Below, piece after piece: positions 1 to 64,000 of a stretch of DNA of 64,000 bases. Position 1 is the first letter of the stretch, and every line of letters starts with the position of its first letter. The notes beneath the pieces are model-generated. The model was not told the DNA's origin. It worked only from the letters and a program-made list of their open reading frames with translations, and ran no database searches. The stretch spans positions 129,550 through 193,549 of the forward strand of contig NZ_JANINI010000001.1 of NCBI RefSeq assembly GCF_024580145.1, read 5' to 3'. This DNA comes from Methyloversatilis sp. XJ19-49 (GTDB lineage: Bacteria > Pseudomonadota > Gammaproteobacteria > Burkholderiales > Rhodocyclaceae). The position numbers and the translations under genes are program-made.

Positions 1-228
1 AAGGTCGCCATGTGCATCGGCTGCCACGGCATTCCGGGTTACCAGACCGTGTTTCCGAAAACCTACAAGGTGCCGCTGATCGGTGGCCAGTACCCCGAAT
101 ACATCGTCGCCGCGCTGCAGGCCTACAAGAGCGGTGACCGCAATCACCCGTCGATGAAGGGCATTGCCGCCAGCCTGACCGAACAGGACATGGCCGACAT
201 CGCGGCGTACTACTCCGCGCAGAAATGA
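1..228 (+). CDS. c-type cytochrome, class I (5' truncated by window edge)
   Basis: The frame is open from the first base, so the N-terminus (and any signal peptide) lies outside the window. The remaining 75 residues hold a CIGCH haem-attachment motif near the start, an IGGQYPEYI segment, a Met in NHPSM that could be the distal haem ligand, and a C-terminal helix LTEQDMADIAAYY. This layout is typical of small periplasmic class I cytochromes c that pass electrons to oxidases or reductases. Its stop codon overlaps the region just before the next cytochrome gene, which has the same fold, so the two look like a tandem pair in one transcript. The electron donor and acceptor cannot be told from the sequence. 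Confidence 0.9.
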   Translation, partial: KVAMCIGCHGIPGYQTVFPKTYKVPLIGGQYPEYIVAALQAYKSGDRNHPSMKGIAASLTEQDMADIAAYYSAQK

Positions 229-239
229 GGAAGGTCGTG

Positions 240-563
240 ATGATCAAGAAAACGATGGTGGTTGCAGCCGCTGTGCTGCTGGGCAGCAGCTTCGCGTTCG
301 CAGGTGACGTGGCGCGCGGCAAGGAAAAATCGGCTGCATGCGCGGCCTGTCACGGTGCCGACGGCAACAGCCCGGCGCCGGCTTTCCCGCGCATCGGCGG
401 GCAGCACGAGGACTATCTGTTGCAGTCGCTGCTGTCGTACAAGAGCGGTGCGCGCAAGAATGCCATCATGGCCGCCCAGGTCGGTGCGCTGAGCAAGCAG
501 GACATGGCGGATCTGGCGGCGTACTTCGCATCGCAAGCCGGACCGCTGGTGTCGCGTCGCTGA
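240..563 (+). CDS. periplasmic c-type cytochrome, class I
   Basis: A 107-residue protein. The ATG at 240 is preferred over the ATG at 225 because GAGGAAGG at 227-234 is well spaced from it and the protein then starts directly with a Sec signal peptide (MIKKTMVVAAAVLLGSSFAFA). The mature part has CAACH for covalent haem c, the IGGQHEDYL segment, a candidate axial Met in NAIM and the closing helix LSKQDMADLAAYF. It resembles the preceding cytochrome and is probably co-transcribed with it. Role: soluble periplasmic electron carrier; partner unknown. A strong intrinsic terminator follows. Confidence 0.9.
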   Translation: MIKKTMVVAAAVLLGSSFAFAGDVARGKEKSAACAACHGADGNSPAPAFPRIGGQHEDYLLQSLLSYKSGARKNAIMAAQVGALSKQDMADLAAYFASQAGPLVSRR

Positions 564-582
564 ACATCCGCTTCGGCAATGG

Positions 583-609
583 AAAAAGCCGGCATTGCCG
601 GCTTTTTTT
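583..609 (+). terminator. intrinsic terminator after the cytochrome pair
   Basis: A run of A, then GCCGGC, loop ATT, GCCGGC and seven T. The stem is perfect and the A and T tracts make it potentially bidirectional. It lies about 20 bases after the second cytochrome stop codon, and also downstream of the convergent gene ending at 643. Confidence 0.9.
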
Positions 610-642
610 GTGCGTCCCGAGGTCTGAAGCAGGCGCGCTCGT

Positions 643-1422
643 TCAGATCACCAGGCGGCCCCCCGCGCAATAACCAGCCTGTTCGATCCGGCTCAGGCTG
701 GGTGCCAGATTCAACCCGGTATCGGCACGCAGACGCTGCGCCCGGGCGCGCAGCACGTCCATCGACAAGCCAGTTCCATGGTCGGTCGACGCGATGCAGA
801 TCGCGTTGCCCTCGTTGAGCGAGGGCAGTACCAGCGCGCGCCCATCGTAGGCATCCATCACCCGCTGTGCGCTGGCGCGAAAACCGCGCGTGCGACCGAA
901 CAGGTTCAGACAGACCCGTCCGCCGGGCGCGAGCCTGGCCCGACAGGCGCGATGGAAGGCTTCGGTATCCAGTGAGTTGGCCCGCGCACGGTGATCGTAG
1001 CCATCGACCAGGATCAGGTCCCATTGCTGCTCGCTGGCCGCGACGAATGTCGCGCCGTCGTCGATCACGATGCGCAGTCTTCCGTCTTCCGGCGGCAGGC
1101 GGAAGTAACTGGCGGCCGCCGCCGGCATGCGCGGATCGATCTCGACCACGGTCAAAGCCGACTGCGCGCAGTTTCGGTACAGGAATTTGGTGACCGATGC
1201 GGCACCCAGGCCGATGATCAGCACCTGCGCAGGCCAGCTCTCGTCTGCCGCCAGCAGCAGCGGCAACATCATTTCACGCGTGTATTCCAGTTCCAGCGCA
1301 AACGGGCGCGCGACGCGCATCGCACCCTGTATCCACTCCGAACCGAAGTGCAGGTAACGCACGCCGGCCCCCTCGGACACGTCGATCGAATGACGCGGCG
1401 CGCGCGGTACGGTGAGGTTCAA
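643..1422 (-). CDS. spermidine synthase-like (SpeE-fold) protein
   Basis: A 259-residue protein with a Rossmann methyltransferase-type core: [17 protein letters not shown] (where true spermidine synthases have a GGGDG-type loop), then [16 protein letters not shown], a DDGATF segment (nucleoside-site like) and [10 protein letters not shown]. The lack of the canonical GGGDG loop and of a clear catalytic Asp-Asp arrangement argues against real aminopropyl transfer. Many bacteria carry such SpeE-like paralogues of unknown substrate. The start overlaps the minE stop (ATGA-type overlap at 1419-1422), so it is translationally coupled as the fourth gene of the min operon. Fold assignment is good; function is open. 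Confidence 0.8.
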
Positions 1423-1676
1423 TTGCGCTGATCGGGCAGCACGATGTTGACTTCAAGCACCTCGTAGTTGTCCTGCTTTTCGAGCTGTACCTTGATGTCT
1501 TCCGGATTAACGCGCACGTATTTCGAGATGACCGCCACCAGTTCCTGCTGCAGCGCCGGCAGGAAGTCGGCCGACGAATTCGCGCCGCGTTCGCGGGCAA
1601 TGATCAGTTGCAGCCTTTCCTTCGCGATCGATGCAGTTTTCGGCTTCTGGCCGAAAATCAGTGACAGCAGCGACAT
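1419..1676 (-). CDS. minE: cell division topological specificity factor MinE
   Basis: An 85-residue protein beginning [19 protein letters not shown], with the amphipathic N-terminal membrane-targeting stretch and the anti-MinCD region [13 protein letters not shown], followed by the dimeric beta/alpha topological domain. MinE stimulates MinD ATPase and drives the pole-to-pole oscillation that places the division site at mid-cell. An in-frame upstream extension to 1793 is ignored because it runs antisense-like through minD, while the start at 1676 sits one base from the minD stop codon. Length is normal for the family (about 85-90 residues). Confidence 0.97.
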
Positions 1677-1677
1677 G

Positions 1678-2493
1678 TCACTTCCCTCCGAACAGGCGCT
1701 TGAGCAGGCCGGGCTTTTCGTAATCGACGAAGCGCAGCGGGCGCTCTTCGCCGAGGAAACGGGCCACCACGTCGGCGTAGGCCTGCGCGACATCGCTGCC
1801 TTCCATGTGAATCGCCGGCGTACCCTGATTCGACGCCTGCAGCACGATTTCAGACTCCGGGATGACGCCCAGAACCGGAATGCGCAGGATTTCCTGCACG
1901 TCGCCGTAGCTGAGCATTTCGCCGTCGTTGGCGCGCTTGGGCGAATAGCGGGTGATGACCAGATGCTCCTTCACCGGCTCGCGGCTTTCCTTGGCACGAC
2001 GCGATTTCGACTGCAGGATGCCGAGGATGCGGTCCGAGTCGCGCACCGAACTGACTTCCGGATTGGTGACGATGATGGCTTCATCGGCAAAGGTGAGTGC
2101 CATGACCGCGCCGTGTTCGATGCCTGCCGGCGAGTCGCACACGATGTAGTCGAAGCCCATGCCGACCAGATCGTTCAGGATCTTCTCGACGCCGTCCTCG
2201 GTCAGCGCATCCTTGTCGCGGGTCTGCGACGCCGGCAGCACGAACAGGTTGTCGCAATGCTTGTCCTTGATCAGCGCCTGCGTAAGGTTGGCTTCGCCGT
2301 GCAGCACATTCACGAAGTCATACACGACCCTCCGCTCGCAGCCCATGATCAGGTCGAGGTTGCGCAGGCCGACGTCGAAGTCGATGACGGCTGTCTTCTT
2401 GCCGCTCATGGCGAGGCCGGACGAAAAGGCGGCGCTGGTGGTGGTCTTGCCCACGCCGCCCTTGCCGGATGTGACGACTACGATACGGGTCAC
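1678..2493 (-). CDS. minD: septum site-determining ATPase MinD
   Basis: A 271-residue ParA/MinD ATPase. It has the deviant Walker A motif [10 protein letters not shown] at residues 9-18, the switch stretch [16 protein letters not shown], and the C-terminal amphipathic membrane-targeting helix GLLKRLFGG. MinD-ATP binds the inner membrane, recruits MinC to block FtsZ rings and is released by MinE. The start codon is GTG, supported by the GAGGGAGAA ribosome binding site upstream. It lies 21 bases after minC and directly before minE, in the usual minCDE order. Confidence 0.98.
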
Positions 2494-2514
2494 TCTTGTT
2501 CTCCCTCTGGTGTT

Positions 2515-3294
2515 TCAGGTGGTCGCCAGTGCAGCGACATCAAGTACCTGTTTATCTTCATGTTCCTGCAGCCGCACATGCGCCGGCTTGCGCAGCAGCT
2601 CGCTGTGCGCGGTATGTTCGAAGGTGCGGTAAACGCCGGCGATCGAGACCAGTTCGGCTTCGAAGCAGGTGGTGAAGATGCGCGCCTGCACGTCGCCCGA
2701 CGCACCCGCCAGCGCACGCCCGCGCAGCGGCGCGTAGATATGGATGTTGCCGTCGGCGATCACCTCGGCGCCTGCGCTGACCATGGCCAGTACGATCAGG
2801 TCGCAGCCGCGGGCATACACGCGCTGACCGGAACGCAGCGGCTTGTCGATGATTTCGGCACGCCGGGCCGCTGCTGGCGGTGCGACCACCGGCTCGGGCG
2901 CCTCGGCGATGACGGTCTCGACTTCTAAGACCGGCTCGACGACCGGTTCGGACACGGGCGCCCGGTCGGGCTGCGCATCGCCGGCCACGACCGCAAAGCC
3001 CAGTGCGCGTGCGGCCTCGGCAGCAGCGTCATCGGCCCCCTGAACCGCGACGGCGGTCAGTGCGTGGCGGGCCAACGCGTTCCGGATGCCTGCCCAGTCG
3101 GGCGCAGCATCCGGCGGCAGCGCGCTTGCGTCGATGACCACGGGTTCGCCCGAGAAAAAACCCGGGGTTGCACCCAGCCGCGCGTCCAGCGCTGCCGCGA
3201 CCGATGACGCATCTGCCGCGTGCAGCAGCGCACGCATGGCTTCGAGCGTGGCGCTTTTGAGTTCTACGGCCGGGGGAGCGGGCTTGCGCGCCAT
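2515..3294 (-). CDS. minC: septum site-determining inhibitor MinC
   Basis: A 259-residue protein with the N-terminal FtsZ-inhibiting domain (about residues 1-110), a long Glu/Pro/Ala-rich linker (about 120-155), and the C-terminal right-handed beta-helix that binds MinD (GQRVYARGCDLIVLAMVSAG, GNIHIYAPLRGRALAG). It is the first gene of the minC-minD-minE-SpeE-like operon; the 82 bases upstream separate it from hslO. MinC prevents polar Z-ring assembly when recruited by MinD. The linker is compositionally loose, as in other betaproteobacterial MinC. Confidence 0.97.
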   Translation of the reverse strand: MARKPAPPAVELKSATLEAMRALLHAADASSVAAALDARLGATPGFFSGEPVVIDASALPPDAAPDWAGIRNALARHALTAVAVQGADDAAAEAARALGFAVVAGDAQPDRAPVSEPVVEPVLEVETVIAEAPEPVVAPPAAARRAEIIDKPLRSGQRVYARGCDLIVLAMVSAGAEVIADGNIHIYAPLRGRALAGASGDVQARIFTTCFEAELVSIAGVYRTFEHTAHSELLRKPAHVRLQEHEDKQVLDVAALATT

Positions 3295-3376
3295 GAGGTG
3301 TCCGCGGGAAATTTCGAAAGTCTACATAGTGACCGGAGCACCGGCAACTGCCGGAGGGGGGCATGCGGCGGCTGCA

Positions 3377-4249
3377 TCAATGCACGGCGGGCGGAGCTTC
3401 ACCGAACAGCAGCTGGATGTCGAGCGCGCTGAAGCGGTAGTCGTGGTTGCACATGTCGTCGTGGATATGCACTTCTCCCTGTTCGCGCAGGATGGATTCG
3501 ACCTCTTCGCGACCGAGCGACAGCACCAGCCGGCGCAACTTCTGTTCGTCGCGCGGGCAGTGATGGTGCGGAATCGCCGGTGCGAACAGGCGAATGCCGT
3601 CGCGCGCCGCCTCTTCGGCAAACAGGCGGCCGAGCAGTGCCTCGGGCGCCAGCGTCTTCAGTTCGTCCGACGTCACGGTCGCGGCGAGGTGGCACAGGCG
3701 GTTCCAGCCATCGGCATCCTTGCGGTCGGCATCCGGCAGCTTCTGCAGGAACAGGCCGGTCGCGCATTCGGCATCGGCGTGCAGCCACAGCGCCGCCGGT
3801 TGCTGCTCCGACAGCGCAAGGTAGTGCTCGAACACCGCCGCCACCGAGTCGCCTTCCAGCGGTACCAGGCTCTGATAGGGCGTTTCCGCCTCATCCGTCT
3901 GCAAGGTCATCACCAGATGTCCTTCACCGAGCAGTGTCGGGACCGGTGCATCGGCCAGGTCCGGCGGAGCACTGGCCATGCCGCGCAGGCGCAGCTGCTG
4001 GTCGCAATCCACGACCAGGGTCTCGACCGGGCCGCGGCCGCGTACCTGAACCGTCAGGCGGGCCGGCTGCTTGAGCTGTCCGCCGATCAGCAGCGTGACC
4101 ACGGTGACCTCACCGAGCAGTCGTGTAGCGACGGCGCCATAGCCGCGTCCCTGCTGCATCGCCTGCCAGCCCTGGTCGAAGCGGACCAGCGCGCCACGAA
4201 TGTCCAGCGCTTCGAACAGGAAGCGCTGCATGAAGTCGCGCTCACTCAT
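3377..4249 (-). CDS. hslO: redox-regulated chaperone Hsp33 with altered zinc motif
   Basis: A 290-residue Hsp33 (cytoplasmic holdase activated by oxidative unfolding). The start at 4249 gives MSERDFMQRFLFEALDIRG, the usual N-terminus; an in-frame extension to 4315 overlaps the upstream gene. The N-terminal substrate-binding domain is well conserved. The C-terminal zinc switch normally reads CxC...CxxC; here it reads HHC (Cys231) and DDMC (Cys267), so the first and third cysteines are replaced by His and Asp. Zinc could still be bound by the mixed His/Cys/Asp set, but the classical two-disulfide switch cannot form. Its start overlaps the stop of the ArsC-like gene, so the two are coupled. Confidence 0.93.
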   Translation of the reverse strand: MSERDFMQRFLFEALDIRGALVRFDQGWQAMQQGRGYGAVATRLLGEVTVVTLLIGGQLKQPARLTVQVRGRGPVETLVVDCDQQLRLRGMASAPPDLADAPVPTLLGEGHLVMTLQTDEAETPYQSLVPLEGDSVAAVFEHYLALSEQQPAALWLHADAECATGLFLQKLPDADRKDADGWNRLCHLAATVTSDELKTLAPEALLGRLFAEEAARDGIRLFAPAIPHHHCPRDEQKLRRLVLSLGREEVESILREQGEVHIHDDMCNHDYRFSALDIQLLFGEAPPAVH

Positions 4250-4601
4250 CGGACTTGCGCTTGAGGATTTCGCTCCAGTGCGCCGGATCGAAGCCGATAA
4301 GCAAGTGTCCGCCATGCTCGATGATGGGCCGACGGATGGCTGACGGATGTTCTGTCAGCAGAGACTGCGCGCTCGCATCGTCCAGTTCGGCGGTCAGTTC
4401 GGGTGGCAGTTTGCGAAAGGTCGTGCCTTTCGTATTGACGATCGCCCGCCAGCCGGCACGTTCGATCCAGCCGGCAAGCCGGTCCGCCGGCACACCGTCC
4501 TTCTTGTAGTCGTGCAGATGGAATTCGAGCTGGTGTTCGTTCAGCCAGGCCATGGCGCGGGACATCGTGTCACAGCGCCGGATACCGAAAACGCGAAGCA
4601 T
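4242..4601 (-). CDS. ArsC/Spx (YffB-like) thioredoxin-fold reductase family protein
   Basis: A 119-residue protein starting MLRVFGIRRCDTMSRAMAWL, the ArsC/Spx family N-terminus with one active-site-like Cys (about residue 10). It also has the DYKKDGVPADRLAGWI and NTKGTTFRKLP segments, then the RRPIIEHGGHLLIGFDP region typical of YffB/Spx relatives. YffB-type proteins are thioredoxin-fold, possibly glutathione-dependent thiol reductases; the physiological substrate is not known. The start at 4601 is chosen over an upstream in-frame ATG at 4682 because the family begins here. It overlaps hslO by a few bases, so a shared thiol-stress role is plausible (inference). Confidence 0.88.
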   Translation of the reverse strand: MLRVFGIRRCDTMSRAMAWLNEHQLEFHLHDYKKDGVPADRLAGWIERAGWRAIVNTKGTTFRKLPPELTAELDDASAQSLLTEHPSAIRRPIIEHGGHLLIGFDPAHWSEILKRKSDE

Positions 4602-4783
4602 GTGCGGAGTACGGAAAGGGAATCGCCGCCATTGTAAGTCGTGCCGACATGCTTCGGCGGTACTGGCGCTGCGCGGCTGCAATGGTTAATATTGGAAAAA
4701 TCATCCTAAACAATAAATTGGCTCACAACGTTGATCGAAGTTTTCAGATCGTTCCGCGCTGCGAGCACCTTCGGGAGACGTGC

Positions 4784-5266
4784 ATGATCGGTAAAACGCT
4801 GGGCGCAATTGCCCTGTCTGCCCTGTTTGGATTTTCGCTGTTCGGTACGATGGACGACGCCTACGCGGCGCGGACTGTGGCGAGCAGCCAGCAAGTCAAG
4901 AAAAAGATCCGCCCTGCGGTCAATGTTGCCGCAAAGAAGCGCATATCGGTGACGGCCACGTCGCCCCGACGCACTGTGGCAGTTGCCGCCGCTGCTCCGG
5001 TGTTCCGTCCGCCGAAGGCGCCGGCTCAGCGGCACTACGCGGTGGATGGCAGTACGTTTTACGCTGATGGCGTGCGTGTGAGGGCAGCAGGCCTTGAAGC
5101 GCTCGAAACCACGACCGCGTCGAGCATCGGCAAACAGAAATTGCAGCAACTGCTGGATTCGGGCCGGGTGAGCATCGAACCGCTCGATATGGACGACGGT
5201 GACGTGACGCTTGCGCGGGTAAAGATCGACGGCAAGGATCTGAGCGATCTGGCTGCGGTGCGCTAA
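4784..5266 (+). CDS. secreted protein with a thermonuclease-like C-terminal segment
   Basis: A 160-residue protein. The start at 4784 follows GGGAGA and begins a Sec signal peptide (MIGKTLGAIALSALFGFSLF, cleavage expected after the DAYA region). A basic, Ala/Pro-rich stretch follows (about residues 35-85). The last 75 residues (YAVDGSTFYADGVRVRAAGL, then LDMDDGDVTLARVKIDGKDL) resemble the barrel of staphylococcal-nuclease-fold proteins (VVDGDTF...RIRLLGIDAPE...). However, the catalytic Arg/Glu segment and much of the middle are missing, so nuclease activity is not expected. Function unknown. A terminator follows and overlaps the end of the convergent lipoprotein gene. Confidence 0.75.
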   Translation: MIGKTLGAIALSALFGFSLFGTMDDAYAARTVASSQQVKKKIRPAVNVAAKKRISVTATSPRRTVAVAAAAPVFRPPKAPAQRHYAVDGSTFYADGVRVRAAGLEALETTTASSIGKQKLQQLLDSGRVSIEPLDMDDGDVTLARVKIDGKDLSDLAAVR

Positions 5267-5303
5267 ATCCGCGACCCGGTCGCACGCGCGACCGGAACGG
5301 GAA

Positions 5304-5750
5304 TCACCCCGCCGTGAGTGCGGGGTTTTTTTCGCCCGAGGGTGTCGCGCTGCTGCTGTCCGGCTTCTTCTTTTCGTTGGATGCCTTATCGGCGCTGGCC
5401 TTGTCGGTGTCTTCAGGCGAATCTGCGGGTGGCGTCCCGGAGTGTGCAGTTTCACTCACCATGCGGGTGCCTCGCGGCGGCAGGGTGGGCATCACGACTT
5501 CGAGCTTGTTTTCCGTCATGTAGTCGTTCATTTCGCGCCAACCGGCAAAGACGGCGGCCTTCGATGCCTTCGGATTGAGCCGGTAGCAGTCCTCCAACGC
5601 CCGGCCGGCATGACGACAGGCTCCGCCGACAGCCTTGCTGTCGAGCTCCTTTTTCATCGCTGCGCGATTCGGATCCGGAATGGGCAACTTGTCGCACGCC
5701 ATGAGGGTGGCGGCGAGCGACACGAGCAGGATGGACTGGGCGACCTTCAC
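5304..5750 (-). CDS. small lipoprotein of unknown function
   Basis: A 148-residue protein with a lipoprotein signal (MKVAQSILLVSLAATLMAC, lipobox LMAC, lipidated Cys19). The conserved-looking part (residues 25-95) carries three further Cys/Trp-rich features: GGACRHAGRALEDCYRLNP and FAGWREMNDYMTEN. The tail (about 100-148) is low-complexity, rich in Lys, Ser, Asp and Pro. It is expected at the outer or inner membrane facing the periplasm. It stands alone between a convergent gene and ppk1, which is on the same strand 86 bases upstream. No family was recognised. Confidence 0.85.
   Translation of the reverse strand: MKVAQSILLVSLAATLMACDKLPIPDPNRAAMKKELDSKAVGGACRHAGRALEDCYRLNPKASKAAVFAGWREMNDYMTENKLEVVMPTLPPRGTRMVSETAHSGTPPADSPEDTDKASADKASNEKKKPDSSSATPSGEKNPALTAG
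5307..5332 (+). terminator. intrinsic terminator overlapping a convergent gene end
   Basis: CCCCGC, loop CGTGAGT, GCGGGG and seven T. It terminates the plus-strand secreted-protein gene. The hairpin DNA also encodes the last codons of the minus-strand lipoprotein gene that ends at 5304. Confidence 0.85.
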
Positions 5751-5836
5751 CTTGACGTTTGTCCGGATGGATTGAACACATCCGGTTTACGGCAATTCCC
5801 GCCAGCGCTTGAGTCGGTTCGCCGGCCGGCGGCGCA

Positions 5837-7984
5837 TTACTTGCCGCCGCGCGAATACTCGGCCAGCAGGGTCTCCTGCGCACAGTGGCGTGCAGCGCGA
5901 GACACCCGCCTGCGGTACCGGCCATCGGGCTCCATCTCCCACGACTGGCTGTTATCGAGCAGGTAAGGGCGCAATCCCTCCTTCATCACGCGCCGCTTGA
6001 GTTTCGGATCGAGTATCGGAAATGCCACCTCGATGCGGCGGAAGAAATTGCGTTCCATCCAGTCCGCGCTGGCCAGATAGAGCTTTTCCTCACCGTCGGC
6101 GTGGAAGTGATAGATGCGCGAATGTTCGAGGAAGCGGCCGACGATGGAGCGCACTGTGATCTTGTCGGACAGGCCCGGCACACCGGGGCGCAAGGCGCAT
6201 ACGCCGCGCACGATCAGATCGATGTCGACACCCGCCTGGCTGGCGTGGTAAAGCGCTTCGATCGTTTCGTCTTCGACCAGAGAATTCATCTTCGCGATGA
6301 TGCGCGCCTTTCGGCCCGCGCGTGCGTTGTCCGCTTCGCGGTTGATCGCGGCGATGACATTGCTGTGCAGCGTGAACGGCGCCTGCCACAAGTGGGTCAG
6401 CGTGCCAGCGTGGCCGAGCCCGGTCAGCTGCTTGAACACCTCGTTCACGTCTTCGCCAATCAGCTCATCTGCCGTCATCAGACCAAAATCGGTGTAGAAG
6501 CGTGCCGTACTGGGGTGGTAATTGCCGGTTCCCAGATGAACGAAGCGCCGGAAGCTGCGCACACCGTCGATCTCCTCGCGCCGTACAACCATCAGCAGCT
6601 TGGCGTGCGTCTTGTAGCCGAACACGCCATACACCACGTGGGCGCCGGCATCTTCCAGCCGCGATGCCCAGTTAATGTTGGCTTCCTCGTCGAAACGCGC
6701 CATCAGCTCAACCACGACGGTCACTTCCTTGCCTTTGTGCGCCGCGCGCACCAGTGCCTCCATCAGCACCGAATCGATGCCGGTGCGATACACGGTCATC
6801 TTGATCGCGACCACTTCCGGGTCATCCACCGCCTGCTGCACCAGGTCGATCACCGGCGTGAAGGCCTCCCACGGGTGATGCAGCAGGATGTCCTGTCGGC
6901 GCAACATCGAGAAGATGTCATAGCGCTTCTCCATGGCACGCGGCAGCGTCGGCGTGAACGGCGGGTACTTCAGGTCCGGCCGGTCCACCCAGTTCGGTAC
7001 CTGCATGAGCCGAACCAGATTGACGATGCCGGGCGCGCGGTAGAGGTCGTCGCGGGTCAGATTGAATTGCTGCAGAAGAAAGTCCGCCATGTGCTCGGAG
7101 CAGTTGTCGGCCACCTCAAGGCGCACCGCATCACCGTAGTGGCGCTGCGGCAGTTCGCCCTGCAGCGCCAGACGCAGGTTCTTCACTTCTTCCTCGTCGA
7201 GGAAGAGGTCGGAATTGCGGGTCACGCGGAACTGATAGCACCCGAGCACATTCATGCCTTCGAACAGATCGCCGACATTCATGTGCATCGCTGACGACAG
7301 GAATACGAAGCCGTGGTCGACGCCGGTCAGGTCCTTCGGCAGCTTGATGACGCGCGGCAGCGCGCGCGGCGCCTGCACGATGGCGAACCGCGAACTGCGG
7401 CCGAACGCGTCGCGGCCGTCCAGTTCCACTGCGAAGTTCAGGCTCTTGTTGAGCACGCGCGGGAACGGGTGTGAAGGGTCCAGCCCGATCGGGGTCAGCA
7501 CCGGCATCAGTTCGCGCATGAAGAAGTCGCGTATCCATTTTTGCTGTTCTTCAGTCCAAGCGCCTCGGCGCAGGAAAACGATGCCTTCGGTTTCCAGCGC
7601 GGGCAGGATGACGTCGTTCAGCAGTGAGTACTGCTCGGCGATCAGCTGATGGCATTCGTTCGCGATCAGGCGCAAGGCCTCCTGCGCGGAACGCCCGTCC
7701 GACGTGACACTGCGCGCGCCAAGCTTGATCTGCTCGCGCAGGCCGCCGATCCGCACCTCGAAAAACTCATCCAGATTGCTCGATACGATGCACAGGAACT
7801 TCAGCCGTTCGAGCAACGGCACACGCTCGTCGGCAGCCTGCGCGAGCACGCGTCGGTTGAAGGCGATCAGCGACAGTTCGCGGTTGATGAAGTGGTCAGG
7901 CGCGAAACGTGGCACCAGAAGCGTTGGGTTCATGAGCAAAAGTCCGGATTCGACATCAGTAGGCAACTCGCTATTGTGTGACAT
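5837..7984 (-). CDS. ppk1: polyphosphate kinase 1
   Basis: A 715-residue enzyme (from 7984) that makes polyphosphate from ATP. It shows FINRELSLIAFNRRVLAQA at the start of the N domain, SNLDEFFEVRIGGL, the phospho-acceptor His in YKTHAKLLMVVRR, HLGTGNYHPSTARFYTDFGL, and the second His region FLEHSRIYHFHADG in the phospholipase-D-like C domains. The true start is uncertain: ATG at 7984 or ATG at 7933 are both possible and neither has a good ribosome binding site; an ATG at 8080 would lie in the shared promoter region with ppx. It is transcribed divergently from ppx. Confidence 0.96.
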   Translation of the reverse strand: MSHNSELPTDVESGLLLMNPTLLVPRFAPDHFINRELSLIAFNRRVLAQAADERVPLLERLKFLCIVSSNLDEFFEVRIGGLREQIKLGARSVTSDGRSAQEALRLIANECHQLIAEQYSLLNDVILPALETEGIVFLRRGAWTEEQQKWIRDFFMRELMPVLTPIGLDPSHPFPRVLNKSLNFAVELDGRDAFGRSSRFAIVQAPRALPRVIKLPKDLTGVDHGFVFLSSAMHMNVGDLFEGMNVLGCYQFRVTRNSDLFLDEEEVKNLRLALQGELPQRHYGDAVRLEVADNCSEHMADFLLQQFNLTRDDLYRAPGIVNLVRLMQVPNWVDRPDLKYPPFTPTLPRAMEKRYDIFSMLRRQDILLHHPWEAFTPVIDLVQQAVDDPEVVAIKMTVYRTGIDSVLMEALVRAAHKGKEVTVVVELMARFDEEANINWASRLEDAGAHVVYGVFGYKTHAKLLMVVRREEIDGVRSFRRFVHLGTGNYHPSTARFYTDFGLMTADELIGEDVNEVFKQLTGLGHAGTLTHLWQAPFTLHSNVIAAINREADNARAGRKARIIAKMNSLVEDETIEALYHASQAGVDIDLIVRGVCALRPGVPGLSDKITVRSIVGRFLEHSRIYHFHADGEEKLYLASADWMERNFFRRIEVAFPILDPKLKRRVMKEGLRPYLLDNSQSWEMEPDGRYRRRVSRAARHCAQETLLAEYSRGGK

Positions 7985-8086
7985 GAAACATGTTCGATTA
8001 TTACAGCCGTGTGACGCAAACGCGCTGAAGGCACGTGTGCACCCGGCTGTTAAACTCCGTCGCTGATCACTTTCAGTCACGGATGC
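7985..8086. promoter_or_regulatory. shared ppk1/ppx divergent control region
   Basis: About 100 bases between two divergent starts, relatively AT-rich in the middle (around 7990-8010). The heptamer GTGTGAC occurs twice in direct orientation, at about 7976-7982 and 8011-8017. I cannot match it to a Pho box with confidence. Promoter positions were not resolved. Confidence 0.4.
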
Positions 8087-9601
8087 ATGAGCTACGAACT
8101 ACTTGCTGCGGTTGACCTGGGCTCGAACAGCTTCCGTCTCCAGGTTGCCCGGGTTGTCGACGATCAGATCTACCCGCTGGACGGCCTGAAGGAAACTGTC
8201 CGGCTGGCTGCGGGACTTGGACAGGGCAAGTTGCTTGACGGCCCTTCGCAGCTTCGGGCCGTGGAAGCCCTGTCGCGATTCAATGAGCGTCTGCGCGGCT
8301 TCGCACCGGACCAGGTGCGCGCAGTGGCCACCAACACCCTGCGCGTGGCCAAGAATGCACCGCAACTTCTGCCACAGGCCGAGGCGGCGCTGGGTTTTCC
8401 GATCGAGGTGATCGCCGGGCGCGAAGAGGCCCGGCTGATCTATGTCGGCGTCGCGCATACGCTTCCCAACCCGTCGAGCCAGCAACTGGTGGTCGACATC
8501 GGCGGTGGCTCGACCGAATTCATCATCGGTCGCAGCTTCGAGCCGCTGGCGCTGGAATCGCTGTACATCGGCTGCGTGGCGTTCAGCTTGCGCTACTTTC
8601 CGGATGGCCGGATGGACAAGCGCTCGCTGCGCGAAGCCGAACTGGCGGCGCGGCGCGAGCTGGAAACCATCGAATACGGCTACCGCTCGCTTGGTTGGGA
8701 CGAAGCCGTCGGGTCGAGCGGTACGGCAAGGGCGCTGCTCGACATCATGGAACTGAACGGCTGGTCGCAGGGTGCGCTGACCCGCGAGGCCATGGAAAAG
8801 CTGCGCGCGCTGCTGCTGCGCGTCGGCGACGTAAACCGGCTCGGCATCGCCGGCCTGCGTCCCGACCGCCTGCCGGTACTGGCGGGCGGATTCGCCATCA
8901 TGTCGGCGGTGTTCGATGCGTTCGGGCTGGAACGCATGAATTTCTCGGAAGGGGCGCTGAGGCTGGGCGTGCTGTACGACCTCCTCGGCCGCTATCACCA
9001 CCAGGATCTGCGCGATGCGACGGTACTGCAGTTCATGCGGCGCTATCAGGTCGACCAGAAGCAGGCCGAGCGCGTGCGAGGTACGGCGGAGCGACTTTTC
9101 CGCGCGCTCAATCCGGCGGCAACGGGTGAGCACCCCGATGATCACCCCGACCTGCAGATGCTGAGCTGGGCAGCCTCCCTGCATGAACTGGGTATCTCGG
9201 TCGCGCACGCCGGCTATCACAAGCACAGCGCCTACATCGTCGGCAACGCCGACATGCCGGGTTTTTCGCGCATGGACCAATCGCGTCTGGCGCGTATCGT
9301 GCTGGCGCATCGCGGCAAGCTTGAAAAGGTGAACTCGGCTTCCGCCGACGCGCGCGACTGGTCGCTGATCCTCTGCCTGCGTCTGGCGGTGCTGCTGCAT
9401 CGCAGCCGCGAAGATTTCAACGAATTGCCGCTGACCATCGAGCGCACCGGCAGTGGCTATCAACTTGGCGCGCGGGCGGAATGGCTGTCGGCTTCGCCAC
9501 TGACCAATGCCAGCCTGCATGACGAGCTGAGGCTGTGGAGCGTGATCGGAATCGAACTGAAGCTGCGCACTGCTCGCCTTGCAGCCGGCGTGACGCGCTG
9601 A
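8087..9601 (+). CDS. ppx: exopolyphosphatase / guanosine pentaphosphate phosphatase
   Basis: A 504-residue Ppx/GppA enzyme. It has the sugar-kinase/HSP70-fold phosphate loops VDLGSNSFRLQVARV at the N-terminus and VVDIGGGSTEFIIG at about residues 137-150, with SGTARALLDI and VLAGGFAIMSAVF further on. A C-terminal HD-like helical domain follows (WAASLHELGISVAHAGYHKH, ARIVLAHRGK). It removes terminal phosphate from polyphosphate, opposing the divergent ppk1. Length is typical. The next gene begins 7 bases after the stop. Confidence 0.97.
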   Translation: MSYELLAAVDLGSNSFRLQVARVVDDQIYPLDGLKETVRLAAGLGQGKLLDGPSQLRAVEALSRFNERLRGFAPDQVRAVATNTLRVAKNAPQLLPQAEAALGFPIEVIAGREEARLIYVGVAHTLPNPSSQQLVVDIGGGSTEFIIGRSFEPLALESLYIGCVAFSLRYFPDGRMDKRSLREAELAARRELETIEYGYRSLGWDEAVGSSGTARALLDIMELNGWSQGALTREAMEKLRALLLRVGDVNRLGIAGLRPDRLPVLAGGFAIMSAVFDAFGLERMNFSEGALRLGVLYDLLGRYHHQDLRDATVLQFMRRYQVDQKQAERVRGTAERLFRALNPAATGEHPDDHPDLQMLSWAASLHELGISVAHAGYHKHSAYIVGNADMPGFSRMDQSRLARIVLAHRGKLEKVNSASADARDWSLILCLRLAVLLHRSREDFNELPLTIERTGSGYQLGARAEWLSASPLTNASLHDELRLWSVIGIELKLRTARLAAGVTR

Positions 9602-9608
9602 CATCTGC

Positions 9609-10733
9609 ATGAGCGCGCCGACCGTATCGTTCGATCGGGAGGGCGCTGCGCCGGTCGCGTCGCTGCAGGGCGACTGGACGCTGCAAGAGCTGGAAGGCCG
9701 TATCGATGCATTGCGCGCTGCGCTCGACACGAGTGAGGCACGGGCAGCCGCACATTGGGATCTGACCGGTATCGCACGCATCGACAGCCTCGGCGCCTGC
9801 CTGCTCTGGCGCATCTGGGGCGACCGTCTGCCGTCAACGCTTGACGCCGGCGAGCACACGCTTGCGATGCTGGGATCCGCTTCGGTGCTCGGCGCGCGCA
9901 GCCGTGTGGCGCCACCGCGGGCGTCGCCGTTCGACTCCCTGGCTGCACTGGGCCTTGCCGGCCTGTCGTTCGCACGGCGGATCGGCGATCTGGTCGCACT
10001 GATCGGTCAGTTGCTGCTCGACCTGCTGCACATCGCGCGCCGGCCGCAGGAATCGCCGCTGCGCGAGATTTCCGCCAATCTTTACAAGACCGGCGTCAGT
10101 GCGCTGCCGATCACCGCGCTGGTCGGCTTCCTGATCGGCGTCGTGCTGTCATATCTGTCGGCGCTGCAACTGAAGACCTTCGGCGCAGACGTATTCATCA
10201 TCAACATCCTGGGCATCGGCATCGTGCGCGAACTCGGGCCGGTGCTGGTCGCCGTGCTGGTGGCAGGACGTTCCGGCTCGGCGATGACGGCGCAGCTCGG
10301 CGTGATGCGGGTGACCGAAGAGATCGATGCGCTGGCGACAATGGGCGTGCCGCGCAGCCTGCGCCTTGTATTGCCCAAGGTGCTGGCGCTGGTGACGGCG
10401 CTGCCATTGCTGGTGCTCTGGACATCGTCGGCCGCTCTGTTCGGCGGCATGGTGGCCGCATCGATACAGCTCGACATGAGCTACGGCTTCTTTCTCGACA
10501 CGCTGCCGCGCGTGGTGCCGATCGCCAATCTGTACATCGGGCTTGCGAAAGGCGTTGCATTCGGGCTGGTGATTGCGCTGGTGGCCTGCCATTTCGGGCT
10601 GTCGGTGAAACCCAACACCGAAAGCCTGTCGACGAACACGACCAAATCGGTGGTCAGCGCGATCACCTGCGTCATCCTGGTCGACGCGCTGTTTGCCATT
10701 GCCACGCGTCACATCGGGCTGCCCGGCGGATGA
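9609..10733 (+). CDS. mlaE: MlaE-type lipid ABC transporter permease with N-terminal STAS domain
   Basis: A 374-residue protein. Residues 1-95 form a STAS (MlaB-like) domain (WDLTGIARIDSLGACLLWRI). Residues about 120-370 form the MlaE permease with five to six membrane segments and the hallmark VRELGPVLVAVLVAGRSGSAMTAQLG... region (positions 10228-10300), followed by EEIDALATMGVP. In E. coli MlaB is a separate subunit; here it is fused. It acts in the inner membrane with MlaF and MlaD in retrograde or anterograde phospholipid transport. It overlaps mlaF by 4 bases (ATGA). Confidence 0.93.
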   Translation: MSAPTVSFDREGAAPVASLQGDWTLQELEGRIDALRAALDTSEARAAAHWDLTGIARIDSLGACLLWRIWGDRLPSTLDAGEHTLAMLGSASVLGARSRVAPPRASPFDSLAALGLAGLSFARRIGDLVALIGQLLLDLLHIARRPQESPLREISANLYKTGVSALPITALVGFLIGVVLSYLSALQLKTFGADVFIINILGIGIVRELGPVLVAVLVAGRSGSAMTAQLGVMRVTEEIDALATMGVPRSLRLVLPKVLALVTALPLLVLWTSSAALFGGMVAASIQLDMSYGFFLDTLPRVVPIANLYIGLAKGVAFGLVIALVACHFGLSVKPNTESLSTNTTKSVVSAITCVILVDALFAIATRHIGLPGG

Positions 10734-11500
10734 GCGCGCCGGTCATCGACATTCGCGGGCTGGTGACGCGCTTCGGCACGAACGTGGTGCATCAGGACAT
10801 CGACCTGTCCGTCGCGGCTGGCGAAGTGGTGGCGCTGGTCGGCGGCTCGGGCAGCGGCAAGACGACCTTGCTGCGCCAGGTGATCGGCTTGCTGCAGCCT
10901 GACGCCGGGCAGATACGCGTCTTCGGCCAGCCGCTGTTCTCCGGCGACGCGCTGGCCGAGCGCCGGCTGCGCCAGCGCTTCGGCGTGCTGTTCCAGCAAG
11001 GTGCGCTGTTCTCGGCGCTCAATGTGTTCGAAAACATTGCCTTCCCGCTGCGCGAGCTGCGCTGGCTGGATCGCGCCACCATCCGCGATCTGGTCATGAT
11101 GAAACTGGCCATGGTCGAACTCGAACCCCGGCATGCCTGGCTGATGCCGTCCGAACTGTCCGGCGGCATGATCAAGCGGGTGGCGCTGGCGCGGGCGCTG
11201 TCACTCGAACCCGAACTTCTGCTGCTCGACGAACCCACCGCCGGCCTCGATCCGGACCGCTCGGCCGCATTCGTCAGCCTGATCCGCACGCTGCGCGGGC
11301 AACTCGGCCTCACCGTCGTTCTGGTCACCCATGACATCGATACGCTGACAGCGCTGGCAACACAGGTCGCCGTGCTGGGCGAGCGACGTATACTGGCTTA
11401 CGGCCCGCTTGATCACGTCATGAACGTCGACCATCCATTCATCCAGAACTTCTTCGCCTCCGGTCGCCTGCAGCGCACGCCGGACGCCACGGTGCGCTGA
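10730..11500 (+). CDS. mlaF: MlaF-type lipid ABC transporter ATP-binding protein
   Basis: A 256-residue ATPase with Walker A GGSGSGKTT (about residues 38-46), Q-loop in VLFQQGALFSALNVFENIAF, signature LSGGMIKRVALARAL (the LSGGM variant typical of MlaF), Walker B LLLLDEPTAGLDP and the switch His in VTHD. It powers the MlaE permease encoded just upstream (4-base overlap), and the MCE gene follows after 2 bases. Confidence 0.96.
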   Translation: MSAPVIDIRGLVTRFGTNVVHQDIDLSVAAGEVVALVGGSGSGKTTLLRQVIGLLQPDAGQIRVFGQPLFSGDALAERRLRQRFGVLFQQGALFSALNVFENIAFPLRELRWLDRATIRDLVMMKLAMVELEPRHAWLMPSELSGGMIKRVALARALSLEPELLLLDEPTAGLDPDRSAAFVSLIRTLRGQLGLTVVLVTHDIDTLTALATQVAVLGERRILAYGPLDHVMNVDHPFIQNFFASGRLQRTPDATVR

Positions 11501-11502
11501 AG

Positions 11503-12480
11503 ATGGAAAATCGCGCCCACGCCCTTGCCGCAGGGTTGTTCCTTCTGCTGATGAGCGCAGGCGTCGCGCTCGCAACCTGGTACCTGTCCAGCGACAGCGA
11601 GGTGGGGCGCGAATATCTGTTGGTGACGACGTCGAATGTCAGCGGACTCAGTCCGCAGGCGCAGGTCCGCTACCGCGGCATCCGGGTGGGCAAGGTGAAG
11701 GAGATTTCGATCAATCCCGACGTACCGCGTGAAATCCATGTCCGCATCGACATTCCGGAGCGTTTTCCAGTCACCGCTGCCACGCGCGCGCGCTTGTCCT
11801 ATCTTGGCGTGACCGGACTCGCGCTGATCGATCTTGACGATGACGGCTCCGATCCGGCGCCCCTGCCGGCCAGCGAAACGGGCCCTGCGCGCATACCGCT
11901 CGGTGGATCGCAGTTCGACGCGCTCGGTTCGCAGGCAACGGACACCATGGCCGTTCTGCGGCAGGTGCTGCTGCGCGTGAATGTGCTGTTCGACGATGGC
12001 AACATCGAGCGGATTTCCAGCGTACTCGCCAATATGAAGTCTGCCACCGCGCATCTGGATGCGTCGCTGGCCGGGCTGCCAGTCGTGCTCGCCGAGGCCC
12101 GAAAGACTTTCGAACGTACGCAGGCCGTCCTGTCACCGCAGAATGTCGAACGCTTGAGCGCAATTCTGGCCAGCATCGAACAGACCAGCGGCGAAGGTCG
12201 CCGCGCCGCGGAAGATCTGCGTGCCCTGCTGGGTTCGATGAAACAGCTTGCGGATCGCGTCGATACGCTGGCCGCGGTCGCCGGACAGCAGGTCACCGAC
12301 GACACCTTGCCCCGGCTGCAATCCTTGATCGACGAAGTGCAACGCAATTCGCGCCAGCTCAACCGGGTCCTGGGCGAGCTTGAATCATCGCCGCAGACGC
12401 TGCTGCTGGGGCGCGAAACGTCGCGTGCCGGACCGGGGGAACCCGGTTTCGCGCCAGCCACCGAAGGAGCGACTCGATGA
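11503..12480 (+). CDS. mlaD: MlaD-like MCE-domain protein
   Basis: A 325-residue protein with an N-terminal membrane anchor (AHALAAGLFLLLMSAGVALA) and a single MCE/MlaD domain (about residues 40-120: VSGLSPQAQVRYRGIRVGKV, ARLSYLGVTGLALIDL). A long helical, coiled-coil-prone C-terminal part follows (about 140-300). MCE proteins form periplasmic rings that channel lipid between membrane and carrier. It is longer than E. coli MlaD because of the C-terminal helical tail. It overlaps the next (lipoprotein) gene by 4 bases. Confidence 0.93.
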   Translation: MENRAHALAAGLFLLLMSAGVALATWYLSSDSEVGREYLLVTTSNVSGLSPQAQVRYRGIRVGKVKEISINPDVPREIHVRIDIPERFPVTAATRARLSYLGVTGLALIDLDDDGSDPAPLPASETGPARIPLGGSQFDALGSQATDTMAVLRQVLLRVNVLFDDGNIERISSVLANMKSATAHLDASLAGLPVVLAEARKTFERTQAVLSPQNVERLSAILASIEQTSGEGRRAAEDLRALLGSMKQLADRVDTLAAVAGQQVTDDTLPRLQSLIDEVQRNSRQLNRVLGELESSPQTLLLGRETSRAGPGEPGFAPATEGATR

Positions 12481-13079
12481 AGGCTGGATCAAGGCGGTGG
12501 GTACGGACGGCCGTACTGTCGCTCATGCTGGCGGGTTGCGGACCGCTGGTCAGTCGTCCGCCGGCAGCGGCACTGCACGATCTGGGCGGCGCACGCGCCG
12601 CTTTGCAGCGTATCCCGGGGCTGCGCTCCATAGAGGTCCGGTCGGCGAGCTGGCTTGACGGCAGCGCGATGCACTATCGCCTCGCCTACGAAAGTGCAAC
12701 GCGACGCGACGTCTATGCATTCAGCCGCTGGGCCGCGTCGCCGCCTGAAATGCTGACCGTCGCATTGCGCCAGATGCTGCAGACCGACGACGCCGGCACC
12801 AGCCCCGGTTGCCGGCTGCGGATCGACATCGATGAATTCATCCAGCATTACGTCCGGCCGGACAGTGTGCAAGCCTTGCTGTCCGGTCGAGCCGCATTGA
12901 CCGACATGCGCGGCCAGCGAGTACTGGCCAGCATGCCGTTCGCGATCAGCGAACCGGCGATCGGTGCCGATGCGGCCGCCGGTGTGGCGGCATCGGCGCG
13001 TGCCGTTGATGCGCTGGGGGTCCGGATTGCGGAGTGGATCACATCCACGACGATGAACGGCACGCGCGATGGCTGCTGA
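12477..13079 (+). CDS. ABC transport auxiliary lipoprotein (PqiC-like)
   Basis: A 200-residue lipoprotein: positively charged N-terminus, hydrophobic stretch and lipobox LAGC (Cys at about residue 21). The body, with LRSIEVRSASWLDGSAMHYRLAY (positions about 12622-12690) and a C-terminal ADAAAGVAASARAVDALG helix, is consistent with the PqiC/DUF330 family that accompanies MCE transporters. In this operon it takes the place that MlaC (soluble carrier) has in E. coli, and probably connects the MCE protein to the outer membrane (inference). It overlaps both neighbours. Confidence 0.8.
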   Translation: MKAGSRRWVRTAVLSLMLAGCGPLVSRPPAAALHDLGGARAALQRIPGLRSIEVRSASWLDGSAMHYRLAYESATRRDVYAFSRWAASPPEMLTVALRQMLQTDDAGTSPGCRLRIDIDEFIQHYVRPDSVQALLSGRAALTDMRGQRVLASMPFAISEPAIGADAAAGVAASARAVDALGVRIAEWITSTTMNGTRDGC

Positions 13080-13806
13080 GAAGCCGAAATCGTCGCCGTT
13101 GCCTGATGCCGGCCGCGGTCTGTTGCAGGCGGCACTCGATCAGGTGATCGATGCCGTTTGGTCGGGCGTGCAATGCGCGAGGGCGTCCATCATGCTGGCC
13201 GACGGCGAGGGTGAGCAGGCGCTGCTCGGGCTAGCGGCGTGGCGCGGCGAATTGGCCGACGACGCCGTGCAGGCAAGGGTCGGGGTCGGCATGTCGACCT
13301 CCGGCAGCGTGCTGCTGAGCGGTATCGCGCAACGTATCGATGACGTCGATGCCGCCGCGCCCGATGTCCGGGTGCGGGGCGAGGGCGGCAGTTTCATCTG
13401 CCAGCCGCTTTCGCTCGATGGCCGCGTGCTGGGCGTGATCAATGTGCGCCGACCACGTGGCGAAGCACCGTTCACCGTGATCGACCAGCAGTTGCTCGCA
13501 GCGCTGGCGCTGTACGCGGGCAAGGCGATCCAGGTCGCTCAGCTGGCTTACCTGTTGAATTCGGGTTTTGCGCAGCGCGCGCTGGAAAGCGATGGCAAGG
13601 TGCCGTTGCCTGCCATGGATGCCTTCACGCAAGGTGCGGCGCAGCCGGCCCAGATGGCCAAGCTGCTGGCCAAGTCCTTCTATCGGGAAATGAAGTCGGC
13701 CGGTTTCGGACCGAACCAGATCGTTGCTGCGGCCGGCGAAATCATCGACCAGCTGTCAGGCAGCCTGCGCAAGCACGGCAAGCGCATCGGCCGCGGCAAA
13801 TCGTAG
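13069..13806 (+). CDS. GAF-domain protein at the end of the Mla-type operon
   Basis: A 245-residue soluble protein with one GAF domain (about residues 15-160: CARASIMLADGEGEQALLGL, ICQPLSLDGRVLGVINVRRP, FTVIDQQLLAALALYAGKAI) and a helical tail. No output domain is visible. Its start lies inside the 3' end of the lipoprotein gene, so it is translationally coupled to the lipid transport operon. A sensory or scaffolding role is possible, but the ligand is unknown. Confidence 0.8.
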   Translation: MAAEKPKSSPLPDAGRGLLQAALDQVIDAVWSGVQCARASIMLADGEGEQALLGLAAWRGELADDAVQARVGVGMSTSGSVLLSGIAQRIDDVDAAAPDVRVRGEGGSFICQPLSLDGRVLGVINVRRPRGEAPFTVIDQQLLAALALYAGKAIQVAQLAYLLNSGFAQRALESDGKVPLPAMDAFTQGAAQPAQMAKLLAKSFYREMKSAGFGPNQIVAAAGEIIDQLSGSLRKHGKRIGRGKS

Positions 13807-13825
13807 GCAGGCTGCGGCCGGGTGA

Positions 13826-14203
13826 TCAGGCGATGGAAGCGGTATAGCGGGCGGCGTCCATCAGCACATCGAGTTCGCCGGCGTCATCCGGCTTGATGAC
13901 GAACATCCAGGCCCCGTATGGATCCTTGTTGACCTGTTCGGGTGCATCCGCGACCGGCGGATTGACTGCGGTCACCGTGCCCGACACCGGTGCATGGATA
14001 TCCGAAGCCGACTTGACCGATTCGATGACGGCCATCGAGTCGCTGCGCGCAACCTGCTGGCCGATCTCGGGCAATTGAAGGAAAACCACGTCGCCGAGCG
14101 CGTCCTGGGCGTGGTCCGTGATGCCGACCGTCACGCTGCCATCCTGTTCGATCCTGACCCATTCATGCGTGTCTGTGTAGCGAAGAGTGTCCGGGTGATT
14201 CAT
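13826..14203 (-). CDS. gcvH: glycine cleavage system H protein
   Basis: A 125-residue lipoyl carrier. It starts MNHPDTLRYTDTHEWV, and the lipoyl-lysine lies in VIESVKSASDIHAPVSG. It shuttles the aminomethyl group between GcvP, GcvT and the lipoamide dehydrogenase. An in-frame upstream extension to 14425 is rejected because the family begins at 14203. gcvT and gcvP are not in the window, so it is separated from the rest of the system or solitary. It is divergent from the PHP gene. Confidence 0.97.
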   Translation of the reverse strand: MNHPDTLRYTDTHEWVRIEQDGSVTVGITDHAQDALGDVVFLQLPEIGQQVARSDSMAVIESVKSASDIHAPVSGTVTAVNPPVADAPEQVNKDPYGAWMFVIKPDDAGELDVLMDAARYTASIA

Positions 14204-14283
14204 TGCAGTTCCAGGTTGAAATGACCAGTACGAATTGTAGCTGCGCCGGGCGGGAGACGATGGCCTGATAGAATCGGGCGGAT

Positions 14284-15141
14284 ATGAACGCTGACCTGCA
14301 TTGCCACTCCTGCCACTCCGACGGCGTACTTGCGCCTTCGGCACTGGCCGCCCGCGCAGCGGCAAACGGCGTCGAGCTCTGGTCGCTGACCGATCACGAC
14401 ACGCTGAACGGGCTCGACGAAGCACGCAACGCTGCGATGCAGTGCGGCCTGTCCTTCATCGATGGCGTCGAAGTATCGGTGAGTTGGGGTGGCATCACGG
14501 TACATGTCGTCGGGCTGGGCATCGATCCTTCGAATACGGATCTGGCCGCCGGACTGACCCGGGTGCGCAGCGGGCGCGACGCGCGCGCCCTGCGCATTGC
14601 GGACGAACTGTCACTGCTGGGCGTGGTTGAGCCGTACGAAAATGCAATGCGCCACGCCGGCAATCCGACACTCGTCGGGCGCTCGCACTTTGCGCGCGTG
14701 CTGGTGGAGCAGGGTTATGCCGGTGATATCCATGCGGTGTTCCGCAACTTTCTGGTGCCCGGGCGGCCGGGCTATGTCGATCACCGGTGGACCACACTGT
14801 CGCAGGCATTGGCCTGGATACATGGCGCCGGCGGCGTCGCGGTCATTGCCCATCCGGGGCGTTACCGCATTTCGGGCGAACGGATCGAACAGCTGTTCGA
14901 AGAATTCCATACGCTTGGCGGCCGCGGCATCGAGGTGATATCCGGCTCGCACGGCGATGCTGAAGTGCGAACCTTTGCCCGCCTCGCACGCCGATTCGGC
15001 TTCTACGCATCGCGCGCTTCGGATTTTCACGCGCCGGACGAAAGCGCCGTGGATCTGGGGTGCAGCGCACCACTTCCTGATGATCTGAAGCCGATTTGGC
15101 TGGCACCGGAACTGAACGAACGCGTGATCTGCATGACCTGA
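14284..15141 (+). CDS. PHP-domain phosphoesterase (3',5'-nucleoside bisphosphate phosphatase / RNase AM type)
   Basis: A 285-residue PHP protein with the metal-binding signature DLHCHSCHSDG at the N-terminus, LWSLTDHDTLNGLDEA, VAVIAHPGRYRIS and ASDFHAPDE near the C-terminus. This is the YciV/TrpH group, which dephosphorylates 3',5'-bisphosphonucleosides and trims short RNA 5' ends. As in E. coli, it sits next to yciO, supporting this assignment. Confidence 0.92.
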   Translation: MNADLHCHSCHSDGVLAPSALAARAAANGVELWSLTDHDTLNGLDEARNAAMQCGLSFIDGVEVSVSWGGITVHVVGLGIDPSNTDLAAGLTRVRSGRDARALRIADELSLLGVVEPYENAMRHAGNPTLVGRSHFARVLVEQGYAGDIHAVFRNFLVPGRPGYVDHRWTTLSQALAWIHGAGGVAVIAHPGRYRISGERIEQLFEEFHTLGGRGIEVISGSHGDAEVRTFARLARRFGFYASRASDFHAPDESAVDLGCSAPLPDDLKPIWLAPELNERVICMT

Positions 15142-15249
15142 GCCTGCGCATGGCGGCCCGAAACTGCCTGCGACAGGCGACGTGCCCGAAACGACTTGCA
15201 CTGACGATCTGATACAGATTTTCCTCCCCGATTTTCCCTTCGATCCCAA

Positions 15250-15882
15250 TTGGCCCAACTTTTCAATCTTCACCCCGACAATCCGCAACCCAGACTGATA
15301 CGCCAGGCGGCCGACATCCTGCGATCCGGCGGGTTGGCGGCCATTCCGACCGACTGCGCCTATTCGCTGGTCGGCCACATGGGGGATGCGCAGGTGCTGG
15401 AACGCATCCGGCGCATCCGCGGCGTCGACGCACAGCATCACTTCACGTTGATGTGCCGCGACCTGTCGGAAATCGCCAGCCTTGCGCGAGTCGACAACAC
15501 ACAGTTCAGGCTGTTGAAGAGCGCCACGCCCGGCGCTTACACCTTCATCCTGGAAGCGACGCGCGAACTGCCCCGCCGCATGCTGCATCCGAAGCGCAAG
15601 ACCATCGGGCTGCGCGTGCCCGACCATCCCGTCGTGTCCAGCCTGCTGGCCGAACTGGGCGAGCCGCTGCTCGGCTCGACGCTGCTGCTGCCCGGAGAAG
15701 AACTGCCGCTGACCGATGCAGACGACATCCGGGAGCGCCTGCAGCACGAACTGGATCTGGTGATCGAAGCCGGTTCGTGCGGCACCCGGCCGACTTCGGT
15801 GATCGATCTGTCGTCGGGCGAGCCGGTGCTGATACGCGCCGGCGCCGGTGACGTGTCGCGTTTCGGTCTCGAAGAATCGTGA
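15250..15882 (+). CDS. yciO: YciO-family (Sua5/YrdC-like) protein, TTG start
   Basis: A 210-residue protein aligned from its first residue with the YciO family (AQLFNLHPDNPQPRLIRQA). It has the YrdC-fold core: IPTDCAYSL, RHFTLMCRDLSE-like QHHFTLMCRDLSEIA, TPGAYTFILEATRE, PKRKTIGLRVPDHP and PTSVIDLSSGEPVLIRAGAG. YrdC relatives make threonylcarbamoyl-adenylate for tRNA t6A; whether YciO itself does so is debated. Between the upstream in-frame stop (15202) and this TTG there is no ATG or GTG, so TTG is the start. Neighbours (PHP phosphatase upstream, site-2 protease and trpS downstream) form a common proteobacterial cluster. Confidence 0.92.
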   Translation: MAQLFNLHPDNPQPRLIRQAADILRSGGLAAIPTDCAYSLVGHMGDAQVLERIRRIRGVDAQHHFTLMCRDLSEIASLARVDNTQFRLLKSATPGAYTFILEATRELPRRMLHPKRKTIGLRVPDHPVVSSLLAELGEPLLGSTLLLPGEELPLTDADDIRERLQHELDLVIEAGSCGTRPTSVIDLSSGEPVLIRAGAGDVSRFGLEES

Positions 15883-15907
15883 GCGCAGCCTGCAGCAGGG
15901 AGCGCAC

Positions 15908-16564
15908 ATGGATGACATGATCGCGCGACTGGCCATCATCATCATCCCGGTGGTGCTGGCGATCACCCTGCATGAAGCCGCACACGGCTACGCCGCGCTG
16001 CTCAAGGGAGATCCGACTGCACATCTGGCCGGGCGCATCACGGCCAACCCGCTGAAGCACATCGATCCGGTCGGCACGGTACTGGTGCCGCTGATCATGT
16101 ATTTCGGTGCCGCGATGCTCGGCCAGCCCGGCCTGCTGTTCGGCTGGGCCAAGCCGGTACCGGTCAACTTCTCCCTGTTACGCCGCCCCAAGCAAGACAT
16201 GCTGTGGGTGGCCGCCGCCGGGCCAGGTGCCAATCTGGTCATGGCCGTCGCCTGGGGACTGGTCTACAAATTTGCATTGGACGCCTCTCCCCAGTATTTT
16301 GGCGAGCCGCTGACGCTCATGGCGGAGGCGGGCATCCTGATCAACCTGCTGCTGATGGTGCTCAACCTGCTGCCGGTTCCGCCGCTGGACGGCGGCCGCA
16401 TCATGGTGAGTCTGCTGCCGCGCGGACCGTCGATGGCCTTTGCCCGGCTTGAGCCCTACGGCCTGTTCCTGCTGCTTGCACTTTTGCTGACCGGCGTGCT
16501 GGACAGTATCCTGCGCCCGCTGCTGACGCTGGCCAGACTGGCCTTGATTGCGCTGCTTTTCTGA
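15908..16564 (+). CDS. site-2 protease family (M50) membrane metalloprotease
   Basis: A 218-residue multi-pass membrane protein. The zinc motif is HEAAH (residues about 21-25, in ITLHEAAHGYAA), and the second motif is NLLPVPPLDGGRIM with the third-ligand Asp. The start at 15908 follows AGGGAG; a longer in-frame ORF from 15848 overlaps yciO. This is the short YwhC/Rv-like branch of S2P without a PDZ domain, commonly found between yciO and trpS. Substrate unknown. Confidence 0.92.
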   Translation: MDDMIARLAIIIIPVVLAITLHEAAHGYAALLKGDPTAHLAGRITANPLKHIDPVGTVLVPLIMYFGAAMLGQPGLLFGWAKPVPVNFSLLRRPKQDMLWVAAAGPGANLVMAVAWGLVYKFALDASPQYFGEPLTLMAEAGILINLLLMVLNLLPVPPLDGGRIMVSLLPRGPSMAFARLEPYGLFLLLALLLTGVLDSILRPLLTLARLALIALLF

Positions 16565-16582
16565 ACTGGATGATTCCACACC

Positions 16583-17785
16583 ATGTACGCTGAACGTGTT
16601 CTTTCCGGCATGCGCCCGACCGGGCGCCTGCACCTCGGCCATTACCACGGGGTGCTGAAGAACTGGGTGCGTCTGCAACACGAGTACCCCTGTCTGTTCT
16701 TCGTCGCCGACTGGCACGCGCTGACCACCAACTATGAAGACACGCAGGTCATCGAACGCAGCGTGTGGGACATGCTGGTCGACTGGCTGGCGGCTGGCGT
16801 CGATCCGTCGCAGGCGACGCTGTTCATCCAGTCGAGGGTACCCGAGCATGCCGAACTGCACCTGCTGCTGTCGATGATGTGCCCGCTCGGCTGGCTGGAG
16901 CGCGTGCCGACCTACAAGGATCAGCAGGACAAGCTCTCCGACAGGGATCTGGCGACCTACGGCTTTCTCGGCTATCCGCTGCTGCAGTCGGCCGACATCC
17001 TGATCTACCGCGCCAATCTGGTGCCGGTGGGTGAGGATCAGGTGCCGCACGTCGAACTTACCCGTGAAGTCGCACGCCGCTTCAACCACCTGTACGGCCG
17101 CGAACCGGGGTTCGAGGAAAAGGCGCGCGAAGCGGTGAAGAAGCTTGGCGGCAAGCGCGGCAAGCTCTACGAGGAACTGCGCACGCTGTATCAGCAGGAA
17201 GGTCGCGACGAGGCACTGGAACAGGCGCATGCGCTGCTCGACGAGGCGCAGAGCCTGAGTCTGGGTGACCGCGAGCGGCTGTACGGCTACCTGGAAGGCG
17301 GCGGCAAGATGATTCTGGCCGAGCCCGGCGCGCTGCTGACTGAAGCGGCGCGCATGCCGGGACTGGATGGACAGAAGATGTCGAAGTCTTACAACAACAC
17401 GCTGATGCTTCGCGAAGAGCCGGATCTGGTGACCAAGAAGATCCGCGGCATGAAGACCGACACGCAGCGCGTGCGGCGTACCGACCCCGGTGACCCGGAT
17501 CGCTGCCCCGTCTGGCAGTTTCACGTCATCTATTCCGACGACAGCACGAAGCAGTGGGTGCAGGAGGGCTGTCGTTCGGCCGGCATCGGCTGCCTCGATT
17601 GCAAGCAGCCGGTGATCGATGCCGTGCTGAAGGAACAGGCGCCGATCCATGAACGTGCGCGGCAATACGAGGAAGACCCCATGCTGTTGCGCAACATCGT
17701 CGCCGACGGCTGCGAACGCGCGCGCAAGCTGGCGTCGGAAACGATGCGCGACGTGCGCGAAGCCATGGGTCTGAACTACGCCTGA
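16583..17785 (+). CDS. trpS: tryptophanyl-tRNA synthetase
   Basis: A 400-residue class I aminoacyl-tRNA synthetase: GMRPTGRLHLGHYHGVL with the HIGH-type motif at the N-terminus, LLQSADILIYRANLVPVGED, and the KMSKS loop GQKMSKSYNNTL at about residue 267. It is longer than E. coli TrpS (about 334) because of an insertion before KMSKS (about residues 180-255), as seen in many betaproteobacteria. It charges tRNA-Trp. Its stop overlaps the scpA start by one base (TGATG). Confidence 0.97.
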   Translation: MYAERVLSGMRPTGRLHLGHYHGVLKNWVRLQHEYPCLFFVADWHALTTNYEDTQVIERSVWDMLVDWLAAGVDPSQATLFIQSRVPEHAELHLLLSMMCPLGWLERVPTYKDQQDKLSDRDLATYGFLGYPLLQSADILIYRANLVPVGEDQVPHVELTREVARRFNHLYGREPGFEEKAREAVKKLGGKRGKLYEELRTLYQQEGRDEALEQAHALLDEAQSLSLGDRERLYGYLEGGGKMILAEPGALLTEAARMPGLDGQKMSKSYNNTLMLREEPDLVTKKIRGMKTDTQRVRRTDPGDPDRCPVWQFHVIYSDDSTKQWVQEGCRSAGIGCLDCKQPVIDAVLKEQAPIHERARQYEEDPMLLRNIVADGCERARKLASETMRDVREAMGLNYA

Positions 17786-18609
17786 TGTCGGGCGACGCGC
17801 TCCTGATTGAAGCCGCTGTACCGACACCGGTGCGGTTGTATGGCGAGACGCTGGAAAAACTTCCGCTCGACCTGTACATTCCGCCCGACGCGCTCGAAGT
17901 GTTCCTGGATGCGTTCCAGGGCCCGCTCGATCTGCTGCTCTACCTGATCCGCAAGGCGAATGTCGACATCCTCGATATTCCGATGGCGCCGCTGACTGCG
18001 CAGTATCTGGTCTATGTCGAGGCCATGCGCGAGCACCGCCTTGAACTTGCAGCCGAATATCTGCTGATGGCCGCGATGCTCCTGGAGATCAAATCCCGGA
18101 TGTTGCTGCCGCGTCCGCCGCGCGAATCGGCGGACGAAGGCGAGGATCCGCGTGCCGAACTCGTTCGGCGGCTGATCGAATACGAACAGATGAAGGCGGC
18201 ATCGCTGGCGCTCGACGCCATTCCGCGCGCGCAGCGCGAACACGAATGGGTGGGCGTGCAGGTCGCCGAGCGAATTGCCGAGATTCAACCTGCGGTGAGC
18301 GCGGTGGATCTGCAGCTGGCGTGGCTGGCGCTGATGCGACACGCCGACGTTACCCGTCACCACAAGGTCAGTCGCGAGGCCCTGTCGGTGCGTGAATTCA
18401 TGTCCGGCATCCTGCGACGCCTGACAGACGAAGGTTCGCTGCGCTTTGACCAGCTGTTCGAAGCCGGTGCGCCGGCAGCGCAGATGGTGGTGAATTTCCT
18501 CGCGGTACTTGAACTGGCCCGCGAGAACCTGATTGAACTGCTTCAGATTGAAGCTTTTGCGCCGATTTATGTCCGACACGCCACACCTGCTGTCGCCGAA
18601 TCCGTCTGA
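17785..18609 (+). CDS. scpA: segregation and condensation protein A
   Basis: A 274-residue kleisin: FQGPLDLLLYLIRKANVDIL near the N-terminus (SMC neck contact), a helical core EYLLMAAMLLEIKSRMLLP, and a C-terminal winged-helix part. With ScpB and SMC it compacts and segregates the chromosome. It overlaps trpS by one base at its start and scpB by 41 bases at its end, so the genes are tightly coupled. Confidence 0.95.
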   Translation: MSGDALLIEAAVPTPVRLYGETLEKLPLDLYIPPDALEVFLDAFQGPLDLLLYLIRKANVDILDIPMAPLTAQYLVYVEAMREHRLELAAEYLLMAAMLLEIKSRMLLPRPPRESADEGEDPRAELVRRLIEYEQMKAASLALDAIPRAQREHEWVGVQVAERIAEIQPAVSAVDLQLAWLALMRHADVTRHHKVSREALSVREFMSGILRRLTDEGSLRFDQLFEAGAPAAQMVVNFLAVLELARENLIELLQIEAFAPIYVRHATPAVAESV

Positions 18610-19138
18610 TATCAAGCGGATACTCGAAGCGGCGCTGCTCGCAGCGCAGGACGCACTTTCGATCGCCGAACTCAGACGGATGTTCGATGAGGAACTGGAA
18701 GCGTCGGTGCTCCGTCGACTGCTCGACGAATTGCGCGACGACTGGTCGGGGCGCGGTGTCGAACTGATACAGATCGCGTCCGGGTGGCGTTTTCGCACCC
18801 GTGCGGATCTGCAGCCGTATCTGGAAAAACTGAAGAACGAAAAGCCGCCACGCTACTCGCGTGCGGTTCTGGAAACGCTGGCGATCATTGCGTATCGCCA
18901 GCCGGTGACGCGCGGCGACATCGAAGACATCCGCGGGGTGTCGGTGTCGCCGGGCATCATCAAGGCGCTTGAAGGTCGCGGCTGGATCGACAGCGTAGGT
19001 TACCGGGAAGTCCCCGGGCGGCCGGCACTGTATGCCACGACTCGACGATTCCTCGACGATCTGGGGCTGCGCACGCTTGCCGAGCTGCCACCCCTGGCCG
19101 AACTACAGAAGGTGATGAATTTCGATGATGCAAGGTAA
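18569..19138 (+). CDS. scpB: segregation and condensation protein B
   Basis: A 189-residue protein with tandem winged-helix domains: [20 protein letters not shown] and [20 protein letters not shown] with [13 protein letters not shown]. ScpB dimers bind ScpA in the SMC condensin. The start at 18569 (MSDTPHLLS) is preferred to an upstream in-frame ATG at 18533. It overlaps scpA at the 5' end and rluB at the 3' end. Confidence 0.95.
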
Positions 19139-20186
19139 GCGTAGACCGGGCGGGCCCCAGGTCAATGGCAACGTGGCCAATTACAGATCGCAGGACAGCC
19201 GTCCCAAGAAGCGCGGTCCGGTCGTGTTTTCCGAGCCGCAGAAGCTGCACAAGATGCTTGCTGACATGGGACTCGGGTCGCGCCGCGAGCTCGAAGACTG
19301 GATCGTTGCCGGGCGCATCAGCGTGAACGCGCTGCCGGCGCACGTCGGCCAGCGTGTCGGGCCGGAAGACAAGGTTCGCGTCAATGGCAAGCTCATCCAC
19401 ATCCACTTCGCGCCGCGCGCACCGCGCGTTCTGATCTACCACAAGCCGGAAGGTGAAATCGTGTCGCGCGACGATCCGGAAGGACGGCCGTCGGTGTTCG
19501 ACAAACTCCCGCGCGTCGGTGGCGGCCGCTGGATCGCTGTCGGACGGCTGGACTTCAATACTTCGGGGCTGCTTGTATTCACGACCAGTGGCGAGCTGGC
19601 CAACAAGATGATGCACCCGAGCTACGAGCTCGAACGCGAGTACGCCGTGCGCCTGATCGGCGAACTGACCGACGAACAGGCCACCCGCCTGACCGCCGGC
19701 ATCGAGCTCGACGACGGCATTGCGAAGTTCAATGCACTGTCCGACGGTGGCGGCGAAGGATCCAATCACTGGTATCGCGTCACCATTTCGGAAGGTCGAA
19801 ATCGCGAGGTCCGGCGCATGTTCGAGGCCGTCGGCCTGGCGGTGAGCCGCCTGATGCGCGTGCGCTATGGCCCGTTCGAATTGCCACGCCGCCTGCACCG
19901 TGGCGAAGCGGAAGAACTGAAGCCGGAAGACGTATCGCGCCTGCTGACCGCCGTACCGGCCGCAGGCAAGCCGCGTGCGAAATCTGCAGAGGCTGCTCCG
20001 GCATCCAAACCGGGGCAGGGCAACGGCCGCCGGCGCGGCCCGCGCAAGCCGCGCGAACCGGGCAACGGCGCACCGTCCGGTCAGGCGCCGGTCCAGGCAC
20101 AGCGTGCCGACGGCGAAACGACGCCGCGCAAACGCGCACCGCGACGCCGGCGTCGTCCCTCGGCCGCCCCGGCCGGAGAATCCTGA
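19125..20186 (+). CDS. rluB: 23S rRNA pseudouridine synthase, RluB-type
   Basis: A 353-residue RsuA-family enzyme. A basic N-terminal leader (1-35) precedes an S4 RNA-binding domain ([20 protein letters not shown]) and the catalytic domain with [14 protein letters not shown] (catalytic Asp) and [20 protein letters not shown]. RluB converts U2605 of 23S rRNA. The C-terminal 100 residues are a disordered Arg/Lys/Pro/Ala-rich tail likely to bind RNA nonspecifically. The scpB-rluB overlap is conserved in many proteobacteria. Confidence 0.95.
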
Positions 20187-20228
20187 CTTTCAAAACATCC
20201 TTGTGCGCTGGCAATCTGGCCATTCATG

Positions 20229-20258
20229 TTGAAGTGGATTGTCGCGCTCTGATACACT
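20229..20258 (+). promoter_or_regulatory. predicted sigma-70 promoter of the rimP-nusA-infB operon
   Basis: TTGAAG (20229-20234), an 18-base spacer and TACACT (20253-20258). The -10 is preceded by TG one base upstream (TGATACACT), an extended -10. It lies in the rluB-rimP gap and would give a leader of roughly 80 bases. Confidence 0.6.
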
Positions 20259-20296
20259 AACGGACTTGTCGCGCTGGCGGTGCCGGCGTTTGTTTG

Positions 20297-20318
20297 ATGG
20301 GCGGTCAGCCCATTTTTT
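20297..20318 (+). terminator. intrinsic terminator/attenuator in the rimP leader
   Basis: ATGGGC, loop GGTCA, GCCCAT and a run of six T. It lies between the predicted promoter and the rimP start (20348), so it could act as an attenuator of the nusA operon, or simply end readthrough from rluB. Confidence 0.65.
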
Positions 20319-20347
20319 ATTTGTGCGTCCGGAATTGTGTTGCAAGG

Positions 20348-20800
20348 ATGAATGTTGCAGAGCTCATCGAGCAGGCGGTAAGCGGGCTCGGATACGAACT
20401 GGTCGATGTTGAAACGTCCCCGCGCGGGCGCCTGCTGCGCATTTTCATCGATGCGGAGCAGGGCATCACTGTGGATGATTGCGTGACGGTGAGTAATCAC
20501 CTTTCACGACTTTTCACCGTTGAAAACGTCGATTACGACCGGCTCGAAGTGTCGTCGCCGGGTCTCGACAGACCGCTCAAGAAAGCGGCCGACTTCATCC
20601 GTTTCACCGGGCAGGAAGCGCAGCTTCGGCTACGCATCCCGTTGAACAACCAGAGAAGTTTCAGCGGGCGCCTGGCAGGCGTCAGCGACGGCCGACTGAC
20701 CATGGAAATCAAGGGTGTGGCACACGAGTTCGAGTTGTCGCAGATCGAGCGCGCCCGTCTGGTGCCGGACTTTGAACGCAAGCAGGAGTTGAAACGATGA
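20348..20800 (+). CDS. rimP: ribosome maturation factor RimP
   Basis: A 150-residue protein starting [20 protein letters not shown], with the N-terminal alpha/beta domain ([29 protein letters not shown]) and the Sm-like C-terminal domain. It is needed for 30S subunit maturation. AAGGATG-type context precedes the ATG at 20348; an in-frame TTG at 20294 lies in the leader hairpin region and is unlikely. It overlaps nusA by 4 bases. Confidence 0.97.
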
Positions 20801-22269
20801 GTCGCGAGATTCTGTTGCTGGTTGATGCGCTGGCGCGCGAAAAGAATGTCGCCCGCGAAGTGGTGTTTGGCGCACTTGAATCTGCACTGGCTTCGGCCAC
20901 GAAGAAGCGTACCCATGACGACGCCGACGTGCGCGTGACCATCGACCGCGAAACCGGCGAGTACGAATCCTTCCGGCGCTGGCTGGTGGTACCTGACAGC
21001 GAATTCGAAAACGAAGAGGCGCAGATCGGTCTGACCGATGCGCAGGAACAGATTGCCGACGTTCAGCTCGATGAATACATCGAAGAAGCCCTCGAGCCGA
21101 TCGATTTCGGTCGCATCGGCGCACAGGCAGCCAAGCAGGTCATCCTGCAGCGCATCCGCGATGCCGAGCGCGAACAGATCCTGAGCGATTTCCTCGAACG
21201 CAAGGACCATCTGGTCACCGGCACCATCAAGCGCATCGAACGCGGCAACGCCATCATCGAATGCGGTCGTCTGGAAGCTCTGCTGCCGCGGGAACACATC
21301 ATTGCGCGGGAAAACCTGCGTGTCGGCGATCGCGTCAAGGCCATTCTGCTGCGTGTGGATCGCCAGGCGCGCGGCCCGCAGATCATCCTGTCGCGCACGG
21401 TGCCGGAATTCATCATGAAGCTGTTCGAGCTTGAAGTACCCGAGATCGAAGACGGCCTGATCGAAATCAAGGGCGCGGCACGCGACCCCGGCATTCGCGC
21501 GAAGATTGCGGTGAAATCAAACGACCCGCGCGTCGATCCGCAGGGCACCTGCATCGGCATGCGTGGGTCGCGCGTGCAGGCGGTGACCAATGAACTGGGC
21601 GGCGAGCGGGTGGATATCATTCTCTGGTCGCCCGATCCGGCCCAATTCGTCATCGGTGCGCTGGCGCCGGCCGAAGTTGCGAGTATCGTCGTCGACGAGG
21701 ACGCCCACAGCATGGATGTCGTCGTCAGCGAGGACAATCTGGCGATCGCCATCGGGCGCAGCGGCCAGAACGTGCGCCTCGCATCCGAGCTGACAGGCTG
21801 GAAGATCAACCTGATGACCATCGAGCAGTCGGCCGCCAAGTCCGATGCCGAGAATGCGGCCATCCGGCTGCTGTTCATGGCGAAGCTCGATGTGGATGAA
21901 GAGGTGGCCGACATCCTGATCGAGGAAGGCTTCTCGACGCTGGAAGAAGTTGCCTATGTGCCGCTTGCCGAAGTGCTCGAAATCGAAGCTTTCGACGAAG
22001 ATACGGTGAATGAACTGCGCAACCGCGCACGCAACGTGTTGCTGACCGAAGCCATCGTGGACGAGGAGCAGCTGGAGCAGGTCGATGACGATCTGCTCGG
22101 GCTGGACGGCATGGACAAGCCACTGGCTGCGCAGCTTGCGCGAGCCAATGTGCGATCGCGTGACGATCTCGCAGATCTGGCGGTCGATGAACTGGTTGAA
22201 ATCGCCGGCATCGATTCCGCACGTGCGACATCGCTGATTACCACTGCGCGCGCGCACTGGTTTGAATAA
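20797..22269 (+). CDS. nusA: transcription termination/antitermination factor NusA
   Basis: A 490-residue NusA. Domains in order: N-terminal RNA polymerase-binding domain (1-130), S1 (about 133-200, [20 protein letters not shown]), KH1 and KH2 (about 200-345, with [14 protein letters not shown] and [14 protein letters not shown]), and two acidic C-terminal helix-hairpin-helix repeats (about 360-490). It controls pausing, termination and rRNA antitermination. It sits in the classical rimP-nusA-infB order and can autoregulate this operon in other bacteria. Confidence 0.98.
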
Positions 22270-22281
22270 TCGAGGACAGGT

Positions 22282-25026
22282 ATGGCGTTGATGAGTGTTT
22301 CCCAATTTGCGACCGAGCTGAAAATGCCGGCTGCCACGCTGCTTGAGCAGCTGAGGCATGCGGGTGTCGACAAGCAGAGCGAACGTGATTCGCTGACCGA
22401 GCAGGACAAGTCCCGTCTGCTCGACTACCTGCGTCGTCAGCACGGTGACACCGCGGGAAAGACGAAAATCACGCTGACCCGTCGCGAAACGACCGAAATC
22501 AAGGCGACCAATTCATCCGGACAGGCTCGAACCGTTCAGGTTGAAGTGCGCAAGAAGCGCGTGCTGGTCAAGCGGGATCCGGCGGAGCTTCTGGCTGAAG
22601 AGGCCGCACAAAAGGCGGTCGCCGAAGCGCCGGTGGTCGAAGAGCTGGTCGTGCCCGAGCCGGTCGCGATTCCCGAGCCGGTGGAAGTTCCTGTCGTGGT
22701 CCCGGTTGCAGAGCCGGAGCCGGAACCTGTTGCAGCGGTAATCGAAGAAGTCGCCGTCGAGCCGGTACCGGAAATCGCGGTGGAGGAGGCGGTTTCAGAG
22801 GTCGTTCCAGAGGCGCCCGTCCTGCGCGCACCGACTGCCCGCGAACGCGAAGCCAAGCGTCACTCGGAATTGCTGGCCATCCAGGAGCGCGAGCTCAAGG
22901 CCAAGAAGGAACGCGAAGTTCAGGTACGTCTCGACATCGAGGCGCGTCAGGTGCGTGCCCTGGAAGAAGAGGCCGCCAAGGAGAAGGCGGCGGCAGAGGC
23001 TGCAAAAGCGGCAACCGCTGCACCGAAGGCGACACCTGGAACCCTGCACAAGCCGGCCAAGGTCGAAGACAAGGGTGCCAAGGCCAAGCCGGCACCGGCC
23101 GCCAAGGCGAAGCCCGGCACGGCATGGAAGGACGACGCGGCGAAGCGCCGCCAGATCAAGACCCGCGGTGACGCTGGCACCGGCGGCTGGCGTGGCGGTC
23201 CCAAGGGACGCAACCATCGCGACCACGACCAGGGCGGCCAGCAGCAGGCACCGGTCGAGGCCGTGGTGCGTGAGGTGCTGGTGCCGGAAACGATTTCGGT
23301 GGCCGATCTGGCGCACAAGATGGCGATCAAGGCCACAGAACTGATCAAGGTGCTGATGAAGCTCGGTCAGATGGTCACGATCAATCAGGTGCTTGATCAG
23401 GAAACGGCCATGATTCTGGTCGAGGAAATGGGCCACATCGCCAAGCCGGCGAAGCTGGACGACCCGGAAGCCTTCCTCGGCGAAACCACGGAAGAACACA
23501 GGGACGTCGAGCTGCTGCCGCGCGCGCCGGTCGTGACCGTCATGGGTCACGTCGACCACGGCAAGACCTCGCTGCTCGACTACATCCGGCGTGCCCGGGT
23601 GGCCGCAGGCGAAGCGGGTGGCATCACGCAGCACATCGGCGCCTATCACGTCGATACGCCGCGCGGCATGATCACCTTCCTCGACACGCCGGGTCACGAG
23701 GCCTTCACGGCCATGCGTGCCCGCGGTGCCAAGGCAACCGACCTCGTGATTCTGGTGGTCGCTGCGGACGACGGCGTGATGCCGCAGACGCGCGAAGCCA
23801 TCCACCACGCCAAGGCGGCCAATGTGCCGCTGATCGTGGCGATCAACAAGATCGACAAGCCGGGCGCCAGCCCGGATCGCGTCAAGCAGGAACTGGTGGC
23901 CGAAGGCGTCGTGCCGGAAGAATACGGTGGTGATTCGCCGTTCATTTCGGTATCCGCCAAGGTCGGTACCGGCATCGATGAATTGCTCGAGAATGTGCTG
24001 CTGCAGGCCGAAGTGCTTGAACTGACCGCCCCGCGCGACGCGCCGGCCCGCGGTCTGGTGATCGAAGCACGCCTTGACAAGGGCAAGGGCCCGGTGGCGT
24101 CCGTGCTGGTGCAGCAGGGCACGCTCAAGCGCGGAGACATCATTCTGTGCGGTCAGGTCTTCGGTCGCGTACGGGCCATGCTCGACGAAGCGGGCAAGTC
24201 GATCAGCGAAGCCGGCCCGTCCATACCGGTCGAGATTCAGGGCCTGTCCGACGTTCCTGCCGCGGGCGACGAAGCGCTCGTGCTGGGCGACGAACGCAAG
24301 GCGCGCGAAATCGCGCTGTTCCGTCAGGGCAAGTTCCGCGACGTGAAGCTGGCCAAGCAGCAGGCGGCGAAGCTGGAATCGATGTTCGAGCAGATGGGCG
24401 AGGGCGAGGTCAAGATCCTTCCGCTCATCATCAAGGCCGATGTGCAGGGTTCGCAGGAAGCGCTGGTGCAGTCGCTCACCAAGCTATCGACACCGGAAGT
24501 GCGGGTGCAGGTCATCCACGCAGCGGTCGGCGGCATTTCGGAAACCGACGTCAATCTGGCGCAGGCTTCGAAGGGCGTCATCATCGGCTTCAACGTGCGT
24601 GCCGACGTCGGCGCCCGCAAGCTGGCCGAAAACTTCGGTGTCGACATCCGCTACTACACGATCATCTACGAAGCTGTCGATGAAGTGAAGGCTGCGCTGT
24701 CCGGCATGCTGTCGCCGGAGAAGCGCGAGAACATCCTGGGTACCGTGGAAATCCGCCAGGTGTTCCGCGGCACCAAGATCGGCACCATTGCCGGCTGCAT
24801 GGTCACCTCGGGTCTGGTCAAGCGTGGCGCCAGTGCGCGCCTGCTGCGCAACAACGTGGTCGTCTGGACCGGCGAACTCGAATCGCTCAAGCGTTTCAAG
24901 GACGACGTGAAGGAAGTGAAGGAAGGCTACGAGTGCGGCCTGTCGCTGCGCGGCTACAACGAAATCGAAGAACTCGACCAGCTCGAAGTGTTCGAGATCG
25001 AAGAGATTGCCCGCAAGCTGGCCTGA
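22282..25026 (+). CDS. infB: translation initiation factor IF-2
   Basis: A 914-residue GTPase. The N-terminal part has an IF2N subdomain ([20 protein letters not shown]), a long Glu/Pro/Val/Ala-rich linker (about 100-330) and a second IF2N ([20 protein letters not shown]). The G domain shows [12 protein letters not shown] (G1), [15 protein letters not shown] (G3) and NKIDKPGA (G4). Domains II, III and IV (fMet-tRNA binding, [14 protein letters not shown]) follow. Length is normal for betaproteobacteria. The gene starts 12 bases after nusA. Confidence 0.98.
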
Positions 25027-25044
25027 TATCGGCCCGCCCACCAG

Positions 25045-25419
25045 ATGAGCGAACGTTATTCACGCAGCGACAGGGTGTCGGAAGCGATCAGGCGCGAACT
25101 TGCGCAATTGATCGCGACCGAGTTGAAGGACCCGCGCGTCGGCATGATTTCGCTGACCGCGGTCGAGATCACGCCCGACTACGCGCACGCCAAGATTTTC
25201 TACACCACGATGGCGGAGGGTGAGGCGCTGGAGCACATCCAGGAAGGCCTGGTACGCGCCTCCGGTTTCCTGCGCCGCGAACTGGGCCGCCGGGTGCGCA
25301 TCCACACGACGCCGGCGCTGCATTTCGTTCACGACGAGACACTTGCACGCGCCGATCACCTGTCGCGCCTGATCGACAAGGCGCTGCATTCCGGACCTTC
25401 CTCGAGCGGCGAAGACTGA
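25045..25419 (+). CDS. rbfA: ribosome-binding factor A
   Basis: A 124-residue KH-like protein (SDRVSEAIRRELAQLIATEL, RVGMISLTAVEITPDYAHAK, LGRRVRIHTTPALHFVHDET) needed for 16S rRNA 5'-end processing and cold adaptation of 30S subunits. It follows infB by 18 bases and precedes truB by 1 base. Confidence 0.97.
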   Translation: MSERYSRSDRVSEAIRRELAQLIATELKDPRVGMISLTAVEITPDYAHAKIFYTTMAEGEALEHIQEGLVRASGFLRRELGRRVRIHTTPALHFVHDETLARADHLSRLIDKALHSGPSSSGED

Positions 25420-25420
25420 G

Positions 25421-26350
25421 TTGCAACCCCGTTCGCGCTGGAAAGCGGTTCATGGCGTGCTGCTGCTCGACAAGCCCATCGGTCTGAGCTCCAACGACGC
25501 GCTTCAGAAAGCACGCCGTCTGTTCCAGGCCGCCCGCGCGGGTCACACCGGTACGCTCGATCCTCTTGCCAGCGGGCTGCTTCCCGTCTGTTTCGGTGAT
25601 GCAACGCGCTTTGCCGGACTGATGCTGGATGCCGACAAGGAGTATCTCGCGCAGGTCAGGCTGGGCGTGCGCACCAGCACCGGCGACGCCGAGGGCGAAA
25701 TCCTCGACACCCGTCCGGTCGACGTAAGTCTCGAACGCCTGCTGGGCGCACTGGCAGCCCACCGCGGCGACATCGCGCAGATTCCGCCGATGCACTCCGC
25801 ACTCAAGCACCAGGGCAAGGCGCTGTACGAATACGCGCGTGCCGGCGAAACCATCGAGCGCGCAGTGCGCCACGTACGCATCCTCGACATCGAATTGCTC
25901 GACTGCGCACTGCCCGCATTTTCGATGCGGGTGCGCTGCAGCAAGGGCACCTACATCCGCACGCTGGCCGAAGACATCGGCGAAATGCTCGGCTGCGGTG
26001 CGCATCTGAGCGGATTGCGGCGCACGCTGACCGGTCCCTTGTCACTCGACACCGCACATACGCTCGAAGCGCTCGCCGCGCTCGACGAGGCGCAACGCAT
26101 GAGTCTGCTGCTTCCGCCCGACTGTCTTTTGCAGGATCTGCCGGCCTGCCAGCTCGATGGCGAGTCGGCACGACGGCTGATCCAGGGGCAGATCGTGCCG
26201 CTTGAGGCCGTCGCGGACGGCGGGTCCATGGTCGACGGACAGGTCACCCGGGCCTATGACGGCACAGTGTTTCTCGGACTGGTCAGTGCATGTTCCGGTC
26301 GATTGCAGGTGAAACGCCTTTTGCCTCAGGAAAGTGGCCAAAAGGCTTGA
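25421..26350 (+). CDS. truB: tRNA pseudouridine(55) synthase TruB, TTG start
   Basis: A 309-residue TruB family enzyme: GVLLLDKPIGLSSNDALQKA, the catalytic GHTGTLDPLASGLLPV (Asp nucleophile), KEYLAQVRLG and CSKGTYIRTLAEDIG, plus a C-terminal PUA-like region. It makes pseudouridine 55 in the T-loop of tRNAs. The only start compatible with the family N-terminus is TTG at 25421, two bases after the rbfA stop codon. Confidence 0.96.
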   Translation: MQPRSRWKAVHGVLLLDKPIGLSSNDALQKARRLFQAARAGHTGTLDPLASGLLPVCFGDATRFAGLMLDADKEYLAQVRLGVRTSTGDAEGEILDTRPVDVSLERLLGALAAHRGDIAQIPPMHSALKHQGKALYEYARAGETIERAVRHVRILDIELLDCALPAFSMRVRCSKGTYIRTLAEDIGEMLGCGAHLSGLRRTLTGPLSLDTAHTLEALAALDEAQRMSLLLPPDCLLQDLPACQLDGESARRLIQGQIVPLEAVADGGSMVDGQVTRAYDGTVFLGLVSACSGRLQVKRLLPQESGQKA

Positions 26351-26374
26351 GATTGCGCCGTTCTGGCGTATAAT
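26347..26374 (+). promoter_or_regulatory. predicted sigma-70 promoter of rpsO
   Basis: TTGAGA (26347-26352), a 16-base spacer and a perfect TATAAT (26369-26374). The -35 overlaps the truB stop region. The start of rpsO is 33 bases downstream, leaving a short leader. Confidence 0.75.
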
Positions 26375-26406
26375 TTTGGGTTTTCCAGACGAGAGAGTTT
26401 AGATAG

Positions 26407-26676
26407 ATGGCTATCGTTACCGCCGAAAAAGCCCGCATTGTGGCTGACTTCCAGCGCGTGGCCGGCGATACGGGGTCACCCGAAGTCCAGGTTGCCCTGC
26501 TGACCGCACGCATCAATGGCCTCACCGGCCATTTCAAGGAACACGTGAAAGACCACCACTCCCGCCGTGGTCTGCTCAAGATGGTAAGCCAGCGTCGCAA
26601 GCTGCTTGATTACCTCAAGCGCACCGATGCAGACAGCTATCGTGCGCTGATCGGACGTCTCGGGCTGCGCAAGTAA
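26407..26676 (+). CDS. rpsO: 30S ribosomal protein S15
   Basis: An 89-residue S15: [40 protein letters not shown] and a C-terminal LIGRLGLRK. It is a primary 16S rRNA binder at the h20-h22 junction. It has its own promoter upstream and a strong terminator before pnp, the same arrangement as in E. coli. Confidence 0.99.
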
Positions 26677-26723
26677 TTGCTTCTGCAGACTACGGTCAAG
26701 CCTTCATCGGCCTGACACAACAC

Positions 26724-26762
26724 ACCGGCGTGAGTCCATGCGACTCCGCCGGTTTGTTTTTT
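26724..26762 (+). terminator. intrinsic terminator between rpsO and pnp
   Basis: Outer stem ACCGGCG (26724-26730) with CGCCGGT (26747-26753), inner stem GAGTC (26732-26736) with GACTC (26742-26746), then TTGTTTTTT. One T bulges between the stems. Partial readthrough would feed pnp. Confidence 0.9.
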
Positions 26763-26807
26763 GGCGGGCGCGCAAGTCCGCCGTGAATCGAAACGAAAGG
26801 AATCAAC

Positions 26808-28922
26808 TTGCTTAACGCTACCCGCAAGGAATTCATGTTCGGCAACCAGAAGGTTGTGCTGGAGACCGGTGAGGTCGCCCGCCAGGCTGGTGGTGCCGTC
26901 ATGGTGAGCATCGACGAAACCGTGGTGCTGGCCACCGTAGTGGCCTCGAAGACGGCCAAGCCGGGACAGGACTTCTTTCCGCTCACCGTCGATTACGCTG
27001 AAAAGTTCTACGCAGCCGGTCGCATCCCGGGTGGCTTCTTCAAACGCGAAGGTCGTCCGAGCGAGAAGGAAACACTGACGTCGCGCCTGATCGATCGCCC
27101 GATCCGTCCGCTGTTCCCGGAAGGTTTCTACAACGAAGTGCAGGTCATCGTGCAGGTGCTGTCGCTGAATCCGGAAGTCGATTCCGACATTCCCGCTCTC
27201 ATCGGCACGTCGGCAGCACTGTCGATTTCCGGCATCCCGTTCAGCGGCCCGATCGGCGCCGCGCGCGTGGGTTACGCCAATGGTCAGTACATCCTGAATC
27301 CGACTGCCACCGAACTGAAGACCAGCGAGCTGAATCTGGTCGTCGCGGGCACCGAAGCGGCCGTTCTGATGGTGGAATCGGAAGCGATGCAGCTGTCGGA
27401 AGAAATCATGCTGGGCGCCGTCGTGTTCGGTCACGAACAGATGCAGGCCGCGATCAACGCGATCAACGAACTGGTCGAAGTCGCCGGCAAGCCGGAGTGG
27501 GAATGGCAGGCCCCGGCGCGCGACGAGGCGCTGTGGAACAGCATCGTCGGTCTGGCCGAAGCAAAGCTGCAGGAAGCCTACCGCATCACGCAGAAGCAGA
27601 CGCGCAGCCAGCGCGTGAGCGAGCTCCGCAATGAAGTCGTTGCCGCACTGACCGCCGACGCGGCCAATGCGCCGGACGTCAACACCATCAAGAATTACTT
27701 CTTCGACATCGAAGCCCGCATCGTCCGCAGCCGCATCCTGAACGGCGAGCCGCGCATCGACGGTCGCGATACGCGCACCGTGCGTCCGATCCACATCCGC
27801 AACAGCGTGCTGCCGCGTACCCACGGTTCGGCGCTGTTCACCCGCGGCGAGACGCAGGCGCTGGTCATCGCCACGCTGGGCACCGGTCGTGACGAGCAGA
27901 TCATCGATGCGCTGGGCGGCGAATATCGCGACCGCTTCATGCTCCATTACAACATGCCGCCGTTCGCCACCGGCGAAGCCGGCCGTTTCGGCACGCCGAA
28001 GCGTCGCGAAATCGGCCACGGCCGTCTGGCCAAGCGCGCGCTGCTCGCCGTGCTGCCGCCGGCCGATGAATTCAGCTACTCGATGCGTGTGGTGTCGGAA
28101 ATCACCGAATCGAACGGTTCGTCGTCGATGGCCTCGGTATGCGGCGGCTCGCTCGCCCTGATGGACGCCGGCGTACCGCTGAAGGCGCACGTGGCCGGCA
28201 TCGCCATGGGCCTGATCAAGGACGGCAATCGCTTCGCGGTGCTGACCGACATCCTCGGTGACGAAGATCATCTGGGTGACATGGACTTCAAGGTGGCGGG
28301 TACCGACAACGGCATCACTGCACTGCAGATGGACATCAAGATCCAGGGCATCACCAAGGAAATCATGCAGGTCGCGCTGGCGCAGGCGCACGAGGCGCGC
28401 AAGCACATCCTGGGCATCATGCAGGAATCGATGAGCGGCGCCCGTGAAGGCGTGTCGACCTACGCACCGCGCCTGCTGACGATGAAGATCAATCCGGAAA
28501 AGATCCGTGACGTGATCGGCAAGGGCGGCGCCGTCATCCGCGCGCTGACCGAAGAGACCGGCGCCACGATCGACATCGGCGACGACGGCACGATCACCAT
28601 CGCATCGGTCAGCGCCGAAGCCGCCGAGAACGCCAAGCGCCGCATCGAGGCAATCACGGCGGAAGTCGAAGTGGGCAAGGTGTACGACGGCACGGTGCTG
28701 CGTCTGCTCGATTTCGGCGCCATCGTCAGCGTGCTGCCGGGCAAGGACGGTCTGCTGCACATTTCCCAGATCGCGAACGAGCGCATCGCCAACGTCGCCG
28801 ACCACCTGAAGGAAGGCCAGCAGGTGAAGGTGAAGGTGCTGGAAACCGACGAGAAGGGTCGCATCCGCCTGTCGATGAAGGCGCTGCTCGCGGCGCCTGA
28901 AGCGGCCGACCCGCAGGAGTGA
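26808..28922 (+). CDS. pnp: polyribonucleotide nucleotidyltransferase (PNPase), TTG start
   Basis: A 704-residue enzyme with two RNase PH domains (first about 10-230, second about 310-545, with [14 protein letters not shown] and [19 protein letters not shown]), an alpha-helical linker, KH ([20 protein letters not shown]) and S1 ([20 protein letters not shown]) domains. It degrades RNA 3' to 5' by phosphorolysis. The TTG at 26808 is preferred over ATG at 26835 because AAAGGAA lies just upstream and the family begins MLNxxxKEF; the E. coli pnp start is also TTG. Confidence 0.98.
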
Positions 28923-28925
28923 TGA

Positions 28926-28967
28926 CTGCGGGGCAGGGTGGATTTTCTTGATCCACCCGCCCTGCAG
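28926..28967 (+). terminator. imperfect hairpin after pnp
   Basis: An 18-base left arm (28926-28943) pairs with 28951-28967 with one bulge and a 7-base loop. There is no T run after it, so it may be an RNA-stabilising end or a Rho-linked end rather than an intrinsic terminator. Confidence 0.4.
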
Positions 28968-28970
28968 CCA

Positions 28971-28999
28971 TTGACCGCGCGGCTTCGCGCCGGTAGTAT
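28971..28999 (+). promoter_or_regulatory. predicted sigma-70 promoter of the tRNA cluster
   Basis: TTGACC (28971-28976), a 17-base spacer and TAGTAT (28994-28999). tRNA-Pro begins 11 bases later, as expected for a tRNA promoter; the GC-rich stretch after the -10 would suit stringent control. Confidence 0.75.
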
Positions 29000-29009
29000 C
29001 GCGCGCTCT

Positions 29010-29086
29010 CGGGGTGTAGCGCAGCCCGGTAGCGCGCTTGCTTTGGGAGCAAGATGTCGGGGGTTCGAATCCCTCCACCCCGACCA
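29010..29086 (+). tRNA. tRNA-Pro (anticodon TGG)
   Basis: A full cloverleaf with acceptor stem CGGGGTG/CACCCCG, anticodon stem CTTGC/GCAAG around loop TTTGGGA (anticodon TGG), T-arm with GGTTCGAAT, discriminator A and encoded CCA at 29084-29086. Confidence 0.97.
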
Positions 29087-29118
29087 GAACATCGGTCCGC
29101 AACGCGGTAACTTAGTAC

Positions 29119-29195
29119 CTGCCCGTAGCTCAACTGGATAGAGCAACGGCCTTCTAAGCCGTAGGTTGCGGGTTCGATTCCTGCCGGGCAGGCCA
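29119..29195 (+). tRNA. tRNA-Arg (anticodon TCT)
   Basis: Acceptor stem CTGCCCG/CGGGCAG, D-arm GCTC/GAGC, anticodon stem ACGGC/GCCGT around CTTCTAA (anticodon TCT), T-loop TTCGATT, discriminator G and encoded CCA at 29193-29195. It reads AGA/AGG codons. Confidence 0.97.
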
Positions 29196-29250
29196 GTTGT
29201 ACGTGTGGCCCGAGAGTTTCAAGCGCTGATCGCTCGATCAGCGTTCCAGT

Positions 29251-29327
29251 GGTGGCTGTAGCTCAGTTGGTAGAGTCCCGGATTGTGATTCCGGTTGTCG
29301 TGGGTTCGAGTCCCATCAGCCACCCCA
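29251..29327 (+). tRNA. tRNA-His (anticodon GTG)
   Basis: It has the extra 5' G (G-1) of histidine tRNAs facing the C discriminator, acceptor stem GTGGCTG/CAGCCAC, anticodon loop TTGTGAT (GTG), T-loop TTCGAGT and encoded CCA at 29325-29327. No clear intrinsic terminator follows in the 163 bases before the next gene, and I see no other feature in that gap. Confidence 0.97.
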
Positions 29328-29490
29328 CTCCCCAAGTCGTTTTCCCCCGCAGTTTCCTTGTTTTGATTCCTGGTTGATCCGCGTTGTGCGGCGTCGCCGA
29401 ATGCCGGGTAGCGGCAGTCCGGGTTCTCAAGCCATCAGTCCGATCAGCCGTTAATGCCTGATGTGCGAATGACGGTCGTCAGACCCAGCC

Positions 29491-29988
29491 ATGTATTTTC
29501 GATTCATCGAGAGGAGGCGGGCGGTGCGGGGGCTAAACCGGATTTCGGGATTCACGCTTGTCGAACTGCTTGCAGTGGTCGCGATCATCGGGGCGCTTGT
29601 CGCGATCGCGCTTCCGAACTATGAAGCCTATGTCGAGCGCAGCAAGCAAACTGCTGCGATGGCCGACATGACCAACATCATGATGGCGATCGATCGTCAT
29701 GTGATCAGGGCGAACGAATTTCCGGCCACGCTCGCCGAGGTGGGCTTCGGCGAGGCACTCGACCCCTGGGGCAACGCTTTCGAATACCTGCGCATCGCCG
29801 GCACGCCACGTCCGAATCGGGGCCAGCTGCGCAAGGACAAGAATCTGGTGCCGCTGAACAGCGACTACGACCTCTACAGCATGGGCAAGGATGGCCGAAG
29901 CCAGAAGCCGCTCACGGCTGCCACCTCGCGCGACGACATTGTCCGCGCCGGTAATGGCGCGTTTGTTGGCCTGGCCGTCGACCACTGA
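29491..29988 (+). CDS. GspG-like type II pseudopilin
   Basis: A 165-residue prepilin-like protein. A 20-residue basic leader ends at the prepilin peptidase site G/FTLVELLAVV, followed by the hydrophobic helix. The globular part shows the GspG-type LDPWGNAFEYL and DYDLYSMGKDG segments that in GspG bind calcium. It would assemble in a pseudopilus of a type II secretion system or a related pilus. No other secretion genes are nearby. The next gene starts directly after its stop, so it is coupled to a c-di-GMP-type signalling protein. Confidence 0.85.
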   Translation: MYFRFIERRRAVRGLNRISGFTLVELLAVVAIIGALVAIALPNYEAYVERSKQTAAMADMTNIMMAIDRHVIRANEFPATLAEVGFGEALDPWGNAFEYLRIAGTPRPNRGQLRKDKNLVPLNSDYDLYSMGKDGRSQKPLTAATSRDDIVRAGNGAFVGLAVDH

Positions 29989-32703
29989 ATGTCTGTCCGA
30001 CTTCATCTGCGGAGCCGTTTCGGACGCCGCCTCTTCAGCCGGTTCCTGATCGCAGCCCTGCTGCCGATGGTGGTATTGGCGACTTTCGCCTACAGCGAAA
30101 TGCGCGAGCAGTTGGTGGATCAGCTCCAGCACGCCCTGCGTGACGACAGCAAAAGCCTTGGCATGGAACTCATCAACGAGCTAAGCCTGCGCGTCGGCGT
30201 GCTCAAGGAGAGCGGTGCGCGCGAAATAGCGGGGGAGGCAACTGGATTCGTCTGGGTCAGGGACGAACGTGATCCGCAGGTGCCGGCGCTCGATGCCGAC
30301 GAAGCGCGGGGGCTTGCCGCACACGGCGCAACCGTCCGCCTTTTCGGCGCGCATGCGCCTTTGCTTGTCGTCCGTCGGAGCATCGACAACCGCATCATTT
30401 ACGGCCGCCTTGACCCGGCTGCCTTGTGGCAGAGACATTCGGTCGATACGCCCTACTGCATTCTCGACAAGCAGCAGCGTCCCATCCTGTGCACGCAGGG
30501 GCTGCAGCTCCCGGTGCTTGACCTGTCTTCGAGTGATCGGACACTGATCACCGCATCGTCCAACGGCGTGCCCCACCTCGCGGGTCACTGGAGCGCCCAC
30601 CTGGAAGGTCTTTACGGGGCCGGCGTTTTTCACGTGGTAACGACTGTCCCCGCGCAGTCGCTGACCTTGCCGCTCGCCCACCTTCGTTACGGGTTCATCG
30701 CGATCTTCGCGCTCGCACTGGGCTTGGTCGTCGCGATGGCGGCGAGCCAGATCGGCCGGCAGACAGAGCCCCTTGATGCGCTGACACGGGGTGTCAAACG
30801 TCTTGCGCGCGGCGAAATGGATACCCGTGTCGACGTGCCGGGCGATGATGAATTCGCCCTGCTCGGCGCAACCTTCAATACGATGTCCGATCGCCTGAAG
30901 CGCAAGTTCGACATGCTTCGATTGCTTGCCGAGCTCGATCGCGCAGTACTCGGTTCGGGCGAGCCGGCACGGGTGACCGAAGCCATCCTTTCGGGCGTGC
31001 TCGACGCCATTCCCTGCGACGCTGCAGGCATCGCACTCATCGATGCGAACGGAACGGCCACCTATGCGCGTGCGCGTACCGGCGACGGACAGCTTTCTCC
31101 GCGCCTTGATGTGTCGGCCGATGTCCTGACGCAGATCTGCAGCCTCTGCGTCGACGAGTGGAATGATGTTCGGATCGACGTCGAGTCGCTGCTGAGCGGC
31201 CAGCCGCAACAGCCGGGCCGGGGTGCGCTGATGTTCCCGGTGCGCAGCCATGGGCGGCTCGACGGTCTGCTCGTGCTCGCGCTGCCGACCAATGGCTGGC
31301 AGGACAAGGAGGAGATCATCACCGCCGGACGCAATCTTGCCGATCGGATGTCGGTTGCGGGATCCAGCTTCGCGTGGGAGGAAAAGCTCTACCGTCAGTC
31401 ACATTACGACGCCTTGACCGGCCTTCCGAATCGCACGCTGCTGCGCGATCGTGTGACGCAGGCGCTCACGCGAGCGGATCGGGAGAAGACGTCGGTCGCC
31501 GCCCTGTACATCGATTTTGACGACTTCAATTCCATCAACGAAGCGCTCGGCCAGACTGCGGGCGACATGTTCCTCATCGAGGCGTCGCGTCGCCTTGAAT
31601 CCCTGATGCGACCGGAGGACACCGTTGCACGTCTCGCCGGGGATAAATTCGTGATGCTCGTAACGGGTATGGATGACGCGGAACGCATGCTTGTGCTGCA
31701 TGGCATCGCTGAGCGTATCCACCCCTTGCTGGCGTCGCCGGTGCACCTCGACGGTCGGGATGTCATTTCGCAGGCAAGCATAGGCATCTCGCTCTACCCG
31801 GACAATTCGGACCACTTCGAATCGTTGATGAGTACTGCCGAAGTTGCGCTTCACGAAGCAAAGAAGTTCAGCCGTGGCGGCTTCAACTTCTATTCGCAAT
31901 CGATGAATGCGGCGGTGAGCGAGCGCTTCGATCTCGCCCAGGCGCTGCGTCGGGGCGTTCAGAACGGAGAGCTTCTGCTGCACTTCCAGCCGAAGGTGAG
32001 CGCGCGCGATGGCGCCATCAGGGGCGCCGAAGCGCTGATCCGCTGGCAATCGCCATCGCGCGGGCTGGTGTCGCCGGGCGCGTTTCTTCCATTGATCGAG
32101 GATATCGGTCTGAATGGCTGGCTGACCGACTTCGTGCTCGACACGGCGTGCGCGCAGATGGCGGCGTGGGACAAGGCGGGGCTGCCCCCGATTCCGGTCT
32201 CCATCAACGTGAGCCCCGCCGATCTGGGGACTGCGGACTTTTTCGACAGGATTGTGGCGGCACTGCAACGGCACGGCCTTTCGTCCACCCGGCTCGAACT
32301 GGAGATTCTCGAAACATCGGAGGTCGGGGCAGGCGGCACGGTGCGCACGACCTTGCAGCGCCTGCGCGACGTCGGCGTGAAGATTGCGCTGGACGACTTC
32401 GGTACCGGTTATTCCTCGCTGGTTTATCTGACTGAAATGCCGGCCGACACCCTCAAACTCGATCGCGCCTTCATCCGCAACCTCGTCGGCGACCTGCGTC
32501 AACAGGCCATCGTCCGGCAGGTCATTTCGCTTGCCCGATCGCTTGGATTCAGCATCGTCGCCGAGGGCGTCGAAAAGGCCGACCAGCGAGACCTGCTGGT
32601 CGACATGGAGTGCGATCTGATACAGGGCTTCCTGTATTCCCGTCCGCTGCCGCCTGAGGAGTTCGCGGCAAAACTGCTCGGGAAGCTGCCCATCGCGGCG
32701 TAA
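29989..32703 (+). CDS. membrane GGDEF/EAL protein with HAMP and GAF, GGDEF degenerate
   Basis: A 904-residue protein. A first membrane segment (about 17-36), a periplasmic sensor region (about 37-228), a second membrane segment (about 230-250) and HAMP (about 250-305) are followed by a GAF-like domain (about 320-455), GGDEF (about 470-630) and EAL (about 645-890). The GGDEF signature reads AGDKF (about residue 549), so cyclase activity is unlikely. The EAL part keeps AEALIRW, INVSPAD, LDDFGTGYSSL, KLDRAFI and AEGVE, so it probably hydrolyses c-di-GMP. Pairing with the preceding pseudopilin gene suggests control of surface structures (inference). Confidence 0.92.
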   Translation: MSVRLHLRSRFGRRLFSRFLIAALLPMVVLATFAYSEMREQLVDQLQHALRDDSKSLGMELINELSLRVGVLKESGAREIAGEATGFVWVRDERDPQVPALDADEARGLAAHGATVRLFGAHAPLLVVRRSIDNRIIYGRLDPAALWQRHSVDTPYCILDKQQRPILCTQGLQLPVLDLSSSDRTLITASSNGVPHLAGHWSAHLEGLYGAGVFHVVTTVPAQSLTLPLAHLRYGFIAIFALALGLVVAMAASQIGRQTEPLDALTRGVKRLARGEMDTRVDVPGDDEFALLGATFNTMSDRLKRKFDMLRLLAELDRAVLGSGEPARVTEAILSGVLDAIPCDAAGIALIDANGTATYARARTGDGQLSPRLDVSADVLTQICSLCVDEWNDVRIDVESLLSGQPQQPGRGALMFPVRSHGRLDGLLVLALPTNGWQDKEEIITAGRNLADRMSVAGSSFAWEEKLYRQSHYDALTGLPNRTLLRDRVTQALTRADREKTSVAALYIDFDDFNSINEALGQTAGDMFLIEASRRLESLMRPEDTVARLAGDKFVMLVTGMDDAERMLVLHGIAERIHPLLASPVHLDGRDVISQASIGISLYPDNSDHFESLMSTAEVALHEAKKFSRGGFNFYSQSMNAAVSERFDLAQALRRGVQNGELLLHFQPKVSARDGAIRGAEALIRWQSPSRGLVSPGAFLPLIEDIGLNGWLTDFVLDTACAQMAAWDKAGLPPIPVSINVSPADLGTADFFDRIVAALQRHGLSSTRLELEILETSEVGAGGTVRTTLQRLRDVGVKIALDDFGTGYSSLVYLTEMPADTLKLDRAFIRNLVGDLRQQAIVRQVISLARSLGFSIVAEGVEKADQRDLLVDMECDLIQGFLYSRPLPPEEFAAKLLGKLPIAA

Positions 32704-32721
32704 ACCCGCGCGCGTTGCGCA

Positions 32722-33618
32722 TCAACGCGCGTCCGTGCCGCCCAGCGTCTCGATCAGCTGATCGATCAATCTGCCCAGTTCGCCCGTCATCAACGCGAAG
32801 TCGGTGTCGAAGCGCTCGGCTTCATCGCCGCTGCCATCTTCCTTTTCGGTCAGCACGTCTAGCGGCGCGATGCGCTTCAGGGTCAGGGTTTCGGTCAGCG
32901 TGAAGGACACCCGTTCGGCCCAGGTCATCGCCAGGCGCGTGCATTGCTTGCCGGCTTCGATGTGGCGGCGCAGGTCTTCGGCTTCCAATGCATGGCGGGT
33001 ATAGCGCACCGTGGCCTTGGACTGGGTGCTGGACCGCAGTTCGGTGTCCTGATCGACGGTGAAGCCGGCGGGCGCCTCGTCGGACGCCAGCCACGAGGTC
33101 ATCGCCGACACCGGTGACAGCGCAGTCTGCAGGGGCCGCGCGCCGAGATTTTCGATGCTTTCGTTCAGCAACTGCATCACTTCGTCGCTCTTTGCGCTGG
33201 CGGCGGCATCGACGACGATCATATTGCGCACCGGGTCGATCCACACCCGGGTGTCGCGCGCGATGGCGAACGCGCGCGGCAGCAGTTCATTGGTCACCGC
33301 ATCCTTGATTTCCCGCATTTCTTTGCGGCCCGGCTTGTAACCCTGCTGCTCCTCGATCTCCTGCGCGCGTGCCTTGGCAAACTGATTGATGACCGACGCC
33401 GGCAGCAGCTTCTTTTCAACCCGCAGCGCAATCATCATCTGACCGGCCACGGCGTGCACCAGCGACTCGTCGTTGCGCGGCGACACCCAGCCCATGCGCT
33501 GCATTTCGATGCTGGTGCCGGGCTGGAAGGCCTGCGCAGCGAGCTTTTCAGCCAGCTGGTCGGGGGTGGCGGTGAACGGCGTGGAGAGGCGGTAGATCTG
33601 GAGGTTCTTGAACCACAT
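32722..33618 (-). CDS. rdgC: recombination-associated protein RdgC
   Basis: A 298-residue Rdg[12 protein letters not shown] at the N-terminus, [25 protein letters not shown] and the central [15 protein letters not shown] segment. RdgC forms a ring around DNA and limits RecA filament formation. Normal length. It converges with the GGDEF/EAL gene; a GC-rich hairpin at 32709-32731 lies at the junction but lacks a T run. The 193 bases upstream (33619-33811) form the divergent promoter region with parE; I resolved no sites there. Confidence 0.96.
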
Positions 33619-33811
33619 GGCGTCGGCAAAAAGGGACGCAGTCTACACGAGCGACCCGCCAGGGCGCGCCTCGCCGGACAATCGGCTGCCACGCAACGAC
33701 GGTATCGACGGCAGGGCGCCATTGCATGCAAACTAGCGCACTTTTCGCGCGGCCTCGTCGGCGCGCGCTGTACCGAACATCTCTGTTCCACCGACCTCAG
33801 CCCGCTGCGAC

Positions 33812-35773
33812 ATGAACAAACCCAGCAGTTACAACGCCGCCGAAATCCAGGTGCTCGAAGGCATCGCGCCGATCCAGAAGCGGCCGGACATGTACACGCG
33901 GACCGAAAGTCCGAACCACATCGTGCAGGAAATGATCGACAACGCCTGCGACGAGGCGCAGGGCGGTTTTGCCGACCGGCTGGGCGTGATCATGCATACC
34001 GACGGATCGGTGACGGTGGAGGACAACGGGCGCGGCATTCCGGTCGATATCCATCCGACCAAGGGCGTGCCGGCGATCGAAGTCATCTTCACCATTCCGC
34101 ACTCGGGCGGCAAGTTCGAAGGCAAGGCCTACCGCATCGCAGGCGGCCTGCACGGCGTCGGCGTCACGGTCACCAACGCATTGTCGAAGCGGCTTGAGGC
34201 GACCGTGAAGCGCGCCGGCCGTGAGTACGCGATTGCCTTCGACCACGGTGTATCGCAGGGGCTGACCGAAGTCGGCAGCTGCCCGAAAGCGCACAACGGC
34301 ACGCGGGTGCGTGCCTGGCCCGACCCACGCTACTTCGCCACGGCGAAGATCAAGCGCGCCGATGTCGAACATCTGCTGCGCGCACGCAGCGCCATGCTGC
34401 CCGGCGTGCGCATCGTGTTCCAGGACGAGGAAAGCGGCGACACGCGCGAGTGGCACTACGCGAACGGGCTGGAAGACTATCTGCGCGAACAGCTGTTCGA
34501 GGCGATCGGCGACACGGCACCCGGCGCACCGCGTCCGGAAGTGTTCGCCGGTGCGCGCAGCGCACTGCCGGGCTACGACGCGGGCGAGGGCGCCGAGTGG
34601 GCGATCGGCTTCGTCGAAGGCGCCTCGGTGCGCGAATCCTTCGTCAATCTGATTCCGACGCCGGGTGGCGGCATGCACGAATCCGGCATGCGCCAGGCGC
34701 TGTTCGAATCGGTGAAGGACTACGCGACGCACCATGGTCTGATGCCGGCCAAGCTGGCGCTGCAGTCGGAAGACGTGTCGCATCACGCCAGCTACGTGCT
34801 GAGCGCCCGGGTGCTGGAACCCCGCTTCCAGGGCCAGACCAAGGACAAGCTGAACAACCGCGAGGCCGTGAAGCTGGTGTATGAATCGATCAAGGATGCG
34901 CTCGACCGCTGGCTCAATGATCACGCGGCCGAAGCACAGCGCATCGCCGGGTTGGCCATCCGCAGCGCGCAGTCGCGCGCGCGCGCCGGCAAGGTGGTTG
35001 AAAAGCGTACCGGTTCCGGCGTCACCCTGCTGCCGGGCAAGCTGACAGACGCCACCGGCACGGTGCCGGAGCAGAACGAAATCTTCCTGGTCGAGGGCGA
35101 TTCGGCCGGCGGCAGCGCAAAGCAGGCGCGCGACCGCACCTTTCAGGCGGTGCTGCCGCTGCGCGGCAAGGTGCTGAATACCTTCGAAATCGACGCGTCG
35201 GAAATTTTCGCCAACAACGAAGTGCACGACATCGCGGTGGCGCTGGGCATCGACGCGCACAAGCCGGACGCACCCGACACCGTGCTCGACGGTCTGCGCT
35301 ACCACAAGGTGATCATCCTGTCGGACGCCGACGTCGATGGCGCGCACATCCAGACGCTGCAGCTCACGCTGTTCCTGCGCCACTTCCCGCGCCTCATTGC
35401 GCGCGGCCATGTGTTCATCGGCCAGCCACCGCTGTACTGCATCAAGATCGCCCCGACCAGGGCGCGCCCGGCACGCCGGCTGTACGCGCTCGACGAAGCG
35501 GAGCGCGACAGCATGCTGGACGGCCTGATCAATGACGGCATTGCCGAGAGCGCACTGACCGTCAGCCGCTTCAAGGGCCTGGGTGAGATGAATCCGGACG
35601 AGCTGAAGGAAACCGCGATGAACCCGGAAACGCGACGGCTGATCCGCATCACGCCGGGCGCCGACGCCGACGTGGTGATGAACACCTTCACCATGCTGAT
35701 GGGCAAGAAGGAAGCCGAGCGTCGCCGCCGCTGGATGGAACAGGAAGGCGACAGCGTGGTGCCCGATGCGTAA
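33812..35773 (+). CDS. parE: DNA topoisomerase IV subunit B
   Basis: A 653-residue GHKL ATPase: EMIDNACDEAQGGFADRLGV and VEDNGRGIPVDIHPTKG (ATP-binding), GGLHGVGVTVTNALSKRLE, and TOPRIM region LVEGDSAGGSAKQARDR with DADVDGAHIQTL. With ParC it decatenates daughter chromosomes. The ParE rather than GyrB identity is supported by the length (GyrB of proteobacteria is about 800) and by the neighbouring parC. Confidence 0.97.
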   Translation: MNKPSSYNAAEIQVLEGIAPIQKRPDMYTRTESPNHIVQEMIDNACDEAQGGFADRLGVIMHTDGSVTVEDNGRGIPVDIHPTKGVPAIEVIFTIPHSGGKFEGKAYRIAGGLHGVGVTVTNALSKRLEATVKRAGREYAIAFDHGVSQGLTEVGSCPKAHNGTRVRAWPDPRYFATAKIKRADVEHLLRARSAMLPGVRIVFQDEESGDTREWHYANGLEDYLREQLFEAIGDTAPGAPRPEVFAGARSALPGYDAGEGAEWAIGFVEGASVRESFVNLIPTPGGGMHESGMRQALFESVKDYATHHGLMPAKLALQSEDVSHHASYVLSARVLEPRFQGQTKDKLNNREAVKLVYESIKDALDRWLNDHAAEAQRIAGLAIRSAQSRARAGKVVEKRTGSGVTLLPGKLTDATGTVPEQNEIFLVEGDSAGGSAKQARDRTFQAVLPLRGKVLNTFEIDASEIFANNEVHDIAVALGIDAHKPDAPDTVLDGLRYHKVIILSDADVDGAHIQTLQLTLFLRHFPRLIARGHVFIGQPPLYCIKIAPTRARPARRLYALDEAERDSMLDGLINDGIAESALTVSRFKGLGEMNPDELKETAMNPETRRLIRITPGADADVVMNTFTMLMGKKEAERRRRWMEQEGDSVVPDA

Positions 35774-35783
35774 TCGAACCCCT

Positions 35784-35885
35784 GTAGGTTGGGGTGAGCG
35801 CAGCGATGCCCAACGTCACACGCCTCTTTCACGACGCGGCCGGCATATGGGCATGTTGGGCATCGCTGCGCTCACCCCAACCTGC
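35784..35885. repeat. long palindromic repeat between parE and parC
   Basis: Two 31-base arms, 35784-35814 and 35855-35885, are reverse complements of each other at 30 of 31 positions with a 40-base spacer. A third, single arm of the same family lies at 57865-57895 (29 of 31 identical to the right arm). This is a REP/MITE-like palindrome; in mRNA it would fold into a strong hairpin between the two topoisomerase IV genes. Confidence 0.9.
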
Positions 35886-35917
35886 GAAGTGCGTTACCCG
35901 TCACTGGAGTTCCTGAA

Positions 35918-38167
35918 TTGAGCGACACCCTGTTCGAACCCGACATCGATGACGTGCCGATCGACGCGCATGCGTCGCAGGCCTATCTGACCTATGCCAT
36001 GTCGGTCGTCACCTCGCGCGCGCTGCCGGGGCTGGAAGACGGCATGAAGCCGGTGCAGCGGCGCATCCTGTTCGCGATGGATGGCTTCGCGCGGCCCGAT
36101 GCGGCGCACAAGAAGTCGGCGCGCGTGGTGGGCGACGTGATCGGCAAGTACCATCCGCACGGCGACTCGTCGGTGTACGAGGCCATGGTGCGTCTGGCGC
36201 AGCCCTTCACGCTGCGCTATCCGCTGATCGACGGTCAGGGCAACTTCGGTTCGATGGACGGCGACAACGCCGCCGCGATGCGTTACACCGAGTGCCGGCT
36301 GACCGCCTTTGCGCGCCACGTGCTGCTGTCGGAACTGAACGCGGGCGTCATCGACTTCCAGCCGAATTACGACGGCACGCAGCAGGAACCGGCGCTGCTT
36401 CCGGCGCGCCTGCCGGTGGTGCTGGCCAATGGGGCCTCCGGCATTGCGGTCGGCATGGCGTGCGAGATTCCGCCGCACAACCTGCGCGAAATCGGCGAAG
36501 CGACCTGCCGTCTGCTGGTCGACCCGCGCATGCCGGACGACGACCTCATCGACTGCTTTCAGGGGCCGGACTTTCCGAATGGCGCGACGCTCATTTCGTC
36601 GCGCGAGAGCATCGTCGCCGCCTACAAGGAAGGGCGCGGCTCGTTCCGCATGCGCGCCAATTACGAAGTCGAGGCGCTGGCGCGCGGCCAGTGGCAGATC
36701 GTCGTCACGGCACTGCCGCCCGGTGTCAGCACCGGCGCCATCCTGACCCGCATCGACGATCTCGCGAACCCCAGGCCCAAGGGCGACAAGAAGAAGATCA
36801 GCGACGACCAGGCGCGCACGAAAACACTGGCCACCTCGCTGATCGACTCGGTGCGCGACGAATCCGATGCGCGCCATCCGGTGCGACTGGTGATCGAACC
36901 GAAGTCGCGCGCGGTGAGCCAGGAGGATCTGCTGGCTTTCCTGTTCGCCTATACCGACCTCGAATGCAACACCAGTCTGAACCTGACGCTGCTGGACACG
37001 CGCCGCCGGCCCGGCCAGATCGGCCTGCCGGCGGTGCTGCGCCAATGGTGCGACTACCGGCTCGCCGCGGTGTCGCGCCGGCTGACCCAGCGCATCGCCG
37101 ACATCGACGAGCGCATGCACATTCTCGATGGTCGGCTGGCCATCCTGCTCGACATCGACCGCGCGATCGCCATCATTCGTGCCGCCGACGATCCGAAGGC
37201 CGACCTGATGGCCGGTTTCGGCATCACCGAGCGGCAGGCCGAGGACGTGCTGGAAATCCGCCTGCGTCAGCTGGCGAAGCTTGAAGCGATCAAACTGCAG
37301 GCGGAGCGCGACGCGCTCGATGCCGAACGCACCGGCCTGCTGGGCATCCTGGGCAGCGACACGGCACTGCGCCGCTTCGTGCGCGACGAGGTGAAGGCCG
37401 ATGTCGAACGCTTCGGCGACGAGCGGCGCACCCGGGTGAATGCCGATGTGCAGGCGACGCGCGCGCGCGAGGTGCCGCAGATCGACGAGGCGGTCACCGT
37501 CATCGTGTCGCGCGGCGGTTTCGGCCGCCTGCGTTCCGGTCACGACGTCGATGAGGCCGCGCTCACCTGGAAGGCCGGTGACGGTCCGCTGGCGGTGCTG
37601 AAGTGCCGCACCGTGTGGCCGGTCATCCTGCTTGACGCCGACGGCCGCAGCTACACGATCAAGCCGACCGACCTGCCCAGCGGCAAGGGCGACGGCGTGC
37701 CGGTGTCTTCGCTGGCCGATCTGGCCGGCAAGAAGCTGGTCGCGGTGCTGACCGGCGAGCCCGGCTGTCGCTACCTTGTCGCATCGGACGGCGGCTACGG
37801 ATTCGTCTGCACCATCGAAGACATGGTGAGCCGCAACCGCGCCGGCAAGGCCTTCCTGAATACCGACGGCACGCTGGCATTGCCGCCGCTGCGGCTGCAG
37901 CCGGACGACGCCTGGGTCGTGGCGATGTCGGGCGATCGCCTGCTGGTGTTCCCGCTCGACGAAATGAAGACACTGTCCGGCGGCAAGGGCGTGAAGATCA
38001 TGACGCTGCCCGAAGGCGAATCGCTGGCCATGCTGGATCTGTTCCGCGGCCGGCTCGTGCTGAATGTGCCTGGCTCGCGCGGGCGCCCGAAGGCGCTGAC
38101 ACTGGACGAAGCTGCGCTGATGGCGTGGCGCGGCGTGCGCGCCACCAAGGGGAAGAAGCTGGCCTGA
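35918..38167 (+). CDS. parC: DNA topoisomerase IV subunit A, TTG start
   Basis: A 749-residue breakage-reunion subunit: [40 protein letters not shown] (quinolone region), the catalytic Tyr in [11 protein letters not shown], the GyrA-box-type pinwheel C-terminal domain (about 500-740, degenerate blades). It cuts and rejoins DNA with ParE. The TTG at 35918 is preceded by TGGAGT and matches the family start MSDTLFEPD. The 144-base gap from parE is largely the palindrome above. Confidence 0.96.
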
Positions 38168-38179
38168 TCTCCGATCCGA

Positions 38180-39049
38180 TCACCGGCCCGGCAGGCGCAT
38201 CAGCGCCTCGCCGGTCCGGATTCGTCGGCCGATGACCGTCAGCGGGTGCAGCGCCATCGACGACGGCGCCAGCACGATGATGGTCGAACCGTGCTGGAAC
38301 CAGCCCATTTCGTCACCCTTGCGCAGCGTGGCGTCGCAGTCAAGCCGGTGCGGGCCGCGATAGCCGGCGTGCAGCAGCAAGTCGAGGCAGTGCAGTCGCA
38401 GGCTGGCCACCAGGATGGCCGCGACCGGCACCAGCAGGACAGGCGTGCCATCGGCCAGCGCGGTGGTGATCGCCGCGCGCTCGTTGCGACAGTACAGCTT
38501 GTCCACCCGCGCGAGCGCCGGCGGATTGACGTTCCAGGTGTCGCCCGGAAAGTAGGTCACGTGCGTCACCCGGCAATCGTGCGGCGCATGGAAGCGGTGA
38601 TACATTGATGCCGTGATGCGCACGGTGGCGTAGCAGCCGTCGCGAAACCGCGCCGCCAGCGCGGCGTCGCCCAGCAGCTCTTCCAGCGTGTAGTGCAGGC
38701 CCTTGGCCTGCAGCAGCGTCTCGCCATCGATCCGGCCGCAGGCCACGACGATGCCGTCGCACGGACTGACCAGCGTGAGCGGATCGGCATCGACCGGCCG
38801 CGCGCCGGCGCGCAACTCGCGCACGAAACAGTCATGCAGGCTGACAAAGCGCGTCTTTTTCGCTTCCGACAGATCGACGTCACCGAACAGCCGCCACAGC
38901 GCGATCGACATGTCGCGCACCAGGGGCTGCTCGATCCGGCTGAACCAGCCGGCGAAGCGGGTCAGGGCGGCGCGCGGCACGCGGTTGGTCAGCGCGAAGT
39001 TCAGCGCGTCACGCAGCCGCCGGCGGGCCGGCAGATTGGCGTCATTCAT
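38180..39049 (-). CDS. psd: phosphatidylserine decarboxylase proenzyme
   Basis: A 289-residue decarboxylase of the inner membrane that makes phosphatidylethanolamine. It has LVSPCDGIVVACGRI, YHRFHAPHDCRVTHV (catalytic His region), NERAAI and the self-cleavage site FQHGSTIIV, where the Ser becomes the pyruvoyl group (E. coli has LGST). It reads away from the aminotransferase gene, with only 35 bases between the two starts. Confidence 0.95.
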   Translation of the reverse strand: MNDANLPARRRLRDALNFALTNRVPRAALTRFAGWFSRIEQPLVRDMSIALWRLFGDVDLSEAKKTRFVSLHDCFVRELRAGARPVDADPLTLVSPCDGIVVACGRIDGETLLQAKGLHYTLEELLGDAALAARFRDGCYATVRITASMYHRFHAPHDCRVTHVTYFPGDTWNVNPPALARVDKLYCRNERAAITTALADGTPVLLVPVAAILVASLRLHCLDLLLHAGYRGPHRLDCDATLRKGDEMGWFQHGSTIIVLAPSSMALHPLTVIGRRIRTGEALMRLPGR

Positions 39050-39084
39050 GTTGCCGTAACCTCGCGCTGATATTTCCGTGAGGC

Positions 39085-40746
39085 ATGACTGAAGCCCTCC
39101 CTTTCTATGTCGCCGGCGCCGCTGCGCTGCTGGCGCTGCTGCCGCGCGTCAAGCGCCGGCTCGAACTGTCGCGCGCCAAGCACCGCTCGCTCGCCGGCCA
39201 TTCCAAAATGTCGCGTCGGGTGGCCAGGCTGCTGCCTTTCTACGAATTCGACGCGGCTGACGTGTTCGCGGCAGACGACGCGCCGCCCGCTGTGGTCGAA
39301 CAGCGCCGTCTCGCCTTCGAACGTCTTGCCGCGCTGTACCGCGAGCGCTACCCGAAGACGCGCGCGCTGACGGCAGAGGTGCAGCCCATGCTGTCCGACC
39401 TGCAATTCACCAGCGCCTACCGCGTGCCGTTCCAGTTCAGCCGCCATGTGCGCGAGCATCTGAAAGCCGGCAGCTTTGTCGCATCGTCGTCCGGCGTCAC
39501 CGTGACCGACCTCGACGGCAACGTCGCCTACGACCTGACCGGCTCGTACGGCGTCAATGTGTTCGGCTACGACTTCTACAAGGGCTGCATGGCGCGCGGC
39601 AACGCACAGGTCGAAGCCCTCGGACCGGTGCTCGGCAGTTTTCACCCGCTGCTCGCCGACAACGTGAAACGGCTGTGCGCGATATCCGGGCTCGATGAAG
39701 TGTCGTTCCACATGTCCGGCACCGAAGCGGTCATGCAGGCGGTACGTCTGGCGCGCTATCACACGCGGCGCAGCCATCTGGTGCGCTTCTGCGGCGCCTA
39801 CCACGGCTGGTGGGGCGACGTGCAGCCGGGCGTCGGCAATCCGGTCGCAGCCGAACACACCTACACGCTGAAGGACATGCACGCCGATACGCTGCATGTG
39901 CTGCGCACCCGGCGCGACATTGCCTGCGTGCTGGTGAATCCGCTGCAGGCCCTGCACCCGAACGCCGGTGCGCCCGGCGACTCGTCGCTGGTCGATGGCG
40001 GCCGGCGCGCTCATTTCGATCGCGCCGCCTACGCCGACTGGCTGCGCCAGCTGCGCGAGGTGTGCACGGCGCGCGGCATCGTGCTGATCTTCGACGAGGT
40101 ATTCGTCGGCTTTCGGCTCGCGCCCGGCGGCGCACAGGAATATTTCGGCGTGCGCGCCGACATGGTCACCTACGGCAAGACACTGGGTGGTGGCTACCCG
40201 GTCGGGGTGGTGTGCGGCAAGGCGGCGCTGATGCGCCGCTACCGCGATGACCGGCCGGCCGACATCTGCTTCGCGCGCGGTACCTTCAATTCGCATCCGC
40301 ACGTGATGGCTGCGATGAACGAGTTCCTGCGGGCGCTCGATGCGCCCGAAATCGCGGCGCTGTACGACGGCCTCGATGAGCGCTGGAACGCGCGCGCCGA
40401 AAAGCTGAACATGCTGCTGGCCGAAGCGGATCTGCCGGTGCGGGTGGTGAACCTGTCGTCGATCTGGACCGTGACCTATAGCGTGCCGTCGCGCTACAAC
40501 TGGATGCTGCAGTACTACCTGCGTGCCGAAGGTCTGGCGCTGAGCTGGGTCGGCACCGGCCGGCTCATCTTCAGCCTGAATTACGGAGAGGCCGAATTCG
40601 ATGCCGTCTGCGAACGCTTCGTCGCCGCCGCGCGGCGCATGCAGGCCGATGGCTGGTGGTGGGTGCCGGAAGGCGCGAGCAACAAGCAGGTCAAGCGCCG
40701 CATCCTGCGGGAAATGCTGGCGGAGCGGTTTGCGCAGCGCGGTTGA
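39085..40746 (+). CDS. class III aminotransferase (glutamate-1-semialdehyde aminomutase-like)
   Basis: A 553-residue PLP enzyme with an N-terminal hydrophobic segment (residues about 5-22) and about 100 extra residues before the aminotransferase fold. Core motifs: MSGTEAVMQAVRLARYHTRR, FCGAYHGWWGD, LIFDEVFVGFRLAPGG and the PLP lysine in MVTYGKTLGGGYPVG. It is too long for HemL, which is normally about 430 residues without the extension. Such extended forms occur in biosynthetic clusters; the substrate is unknown. It is divergent from psd with a 35-base gap, so expression may be linked. Confidence 0.85.
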   Translation: MTEALPFYVAGAAALLALLPRVKRRLELSRAKHRSLAGHSKMSRRVARLLPFYEFDAADVFAADDAPPAVVEQRRLAFERLAALYRERYPKTRALTAEVQPMLSDLQFTSAYRVPFQFSRHVREHLKAGSFVASSSGVTVTDLDGNVAYDLTGSYGVNVFGYDFYKGCMARGNAQVEALGPVLGSFHPLLADNVKRLCAISGLDEVSFHMSGTEAVMQAVRLARYHTRRSHLVRFCGAYHGWWGDVQPGVGNPVAAEHTYTLKDMHADTLHVLRTRRDIACVLVNPLQALHPNAGAPGDSSLVDGGRRAHFDRAAYADWLRQLREVCTARGIVLIFDEVFVGFRLAPGGAQEYFGVRADMVTYGKTLGGGYPVGVVCGKAALMRRYRDDRPADICFARGTFNSHPHVMAAMNEFLRALDAPEIAALYDGLDERWNARAEKLNMLLAEADLPVRVVNLSSIWTVTYSVPSRYNWMLQYYLRAEGLALSWVGTGRLIFSLNYGEAEFDAVCERFVAAARRMQADGWWWVPEGASNKQVKRRILREMLAERFAQRG

Positions 40747-41070
40747 ACGCATGGCTGAACAAGCCGGGGCGAGGGTGGAGCAGGGCGTCAGGCGAGCAGC
40801 GCTTGCCGCCCGGAGTCCCCGCTGATCATGCGGGGCTGAATTTGTGGGAGCGGCGTCCCCGCCGCGATCGATACGCTGCAAAGAAATTATCGAAGCACTG
40901 ATCGCAGCGAGGGCGGCGCGGGGAGTTCGGCGAAAGACGCCTTCCTCACGCAAGGTCGGCTGCCCATACGTAGTCTGCATCGGTTCACTGAGCCGACAGC
41001 GGTTGCGCTCGCGGATGCGGTCTGACCTGATCCGCGGTGGGAGCGGCGTCCTCGCCGCGAAGGTCATGCT
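40747..41070. repeat. gene-free stretch with two REP-like units
   Basis: No gene found. It holds a small hairpin (CCCCGC at 40817-40822 with GCGGGG at 40830-40835) and two copies of a REP-like unit beginning GTGGGAGCGGCGTCC, at about 40844-40867 and 41037-41060. Each unit folds on itself (GCGGCG with CGCCGC). The same family appears in the large inverted repeat at 54958-55066, and the sequence resembles known Pseudomonas REP elements. Confidence 0.75.
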
Positions 41071-41685
41071 TCAGGCTTGAGCCGAATGCTGTGCGTGGCG
41101 CGGATCGATCAGCTCGCCACGCAGCAGATACAGCGGGGCGCGGTAGTACAGCTTCACGTCGTGGAAGGGGTCGGTGATGATCTTCGTCATCCACACCAGT
41201 CCGGTCTGTACATCGCGGATGAAGAACAGATGCACGGTGCGGAACAGCAGACCACCGACGCCCACCGCAAGCCAGATCAGCGACGTGTTGTGCACGAAGC
41301 CGCGCGCATCGGCATGCGGCTCGAGAAGACCGAACAGCGCCGGATCGACGTACAGCACGACCGGTGACAGCGCCCAGACGCCCATCAGCACGATCTTGCG
41401 TTGCAGGTTGTAGCCGACCTTGATGTCTTCCTTGAACTCGTGGGTCGCCTGGTTGACGTGGTCGTAACCCTTGGGCTCGAAGAAGAAGTGGCCGGACTGG
41501 CGTGACACCATGGCGACGCCCCAGCTGAGCAGCGCCGCGGCGGCCGGATCGACGAACAGCATTGCGTAGGCCGCGAGAAAACTGAGCGCGCTGATCAGGT
41601 GCAGGCTCTGGTTGATGCGGCTGTGGTGGTAGTAGCGGTGGTCATCCCAACGCTGGACATGCAGGGCCTTCAGAAATTCGTTCAT
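41071..41685 (-). CDS. multi-pass membrane protein of unknown function, His-rich
   Basis: A 204-residue protein with about four hydrophobic segments (roughly 28-45, 50-65, 100-117, 133-152). Histidine motifs lie near membrane boundaries: DDHRYYHHSRINQSLHLISA near the N-terminus and SGHFFFEPKGYDHVNQ. The H..N..LH plus GHFF..P pattern recalls the Mpo1/DUF962 group of metal-dependent fatty-acid oxygenases, but the match is weak. GGAGG sits 6 bases before the ATG, inside a long inverted repeat (41683-41731). It lies downstream of rluF on the same strand and may be read from that transcript. Confidence 0.8.
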   Translation of the reverse strand: MNEFLKALHVQRWDDHRYYHHSRINQSLHLISALSFLAAYAMLFVDPAAAALLSWGVAMVSRQSGHFFFEPKGYDHVNQATHEFKEDIKVGYNLQRKIVLMGVWALSPVVLYVDPALFGLLEPHADARGFVHNTSLIWLAVGVGGLLFRTVHLFFIRDVQTGLVWMTKIITDPFHDVKLYYRAPLYLLRGELIDPRHAQHSAQA

Positions 41686-41731
41686 GTAACGCCTCCGTAG
41701 TGTGTGCAGACTACGAAGGAGGCGTTACATG
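41683..41731 (-). promoter_or_regulatory. inverted repeat covering the ribosome binding site and start codon
   Basis: Left arm 41683-41701 and right arm 41710-41731 pair over 14 bases, then a 3-base bulge (41715-41717), then 5 more bases, closing an 8-base loop. On the minus-strand mRNA this hairpin buries both the GGAGG and the AUG of the membrane protein gene. It could act as a translational switch or as an operator palindrome. Confidence 0.75.
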
Positions 41732-41774
41732 AAGAATGCAAATTTTCTACATCTTGGTGACAGTGTGTAGCGGT

Positions 41775-43619
41775 TCAGAAGGCTTCGTCCGGTCGCAGGT
41801 AGCGCCACTTGCCGACCGGCAGGTCGGCGAGCGGGATACGGCCGATGCGCACGCGCTTGAGTGCGACCACTTCGAGGCCGACCGCGTCGCACATGCGGCG
41901 GATCTGCCGCTTCTTGCCCTCACGCAGCACGAAACGCATCTGCTCCTCGTTCTGCCAGCTCACCTTGGCAGGTTTGAGCGGCTGGTCGTCCAGTTCTAGG
42001 CCGTGATTCAGCAACGCCAGCGATTCGGCCGGAAAGACTTCCGACAGCGGGCCGTTGCCGAACGACTTCGTCGCCCGCACGCGCACCAGGTATTCCTTTT
42101 CGATCGTCGAATCCTCGCCGATCAGTACGCGGGCGACGCGACCGTCCTGCGTCAGCACCAGCAGACCGTGCGAATCGATGTCCAGCCGGCCGGCCGGCGC
42201 CAGACCGCGCAAATGGTTGCGATTGAAGGTCTGCCCTGACTTGTCGCCCATCCACTGGTTTTCCGGCACGAAAAGCACACTGGCCGGCTCGTGGCCGTCT
42301 TCAGCCTGGCCGCTGACGAAACCGACCGGCTTGTGCATCAGCACGGTGACGCGCAGCGCCTGGTCGGCGCGCGCTTCCTTGTTCACCTCGACTTTCTGGT
42401 GCGACAGCACGCGCTGGCCGAGCACGGCGACTTCGCCATCGACCGTCACCCAGCCGCGCACGATCCAGTCATCCGCTTCCCGACGCGACGCCGCGCCCCG
42501 ATCCGCCAGCCAGCGCGACACGCGGATGCCGTCCTTCGGGTGGTCGTCGCCTTCTTCGGCCGGCACGGCCTTCACGCGACCTTTCTTGTCCATGTCGCGC
42601 TCTTCCCACGGCTTGGCCGGACGCAGTGGCGCGGCGGCGGGCTTGGCGCTGCGCGCCCGCTCGCTGCCCTCGGCACGCGGCGGACGGCTGTCGCGTTCGG
42701 GGCGCGGTGTCCACGGGCGCTTCGGCGCGTCGTCGGCATTGGGGGGGCGGGCCGGGCGCTCGCCACGATCACTACGTGGCGGACGATCGGCGAAATTGCC
42801 GCGCGGCGCGCGCTCGCTGCCTTCGGCACGCGGCGGACGGCTGTCGCGCTCGGGACGCGGTGTCCACGGACGCTTCGGGGCGTCGTCGGCACCGGGCGCA
42901 CGGGCAGGCCGCTCGCCGCGATCGGTGCGCGGCGGACGATCGGCGAAATTGCCGCGCGGCGCGCGTTCGCCGCCTTCGGCACGTGGCGGACGGCTGTCGC
43001 GTTCGGGGCGCGGTGTCCATGGGCGCTTCTGCGCGTCGTCGGCACCGGGCGCGCGGGCAGGGCGCTCGCCCCGATCGGTGCGTGGCGGACGATCGGCAAA
43101 GTTGCCGCGCGGCGCGCGTTCGCCACCTTCGGCACGCGGCGGACGGCTGTCGCGCTCGGGACGCGGCGTCCACGGGCGCTTCTGCGCGTCGTCGGCACCG
43201 GGCGCACGTGCAGGGCGCTCACCGCGATCGCTCCGTGGCGGACGATCGGCGAAGTTGCCGCGCGGCGCGCGTTCGCCACCTTCGGCACGCGGCGGACGGC
43301 TGTCGCGTTCGGGGCGCGGTGTCCATGGGCGCTTCGGCGCGTCGGCGGCACCGGGCGCGCGGGCAGGGCGCTCGCCACGTTCGGTGCGCGGCGGGCGATC
43401 GGAAAAATCCTTGCGGGGTGGCCGGTCACCCATGTCGCGGCGCGGCGCGCCGTCGCGGCCGCGCGGCGTCTTGGCGGCAGGCGCGACCTGGGTGGTATTG
43501 CGGCTCAATGTACGGGACTTGGCGGTGCTGTTGCGCACCGGCTTGCGGGCCGGATCGCGGTCCGAGGCAGTCGGGCTGTCGGATTTGCTCGGCAAACCGA
43601 GTTTCGGACGAGTGGTCAT
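41775..43619 (-). CDS. rluF: RluF-like 23S rRNA pseudouridine synthase with a repeat-rich N-terminal extension
   Basis: A 614-residue protein. Residues 1-70 are a basic lead-in. Residues 72-326 are five near-identical 51-residue repeats rich in Arg, Pro, Asp and Glu (core RPWTPRPERDSRPPRAEG). The enzyme part (about 370-614) has S4 (IRVSRWLADRGAASRREADD), catalytic GRLDIDSHGLLVLTQDG, and GKKRQIRRMCDAVGLEVVAL. RluF modifies U2604 of 23S rRNA; the family assignment within RsuA-type enzymes is by overall pattern. Normal RluF is about 290 residues, so half of this protein is extension. The start at 43619 gives MTTRPKLGLP. Confidence 0.9.
   Translation of the reverse strand: MTTRPKLGLPSKSDSPTASDRDPARKPVRNSTAKSRTLSRNTTQVAPAAKTPRGRDGAPRRDMGDRPPRKDFSDRPPRTERGERPARAPGAADAPKRPWTPRPERDSRPPRAEGGERAPRGNFADRPPRSDRGERPARAPGADDAQKRPWTPRPERDSRPPRAEGGERAPRGNFADRPPRTDRGERPARAPGADDAQKRPWTPRPERDSRPPRAEGGERAPRGNFADRPPRTDRGERPARAPGADDAPKRPWTPRPERDSRPPRAEGSERAPRGNFADRPPRSDRGERPARPPNADDAPKRPWTPRPERDSRPPRAEGSERARSAKPAAAPLRPAKPWEERDMDKKGRVKAVPAEEGDDHPKDGIRVSRWLADRGAASRREADDWIVRGWVTVDGEVAVLGQRVLSHQKVEVNKEARADQALRVTVLMHKPVGFVSGQAEDGHEPASVLFVPENQWMGDKSGQTFNRNHLRGLAPAGRLDIDSHGLLVLTQDGRVARVLIGEDSTIEKEYLVRVRATKSFGNGPLSEVFPAESLALLNHGLELDDQPLKPAKVSWQNEEQMRFVLREGKKRQIRRMCDAVGLEVVALKRVRIGRIPLADLPVGKWRYLRPDEAF
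42642..43406 (-). repeat. five tandem 153-bp repeats inside the RluF-like gene
   Basis: Five units of exactly 153 bases (51 codons), differing by a few substitutions each; the motif CGGACGGCTG recurs at 153-base steps (for example 42681 and 42834). The frame is kept throughout. The last unit degenerates at its end (ERARSAK). The regularity suggests recent unequal recombination, and copy number may differ between strains. Confidence 0.95.
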
Positions 43620-43660
43620 CGTGAAGTCAACAATCTGTGGACCGCACAGCATAGCGGGGA

Positions 43661-43689
43661 CTTGAAATGTCGGGGGGAAGTCTCAACCT
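43661..43689 (+). promoter_or_regulatory. possible heat-shock (sigma-32) promoter of htpG
   Basis: CTTGAAA (43661-43667) is an exact sigma-32 -35 consensus. After 14 bases comes CTCAACCT (43682-43689), a weak match to the CCCCATNT -10. The htpG start is 33 bases beyond it. Confidence 0.45.
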
Positions 43690-43722
43690 TCCGCGGTTGT
43701 CATTTCATCATACGGAGTCGCC

Positions 43723-45660
43723 ATGTCGGAAACCGCCACCGCCGCCCAGACCATGAATTTCCAGGCCGAAGTGAAGCAGCTGCTTCATCTGATGATCCAT
43801 TCGCTGTACAGCAACCGCGACATTTTCCTGCGCGAACTGGTCAGCAATGCGTCGGACGCCTGCGACAAGCTGCGTTTCGAAGCGATTGCGGATCCGGCCC
43901 TGCTCGAATCCGACTCCGACCTGAAGATCCGCGTCGCCTTCGACAAGGTCGCCCGCACCATTACGATCACCGACAACGGCATCGGCATGTCGCGCGACGA
44001 AGCGATTTCCCATCTCGGCACGATCGCCCGCAGCGGCACCAAGGAATTCTTTTCCAGCCTGACCGGCGACCAGAAGAAGGACGCCAACCTGATCGGCCAG
44101 TTCGGCGTCGGCTTCTACTCCGCCTTCATCGTCGCCGACACCGTCACGGTCACCACGCGCCGCGCCGGGCTGCCGACCACCGACGGCGTGCGCTGGTCGT
44201 GCTCGATGACCGGCGATACGGCGGGCGAATACACCGTCGAACAGATCGAGCGCGAGGCGCGCGGCACCGAAATCGTGCTGCACCTGCGCGAGGATCAGGA
44301 CGAACTGCTGTCCGGCTTCAAGCTCCGCCACATCATCCGCGAATACTCCGACCACATCCTGCAGCCGGTCGTGATGAAGAAGGAAGAGTGGAAAGAGGGC
44401 GAGCAGATCACGACCGACGAGGACGAAACGGTCAATCAGGCCAATGCGCTGTGGACCCGCTCGAAGTCGGACATCACCGACGAGCAGTACGATGAGTTCT
44501 ACAAGCACGTCAGCCACGACTTCCAGCCGCCGCTGGCCTGGTCGCACGCACGGGTCGAAGGACGGCACGAATACACCCAGCTGCTGTACATCCCGGCACG
44601 CGCGCCCTTCGACATGTGGGACCGCAAGACCAAGCACGGTCTGAAGCTCTACGTGCGCCGCGTGTTCATCATGGACGACGCCGACAAGCTGCTGCCGGGC
44701 TATCTGCGCTTCGTGCGTGGCGTGGTCGATTCGGCCGACCTGCCGCTGAACGTGTCGCGCGAAATCCTGCAGGAAGGGCGCGACATCGACACCATCCGCT
44801 CCGGCTGCACGAAGAAGATCCTGTCGGTGCTGGAAGACCTGGCCGAAAACGAAGATCCGGCGCAGAAGGAGAAATTCACCACCTTCTGGAAGGCCTTCGG
44901 CAATGTGTTCAAGGAAGGCGTGGGCGAAGACACGGCGAACCGCGAACGCGTCGCCAAGCTGCTGCGCTTTGCGTCAACACATCTCGATACCGACGAGCAG
45001 TCTGTGTCGCTGGCCGACTACCTATCGCGCATGAAGGACGGCCAGAGCAAGATCTACTACGTGACGGCCGAGTCGTTCAAGGCGGCAAAGAACAGCCCGC
45101 ACCTGGAAGTGTTCCGCAAGAAGGGCATCGAAGTGCTGCTGATGCACGAGCACATCGACGAGTGGGTGGTCGGCAACATGACCGAGTTCGAAGGTCGTCC
45201 GATGGTGTCGGTCGCCAAGGGCGGGCTGGATCTGGGCGCGATGGAAGACGAAGCCGAGAAGCAGGCGCGCGAGCGCGACGAGGGCGAATTCAAGCCGCTG
45301 GTCGAGCGCCTGCAGGCGACGCTGGCCGAACAGGTGAAGGAGGTGCGCATCACGCACCGCCTGACCGATTCGCCGGCCTGCCTGGTGTCGGACGAATTCG
45401 AGATCGGCGGCAATCTGGCTCGCATCCTGAAGTCGGCCGGTCGCGATGCGCCGGCGTCCAAGCCGACGCTCGAAATCAATCCGCAGCACCCGGTGGTGCA
45501 GCGGCTGCGCAACGAAGACGCGCATTTCGACGACTGGGCGGCGGTGCTGTTCGATCAGGCCCTGCTGGCCGAAGGCGGCGCACTGGAAGATCCGGCCACG
45601 TTCGTGCGCCGCATGAACCAGCTGATGCTGGCGATGAGCGGCGAACGCGCACCGGGCTGA
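43723..45660 (+). CDS. htpG: molecular chaperone HtpG (Hsp90)
   Basis: A 645-residue Hsp90. N-terminal GHKL ATPase motifs: [28 protein letters not shown] and [15 protein letters not shown]. The middle domain includes [20 protein letters not shown] and [14 protein letters not shown], and a C-terminal dimerisation domain closes the protein. It refolds and remodels client proteins in the cytoplasm. Length is normal for bacterial HtpG. A possible heat-shock promoter lies upstream and an intrinsic terminator downstream. Confidence 0.98.
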
Positions 45661-45695
45661 CACGCGGTTCATCGCGACAACCGGCGATGTGAAAT

Positions 45696-45724
45696 GGGCG
45701 CTCCAATGTTGAAGCGCCCTTTTT
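45696..45724 (+). terminator. intrinsic terminator after htpG
   Basis: GGGCGCT (45696-45702), a 10-base loop, AGCGCCC (45713-45719) and five T. It stands between htpG and the convergent GGDEF/EAL gene. Confidence 0.88.
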
Positions 45725-45769
45725 CTTCCCGCCGACATTCATCGCGGCAGGTCGGTGCGCGCCCGGCGT

Positions 45770-47629
45770 TCAGCTGCCGGCGCCCTCGCACAGGAACCGC
45801 TCGAATTCATCCGGCGCGAGCGGCGGCGCAAACAGATAACCCTGGTATCGCAGACAACCAAATTCACGCAGGCGGTCGCGCTGCGCAATTGTCTCCACCC
45901 CTTCGGCGATCACGTCGAGACCGAGGATGCGCCCCATAGTGACGATGGCCTGCACGATGGCCTCGTCGTCCGGATCGCTGGCGAGGTCGCGGACGAACAC
46001 CTGATCGACCTTGATCTGGTCCAGCGGCAGGCGTTTGAGGCAGGACAGCGACGAAAACCCGGTTCCAAAGTCATCCAGCGACAGTGCAATGCCCTGTGCC
46101 TTGATCTGCTGCATGCGCCGGACGGTTTTGTCGATGTCCTCGATCACGAGACTTTCGGTCAATTCGAGCTTGAGCCGGGCGGGGTCGGCACCGGTCCGCG
46201 CGACAATGGCCGCCAGTTCATCGACGAAGTCGCTCTGGTGAAACTGGCGTGCGCTGACGTTCACTGCAACGATCAGATGCTGCGTGACCTTCGAAGCGGA
46301 CCATTTTCGAATCTGTTGACATGCGGATTCAAGTACCCAGCGCCCGAGCGGCCTGATCAGATCCGTTCCCTCGGCCAGCGCAATGAAGTCGCCGGGCAAT
46401 ACCAGGCCGCGCGCCGGATGCAGCCAGCGCAAAAGCGCTTCGGCGCCGATTACACGTCCTGAATCGTCCAGTTGCGGTTGATAGAAAGCGCGCAGTTGTC
46501 CGTCGCTTACGGCATTGCGCAGATCCGCTTCCAGCGCGCTGCGTTCCTCAAGCGCAGTCTGCATGGCCGGGTCGAAGAAGCGCAACGTGTTGCGGCCCGC
46601 ATTCTTGGCTTCATACATCGCAAGGTCAGCGTGCTTGAGCAGCGTGTCGACCGGCACGTCGTGGTTGCGGAACATCGAGACTCCGATGCTGCTTGTGCAA
46701 TGGAAGTCGCAGCCATTAAGAGGGTAGGGCAGCGCGAGTGCCTCGCGTATCTTGTCGCCGACCAGCCTGGTCTGTGCAGCGGCCTCGTGCGCGTCCGCAC
46801 TCAGGTTCAGCAACATCACCACGAATTCGTCGCCGCCAAGCCGTGCCACGGTATCGCCTTCGCGCACATGCATCTGGATGCGCTCTGCGGCCTGCAGCAG
46901 CAACTGGTCGCCCACGTCATGGCCGCGCGTGTCATTCAGTACCTTGAAATTGTCCAGGTCCAGAAAAAGTATGGCACCGAACGAATTGCTACGTGTGCTG
47001 CCCGCCATGGCCTGCGCGATGCGGTCGAGCAGCAGCCGCCGGTTAGGCAGATGCGTGAGTGCATCGTAGTAAGCGAGACGGTGAATTTCCGCTTCGGCCT
47101 CGAGGTGGCGGGTAATTTCCGAGAAGGCACCGACATAGTGAGTCGTGCGCCCGTCAGGGCCATTCACCTCCGAAATGGTGAGCCATTCGGCGAACAGTTC
47201 GCCGTTCTTGCGCCGGTTCCACAGCTTGCCCTGCCAGTAGCCGCTGTCTTTCAGCGCTTCCCACATCTGCCGATAGAAGTCGCCGTCCTGACGCCCCGAG
47301 TTGAGAAGATTCGGCGTCTGGCCGATCGCCTCTTCGGCGCTATAGCCGGTCAGTTTTGTGAACGCACGGTTGACCCGGATGATCACCCCGTTCGGATCGG
47401 TCACCATCATGCCTTCCTGCGATTCGAATGCGATCGCCGCAATGCGGCGTTCCTCGTCAGTGCGCTTGCGCCGCGCAGTGATGTCGCTGATTGCCACGCG
47501 AAGCGTATGAGTCAATGCATCGTCGCGGCTGCTGCGCAGACAATCGATGCTGGCGTCGAAGAAAGTGCCGTCGCTGCGCTGCAAGGTCAGTTCGCAGGTC
47601 GATCTGCCGTCCTGCCTGAGCGCCTGCAT
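45770..47629 (-). CDS. PAS-GGDEF-EAL c-di-GMP enzyme, part downstream of an amber codon
   Basis: The open part after the amber codon gives 619 residues from the first ATG (47629), which lies inside a first PAS domain. Then come a PAS domain (about 60-170: MMVTDPNGVIIRVNRAFTKL, GYSAEEAIGQ), GGDEF (about 180-350, with RLGGDEFVVML intact) and EAL (about 360-610, with AEALLRW, VNVSARQF, LDDFGTGFSSL, KVDQVFV and AEGVE intact). Both catalytic signatures are intact, so the enzyme may still work if translation restarts here; no good ribosome binding site was identified. It makes and/or degrades c-di-GMP. Confidence 0.75.
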   Translation of the reverse strand: MQALRQDGRSTCELTLQRSDGTFFDASIDCLRSSRDDALTHTLRVAISDITARRKRTDEERRIAAIAFESQEGMMVTDPNGVIIRVNRAFTKLTGYSAEEAIGQTPNLLNSGRQDGDFYRQMWEALKDSGYWQGKLWNRRKNGELFAEWLTISEVNGPDGRTTHYVGAFSEITRHLEAEAEIHRLAYYDALTHLPNRRLLLDRIAQAMAGSTRSNSFGAILFLDLDNFKVLNDTRGHDVGDQLLLQAAERIQMHVREGDTVARLGGDEFVVMLLNLSADAHEAAAQTRLVGDKIREALALPYPLNGCDFHCTSSIGVSMFRNHDVPVDTLLKHADLAMYEAKNAGRNTLRFFDPAMQTALEERSALEADLRNAVSDGQLRAFYQPQLDDSGRVIGAEALLRWLHPARGLVLPGDFIALAEGTDLIRPLGRWVLESACQQIRKWSASKVTQHLIVAVNVSARQFHQSDFVDELAAIVARTGADPARLKLELTESLVIEDIDKTVRRMQQIKAQGIALSLDDFGTGFSSLSCLKRLPLDQIKVDQVFVRDLASDPDDEAIVQAIVTMGRILGLDVIAEGVETIAQRDRLREFGCLRYQGYLFAPPLAPDEFERFLCEGAGS

Positions 47630-48019
47630 GAAGTGTCGATGCCAGAAATCACGGTCTTCGGGAACGATGAAGCGTGCGAAGCGCCGTTGCAGCAGCTTGC
47701 GGCGTTCTTCCCCAAGCAGGGTTGCGCCGGTCAGATTGATGGACGATATCTGGTCGTTGCAGGTCAGCGTGATGTAGCCGATCGGCGCCAGCTCGTAAAG
47801 ATCGAGGTAGCGGTCGCGCGACTCCTACAGCGCGATATGGGCTTGGGCGAGGGCCTCGTTCTGCATTTCGAGCTCGATCTGATGCACCTGCAATTCGTGC
47901 AGCAATTCGTCTGCAGGACGCGGAGGCACGCGGCACGAACGAGCAAGGTTGAGCCTAGCTTCCGCGGCAGTTCGCAGCGCGGCCTTATCGTTGGCAGGAT
48001 CTTTTCCTCTCATCGGCAA
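45770..48019 (-). pseudogene. full PAS-PAS-GGDEF-EAL locus interrupted by one in-frame TAG
   Basis: One continuous frame runs from ATG 48019 to the stop at 45770 except for a TAG at 47825-47827. The first 64 codons (with PADELLHELQVHQIELEMQ and NEALAQAHIAL) lead straight into ESRDRYLDLYELAPIGYITL after the TAG; in relatives this junction reads ALEESRDRY or similar, so the TAG replaces a single Glu or Gln codon. No ATG, GTG or TTG was noted between the TAG and 47629. It could be a real nonsense mutation, a sequencing error, or a readthrough site. Confidence 0.75.
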
Positions 48020-48168
48020 CCGCCTCTTCGCGTTTCTGCGTGTGCGCGACTGCCTGAGCGCGCGTCGGCAGCAGACTCACCTACAACTTGGGTAGTATCA
48101 CCTGCCGGCAGTGCCGCCGCCTTGCCGTAACGCAAAAAGTTTGGCGCAGCAGCGTCTTTCGGCACTGC

Positions 48169-51100
48169 TCAGTCGCTGACTGGCGATATGTCCGGTGAAG
48201 CCGTTTCCATCGCCAGCAATATGAGCGGCGTCTGCCCGCTTTCACCGACGATGCGACGGGCGTTGAGCAGCATCCGGCAGCGGCCTCTGGCAGGGGTTTC
48301 GAGGTCGATCACAAAGTCGTTCATGCTCTGGTCGCGCGGCAGCAGACTTTCCAGCAGTTCGCGCAGCGCGGGCACATTCCACTGACCTCTGCCGCGATCC
48401 TTGCCCAGTTCGTAGAGCGAGCGTCCCACGGTGTCATCGGGGGCGGTATCGAAGCGCTGATAGAAAGAGCGGCTTGCCGACACCACCCGCATGTCGGCGT
48501 CGAGCACGACCAGCGGTTCGCGTACCGTATCGACGATACTCTCGGCGAGTTGGCGGGCCTTGTGTTCGGCGGCTTCCGCCTCGATGCGCCGGCTGATATC
48601 GTTGAAGGTCAGCACTACGCCCTCGATCACGTTGTCCAGCGTTCGATAAGGCTGGATCCGGGCCAGATAGCTGGCGCCGGCAATCGTACGTACCTCGCGC
48701 TCGAACGGCACCAGCGTGTCGAGTACGTTCTGTGCTGCGGCGCCGAGGTCTTCTGTCAGATCCGATTTGATGTCCGTCAGCGAACGCCCGACATCCGTTG
48801 CAACCAGCCGGTAGATGCGTGCAGCCTCCCGCGTGTAGCGGCGAATCGCAAGGTGCTGGTCTAGAAAGACGGTGCCGACGTTGATGTTGTCGAGCAGATT
48901 CTTCATGTCGTCCTGCATGCTGGCCAGTTGTTCGATCTTGGCCTGCAGTTCGGTGTTGACCGAAATCAGCTCCTCGTTGACCGACTGCAGCTCTTCCTTC
49001 GATGTTTCGAGTTCTTCGTTGGTGGACTGCAGTTCTTCGTTGGTGGACTGCAGTTCTTCGTTTGCGGACTTAAGTTCTTCGTTCGACGCCTGCTGCTCCT
49101 CGATCGTCGCCTGCAGATTTTCCCGCGTGTAGGCGAGATCACGTTCCAGTTCGCCGATGCGCTGCAATTCCGGCGAGCCCTCCTTCTGCGGCTTTCTCCG
49201 GCGCGTGTGCAGCGCCGGTTCGATCACGTCCTCGAAGCTGACGAGCAGCAGGTTCTGGCCGCTCTCCGGGCCCTGCAGCGGGCGTACGCTGAGCTTCACC
49301 CTCTGCGCATCGCCGCCGTCGGCGCCGATCGCCACTTCGCGGCCCAGCGTTGCCTGACCCTGTGCAGCCCCTGTGTTCAGTGCAGTGCGCAGTTCTATCT
49401 GCAGCCCTTCCCGGGCCATATCGACCACGTTGAGCGATGCCTGGCCCGGCGCCGGTCGCAGATATCGGCCGGTTTCGCCATGCACGAACAGGATGTTGCC
49501 CTTGAGGTCGGTCACCACCGAGGCAGGTGCGTACGACTGCAGCAGCACGCGCCGCGTGAAGTCCGAAAAATTCGCTGCCTTGACCACCTTGGTCGCTTCG
49601 CCGGGTTCCTTGCCGCCGCCGCCGACCGCCGCCGCCGGGTGATCGCTCAGCATGAGCCGCGTCGGCAGTGCCGAATGCACCGCCCGATAGAATTTCCACT
49701 TGCGGTTGATGGCCGAGAAAAGCTCCGGGTGATTTCCGGTGCTCTCCGACGGCGACAGGAACAGTACGCCACCTGGCTTCAAAGCGTAATGGAAAGTGCT
49801 GATCAACCTATTCTGCAGTTCCGGCTCGAGATAGATCATCAGATTGCGGCAACTGAGCATGTCCAGCCGGGTGAAGGGTGGATCCTTGACTGCATTCTGC
49901 GTCGCGAACACGACCATGTCGCGGATCGCCTTCTTCACACGGAAACCGGCCTCTTCCTTGCCGAAGAAGCGGCGCAGGCGTTCAGGCGTGATGTCGGCTG
50001 CAACATTCGGCGGATACAGGCCGGCGCGGGCCACTGCAATCGCATCGTCGTCGAGGTCCGTGCCGTAGAGCTGGATCTTCAACTCCTGATGCGTGTCGTC
50101 CATGAATTCGCGCAGCACCATGGCGATTGAGTAGACCTCTTCGCCGGTGGAGCAGCCGGCCACCCAGATGCGGAATACGTAATCCTCCGGTTTTCCGGCG
50201 AACAGCAGCGGCAGGATGTCCTGCTTGAGAACATCGAATGCGTCGGGGTCGCGGAAGAAGCTGGTGACGTTGATCAGCAACTCCTTGAACAGCGCCTGCG
50301 TCTCTTCGGGATGCTCCTTCATGTAACGCGCGTAGAGCTCGATGTCGGCGAGGTCGTGCTGCGCCATGCGCCGCTCGATGCGGCGGCCTATCGTGCTCTT
50401 CTTGTAGAGCGAGAAGTCGTGCCCGGTGGCGGTGCGCAGCAGGCTCAGCAGACGATCGACGCCACCCTTGCGCAGCGGTTCTGCCTGAGGCTGACTGCTC
50501 CCGGAGCGCACTTCGGGATGTTCGAGCTGCTTCGGCAGCCTGGCGAGCAGCAGCGGGGGCATCCGTTCGGCCGGCAGCACATGCATCGCATAGCCGGACT
50601 GGATGGCGCTGCACGGCATGCCTTGGTACTTGGCGCTGGCCGGTTCCTGCACCAGCGTGATGCCACCAGCGCCAAGGATGGCACGCAGTCCCTGCGTACC
50701 GTCGGTGCCTGTGCCGGACAGGATGATGCCGACTGCGCGTTCGCCCTGATCTTCCGCAAGCGACCTGAAAAAGGCATCGATAGGCATGCGCTGCCCGCGC
50801 GGCGCATCCGGCAGCGACAGCAGCAGCGTGCCGTTGGCGATCGTCATGTCGCGGTTGGGCGGAACGATGTAGAGCGTGTCGGACAGGACGGCCGTGCCGT
50901 CCTGCGCTTCGACGACCCGGATGCCGGTGTAGCGCTGCAGAATTTCCGTCAGCATGCTGGCGTGGCTGGGGTCAAGGTGCGGCACCAGCACGAATGCAAG
51001 GCCGCTGGCCGCCGGGATGTTCCGGAAGAACGCTTCGTAGGCGTCGAGTCCGCCGGCGGAGCCCCCCAGCGCAACGATGTTGCGCGGTGACGGCACGGTG

Positions 51101-51180
51101 ACGGCGATTGGATGATCAGGCGCCGATACGGTCTTGCGCGAGCGGCGGCGCGCCGCGTTGCTGCCCTTGTTGTCGTTCAT
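48169..51180 (-). CDS. CheB-CheR fusion with coiled coil and PAS domains
   Basis: A 1003-residue protein. The CheB methylesterase domain (about 30-215) has catalytic Ser in GGSAGGLDA, His in PHLDPSHASML and Asp in SGTGTDGTQG. The CheR methyltransferase domain (about 235-490) has RIWVAGCSTGEEVYSIA and the DMLSCRNLMIYL segment. A linker, a long Glu/Asn/Leu coiled coil (about 680-760, repeated ASNEELKSANEELQSTNEEL pattern) and two PAS domains follow (about 770-1000). Many relatives continue into a histidine kinase; this one ends after PAS. It may adapt receptor methylation in a chemosensory-like pathway. It lies upstream of the GGDEF/EAL gene on the same strand, 149 bases apart. Confidence 0.93.
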   Translation of the reverse strand: MNDNKGSNAARRRSRKTVSAPDHPIAVTVPSPRNIVALGGSAGGLDAYEAFFRNIPAASGLAFVLVPHLDPSHASMLTEILQRYTGIRVVEAQDGTAVLSDTLYIVPPNRDMTIANGTLLLSLPDAPRGQRMPIDAFFRSLAEDQGERAVGIILSGTGTDGTQGLRAILGAGGITLVQEPASAKYQGMPCSAIQSGYAMHVLPAERMPPLLLARLPKQLEHPEVRSGSSQPQAEPLRKGGVDRLLSLLRTATGHDFSLYKKSTIGRRIERRMAQHDLADIELYARYMKEHPEETQALFKELLINVTSFFRDPDAFDVLKQDILPLLFAGKPEDYVFRIWVAGCSTGEEVYSIAMVLREFMDDTHQELKIQLYGTDLDDDAIAVARAGLYPPNVAADITPERLRRFFGKEEAGFRVKKAIRDMVVFATQNAVKDPPFTRLDMLSCRNLMIYLEPELQNRLISTFHYALKPGGVLFLSPSESTGNHPELFSAINRKWKFYRAVHSALPTRLMLSDHPAAAVGGGGKEPGEATKVVKAANFSDFTRRVLLQSYAPASVVTDLKGNILFVHGETGRYLRPAPGQASLNVVDMAREGLQIELRTALNTGAAQGQATLGREVAIGADGGDAQRVKLSVRPLQGPESGQNLLLVSFEDVIEPALHTRRRKPQKEGSPELQRIGELERDLAYTRENLQATIEEQQASNEELKSANEELQSTNEELQSTNEELETSKEELQSVNEELISVNTELQAKIEQLASMQDDMKNLLDNINVGTVFLDQHLAIRRYTREAARIYRLVATDVGRSLTDIKSDLTEDLGAAAQNVLDTLVPFEREVRTIAGASYLARIQPYRTLDNVIEGVVLTFNDISRRIEAEAAEHKARQLAESIVDTVREPLVVLDADMRVVSASRSFYQRFDTAPDDTVGRSLYELGKDRGRGQWNVPALRELLESLLPRDQSMNDFVIDLETPARGRCRMLLNARRIVGESGQTPLILLAMETASPDISPVSD

Positions 51181-51521
51181 CGTTGTCCCGTCACTGCGTT
51201 GCGGCGCCTCGGCACGCTCTCAGGGAGGGTAATGTAGCTGCGCCGGGGCCGTTTTGTTCGCCGCTCGTCGATGCGATTCCCCGATCGGCATGGACGTACG
51301 CCTTGCCGGTGCCGGCATCGCCTTCCGGGATAAGGGCGTGTCACTTGGGACAGGGAGAGCGCTGCGGAGCCGGCGGCGCACTGCTTCGGTCGGCAGGCTG
51401 TGGCGGCTGGAGGCCCCCAAGCGGTTGCAGGAGATCGATCCATCCGTCGTCGCCGACGTCGCGTTGCCACCCCGGCGCCGGCTGGTGGATGACTGTCAGA
51501 GATCAGGCGCCTGACCGTGCG
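51181..51521. other. 341-base stretch without a recognisable gene
   Basis: It lies between the CheB-CheR gene start and the chemotaxis receptor stop, and must contain the CheB-CheR promoter. Short frames exist on both strands (the longest under 100 codons), but none shows a domain, a good ribosome binding site or conserved-looking composition. I see no repeat here. Confidence 0.5.
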
Positions 51522-52685
51522 TCAGATGCGGAACACCTGCACCGCCTCCTGCAGATTCTGCGCCGAACTGGCCAGTTCGGTGCCCTGACGGGCGGTTTCT
51601 TCGGCGACCTTTGCGTTCTGTTCGGACAGCGAAAACAGCAACTCGGTATTGCGCACGACTTCACCGACCGACGCGTTCTGTGCACCGAGGCTGTCGCTGA
51701 TCGTCGCCGACTTGCCGGACAGCGCCTGTAGCCGCTGCAGGATGCCATCGAACTCGCTCACTGCAGCGGCGGTGTTCTGCGTCGCCACCGTCACTTCGTC
51801 ATTCGACCCGCGCACCAGGGTGATGGTCTCTTCCGCGTCATCGCGGATGCGCACCACCAGTTCGCTGATGTCGTTCGACGAGGCCTGACTGCGCTGCGCC
51901 AGCTTGCGGACTTCGTCGGCCACCACCGCGAAGCCGCGCCCCTGTTCGCCGGCGCGTGCGGCTTCGATGGCTGCATTGAGTGCCAGCAGATTGGTTTGGT
52001 CGGACAGTTCCTTGATCAGTTCGTTGATGCGGTTGATGGCGCGTGAGTCATCGACCAGTCGTTCGATCACGGCGAGCGAATCGGCCATCTTGCCGGATGC
52101 CGCATGCACGCTGTCGAGCGCGCCTTCGAGCGTCCGCTTGCCGGCCTGAGATGCCGCCCCGGCCGCCTGCGACAGATCGCTGGCTTCGCGCGACAGCGAC
52201 TCCACATCCTGGATCTTGCCACTCATCTGCTCGATGGCACTGCCCACCGCGCGGATCGAATCGAGCTGACGCGTAACCGTTTCACGTGCTTCACCCGACG
52301 CCTGCGACAGTTCCACTGCGGAGCCGGTGAGCGTGGTCGAAAGCGCCTGCAGGCGCTCGACCAGTTGCTTGACGGCCTTGCGCGCCGCGTTGTACTCGTA
52401 GCCCAGCCAGGCGAAGTCGTCCTTGCCGTCGAGACTGATGCGGTGATCGAGCCGCCCCTTGGCCAGCGCGTGCAGGCCGCCGACGATGATTTCCGCCCGC
52501 GCACCGTAGAAGCGGCCGATGAAGTGACCGGTCAGCGCACCGCCTGCCAGCAGCAGCAGCGACACGCCGATCTGCACCGGCCAGTTGCCACCCTCCGAAA
52601 CCATGTTGAATGCGACGCAGCAGATCAGCGCAGACGACGCGCCGAACAGCGTGAACGCTTTTTTCACGCTCAAGTTCTTAAGCAT
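51522..52685 (-). CDS. methyl-accepting chemotaxis protein without periplasmic sensor
   Basis: A 387-residue receptor. Two closely spaced membrane segments (about 10-28 and 36-55) leave almost no periplasmic loop. HAMP-like region (about 56-105), then the cytoplasmic helical bundle with the conserved hairpin tip [20 protein letters not shown] (about residues 230-250) where CheA and CheW bind. The start at 52685 follows GGGGGAGA; the upstream in-frame ATG at 52700 is less likely. With no sensor domain, it may sense cytoplasmic or membrane signals, or act with the CheB-CheR protein nearby. Confidence 0.93.
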
Positions 52686-52814
52686 GTCTCCCCCCTGCAC
52701 GAAGACATGGCGAACGATGGCTCGCGCAACTGTCCCGAACTTCTGATTACGGATGCTCGGCAGGCAAGCTTGAGGTCAGCCAGTCGCTACCGCCGCTGCA
52801 ACCCGGTGCAGACG

Positions 52815-52849
52815 AAAAAAATCCGCGGGCGGTCATGCCGCGCGCGGAT
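52815..52849 (-). terminator. intrinsic terminator of the BI-1 gene
   Basis: Read on the minus strand: ATCCGCG stem (52843-52849 with 52821-52827), GC-rich inner pairs, then seven T (complement of 52815-52821). It lies 25 bases after the BI-1 stop. Confidence 0.85.
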
Positions 52850-52874
52850 AAGGGGGAATGACCGGCCGGAAGAC

Positions 52875-53570
52875 TCAGTCGCTGCTGCTCATGAAGCCGA
52901 ACAGTTGCAGCAGGGATGTGAAGAGATTGAAGATCGACACGAACAGGCCGGTCGTGGCCATGACGTAGTTCGTCTCGCCGCCGCGCACGATGCGCTGTGT
53001 TTCAAAGGCGATCATGCCGGCCATCAGCAGCACCACCGCTGCAGACACGGTGAGCGACAGCGCCGGCATCTGGAAGAAGATCGCGCCCAGCCCCGCCAGG
53101 ATCGCCACCACCATGCCGATGAACAGGAAGCCACCCATGCCGCTCAGATCCCGTTTCGTGACACTGGCCCACGTCGACATAGCCAGGAATACGCCCGCCG
53201 TGGCACCCAGCGCCATCGTCACGATCTGGCCGCCGCCCGGCAGTGCGACGACCGACGACAGCAGCGGGCCGATGGTGTAGCCCATGAAACCGGTCAGTGC
53301 GAACGTCAGCATGACGCCGACGCCGCTGTCGCGGAAGCGGCTGACCGCGAACAGCAGGCCGAAATAACCCGCCAGCGTCAGCAGGATGCCGGGCGAGGGC
53401 CAGGCCATCGCCGCAGCCACACCGGCGATCAGCGCGCTGAAAGCCAGATTGAGGCCGAGCAGCATGTAGGTATTGCGCAGCACCTTGCGCGGCGCGTCGG
53501 CCAGTGTCGAGCCGACCTCTTCATAGGGCAGCGTCGTGATGTCGGCGCCGCGTTTCGATCGCAGTTCCAT
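52875..53570 (-). CDS. Bax inhibitor-1 family membrane protein
   Basis: A 231-residue protein with seven predicted membrane segments from about residue 35 onward, including LSGMGGFLFIGMVVAILAGL and a C-terminal LFVSIFNLFTSLLQLFGFMS that matches the BI-1/YccA/YbhL signature. E. coli YccA is a substrate and modulator of FtsH. The start at 53570 follows AGGAGATATCC; a longer in-frame ORF from 53645 is rejected. It lies 19 bases after the HPF-like gene, probably in one operon. Confidence 0.93.
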   Translation of the reverse strand: MELRSKRGADITTLPYEEVGSTLADAPRKVLRNTYMLLGLNLAFSALIAGVAAAMAWPSPGILLTLAGYFGLLFAVSRFRDSGVGVMLTFALTGFMGYTIGPLLSSVVALPGGGQIVTMALGATAGVFLAMSTWASVTKRDLSGMGGFLFIGMVVAILAGLGAIFFQMPALSLTVSAAVVLLMAGMIAFETQRIVRGGETNYVMATTGLFVSIFNLFTSLLQLFGFMSSSD

Positions 53571-53589
53571 ATGGATATCTCCTGTAGAT

Positions 53590-53934
53590 TCAGATTGCTT
53601 CAAATTCGGGCTGAGGTGCCGCCATCGTGGTCGCCTGCCGGGCACGGCGCATGGTGCGCACCACGCGCTGGCTCGCCCTGGCGAGCGCGGTATCGATCGC
53701 CTTGCGCCAGTTGCGTCCGGTGGCGGACACGACGACGGGACGCGCGCCAGTCAGCCTCAGTTCCACCTGCACGTGCTTGTCTTCGCCACCTTTCGGCCCA
53801 TTCAGATCGGACAGGCTGACCCGCGCCTTCGGGATCCGCCAGGCGAGACGCCGCAGCACCACGCGCAGCCGGTTTTCGGCCACGCTGCGCAGGGCACTTG
53901 CTTCGGCACTTCGTGATTCGACGATGACTTGCAT
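53590..53934 (-). CDS. short HPF/RaiA-family ribosome-associated protein
   Basis: A 114-residue protein with the beta-alpha-beta-beta-beta-alpha pattern of the HPF/RaiA (sigma-54 modulation) family: MQVIVESRSAEASALRSVAE, ARVSLSDLNGPKGGEDKHVQ, VELRLTGARPVVVSATG and the second helix WRKAIDTALARASQRVVRTM. Such proteins bind the 30S decoding centre in stationary phase. The strong AGGAGG ribosome binding site lies 6 bases before the ATG. It is upstream of the BI-1 gene and divergent from the NhaR-like regulator. The fit is good but divergent. Confidence 0.78.
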   Translation of the reverse strand: MQVIVESRSAEASALRSVAENRLRVVLRRLAWRIPKARVSLSDLNGPKGGEDKHVQVELRLTGARPVVVSATGRNWRKAIDTALARASQRVVRTMRRARQATTMAAPQPEFEAI

Positions 53935-54043
53935 GACAGTCCTCCTGTGGATGAACGAACGCTTACCTTACGCGCCGAAGAACTTCCTTCAAACATACCT
54001 TTGTAGTACTTTTACTTCGTCTTTCTGGAACTCTGGGGTGCTC

Positions 54044-54913
54044 GTGCTCAACTATCGTCATCTGTATTACTTCTGGGTCGCGACGAAGGAAGGCGGCATC
54101 GCACGCGCGGCCGAGCGACTCGACATGGCGGTACAGACCGTCAGCACGCAGATCCATACGCTGGAGGCGGCACTCGGCCATGCGCTGTTCAAGCCATCGG
54201 GCCGCAGCGTCGAGCTGACCGCCGCAGGCGTCGCGGCGCTGCGCTACGCCGAACAGATCTTCCAGCTGGGAGAGCAGTTGCCGCTGGCCGTGCGCGAGGC
54301 TGCGTCGTCACAAGGCGTGCGTCTGTCGGTCGGCATTTCCGACGGCCTGCCGAAGCCGGTTGCGCGCCACCTCCTGCTGCCTGCGACCGACACCGAAGGT
54401 CTTCATCTGCTGTGCAGCGAGGGCGAATTCGATGACCTGCTGGCCGATCTCGCACTGCACCGGCTGGACGTGGTGCTGGCCGACCGCCCGGCGCCGGTCA
54501 ATCCGAATCTGAAGGTGTACAGCCATGCGCTCGGTGAAGCTGCGCTGATGTGGTACGCCTCACCCGCGCTGCGCGCCTTGTCCGATGCGGCGTTCCCGGC
54601 CTGTCTGGACCAGATGCCGCTGCTGCTGCCGAGCCGCCACGCCGCGGTGCGCGCCCGCATCGACGACTGGTTCGATCGCAAGTCGCTGCGCCCGCATGTG
54701 GCCGGCGAATTCGAGGACAGCGCGTTGCTGGCGACCTTTGGCGAAAGCGGTCTGGGTGCGTTTCCGGCGACCGAGTGGTCGCACGACGAGCTCACCGGCC
54801 AGCGCGGCCTGCAGCTGCTCGGTCGCTGCGACGAAGTGGTCGAGCACTTCTACGCGATTTCCGCCGAGCGCCGCGTGCAGCATCCGCTGGTGCAGAAGGT
54901 GCTCGGTCAGTAG
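54044..54913 (+). CDS. nhaR: LysR-family transcriptional activator NhaR, GTG start
   Basis: A 289-residue LysR regulator. The N-terminal winged HTH begins LNYRHLYYFWVATKEGGIAR, which is the NhaR hallmark, with AAERLDMAVQTVSTQIHTLE as the recognition region; a type 2 periplasmic-binding-like effector domain follows (about 90-289). NhaR responds to sodium and controls antiporter and surface genes in enterics. The GTG at 54044 fits the family start (MLNYRHLYYF); an in-frame ORF reaches back to 53627 but overlaps the divergent HPF-like gene. No antiporter gene is in the window. Confidence 0.92.
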   Translation: MLNYRHLYYFWVATKEGGIARAAERLDMAVQTVSTQIHTLEAALGHALFKPSGRSVELTAAGVAALRYAEQIFQLGEQLPLAVREAASSQGVRLSVGISDGLPKPVARHLLLPATDTEGLHLLCSEGEFDDLLADLALHRLDVVLADRPAPVNPNLKVYSHALGEAALMWYASPALRALSDAAFPACLDQMPLLLPSRHAAVRARIDDWFDRKSLRPHVAGEFEDSALLATFGESGLGAFPATEWSHDELTGQRGLQLLGRCDEVVEHFYAISAERRVQHPLVQKVLGQ

Positions 54914-54957
54914 CACGCCCGCTCGGCAGCCGGCGGCCATGCTGGGTGATGGGATGT

Positions 54958-55066
54958 GGGAGCGGCGGCCTGTGGGAGCGGCGGCCTCGCCGCGATCGTG
55001 CCGCGACCATCGCCGTGCAAAGTGCGTATCGCGGCGAGGCCGCCGCTCCCACAGGCCGCCGCTCCC
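54958..55066. repeat. perfect 39-bp inverted repeat (REP-like pair)
   Basis: Arms 54958-54996 and 55028-55066 are exact reverse complements over 39 bases with a 31-base spacer. Each arm contains two GGGAGCGGCGGCC units. The same REP family is found at 40844-40867 and 41037-41060. The whole gap 54914-55158 has no gene; the remainder is GC-rich sequence without other features I can name. Confidence 0.93.
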
Positions 55067-55158
55067 GCAGGGGGCGCTCCCGCACCCCGGGCTCCCATCG
55101 GGGCCACCCCCACAAAAACGGCGCGAATCGTCCTGCTCGATTCCCGCCGTGCTCCGGC

Positions 55159-56007
55159 TCAGTGCTGCCGTCCGTCCGGCGCACTGGCCGGCTGCACGCC
55201 GACAATCCATCCCTCCACCGGATCGATCTGCAACGGCAACCCGTAGCCGGCATCGCGCCGTGTCCAGGCCCAGGCCGCTTCGACCAGGCAGAGCACGCAG
55301 TCGAGCAGGTCGCCGGTGCCGTCGGTGGCCATCGCATCGAGTAGCGTGACATCGTCACAACGCAAGGACACGCCGAGCGGATGGGCGCCGCGCTGCAACG
55401 CTTCGATGATGAGCATGCGGTTGGCCAGCCTCGCCTGCGTCTGACCGGTGGCCGATTCGCTCTTGTAAGACGCCGGCACGATGCTGCGCGCAAGCCAGCC
55501 CGGATAGGCCTCCAGCGCAACGCGCGAGCCATCGCCGCCATGCATGCCGGGCAGGTGCACGCCGGCATCGAGCAGACGGCGCGCACCTTCCTGAAACATC
55601 CAGCCGACCGGCGGATTGACGAATTTCATCGGGCTGTGCGAACCCGCCGGCCGGTCCGTCGCGCGATGGGTGTATTTCTGCCCGACCGGTCGCGGCGCCC
55701 GTTCCTCATCGGCCAAGGCCTTGAATTCATTCCGGGAAAGCAGGGAAACCGCACGCACCATGCCGGCCCAGTCGGTCGGCCAGCCGTGTTCAAGCACCGA
55801 TTCACGCGGCAGGCCGAACGGAAAATCGAACGCGCCCAGCCACGGACCGGGCCGCATCAGGAAGGCCTCGAAGGCGCTCCATGCGGGTAAGCGTTCGATC
55901 GATTCGAGGATCAGGACGCCGTCGTCGGCGAGGTGCCCTCGGGCCACGGTGACCGGTTTGCGCGACGACGGGGAAGAGGTGAAATCGATGCCGTACAGGG
56001 TGCTCAT
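55159..56007 (-). CDS. DUF429-like protein (predicted RNase H-fold)
   Basis: A 282-residue protein from the ATG at 56007 (MSTLYGIDFTSSPSS). The N-terminal GIDFTSSPSSRKPVTVARG strand with its acidic residue and the later GAFDFPFGLPRE and RVALEAYPGWLAR segments resemble DUF429 proteins, which are predicted RNase H-like nucleases without known substrate. It follows the DNA ligase gene on the same strand after 42 bases, which may link it to DNA repair (inference). Confidence 0.75.
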   Translation of the reverse strand: MSTLYGIDFTSSPSSRKPVTVARGHLADDGVLILESIERLPAWSAFEAFLMRPGPWLGAFDFPFGLPRESVLEHGWPTDWAGMVRAVSLLSRNEFKALADEERAPRPVGQKYTHRATDRPAGSHSPMKFVNPPVGWMFQEGARRLLDAGVHLPGMHGGDGSRVALEAYPGWLARSIVPASYKSESATGQTQARLANRMLIIEALQRGAHPLGVSLRCDDVTLLDAMATDGTGDLLDCVLCLVEAAWAWTRRDAGYGLPLQIDPVEGWIVGVQPASAPDGRQH

Positions 56008-56049
56008 GGCGCAAAGGTAGCCCATGACGCCGGCTCAGCCAACCCGGTG

Positions 56050-57711
56050 TCAGCCTGGCTTGACGATCTGCGCAGCCGTGGGTGACCCGATCAGCGCGCG
56101 CAGCGCATCGATCGTATCCGCCTCGGCAGCTCGCTTGTCCAGCCGCCGGCGCAGCATGCGCGGGAAGCGCACCGCGATGCCGGACTTGTGGCGGGGCGAG
56201 GGCTGTATGCCTTCAAAACCCAGTTCGAACACCAGTTCGGGCGTGACCGAGCAGACCGGGCCGAAGCGTTCGATCGTGTGGCTGCGGATGAAGGCGTCGA
56301 CCTCGCGCATTTCGGTATCCGACAGACCGGAATAGGCCTTGGCGAACGGCACCAGGGTGCGCGTCCCGTCGGCGGCGACCGACCAGACGGCAAAGGTGTA
56401 GTCGCTGTACAGCCCGGCGCGTCGGCCGTGGCCGCGCTGGGCGTAGATCAGCACGGCGTCGATCGTGTAGGGATCGATCTTCCATTTCCACCATTGGCCG
56501 CGCGGGTCGAGCTTGGTGCGGCCGATGCCGTAGGGCGCGTCGGTACGCTTTAGCATCAGGCCCTCGACGCCGCGCTCGCGGGCGCGATCCCGCTCGGCGG
56601 CCAGCGCGGGCCAGTCACCGCGCAGCACCGGCGACAGGCGCAGCACCGGCGTTGCCAGCCCGGCCAGAAGCACGTCCAGTCGCGCGCGCCTTGCCGATTG
56701 CGGCTGGGCACGCAGGTCCGCGCCGACGTGTTCGATCAGGTCGTACGCCATGAACACCGCCGGCACGTCGTCGAGCAGGCGGCGCGTGAGCCGCTTGCGG
56801 GTGATGCGGGTCTGCAGCTGCGCGAACGGCAGCGGTGCGTCGCCACGCCAGGCGAGCACTTCGCCGTCGAGCACGCAGCCATCGGGCAAGGCGGCGGCCG
56901 CTTCCATCAGCTCGGGAAAGCGCTCGCTGATCAGTTCTTCGCCGCGCGACCACAGCGCGGCCTGGCCATCCCGGCGCACCAGCTGGGCGCGGATGCCGTC
57001 CCATTTCCACTCGGCGAGCCAGTCGGCGGCATCCCCGAGCGACTCGGCGGGAGCGGTCTGCAGCGGATGGGCGAGAAAGAAAGAGTAGGGCTGCATGCCG
57101 GTTTCGTCGTCGCCCGCGGCTGCCACCAGCGCGGCGAAGCGCGACGCGCCCATGCCGCTGCGCGCCGGCTCGGCCGCCAGATAGCCGATCAGGCGCTGCG
57201 CGACGAGTTCGGCCGGCACCTGCGCGAACGCGGCGAGCGCCCGCGTGACCAGCAGGCGCGACACGCCGACGCGCAGCGCGCCGGTGATGAGTTTGTTGAA
57301 CAGGAAGCGCTCGCCGCTGCCCAGCACCTGCCAGGCGTCGATCAGCTGTCCGGGCTTTTCGTCCGGGGGTGAGGCACGCAGCGCGCCCAGCACGCCGACC
57401 CAGTGGTGCAGCGGCAGGTCGCTGACGACACGCGGCGGCGGCAGGATGAGCGCCAGCGTTTCCGCCAGATCGCCGACCGCCTCGTAGCATTCGTCGAACA
57501 GCCAGTCCGGCATGCCGGCTGCCCGCGCGCCGGTTTCTCGCAGCACGCGGGTGCCCACCGCCTGGCGCGGCTTGCCGCCTGCGAGAAAGTACACCGCCCA
57601 CGCGGCGTCTTCCGCCGGCACCTGCGCGAAATAGTCCTGCATCGCCTGCACGCGATGGCGGGTCGAGGTATTGCTGTCGAGCGAGAGGTAAAGGGCGGCG
57701 AAACGCTGCAT
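56050..57711 (-). CDS. ATP-dependent DNA ligase (cisplatin damage response type)
   Basis: A 553-residue ligase. The N-terminal helical DNA-binding domain (MQRFAALYLSLDSNTSTRHR) is followed by the adenylation domain with Lys236 in EWKWDGIRAQ (motif I), LDGEVLAW (motif III), EGLMLKR (motif IV) and WWKWKIDPYTIDAVL (motif V), then an OB-fold. This group is an accessory ligase, separate from the NAD-dependent LigA, and is usually next to a metallo-beta-lactamase exonuclease (here at 59709-60740). The start at 57711 matches the family; an in-frame extension to 57885 runs into a repeat. Confidence 0.93.
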   Translation of the reverse strand: MQRFAALYLSLDSNTSTRHRVQAMQDYFAQVPAEDAAWAVYFLAGGKPRQAVGTRVLRETGARAAGMPDWLFDECYEAVGDLAETLALILPPPRVVSDLPLHHWVGVLGALRASPPDEKPGQLIDAWQVLGSGERFLFNKLITGALRVGVSRLLVTRALAAFAQVPAELVAQRLIGYLAAEPARSGMGASRFAALVAAAGDDETGMQPYSFFLAHPLQTAPAESLGDAADWLAEWKWDGIRAQLVRRDGQAALWSRGEELISERFPELMEAAAALPDGCVLDGEVLAWRGDAPLPFAQLQTRITRKRLTRRLLDDVPAVFMAYDLIEHVGADLRAQPQSARRARLDVLLAGLATPVLRLSPVLRGDWPALAAERDRARERGVEGLMLKRTDAPYGIGRTKLDPRGQWWKWKIDPYTIDAVLIYAQRGHGRRAGLYSDYTFAVWSVAADGTRTLVPFAKAYSGLSDTEMREVDAFIRSHTIERFGPVCSVTPELVFELGFEGIQPSPRHKSGIAVRFPRMLRRRLDKRAAEADTIDALRALIGSPTAAQIVKPG

Positions 57712-57864
57712 CGGGTCATCGTAACCGGGAGACGCCGGTTGGATGGCGCGCCGGTGAAGCGGTTCGGCCACTTCGACCCGCAGTGCCGCACCATCCCGCC
57801 GCTGCGCGCGCAGTTCGACCGCGAGGCCCTGCACGCCGCGCTCGCCGACGGGCACAGCGGGATC

Positions 57865-57895
57865 GTTGGGCATCGATGCGTTCACCCCAACCTGC
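57865..57895. repeat. single arm of the parE/parC palindrome family
   Basis: Matches the right arm at 35855-35885 at 29 of 31 positions. The opposite arm is only weakly recognisable downstream (around 57911-57930), so this is a solo or decayed copy. Confidence 0.85.
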
Positions 57896-57945
57896 GGGGC
57901 AGCAAGTCAATCGGGGTGGGCGCAGCAACAGTCGCTCAGTCAACG

Positions 57946-57974
57946 AAAAACGCCGGCCAGCGGCCGGCGTTTTT
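57946..57974 (-). terminator. intrinsic terminator of the PEP-CTERM gene pair
   Basis: CGCCGGCC (57951-57958), loop AGC, GGCCGGCG (57962-57969), flanked by five A and five T, so it works in both directions. It lies 15 bases after the minus-strand PEP-CTERM stop. Confidence 0.92.
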
Positions 57975-57989
57975 CTGCGTGCAGAAAGG

Positions 57990-58634
57990 TCAGGCGCGAC
58001 GGCGGGCCATGAAGCTGATCAGACCGAGGCCCGCCAGCAACATGGCGTAGGTTTCAGGTTCCGGCACCGGTGCGGCGAACGAGGTCATGCCCGGGCTGGC
58101 GATTGCGCCGCTGAGCGACGCGTACGAACCTTCGACGTCGCCGACCGACGACAGCACCCACTGCGTCGCATCGTTGGCACCGAGCGCCGCTTCCGTGGTG
58201 GCACGGCCGCTGGCGTTCTGGGTACGCGGGCCGCCGATGGTTGCGTCGCCGTAGGCCAGCCGATCAACCAGCGAACCGGCACCATCGAACAGGTTCAGTT
58301 CATCGGCGCGGCCGATGTTGTTGGTGTAGCCACCGAGCACCTTCACGCTGTCGGCGAGGCTCCAGTCGAGACGGAAGGTCGCTGCTTCGGTTTCGGTGAT
58401 GACGACCGATTCGCCTGCGCCGACCAGACCGAAGCCGCTGAGGTCGAATCCGCCGACCAGTCGGCTTTCGTCGTCATAACTCCAGCCGGTGAAATCGACC
58501 GCTGCATCGCCGAGGTTGGTGAATTCGATGAATTCACCGCTGCCGCCCGAGTACATCCATTCGGTGATGCGGACATCGGCCTGGGCCTGCGATGCAAATC
58601 CTGCGACGAGCAGTGCGGCGAGAAGCTTGTTCAT
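57990..58634 (-). CDS. PEP-CTERM exported protein with lamin-tail-like domain
   Basis: A 214-residue protein: Sec signal peptide (MNKLLAALLVAGFASQAQA), a lamin-tail (LTD)-like beta domain (about 20-135: VRITEWMYSGGSGEFIEFTN, LGDAAVDFTGWSY, ESVVITETEAATFR) and a C-terminal PEP-CTERM signal (VPEPETYAMLLAGLGLISFM then ARRR). PEP-CTERM proteins are processed by exosortase and reach the cell surface or the exopolysaccharide matrix. The exosortase is not in the window. It is 29 bases downstream of another PEP-CTERM gene, likely in one operon. Confidence 0.92.
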   Translation of the reverse strand: MNKLLAALLVAGFASQAQADVRITEWMYSGGSGEFIEFTNLGDAAVDFTGWSYDDESRLVGGFDLSGFGLVGAGESVVITETEAATFRLDWSLADSVKVLGGYTNNIGRADELNLFDGAGSLVDRLAYGDATIGGPRTQNASGRATTEAALGANDATQWVLSSVGDVEGSYASLSGAIASPGMTSFAAPVPEPETYAMLLAGLGLISFMARRRA

Positions 58635-58663
58635 GGTGTGACCTCCTTGTTGGATTGAGCGGA

Positions 58664-59575
58664 TCAGGACAGACGGCGGCGAGCGGTGGCGCCGATCAGG
58701 CCGAGACCGGCCAGCAGGAGCGCCCAGCTTTCGGGTTCGGGAACAGGGGCAGTCGGTGCCAGCACATACAGGCGCGGCGTTTCGCCGACGATGTAGATGA
58801 CGCCGTTGCTGTCGATGGTGACGCCTTCGGCGTCTTCGGCGATGGCGGAGAAGTCGAACTGGCTCAGTACCTCGCCGCTGCGCGTGACTTCCATCAGGCG
58901 AGGCGTTTCCTGGCTGTAGATGAGCAAGTTGTCCTGGTCGGCAGTGCCGCGCAGAGACATGACGGTGGTCAGCGTCTGCACGTCGGACAGGTCGAGCGTA
59001 TCGAACAGGCGTGCGAACTGATTGGCCGGCGGCACCAGTTCGGTAATCGTGGCGCTGCCTGTCGTGAAGTCGAGAGCCGCGTCATACACCGCCTGCGGCG
59101 TCTTTTCCTTCACGATGATGAAGCGGCCGCTCAGTGGGTCGTATGACAGGCCTTCCAGCCCCACATTGCCGACCGTCGGACCGACCGACACCGCAGGCGT
59201 CGCGTTGCGACCGATCGCACCACCCGCCGTGTAGCTGAAGCGATAGACGTCCTGAAGCCGTTCCTCGACGAGAACGAACTGCCCGTTGCCGACATAGCTC
59301 AGCCCCTCGGTGTCGTCGAAGCCGAACAGGTTCATCGAGCTGATCTGCTGACCCTGCTTGTTCACCTCGACGACATAGTCGCCTTCGTCGCCGAGCACGA
59401 ACAGCGTATCGGTGTCCCAGTTCCAGGTGACCGCCGACGCTTCGGACGCCTGAACCGAGGGCAGGTCGTAGGTGGCGACCAGACGGTAGTCGTCCAGATC
59501 AAGCTGATTGATGGCGGCAGATGCGGAGCCCGAAGCAATCAGGGCGAGAGCGGCCGCGAGGTGTTTGCGGAACAT
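58664..59575 (-). CDS. PEP-CTERM exported protein with SdiA-regulated-like beta-propeller
   Basis: A 303-residue protein: signal peptide MFRKHLAAALALIASGSASA, then a repeated beta-propeller-type region (about 25-270: DDYRLVATYDLPSVQASEAS, WDTDTLFVLGDEGDYVVEVN, DDTEGLSYVGNGQFVLVEER, GLEGLSYDPLSGRFIIVKEK) resembling the SdiA-regulated (YjiK) family, and a PEP-CTERM tail (VPEPESWALLLAGLGLIGAT then ARRRLS). It is probably cell-surface or matrix-bound; ligand unknown. The start at 59575 gives the signal peptide; an in-frame extension to 59668 is rejected. Confidence 0.9.
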   Translation of the reverse strand: MFRKHLAAALALIASGSASAAINQLDLDDYRLVATYDLPSVQASEASAVTWNWDTDTLFVLGDEGDYVVEVNKQGQQISSMNLFGFDDTEGLSYVGNGQFVLVEERLQDVYRFSYTAGGAIGRNATPAVSVGPTVGNVGLEGLSYDPLSGRFIIVKEKTPQAVYDAALDFTTGSATITELVPPANQFARLFDTLDLSDVQTLTTVMSLRGTADQDNLLIYSQETPRLMEVTRSGEVLSQFDFSAIAEDAEGVTIDSNGVIYIVGETPRLYVLAPTAPVPEPESWALLLAGLGLIGATARRRLS

Positions 59576-59708
59576 GGAATGACACCGGGACGCATGGAAG
59601 AGCCCGGACGGTGACGCAGGTACATTGCCGGTTGATGAAAGCAGATAGTCCCTTCGGACCATCGGCAACCCGAGATGCCGGCGGGGGTGTCGGCACCTTC
59701 AACGGGCG

Positions 59709-60740
59709 TCAGGCGTCTGACCGGGAATCAATCGGGGGCGGATCCTGGTCGTCGGCTTCCTGGCCGAAGGCGGTTGCGAACGCGCCTGCTTCGATGCCCT
59801 GCTCGGTCAGCCAGCGCACCAGCGGCTCGACATGGCCGTGGGTGACGATGACGCGCGAGGCATCGGTGGCGCCGATGGCACCCAGCAGGCCCGGCCAGTC
59901 GGCATGGTCCGACATCACCAGACCGCGATCGACACCGCGCCGCCGGCGCGCGCCGCGCACCTGCATCCAGCCTGACGCAAAGCAGTCGGCGTAGTCGCCG
60001 AAGCGCTTCATCCACGGGGTGGACTGCGCCGACGGCGGTGCGATCACCAGAGCACGGCGAAGCGCCGCAGCGTCCAGGCCGTCCGACACCATGGCGGTCG
60101 CGGGCAGGGCGACGCCGCTGTCGCGGTAGGCGCGGTTCAGCGCCTCGGCCGCGCCGTGGCACACGATGGGGCCGATGGACGGATCGAGCCCGGCCAGGAT
60201 GCGCTGCGACTTTCCGAACGCGTAGGCGAACACCACGCTGGCGCGCCCGGCGTCGGCGTTGCCGCGCCACCACTGGTTCAGTTCGGCGAACAGCGCGTCC
60301 TGTGCCGGCCAGCGGTAGATCGGCAGACCGAAGGTCGATTCGGTGATGAAGGCATGCGCCCGCACCGGATCGAACACCGTGCAGGTCGCGTCCGGCTCGA
60401 GCTTGTAGTCACCCGAGGCGACCCACACCTCGCCCGCCACCTCGACCCTGACCTGCGCCGAACCGAGCACATGTCCGGCCGGGTGCAAGGACACCGCCGC
60501 GTCCCCAATATATATGCGCTCGCCGTACCTCAGCGTCTGCAGCGTGATGTCGCCCAGACGCGCGCGCAGCACCCGCTCGCCTTCGGCACTCGCGAGATAG
60601 CGGCGATGACCGGTGCGGGCATGATCGGCGTGGGCGTGGGTGATGATGGCGCGATCGACCGGTCGCCAGGGATCGATGAAGAAGTCGCCTGCCGGACAGT
60701 AAAGCCCTTCCGGGCGCAGAATGATGAGGTCTTGGCGCAT
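59709..60740 (-). CDS. ligase-associated DNA exonuclease (metallo-beta-lactamase fold)
   Basis: A 343-residue protein with the metallo-beta-lactamase signature THAHADHARTGHRRYL, PAGHVLGSAQVRVEV, SGDYKLEPDATCTVFDP (metal Asp and the CPSF/SNM1-like features) and a C-terminal VMSDHADWPGLLGAI and VIVTHGHVEPLVRWL. This family is the usual genomic partner of the ATP-dependent ligase found at 56050-57711. The start at 60740 (MRQDLIILRPEGLY) fits the family; the longer frame to 61217 is antisense to the next genes. Confidence 0.93.
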   Translation of the reverse strand: MRQDLIILRPEGLYCPAGDFFIDPWRPVDRAIITHAHADHARTGHRRYLASAEGERVLRARLGDITLQTLRYGERIYIGDAAVSLHPAGHVLGSAQVRVEVAGEVWVASGDYKLEPDATCTVFDPVRAHAFITESTFGLPIYRWPAQDALFAELNQWWRGNADAGRASVVFAYAFGKSQRILAGLDPSIGPIVCHGAAEALNRAYRDSGVALPATAMVSDGLDAAALRRALVIAPPSAQSTPWMKRFGDYADCFASGWMQVRGARRRRGVDRGLVMSDHADWPGLLGAIGATDASRVIVTHGHVEPLVRWLTEQGIEAGAFATAFGQEADDQDPPPIDSRSDA

Positions 60741-60764
60741 GGTGGCGATGGTATCGTTCGTTTC

Positions 60765-61211
60765 ATGAGCGTGATGCCCGATCACAAGTTCCTGCGCGAA
60801 CACAGCCGGCTGCTGGCCGAAAGCTTCGAGCGCCTGACCGGCCAGCGGCTGCCGTCGGATGCGCTCACGCTTTACAACGCGCACTTCGCCCTGGTGTCGC
60901 ACGGCACCCAGCCGGATCCCGTATTCAATTACGCCAACCTGTTCGCCCAGCGACTGTTCGGCTACGCGTGGGACGAATTCGTCACCCTGCCGTCGCGCCT
61001 TTCGGCGCGCGAGCCGGAACGCGACGAGCGTGCCCGTCTGCTCGAAATGGTGACCCAGCAGGGCTACATCAGCGACTACTGCGGCGTGCGGGTGCGCCGC
61101 GACGGTACGCTGTTCCGCATCAGTCACGCCACCGTGTGGAAGGTGCTCGATGCCGACGGCCAGTTCTGCGGGCAGGCGGCCATGTTTTCCGAAGTCGAGG
61201 AATTGCAGTGA
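60765..61211 (+). CDS. MEKHLA-domain (PAS-like) protein
   Basis: A 148-residue protein matching the MEKHLA domain: REHSRLLAESFERLTGQRLP, TLYNAHFALVSHGTQPDPVF, NYANLFAQRLFGYAWDEFVT, LPSRLSAREPERDERARLLE and a PAS-like end FRISHATVWKVLDADGQFCG. Alone it has no output domain, so it may bind a small ligand or a partner. The start at 60765 or 60774 (second Met). It diverges from the exonuclease gene by 24 bases, and is 10 bases before the M20 gene. Confidence 0.88.
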   Translation: MSVMPDHKFLREHSRLLAESFERLTGQRLPSDALTLYNAHFALVSHGTQPDPVFNYANLFAQRLFGYAWDEFVTLPSRLSAREPERDERARLLEMVTQQGYISDYCGVRVRRDGTLFRISHATVWKVLDADGQFCGQAAMFSEVEELQ

Positions 61212-61221
61212 GGACATTGCA

Positions 61222-62448
61222 GTGAGCCGCGCCGACAGCAGCCTGCATCCGCTGGTCGAGGCACTGGGCGAGCGGCATGCGCGCTGGACGTCGATCCGGC
61301 GCGACCTGCATGCCCACCCGGAACTGGCCTACGAGGAAACGCGCACCGCCGCCATCGTGGCGCGCACGCTGCGCGCGTCCGGCATCGAAGTGCATGAGGG
61401 CATCGGCCGCACCGGTGTGGTCGGCGTGCTGCGCGCCGGCCACGGCAAGGCGGCGATCGGCCTGCGCGCCGACATGGATGCGCTGCCGATGACCGAACAG
61501 AACACCTTCGCCCATCGCTCGGCCCATACCGGACGCATGCACGGTTGCGGCCACGACGGCCATACCGCGATGCTGCTGGCGGCGGCCGAATATCTGGCGG
61601 CGACCCGCTGTTTCGACGGCACGGTGAATTTCATCTTCCAGCCGGCCGAGGAGGGCAGGGGCGGCGCGGCTGCGATGATCTCCGACGGCCTGTTCGAGCG
61701 CTTTCCGATGCAATCGGTGTTCGGCCTGCACAACTGGCCCGGCCTGCCGGTCGGCGAAATGGCGGTGCATGACGGACCGGCCATGGCCAGCAGCGACGAG
61801 ATCGAAATCGTCATCGAAGGTCGTGGCGCGCACGCCGCGATGCCGCATCTGGGCGCCGACCCGGTGCTGGCCGGCGCGGCCATCGTGCAGGCGCTGCAGT
61901 CCATCGTGTCGCGCAATGTGTCGCCGGTCGACTGCGGCGTGGTCAGCATCACGCAGTTCCATGCCGGCGAGGCCTACAACGTCATTCCGCAGTCGGCCAC
62001 GCTGCGCGGCACGGCGCGCGCGTTTTCGCCCGAGGTGCGCGACCAGCTCGAAGCGGGCATCCGGCGTGTCGCGGAAGGTGTGGCGGCGGCGCACGGGGTG
62101 ACGGTCGCGGTCAGCTACCGGCGCGGCTATCCGCCGACGGTGAACACCTCGGCCGAGGCCGCATTCTGTGCGTCCGTGGGGCGTGAGCTGCTGGGCGACG
62201 CCAGCGTGCGCACTGACTACCCGCCCAGCATGGGCGCGGAGGATTTTGCCTACATGCTCGAATGCAAGCCCGGTTGCTACATCTGGCTCGGCAATGGCGG
62301 CGGGCCGGATACCGGCTCGCGCCCGGGCCATGAAGAAGGCGGCGGCTGCATGCTGCACAACCCGCGCTACGACTTCAACGATGCGGTCATTCCGCTCGGC
62401 GTGGCGTACTGGACGCGGCTGGTCGAGCGCTTCCTGCAGGCGGAGTGA
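61222..62448 (+). CDS. M20-family amidohydrolase (hippurate hydrolase-like), GTG start
   Basis: A 408-residue metallo-amidohydrolase: RRDLHAHPELAYEETRTAAI at the N-terminus, LRADMDALPM, the metal-binding MHGCGHDGHTAMLLAAAEYL, FQPAEEGRGGAAAMI (catalytic Glu) and a lid domain with VEGRGAHAAMPHLGADPV-type IEGRGAHAAMPHLG. It hydrolyses N-acyl amino acids; the exact substrate is unknown. The GTG at 61222 follows GAGGAC; an ATG upstream at 61150 lies inside the previous gene. Confidence 0.93.
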   Translation: MSRADSSLHPLVEALGERHARWTSIRRDLHAHPELAYEETRTAAIVARTLRASGIEVHEGIGRTGVVGVLRAGHGKAAIGLRADMDALPMTEQNTFAHRSAHTGRMHGCGHDGHTAMLLAAAEYLAATRCFDGTVNFIFQPAEEGRGGAAAMISDGLFERFPMQSVFGLHNWPGLPVGEMAVHDGPAMASSDEIEIVIEGRGAHAAMPHLGADPVLAGAAIVQALQSIVSRNVSPVDCGVVSITQFHAGEAYNVIPQSATLRGTARAFSPEVRDQLEAGIRRVAEGVAAAHGVTVAVSYRRGYPPTVNTSAEAAFCASVGRELLGDASVRTDYPPSMGAEDFAYMLECKPGCYIWLGNGGGPDTGSRPGHEEGGGCMLHNPRYDFNDAVIPLGVAYWTRLVERFLQAE

Positions 62449-62466
62449 GGCCGTCCGGGCGCGGCG

Positions 62467-62844
62467 TCAGCCGTGCGCCGGCGCGCCCAGCAGCACCAGT
62501 TCGGCTTCCTCGTGCGGCTCGTACAGCCGCGAGCGGGTCAGGAAGCGGATGCCTTCCGGTGATTCGATCGAAAAGCCGGCGCCCCGCCCTGGCACCGCAT
62601 CGATGATCAGATGGGTGTGCTGCCAGTACTCGAACTGGGATTCGCTCATCCAGAACGGCATGCCGCCGATCTCACCCAGTTGCACATCGGAACTGCCGAG
62701 CATGAATTCGCCCTGCGGGTAGCACATCGGCGCGCTGCCGTCGCAGCAGCCACCCGACTGATGGAACATCAGCGGGCCGTGCTTGCGCGCCAGCCGCTCT
62801 ATCCAGTCCAGCGCCAGCGGTGTTGCGGATACGCGGGTCACCAT
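62467..62844 (-). CDS. DUF779 protein, partner of the aldehyde dehydrogenase
   Basis: A 125-residue protein with SGGCCDGSAPMCYPQGEF (three Cys, one near the N-terminal third), LGEIGGMPFWMSESQFEYWQ and HTHLIIDAVPGRGAGFSIE. DUF779 genes regularly sit next to ExaC/AldB-type aldehyde dehydrogenase genes, as here; a metal or redox role is suspected but not known. The start at 62844 follows GAGGCAAC. The gap to the dehydrogenase (62845-63029) is partly AT-rich (around 62890-62930) and probably holds a promoter for this gene. Confidence 0.9.
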   Translation of the reverse strand: MVTRVSATPLALDWIERLARKHGPLMFHQSGGCCDGSAPMCYPQGEFMLGSSDVQLGEIGGMPFWMSESQFEYWQHTHLIIDAVPGRGAGFSIESPEGIRFLTRSRLYEPHEEAELVLLGAPAHG

Positions 62845-63029
62845 GGTGTTGCCTCGCAAGGCATGAAGTTGAATCGAGATAACCAATGCAACTCAATGAT
62901 TAATTGTTTATTTGCTTGAATACAACAATCCTGGATGGACGAAGAGGCGAACGATCTGCACCGTCCGCCCCTTCACCGATCCGGCTCACCCTGCCGCGGC
63001 GATCCGGACCGAGTTGCCACCTCGCAGGA

Positions 63030-64000
63030 TCAGAAGAATCCGAGCGCCTTCGTCGAGTAGCTCACCAGCAGGTTCTTCGTCTGCTGGTAATGGTCCAGCA
63101 TCATCTTGTGGTTTTCGCGGCCGATGCCCGACTGCTTGTAGCCACCGAACGCAGCATGCGCCGGATACAGGTGATAGCAGTTGGTCCATACGCGGCCGGC
63201 CTGGATGGCGCGGCCCATGCGGTAGGTGCGATGCACCGAACGCGACCACAGGCCGGCACCCAGACCGTACAGCGTGTCGTTGGCGATGGCCAGCGCGTCG
63301 GCTTCGTCCTTGAAGGTGGTCAGCGCCAGCACCGGCCCGAAGATTTCTTCCTGGAACACGCGCATCTTGTTGTGCCCCTTCAGCACGGTCGGCTGGATGT
63401 AGTAGCCGCCCGCTTCCTCTTCCTTGCGCACGCTGCCGCCGGTCAGCACCTCCGCGCCTTCCTTGCGGCCGATGTCGATGTAGGACAGGATCTTTTCGTG
63501 CTGGTCGGAACTGGCCTGGGCGCCGATCATGGTGTCGGTGTCCAGCGGATGACCGCCGCGCACCTTGTTCACGCGGGCAATGGCGCGCTCGATGAACTTG
63601 TCAGCAATGTTTTCCTGGACCAGCGCACGGCTCGGGCAGGTGCACACTTCACCCTGGTTCAGCGAGAACATCGCGAAGCCTTCGAGGCATTTGTCGAAGT
63701 AGTCGTCGTCGGCGTCCATCACGTCGTCGAAGAACACGTTCGGCGACTTGCCGCCCAGCTCCACGGTCGAGGGGATTATGTTCTGGGAAGCATATTGCAT
63801 GATCAGTCGGCCGGTCGTAGTTTCGCCGGTGAAGGCGATCTTCGCGATGCGCTTGTTGGTGGCCAGCGGCTTGCCGGCTTCGATACCGAAACCGTTGACG
63901 ATGTTCAGGATGCCGGGTGGCAGCAGGTCCTGGATCAGTTCGATCAGGACGAGCAGGCTGACCGGGGTCTGTTCCGCCGGCTTCATCACGATGCAGTTGC
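63030..64000 (-). CDS. aldehyde dehydrogenase, ExaC/AldB type (5' end outside window)
   Basis: The minus-strand frame runs off the right edge (residues [14 protein letters not shown] near the cut are internal in the family), so about the last 320 residues are present. Catalytic segment: [13 protein letters not shown], then [20 protein letters not shown] with the nucleophile Cys, and the C-terminal [20 protein letters not shown] and [23 protein letters not shown]-dependent oxidation of acetaldehyde or other short aldehydes from alcohol metabolism is expected. The DUF779 gene lies just downstream on the same strand. Confidence 0.96.

Follow-up and report, generated by a model that had tools for sequence, protein, structure and literature searches.

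In Shigella flexneri, dgcE, dgcQ and dgcN carry nonsense mutations before the GGDEF domain and still make c-di-GMP (PMC11327459). Several of the degenerate Shigella genes are described as giving rise to more than one protein, with sizes that fit either a restart of translation or the full-length product (PMC11327459). The locus described here lies in a 64,000-nucleotide stretch of DNA from Methyloversatilis sp. XJ19-49, which is called the window below. Its main features are as follows (positions are those of the window):

45770 to 48013, minus strand: interrupted PAS-PAS-GGDEF-EAL gene, 747 codons including the TAG, plus the final TGA (from the frame, Pfam and the orthologues)
47825 to 47827, minus strand: in-frame TAG, codon 63 counted from the ATG at 48013
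47825 to 48013, minus strand: N-terminal fragment, 62 residues and the stop; putative helical lead-in to the first PAS
47540 to 47755, minus strand: weak PAS-like sensor match, residues 87-158 (PF24820, 25.8 bits against a cut-off of 28.1)
47111 to 47422, minus strand: second PAS domain, residues 198-301 (PF13426 and PF00989)
46589 to 47074, minus strand: GGDEF domain, residues 314-475 (Pfam, E 2.7e-45)
45821 to 46528, minus strand: EAL domain, residues 496-731 (Pfam, E 7.3e-72)
48169 to 51180, minus strand: upstream CheB-CheR-PAS gene, the partner in a two-gene block

The minus-strand frame runs from the ATG at 48013 to the TGA at 45772-45770 with one in-frame interruption, the TAG at 47827-47825, and re-reading it confirmed that the stop is single, as stated in the original prediction. 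The start had been placed at an ATG at 48019. This position is an in-frame TTG, six bases upstream of the ATG at 48013-48011, and the latter stands behind the stronger Shine-Dalgarno sequence (duplex of -8.1 kcal/mol versus -5.2 for the TTG), so the start was corrected. Since a PAS domain, GGDEF and EAL were all found by Pfam, the frame is coding and not a chance opening. With respect to the two PAS domains that had been proposed, one (residues 198-301) is clear, whereas the first PAS-like stretch (87-158) is weak and stays below the cut-off. In the translation RxxD sits five residues before GGDEF, and the motifs EALLRW and DDFGTGFSSL are present in the EAL domain; judged by eye, we take these catalytic signatures to be intact, as had been claimed. 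With both catalytic domains and their motifs recognized by Pfam and by eye, the gene belongs among the PAS-GGDEF-EAL genes, and its GGDEF-EAL product is a putative c-di-GMP turnover enzyme. What the gene lacks is an uninterrupted reading frame, which both of its orthologues (see below) possess. A promoter and terminator scan of positions 45600-48300 revealed nothing beyond chance level.

The two-gene block was found with both genes in 3 of 13 Methyloversatilis genomes, namely that of the window and the congeners G012 and G009, whose block DNA is 85% and 81% identical to the window, respectively. In both congeners an orthologue without the stop (86% identity in G012, 82% in G009) occupies the same locus beside htpG with the same domain order, thus the intact gene expected in relatives of a nonsense pseudogene is present. 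The orthologues run unbroken across the site, which bears out the view that the sequences on either side of the TAG belong to one protein, and the comparison with close relatives that had been suggested gave Glu at the stop column in both. In the other 10 of the 12 congeners, the N-terminal 180 residues found no counterpart at E 1e-15 among the matches listed. The genomic neighbourhood of htpG (6-8 kb) was surveyed in these ten genomes. In G007, G003 and G002 a chemoreceptor gene follows htpG directly and the two-gene block is absent, and in G001, G011 and G005 htpG and the chemoreceptor gene are separated by another GGDEF-EAL gene. This one is 39% identical to codons 184-741 or 742 of the interrupted gene, and neither the N-terminal 180 residues of the latter nor CheB-CheR found a match in it. 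In G010 the space beside htpG holds neither gene of the block, and in G004, G006 and G008 no chemoreceptor match was detected within the 6-8 kb stretch. The slot beside htpG is therefore variable across the genus and the two-gene block is accessory. At E 1e-3 the post-stop protein has 43 matching places in the window's genome, one of which is the interrupted gene itself and some of which match through PAS alone. Taking into account these many related genes and the ten congeners without an N-terminal match among those listed, loss of the gene is probably tolerated. The interrupted gene meets htpG (43723-45660) tail to tail, thus there is no same-strand gene directly downstream on which polar effects could act.

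Synonymous divergence of the GGDEF-EAL gene from the two congeners (0.56 and 0.71) was the highest among the listed window ORFs, and that of CheB-CheR was also high (0.44 and 0.55) compared to the adjacent htpG (0.20 and 0.11), a pattern that may reflect gene exchange or a faster rate of evolution. By the same measure, along window positions 2518-62445, the ORFs at about 2.5-15.1 kb had G012 as the nearer congener, and htpG and the majority of ORFs past 51.5 kb had G009; this change suggests recombination among species. An rluB-like gene (named by eye) at 42600-43500 encodes a long N-terminal series of near-identical Arg/Pro-rich repeats (RPERDSRPPRAEGGERAPRGNFADRPPR...).

The residue replaced by the stop was studied in a wider set of homologues. 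From 138 loci examined, 46 local alignments spanning the site were obtained, and merging identical 45-residue stretches left 42 distinct sequences; at least 92 of the 138 loci had no alignment across the column and lie outside this count. The column contained 34 Glu, 2 Gln, 2 Lys, 1 Ala, 1 Gly, 1 Asp and 1 gap, and a stop in none of the 42. In the narrower group of homologues that share the same lead-in, Glu was found in seven of seven. The corresponding codons are GAA, GAG and GAG in the two congeners and in G050, whose gene is 60% identical and has no stop at the column. Three of the 150 matches listed were recorded with a stop: the window gene, G271 and G254. The PAS-type homologue in G271 (L209:965-1726) has an in-frame TAG at query residue 105, not 63, and the G254 match splits into two local alignments, neither of which contains a stop. 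The stop of the G050 gene (C73) comes at query 743, where the protein ends, and the local alignments of G028, G006 and two other genes of the window's own genome, which had been flagged as well, contained no stop. A programmed stop conserved in the family was rejected on account of the different position in G271 and the stop-free column in the 42 sequences. The exact 24-base sequence around the stop had no match in viral contigs.

Selection on the part of the gene beyond the stop was estimated by NG86 counts and by a four-taxon codon model (682 codons), both written as Python code of our own and not taken from a standard package. For codons 64-747, the window branch had an omega of 0.10, with limits at about 0.06 and 0.18 (defined by 1.92 log units and read off a grid), versus 0.094 on the other branches, and freeing the window branch gave no better fit (2dl 0.14, p 0.71). 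Compared with G012, the NG86 dN/dS was 0.13 over the entire gene, 0.14 within codons 64-128 and 0.11 from codon 129 to the end. Relaxed selection after the stop, which would be expected only of an old pseudogene, was not seen, omega being about 0.10. As purifying selection is not measurably weakened on the window branch, either the stop arose recently or the gene still yields a product. If nothing is made past the stop, we estimate that neutral drift would account for roughly a tenth of the window branch at most.

In our view, the gene, an accessory one for c-di-GMP turnover, is probably present here as a recent nonsense allele with a single altered codon. This reading brings together the stop, the intact orthologues, the lack of measurable decay and the lack of any tRNA found for TAG; termination at the TAG, loss of function and tolerance of the loss are what we infer. 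Ribosomes would start at the ATG at 48013 and halt at the TAG through RF1, and a 62-residue peptide without a domain would be released. The full-length sensor-GGDEF-EAL protein would be lost or nearly so, and at most a little GGDEF-EAL protein would arise via internal initiation. On the other side, continued production would equally show undiminished selection and intact catalytic motifs. The original interpretation, which offered a recent nonsense mutation, an assembly error and stop-codon readthrough as causes, is partly supported: intact orthologues, the absence of measurable branch decay and the lack of any other convincingly broken frame among those compared make the first of these the best supported.

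It is fairly unlikely that the TAG is an error of the assembly or of the sequenced culture. The change affects one codon only in a draft of 45 contigs, and the allele was seen in one genome, the single one of its species in the comparison; it may thus be an error or be confined to one culture. Against this stand the size of the contig (564 kb), the completeness of the genome (99.97%) and the state of the other frames of the window. Congener ORFs of at least 120 codons were compared with the window, a match being defined as 60% identity or more. Such matches were found for 46 of 88 ORFs of G012 and 45 of 83 of G009, and 13 and 12 of them, respectively, were flagged as stopped or split. Two of the flagged rows represent the interrupted gene itself and two the frame 61211-59748 (pN/pS 0.19, no stop), whose apparent break merely reflects the upstream extension of a stop-to-stop ORF. 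The remaining 21, a few of which were inspected by eye, had pN/pS values of 0.66 to 14.2 in the best piece and were taken as non-coding or antisense frames. Among the window genes with a congener match, no other frame was both interrupted and coding-like relative to G012 or G009. This argues against a poor assembly, although a single base may be wrong.

A shortened working gene, in which a second start frees GGDEF-EAL from the N-terminal sensor, is unlikely. The following sequences are relevant to such a restart:

47405 to 47407, minus strand: candidate internal ATG start at codon 203; its product would have 545 residues and complete GGDEF and EAL domains
47412 to 47418, minus strand: AGGAAGG, Shine-Dalgarno-like, four bases before the ATG at 47407 (duplex -6.5 kcal/mol)
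47627 to 47629, minus strand: codon 129, the nearest ATG past the TAG, with a weak Shine-Dalgarno sequence (-1.5)

There is no in-frame ATG, GTG or TTG between the TAG and 47629. The earlier statement that a good restart is missing thus holds as far as 47629, itself the less likely of the two starts, but the ATG at 47407 had been overlooked, and with it a reinitiation inside PAS2, which is feasible in physical terms and for which the literature offers a parallel. The duplex at this ATG has -6.5 kcal/mol versus -8.1 for the real start, the GGDEF and EAL motifs behind it are intact, and Shigella flexneri dgcE, dgcQ and dgcN provide a precedent (PMC11327459). However, the ATG lies 418 bases beyond the TAG, and starting there would shorten PAS2 by its first few residues. 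Moreover, ATG ATG with the preceding CAG GAA GGC is also found in both congeners, where it encodes the conserved peptide SQEGMMV. Since AGGAAGG is part of conserved coding sequence that the intact orthologues share, the signal is incidental and did not evolve for restart.

If only the later part of the gene were still under selection, codons 64-202 should differ from the rest. By parsimony, the ratio of nonsynonymous to synonymous changes on the window branch was 9:11 in codons 64-202 and 9:50 in codons 203-747 (Fisher p 0.012), compared to 3:11 and 15:52 on the G012 control branch (p 1.0). The two branches did not differ within codons 64-202 (Fisher p 0.27), and maximum likelihood did not uphold the contrast (omega 0.115 versus 0.100 in codons 64-202, p 0.71), so relaxed selection between the TAG and codon 203 was discarded as a finding. 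Omega for codons 64-202 alone was 0.10-0.12, versus 0.065 elsewhere, with limits so wide (about 0.045 to 0.33) that they would accommodate a mild relaxation in this region. We consider it very unlikely that the one stop turned a sensor-controlled enzyme into a 545-residue GGDEF-EAL enzyme by way of the pre-existing internal Shine-Dalgarno sequence and ATG; if true, breaking of a gene would amount to a one-step regulatory change in an environmental species.

TAG is an ordinary stop in this genome, with no sign of sense use: RF1 is present above the cut-off, and the stops of 43 long non-overlapping window ORFs (ORFs, not curated genes) are 8 TAG, 8 TAA and 27 TGA. None of the 45 tRNAs, which are all loci found in the genome and were checked with ARAGORN, has a CUA anticodon, although this count may overlook an unusual tRNA that Rfam's model does not cover or that the draft lacks; readthrough by a suppressor tRNA was therefore rejected. 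Programmed or constitutive readthrough of the TAG to the full protein would fit the intact, selected frame behind the stop and the bands of full-length size reported for Shigella dgcN and dgcQ, for which readthrough is named as one possibility (PMC11327459), but with these decoding data and the stop-free column of the 42 homologous sequences it is highly improbable, and among the causes in the original prediction it is disfavoured.

With the recent nonsense allele as the preferred reading, the main value of the analysis lies in the correct annotation of a single, recently broken allele in a gene family of which each genome has many members. Bacterial readthrough and suppressor systems likewise have an in-frame stop within one coding sequence; here, in contrast, no suppressor tRNA was found and the stop is not conserved. 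The G012 and G009 orthologues share the same block with CheB-CheR-PAS beside htpG and differ by Glu in place of the stop. In Shigella flexneri, dgcE, dgcQ, dgcN, dgcM and pdeR likewise have an early stop in front of a GGDEF or GGEEF motif that is intact, and they contain internal methionines (PMC11327459). In three of the Shigella genes described there a Met follows within a few codons past the stop (PMC11327459), unlike in the Methyloversatilis gene, where the stop is followed by its first ATG after 66 codons and by the ATG with a Shine-Dalgarno sequence after 140. For the Shigella genes that source gives measured residual activity, mostly upon overexpression in E. coli, and several products, whereas the Methyloversatilis gene is known from sequence alone. 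The likeness drawn here is that of a stop before an intact motif. If the internal start works, the gene would provide an example from outside Shigella of a c-di-GMP gene that through a nonsense mutation drops the sensor and keeps the enzyme.
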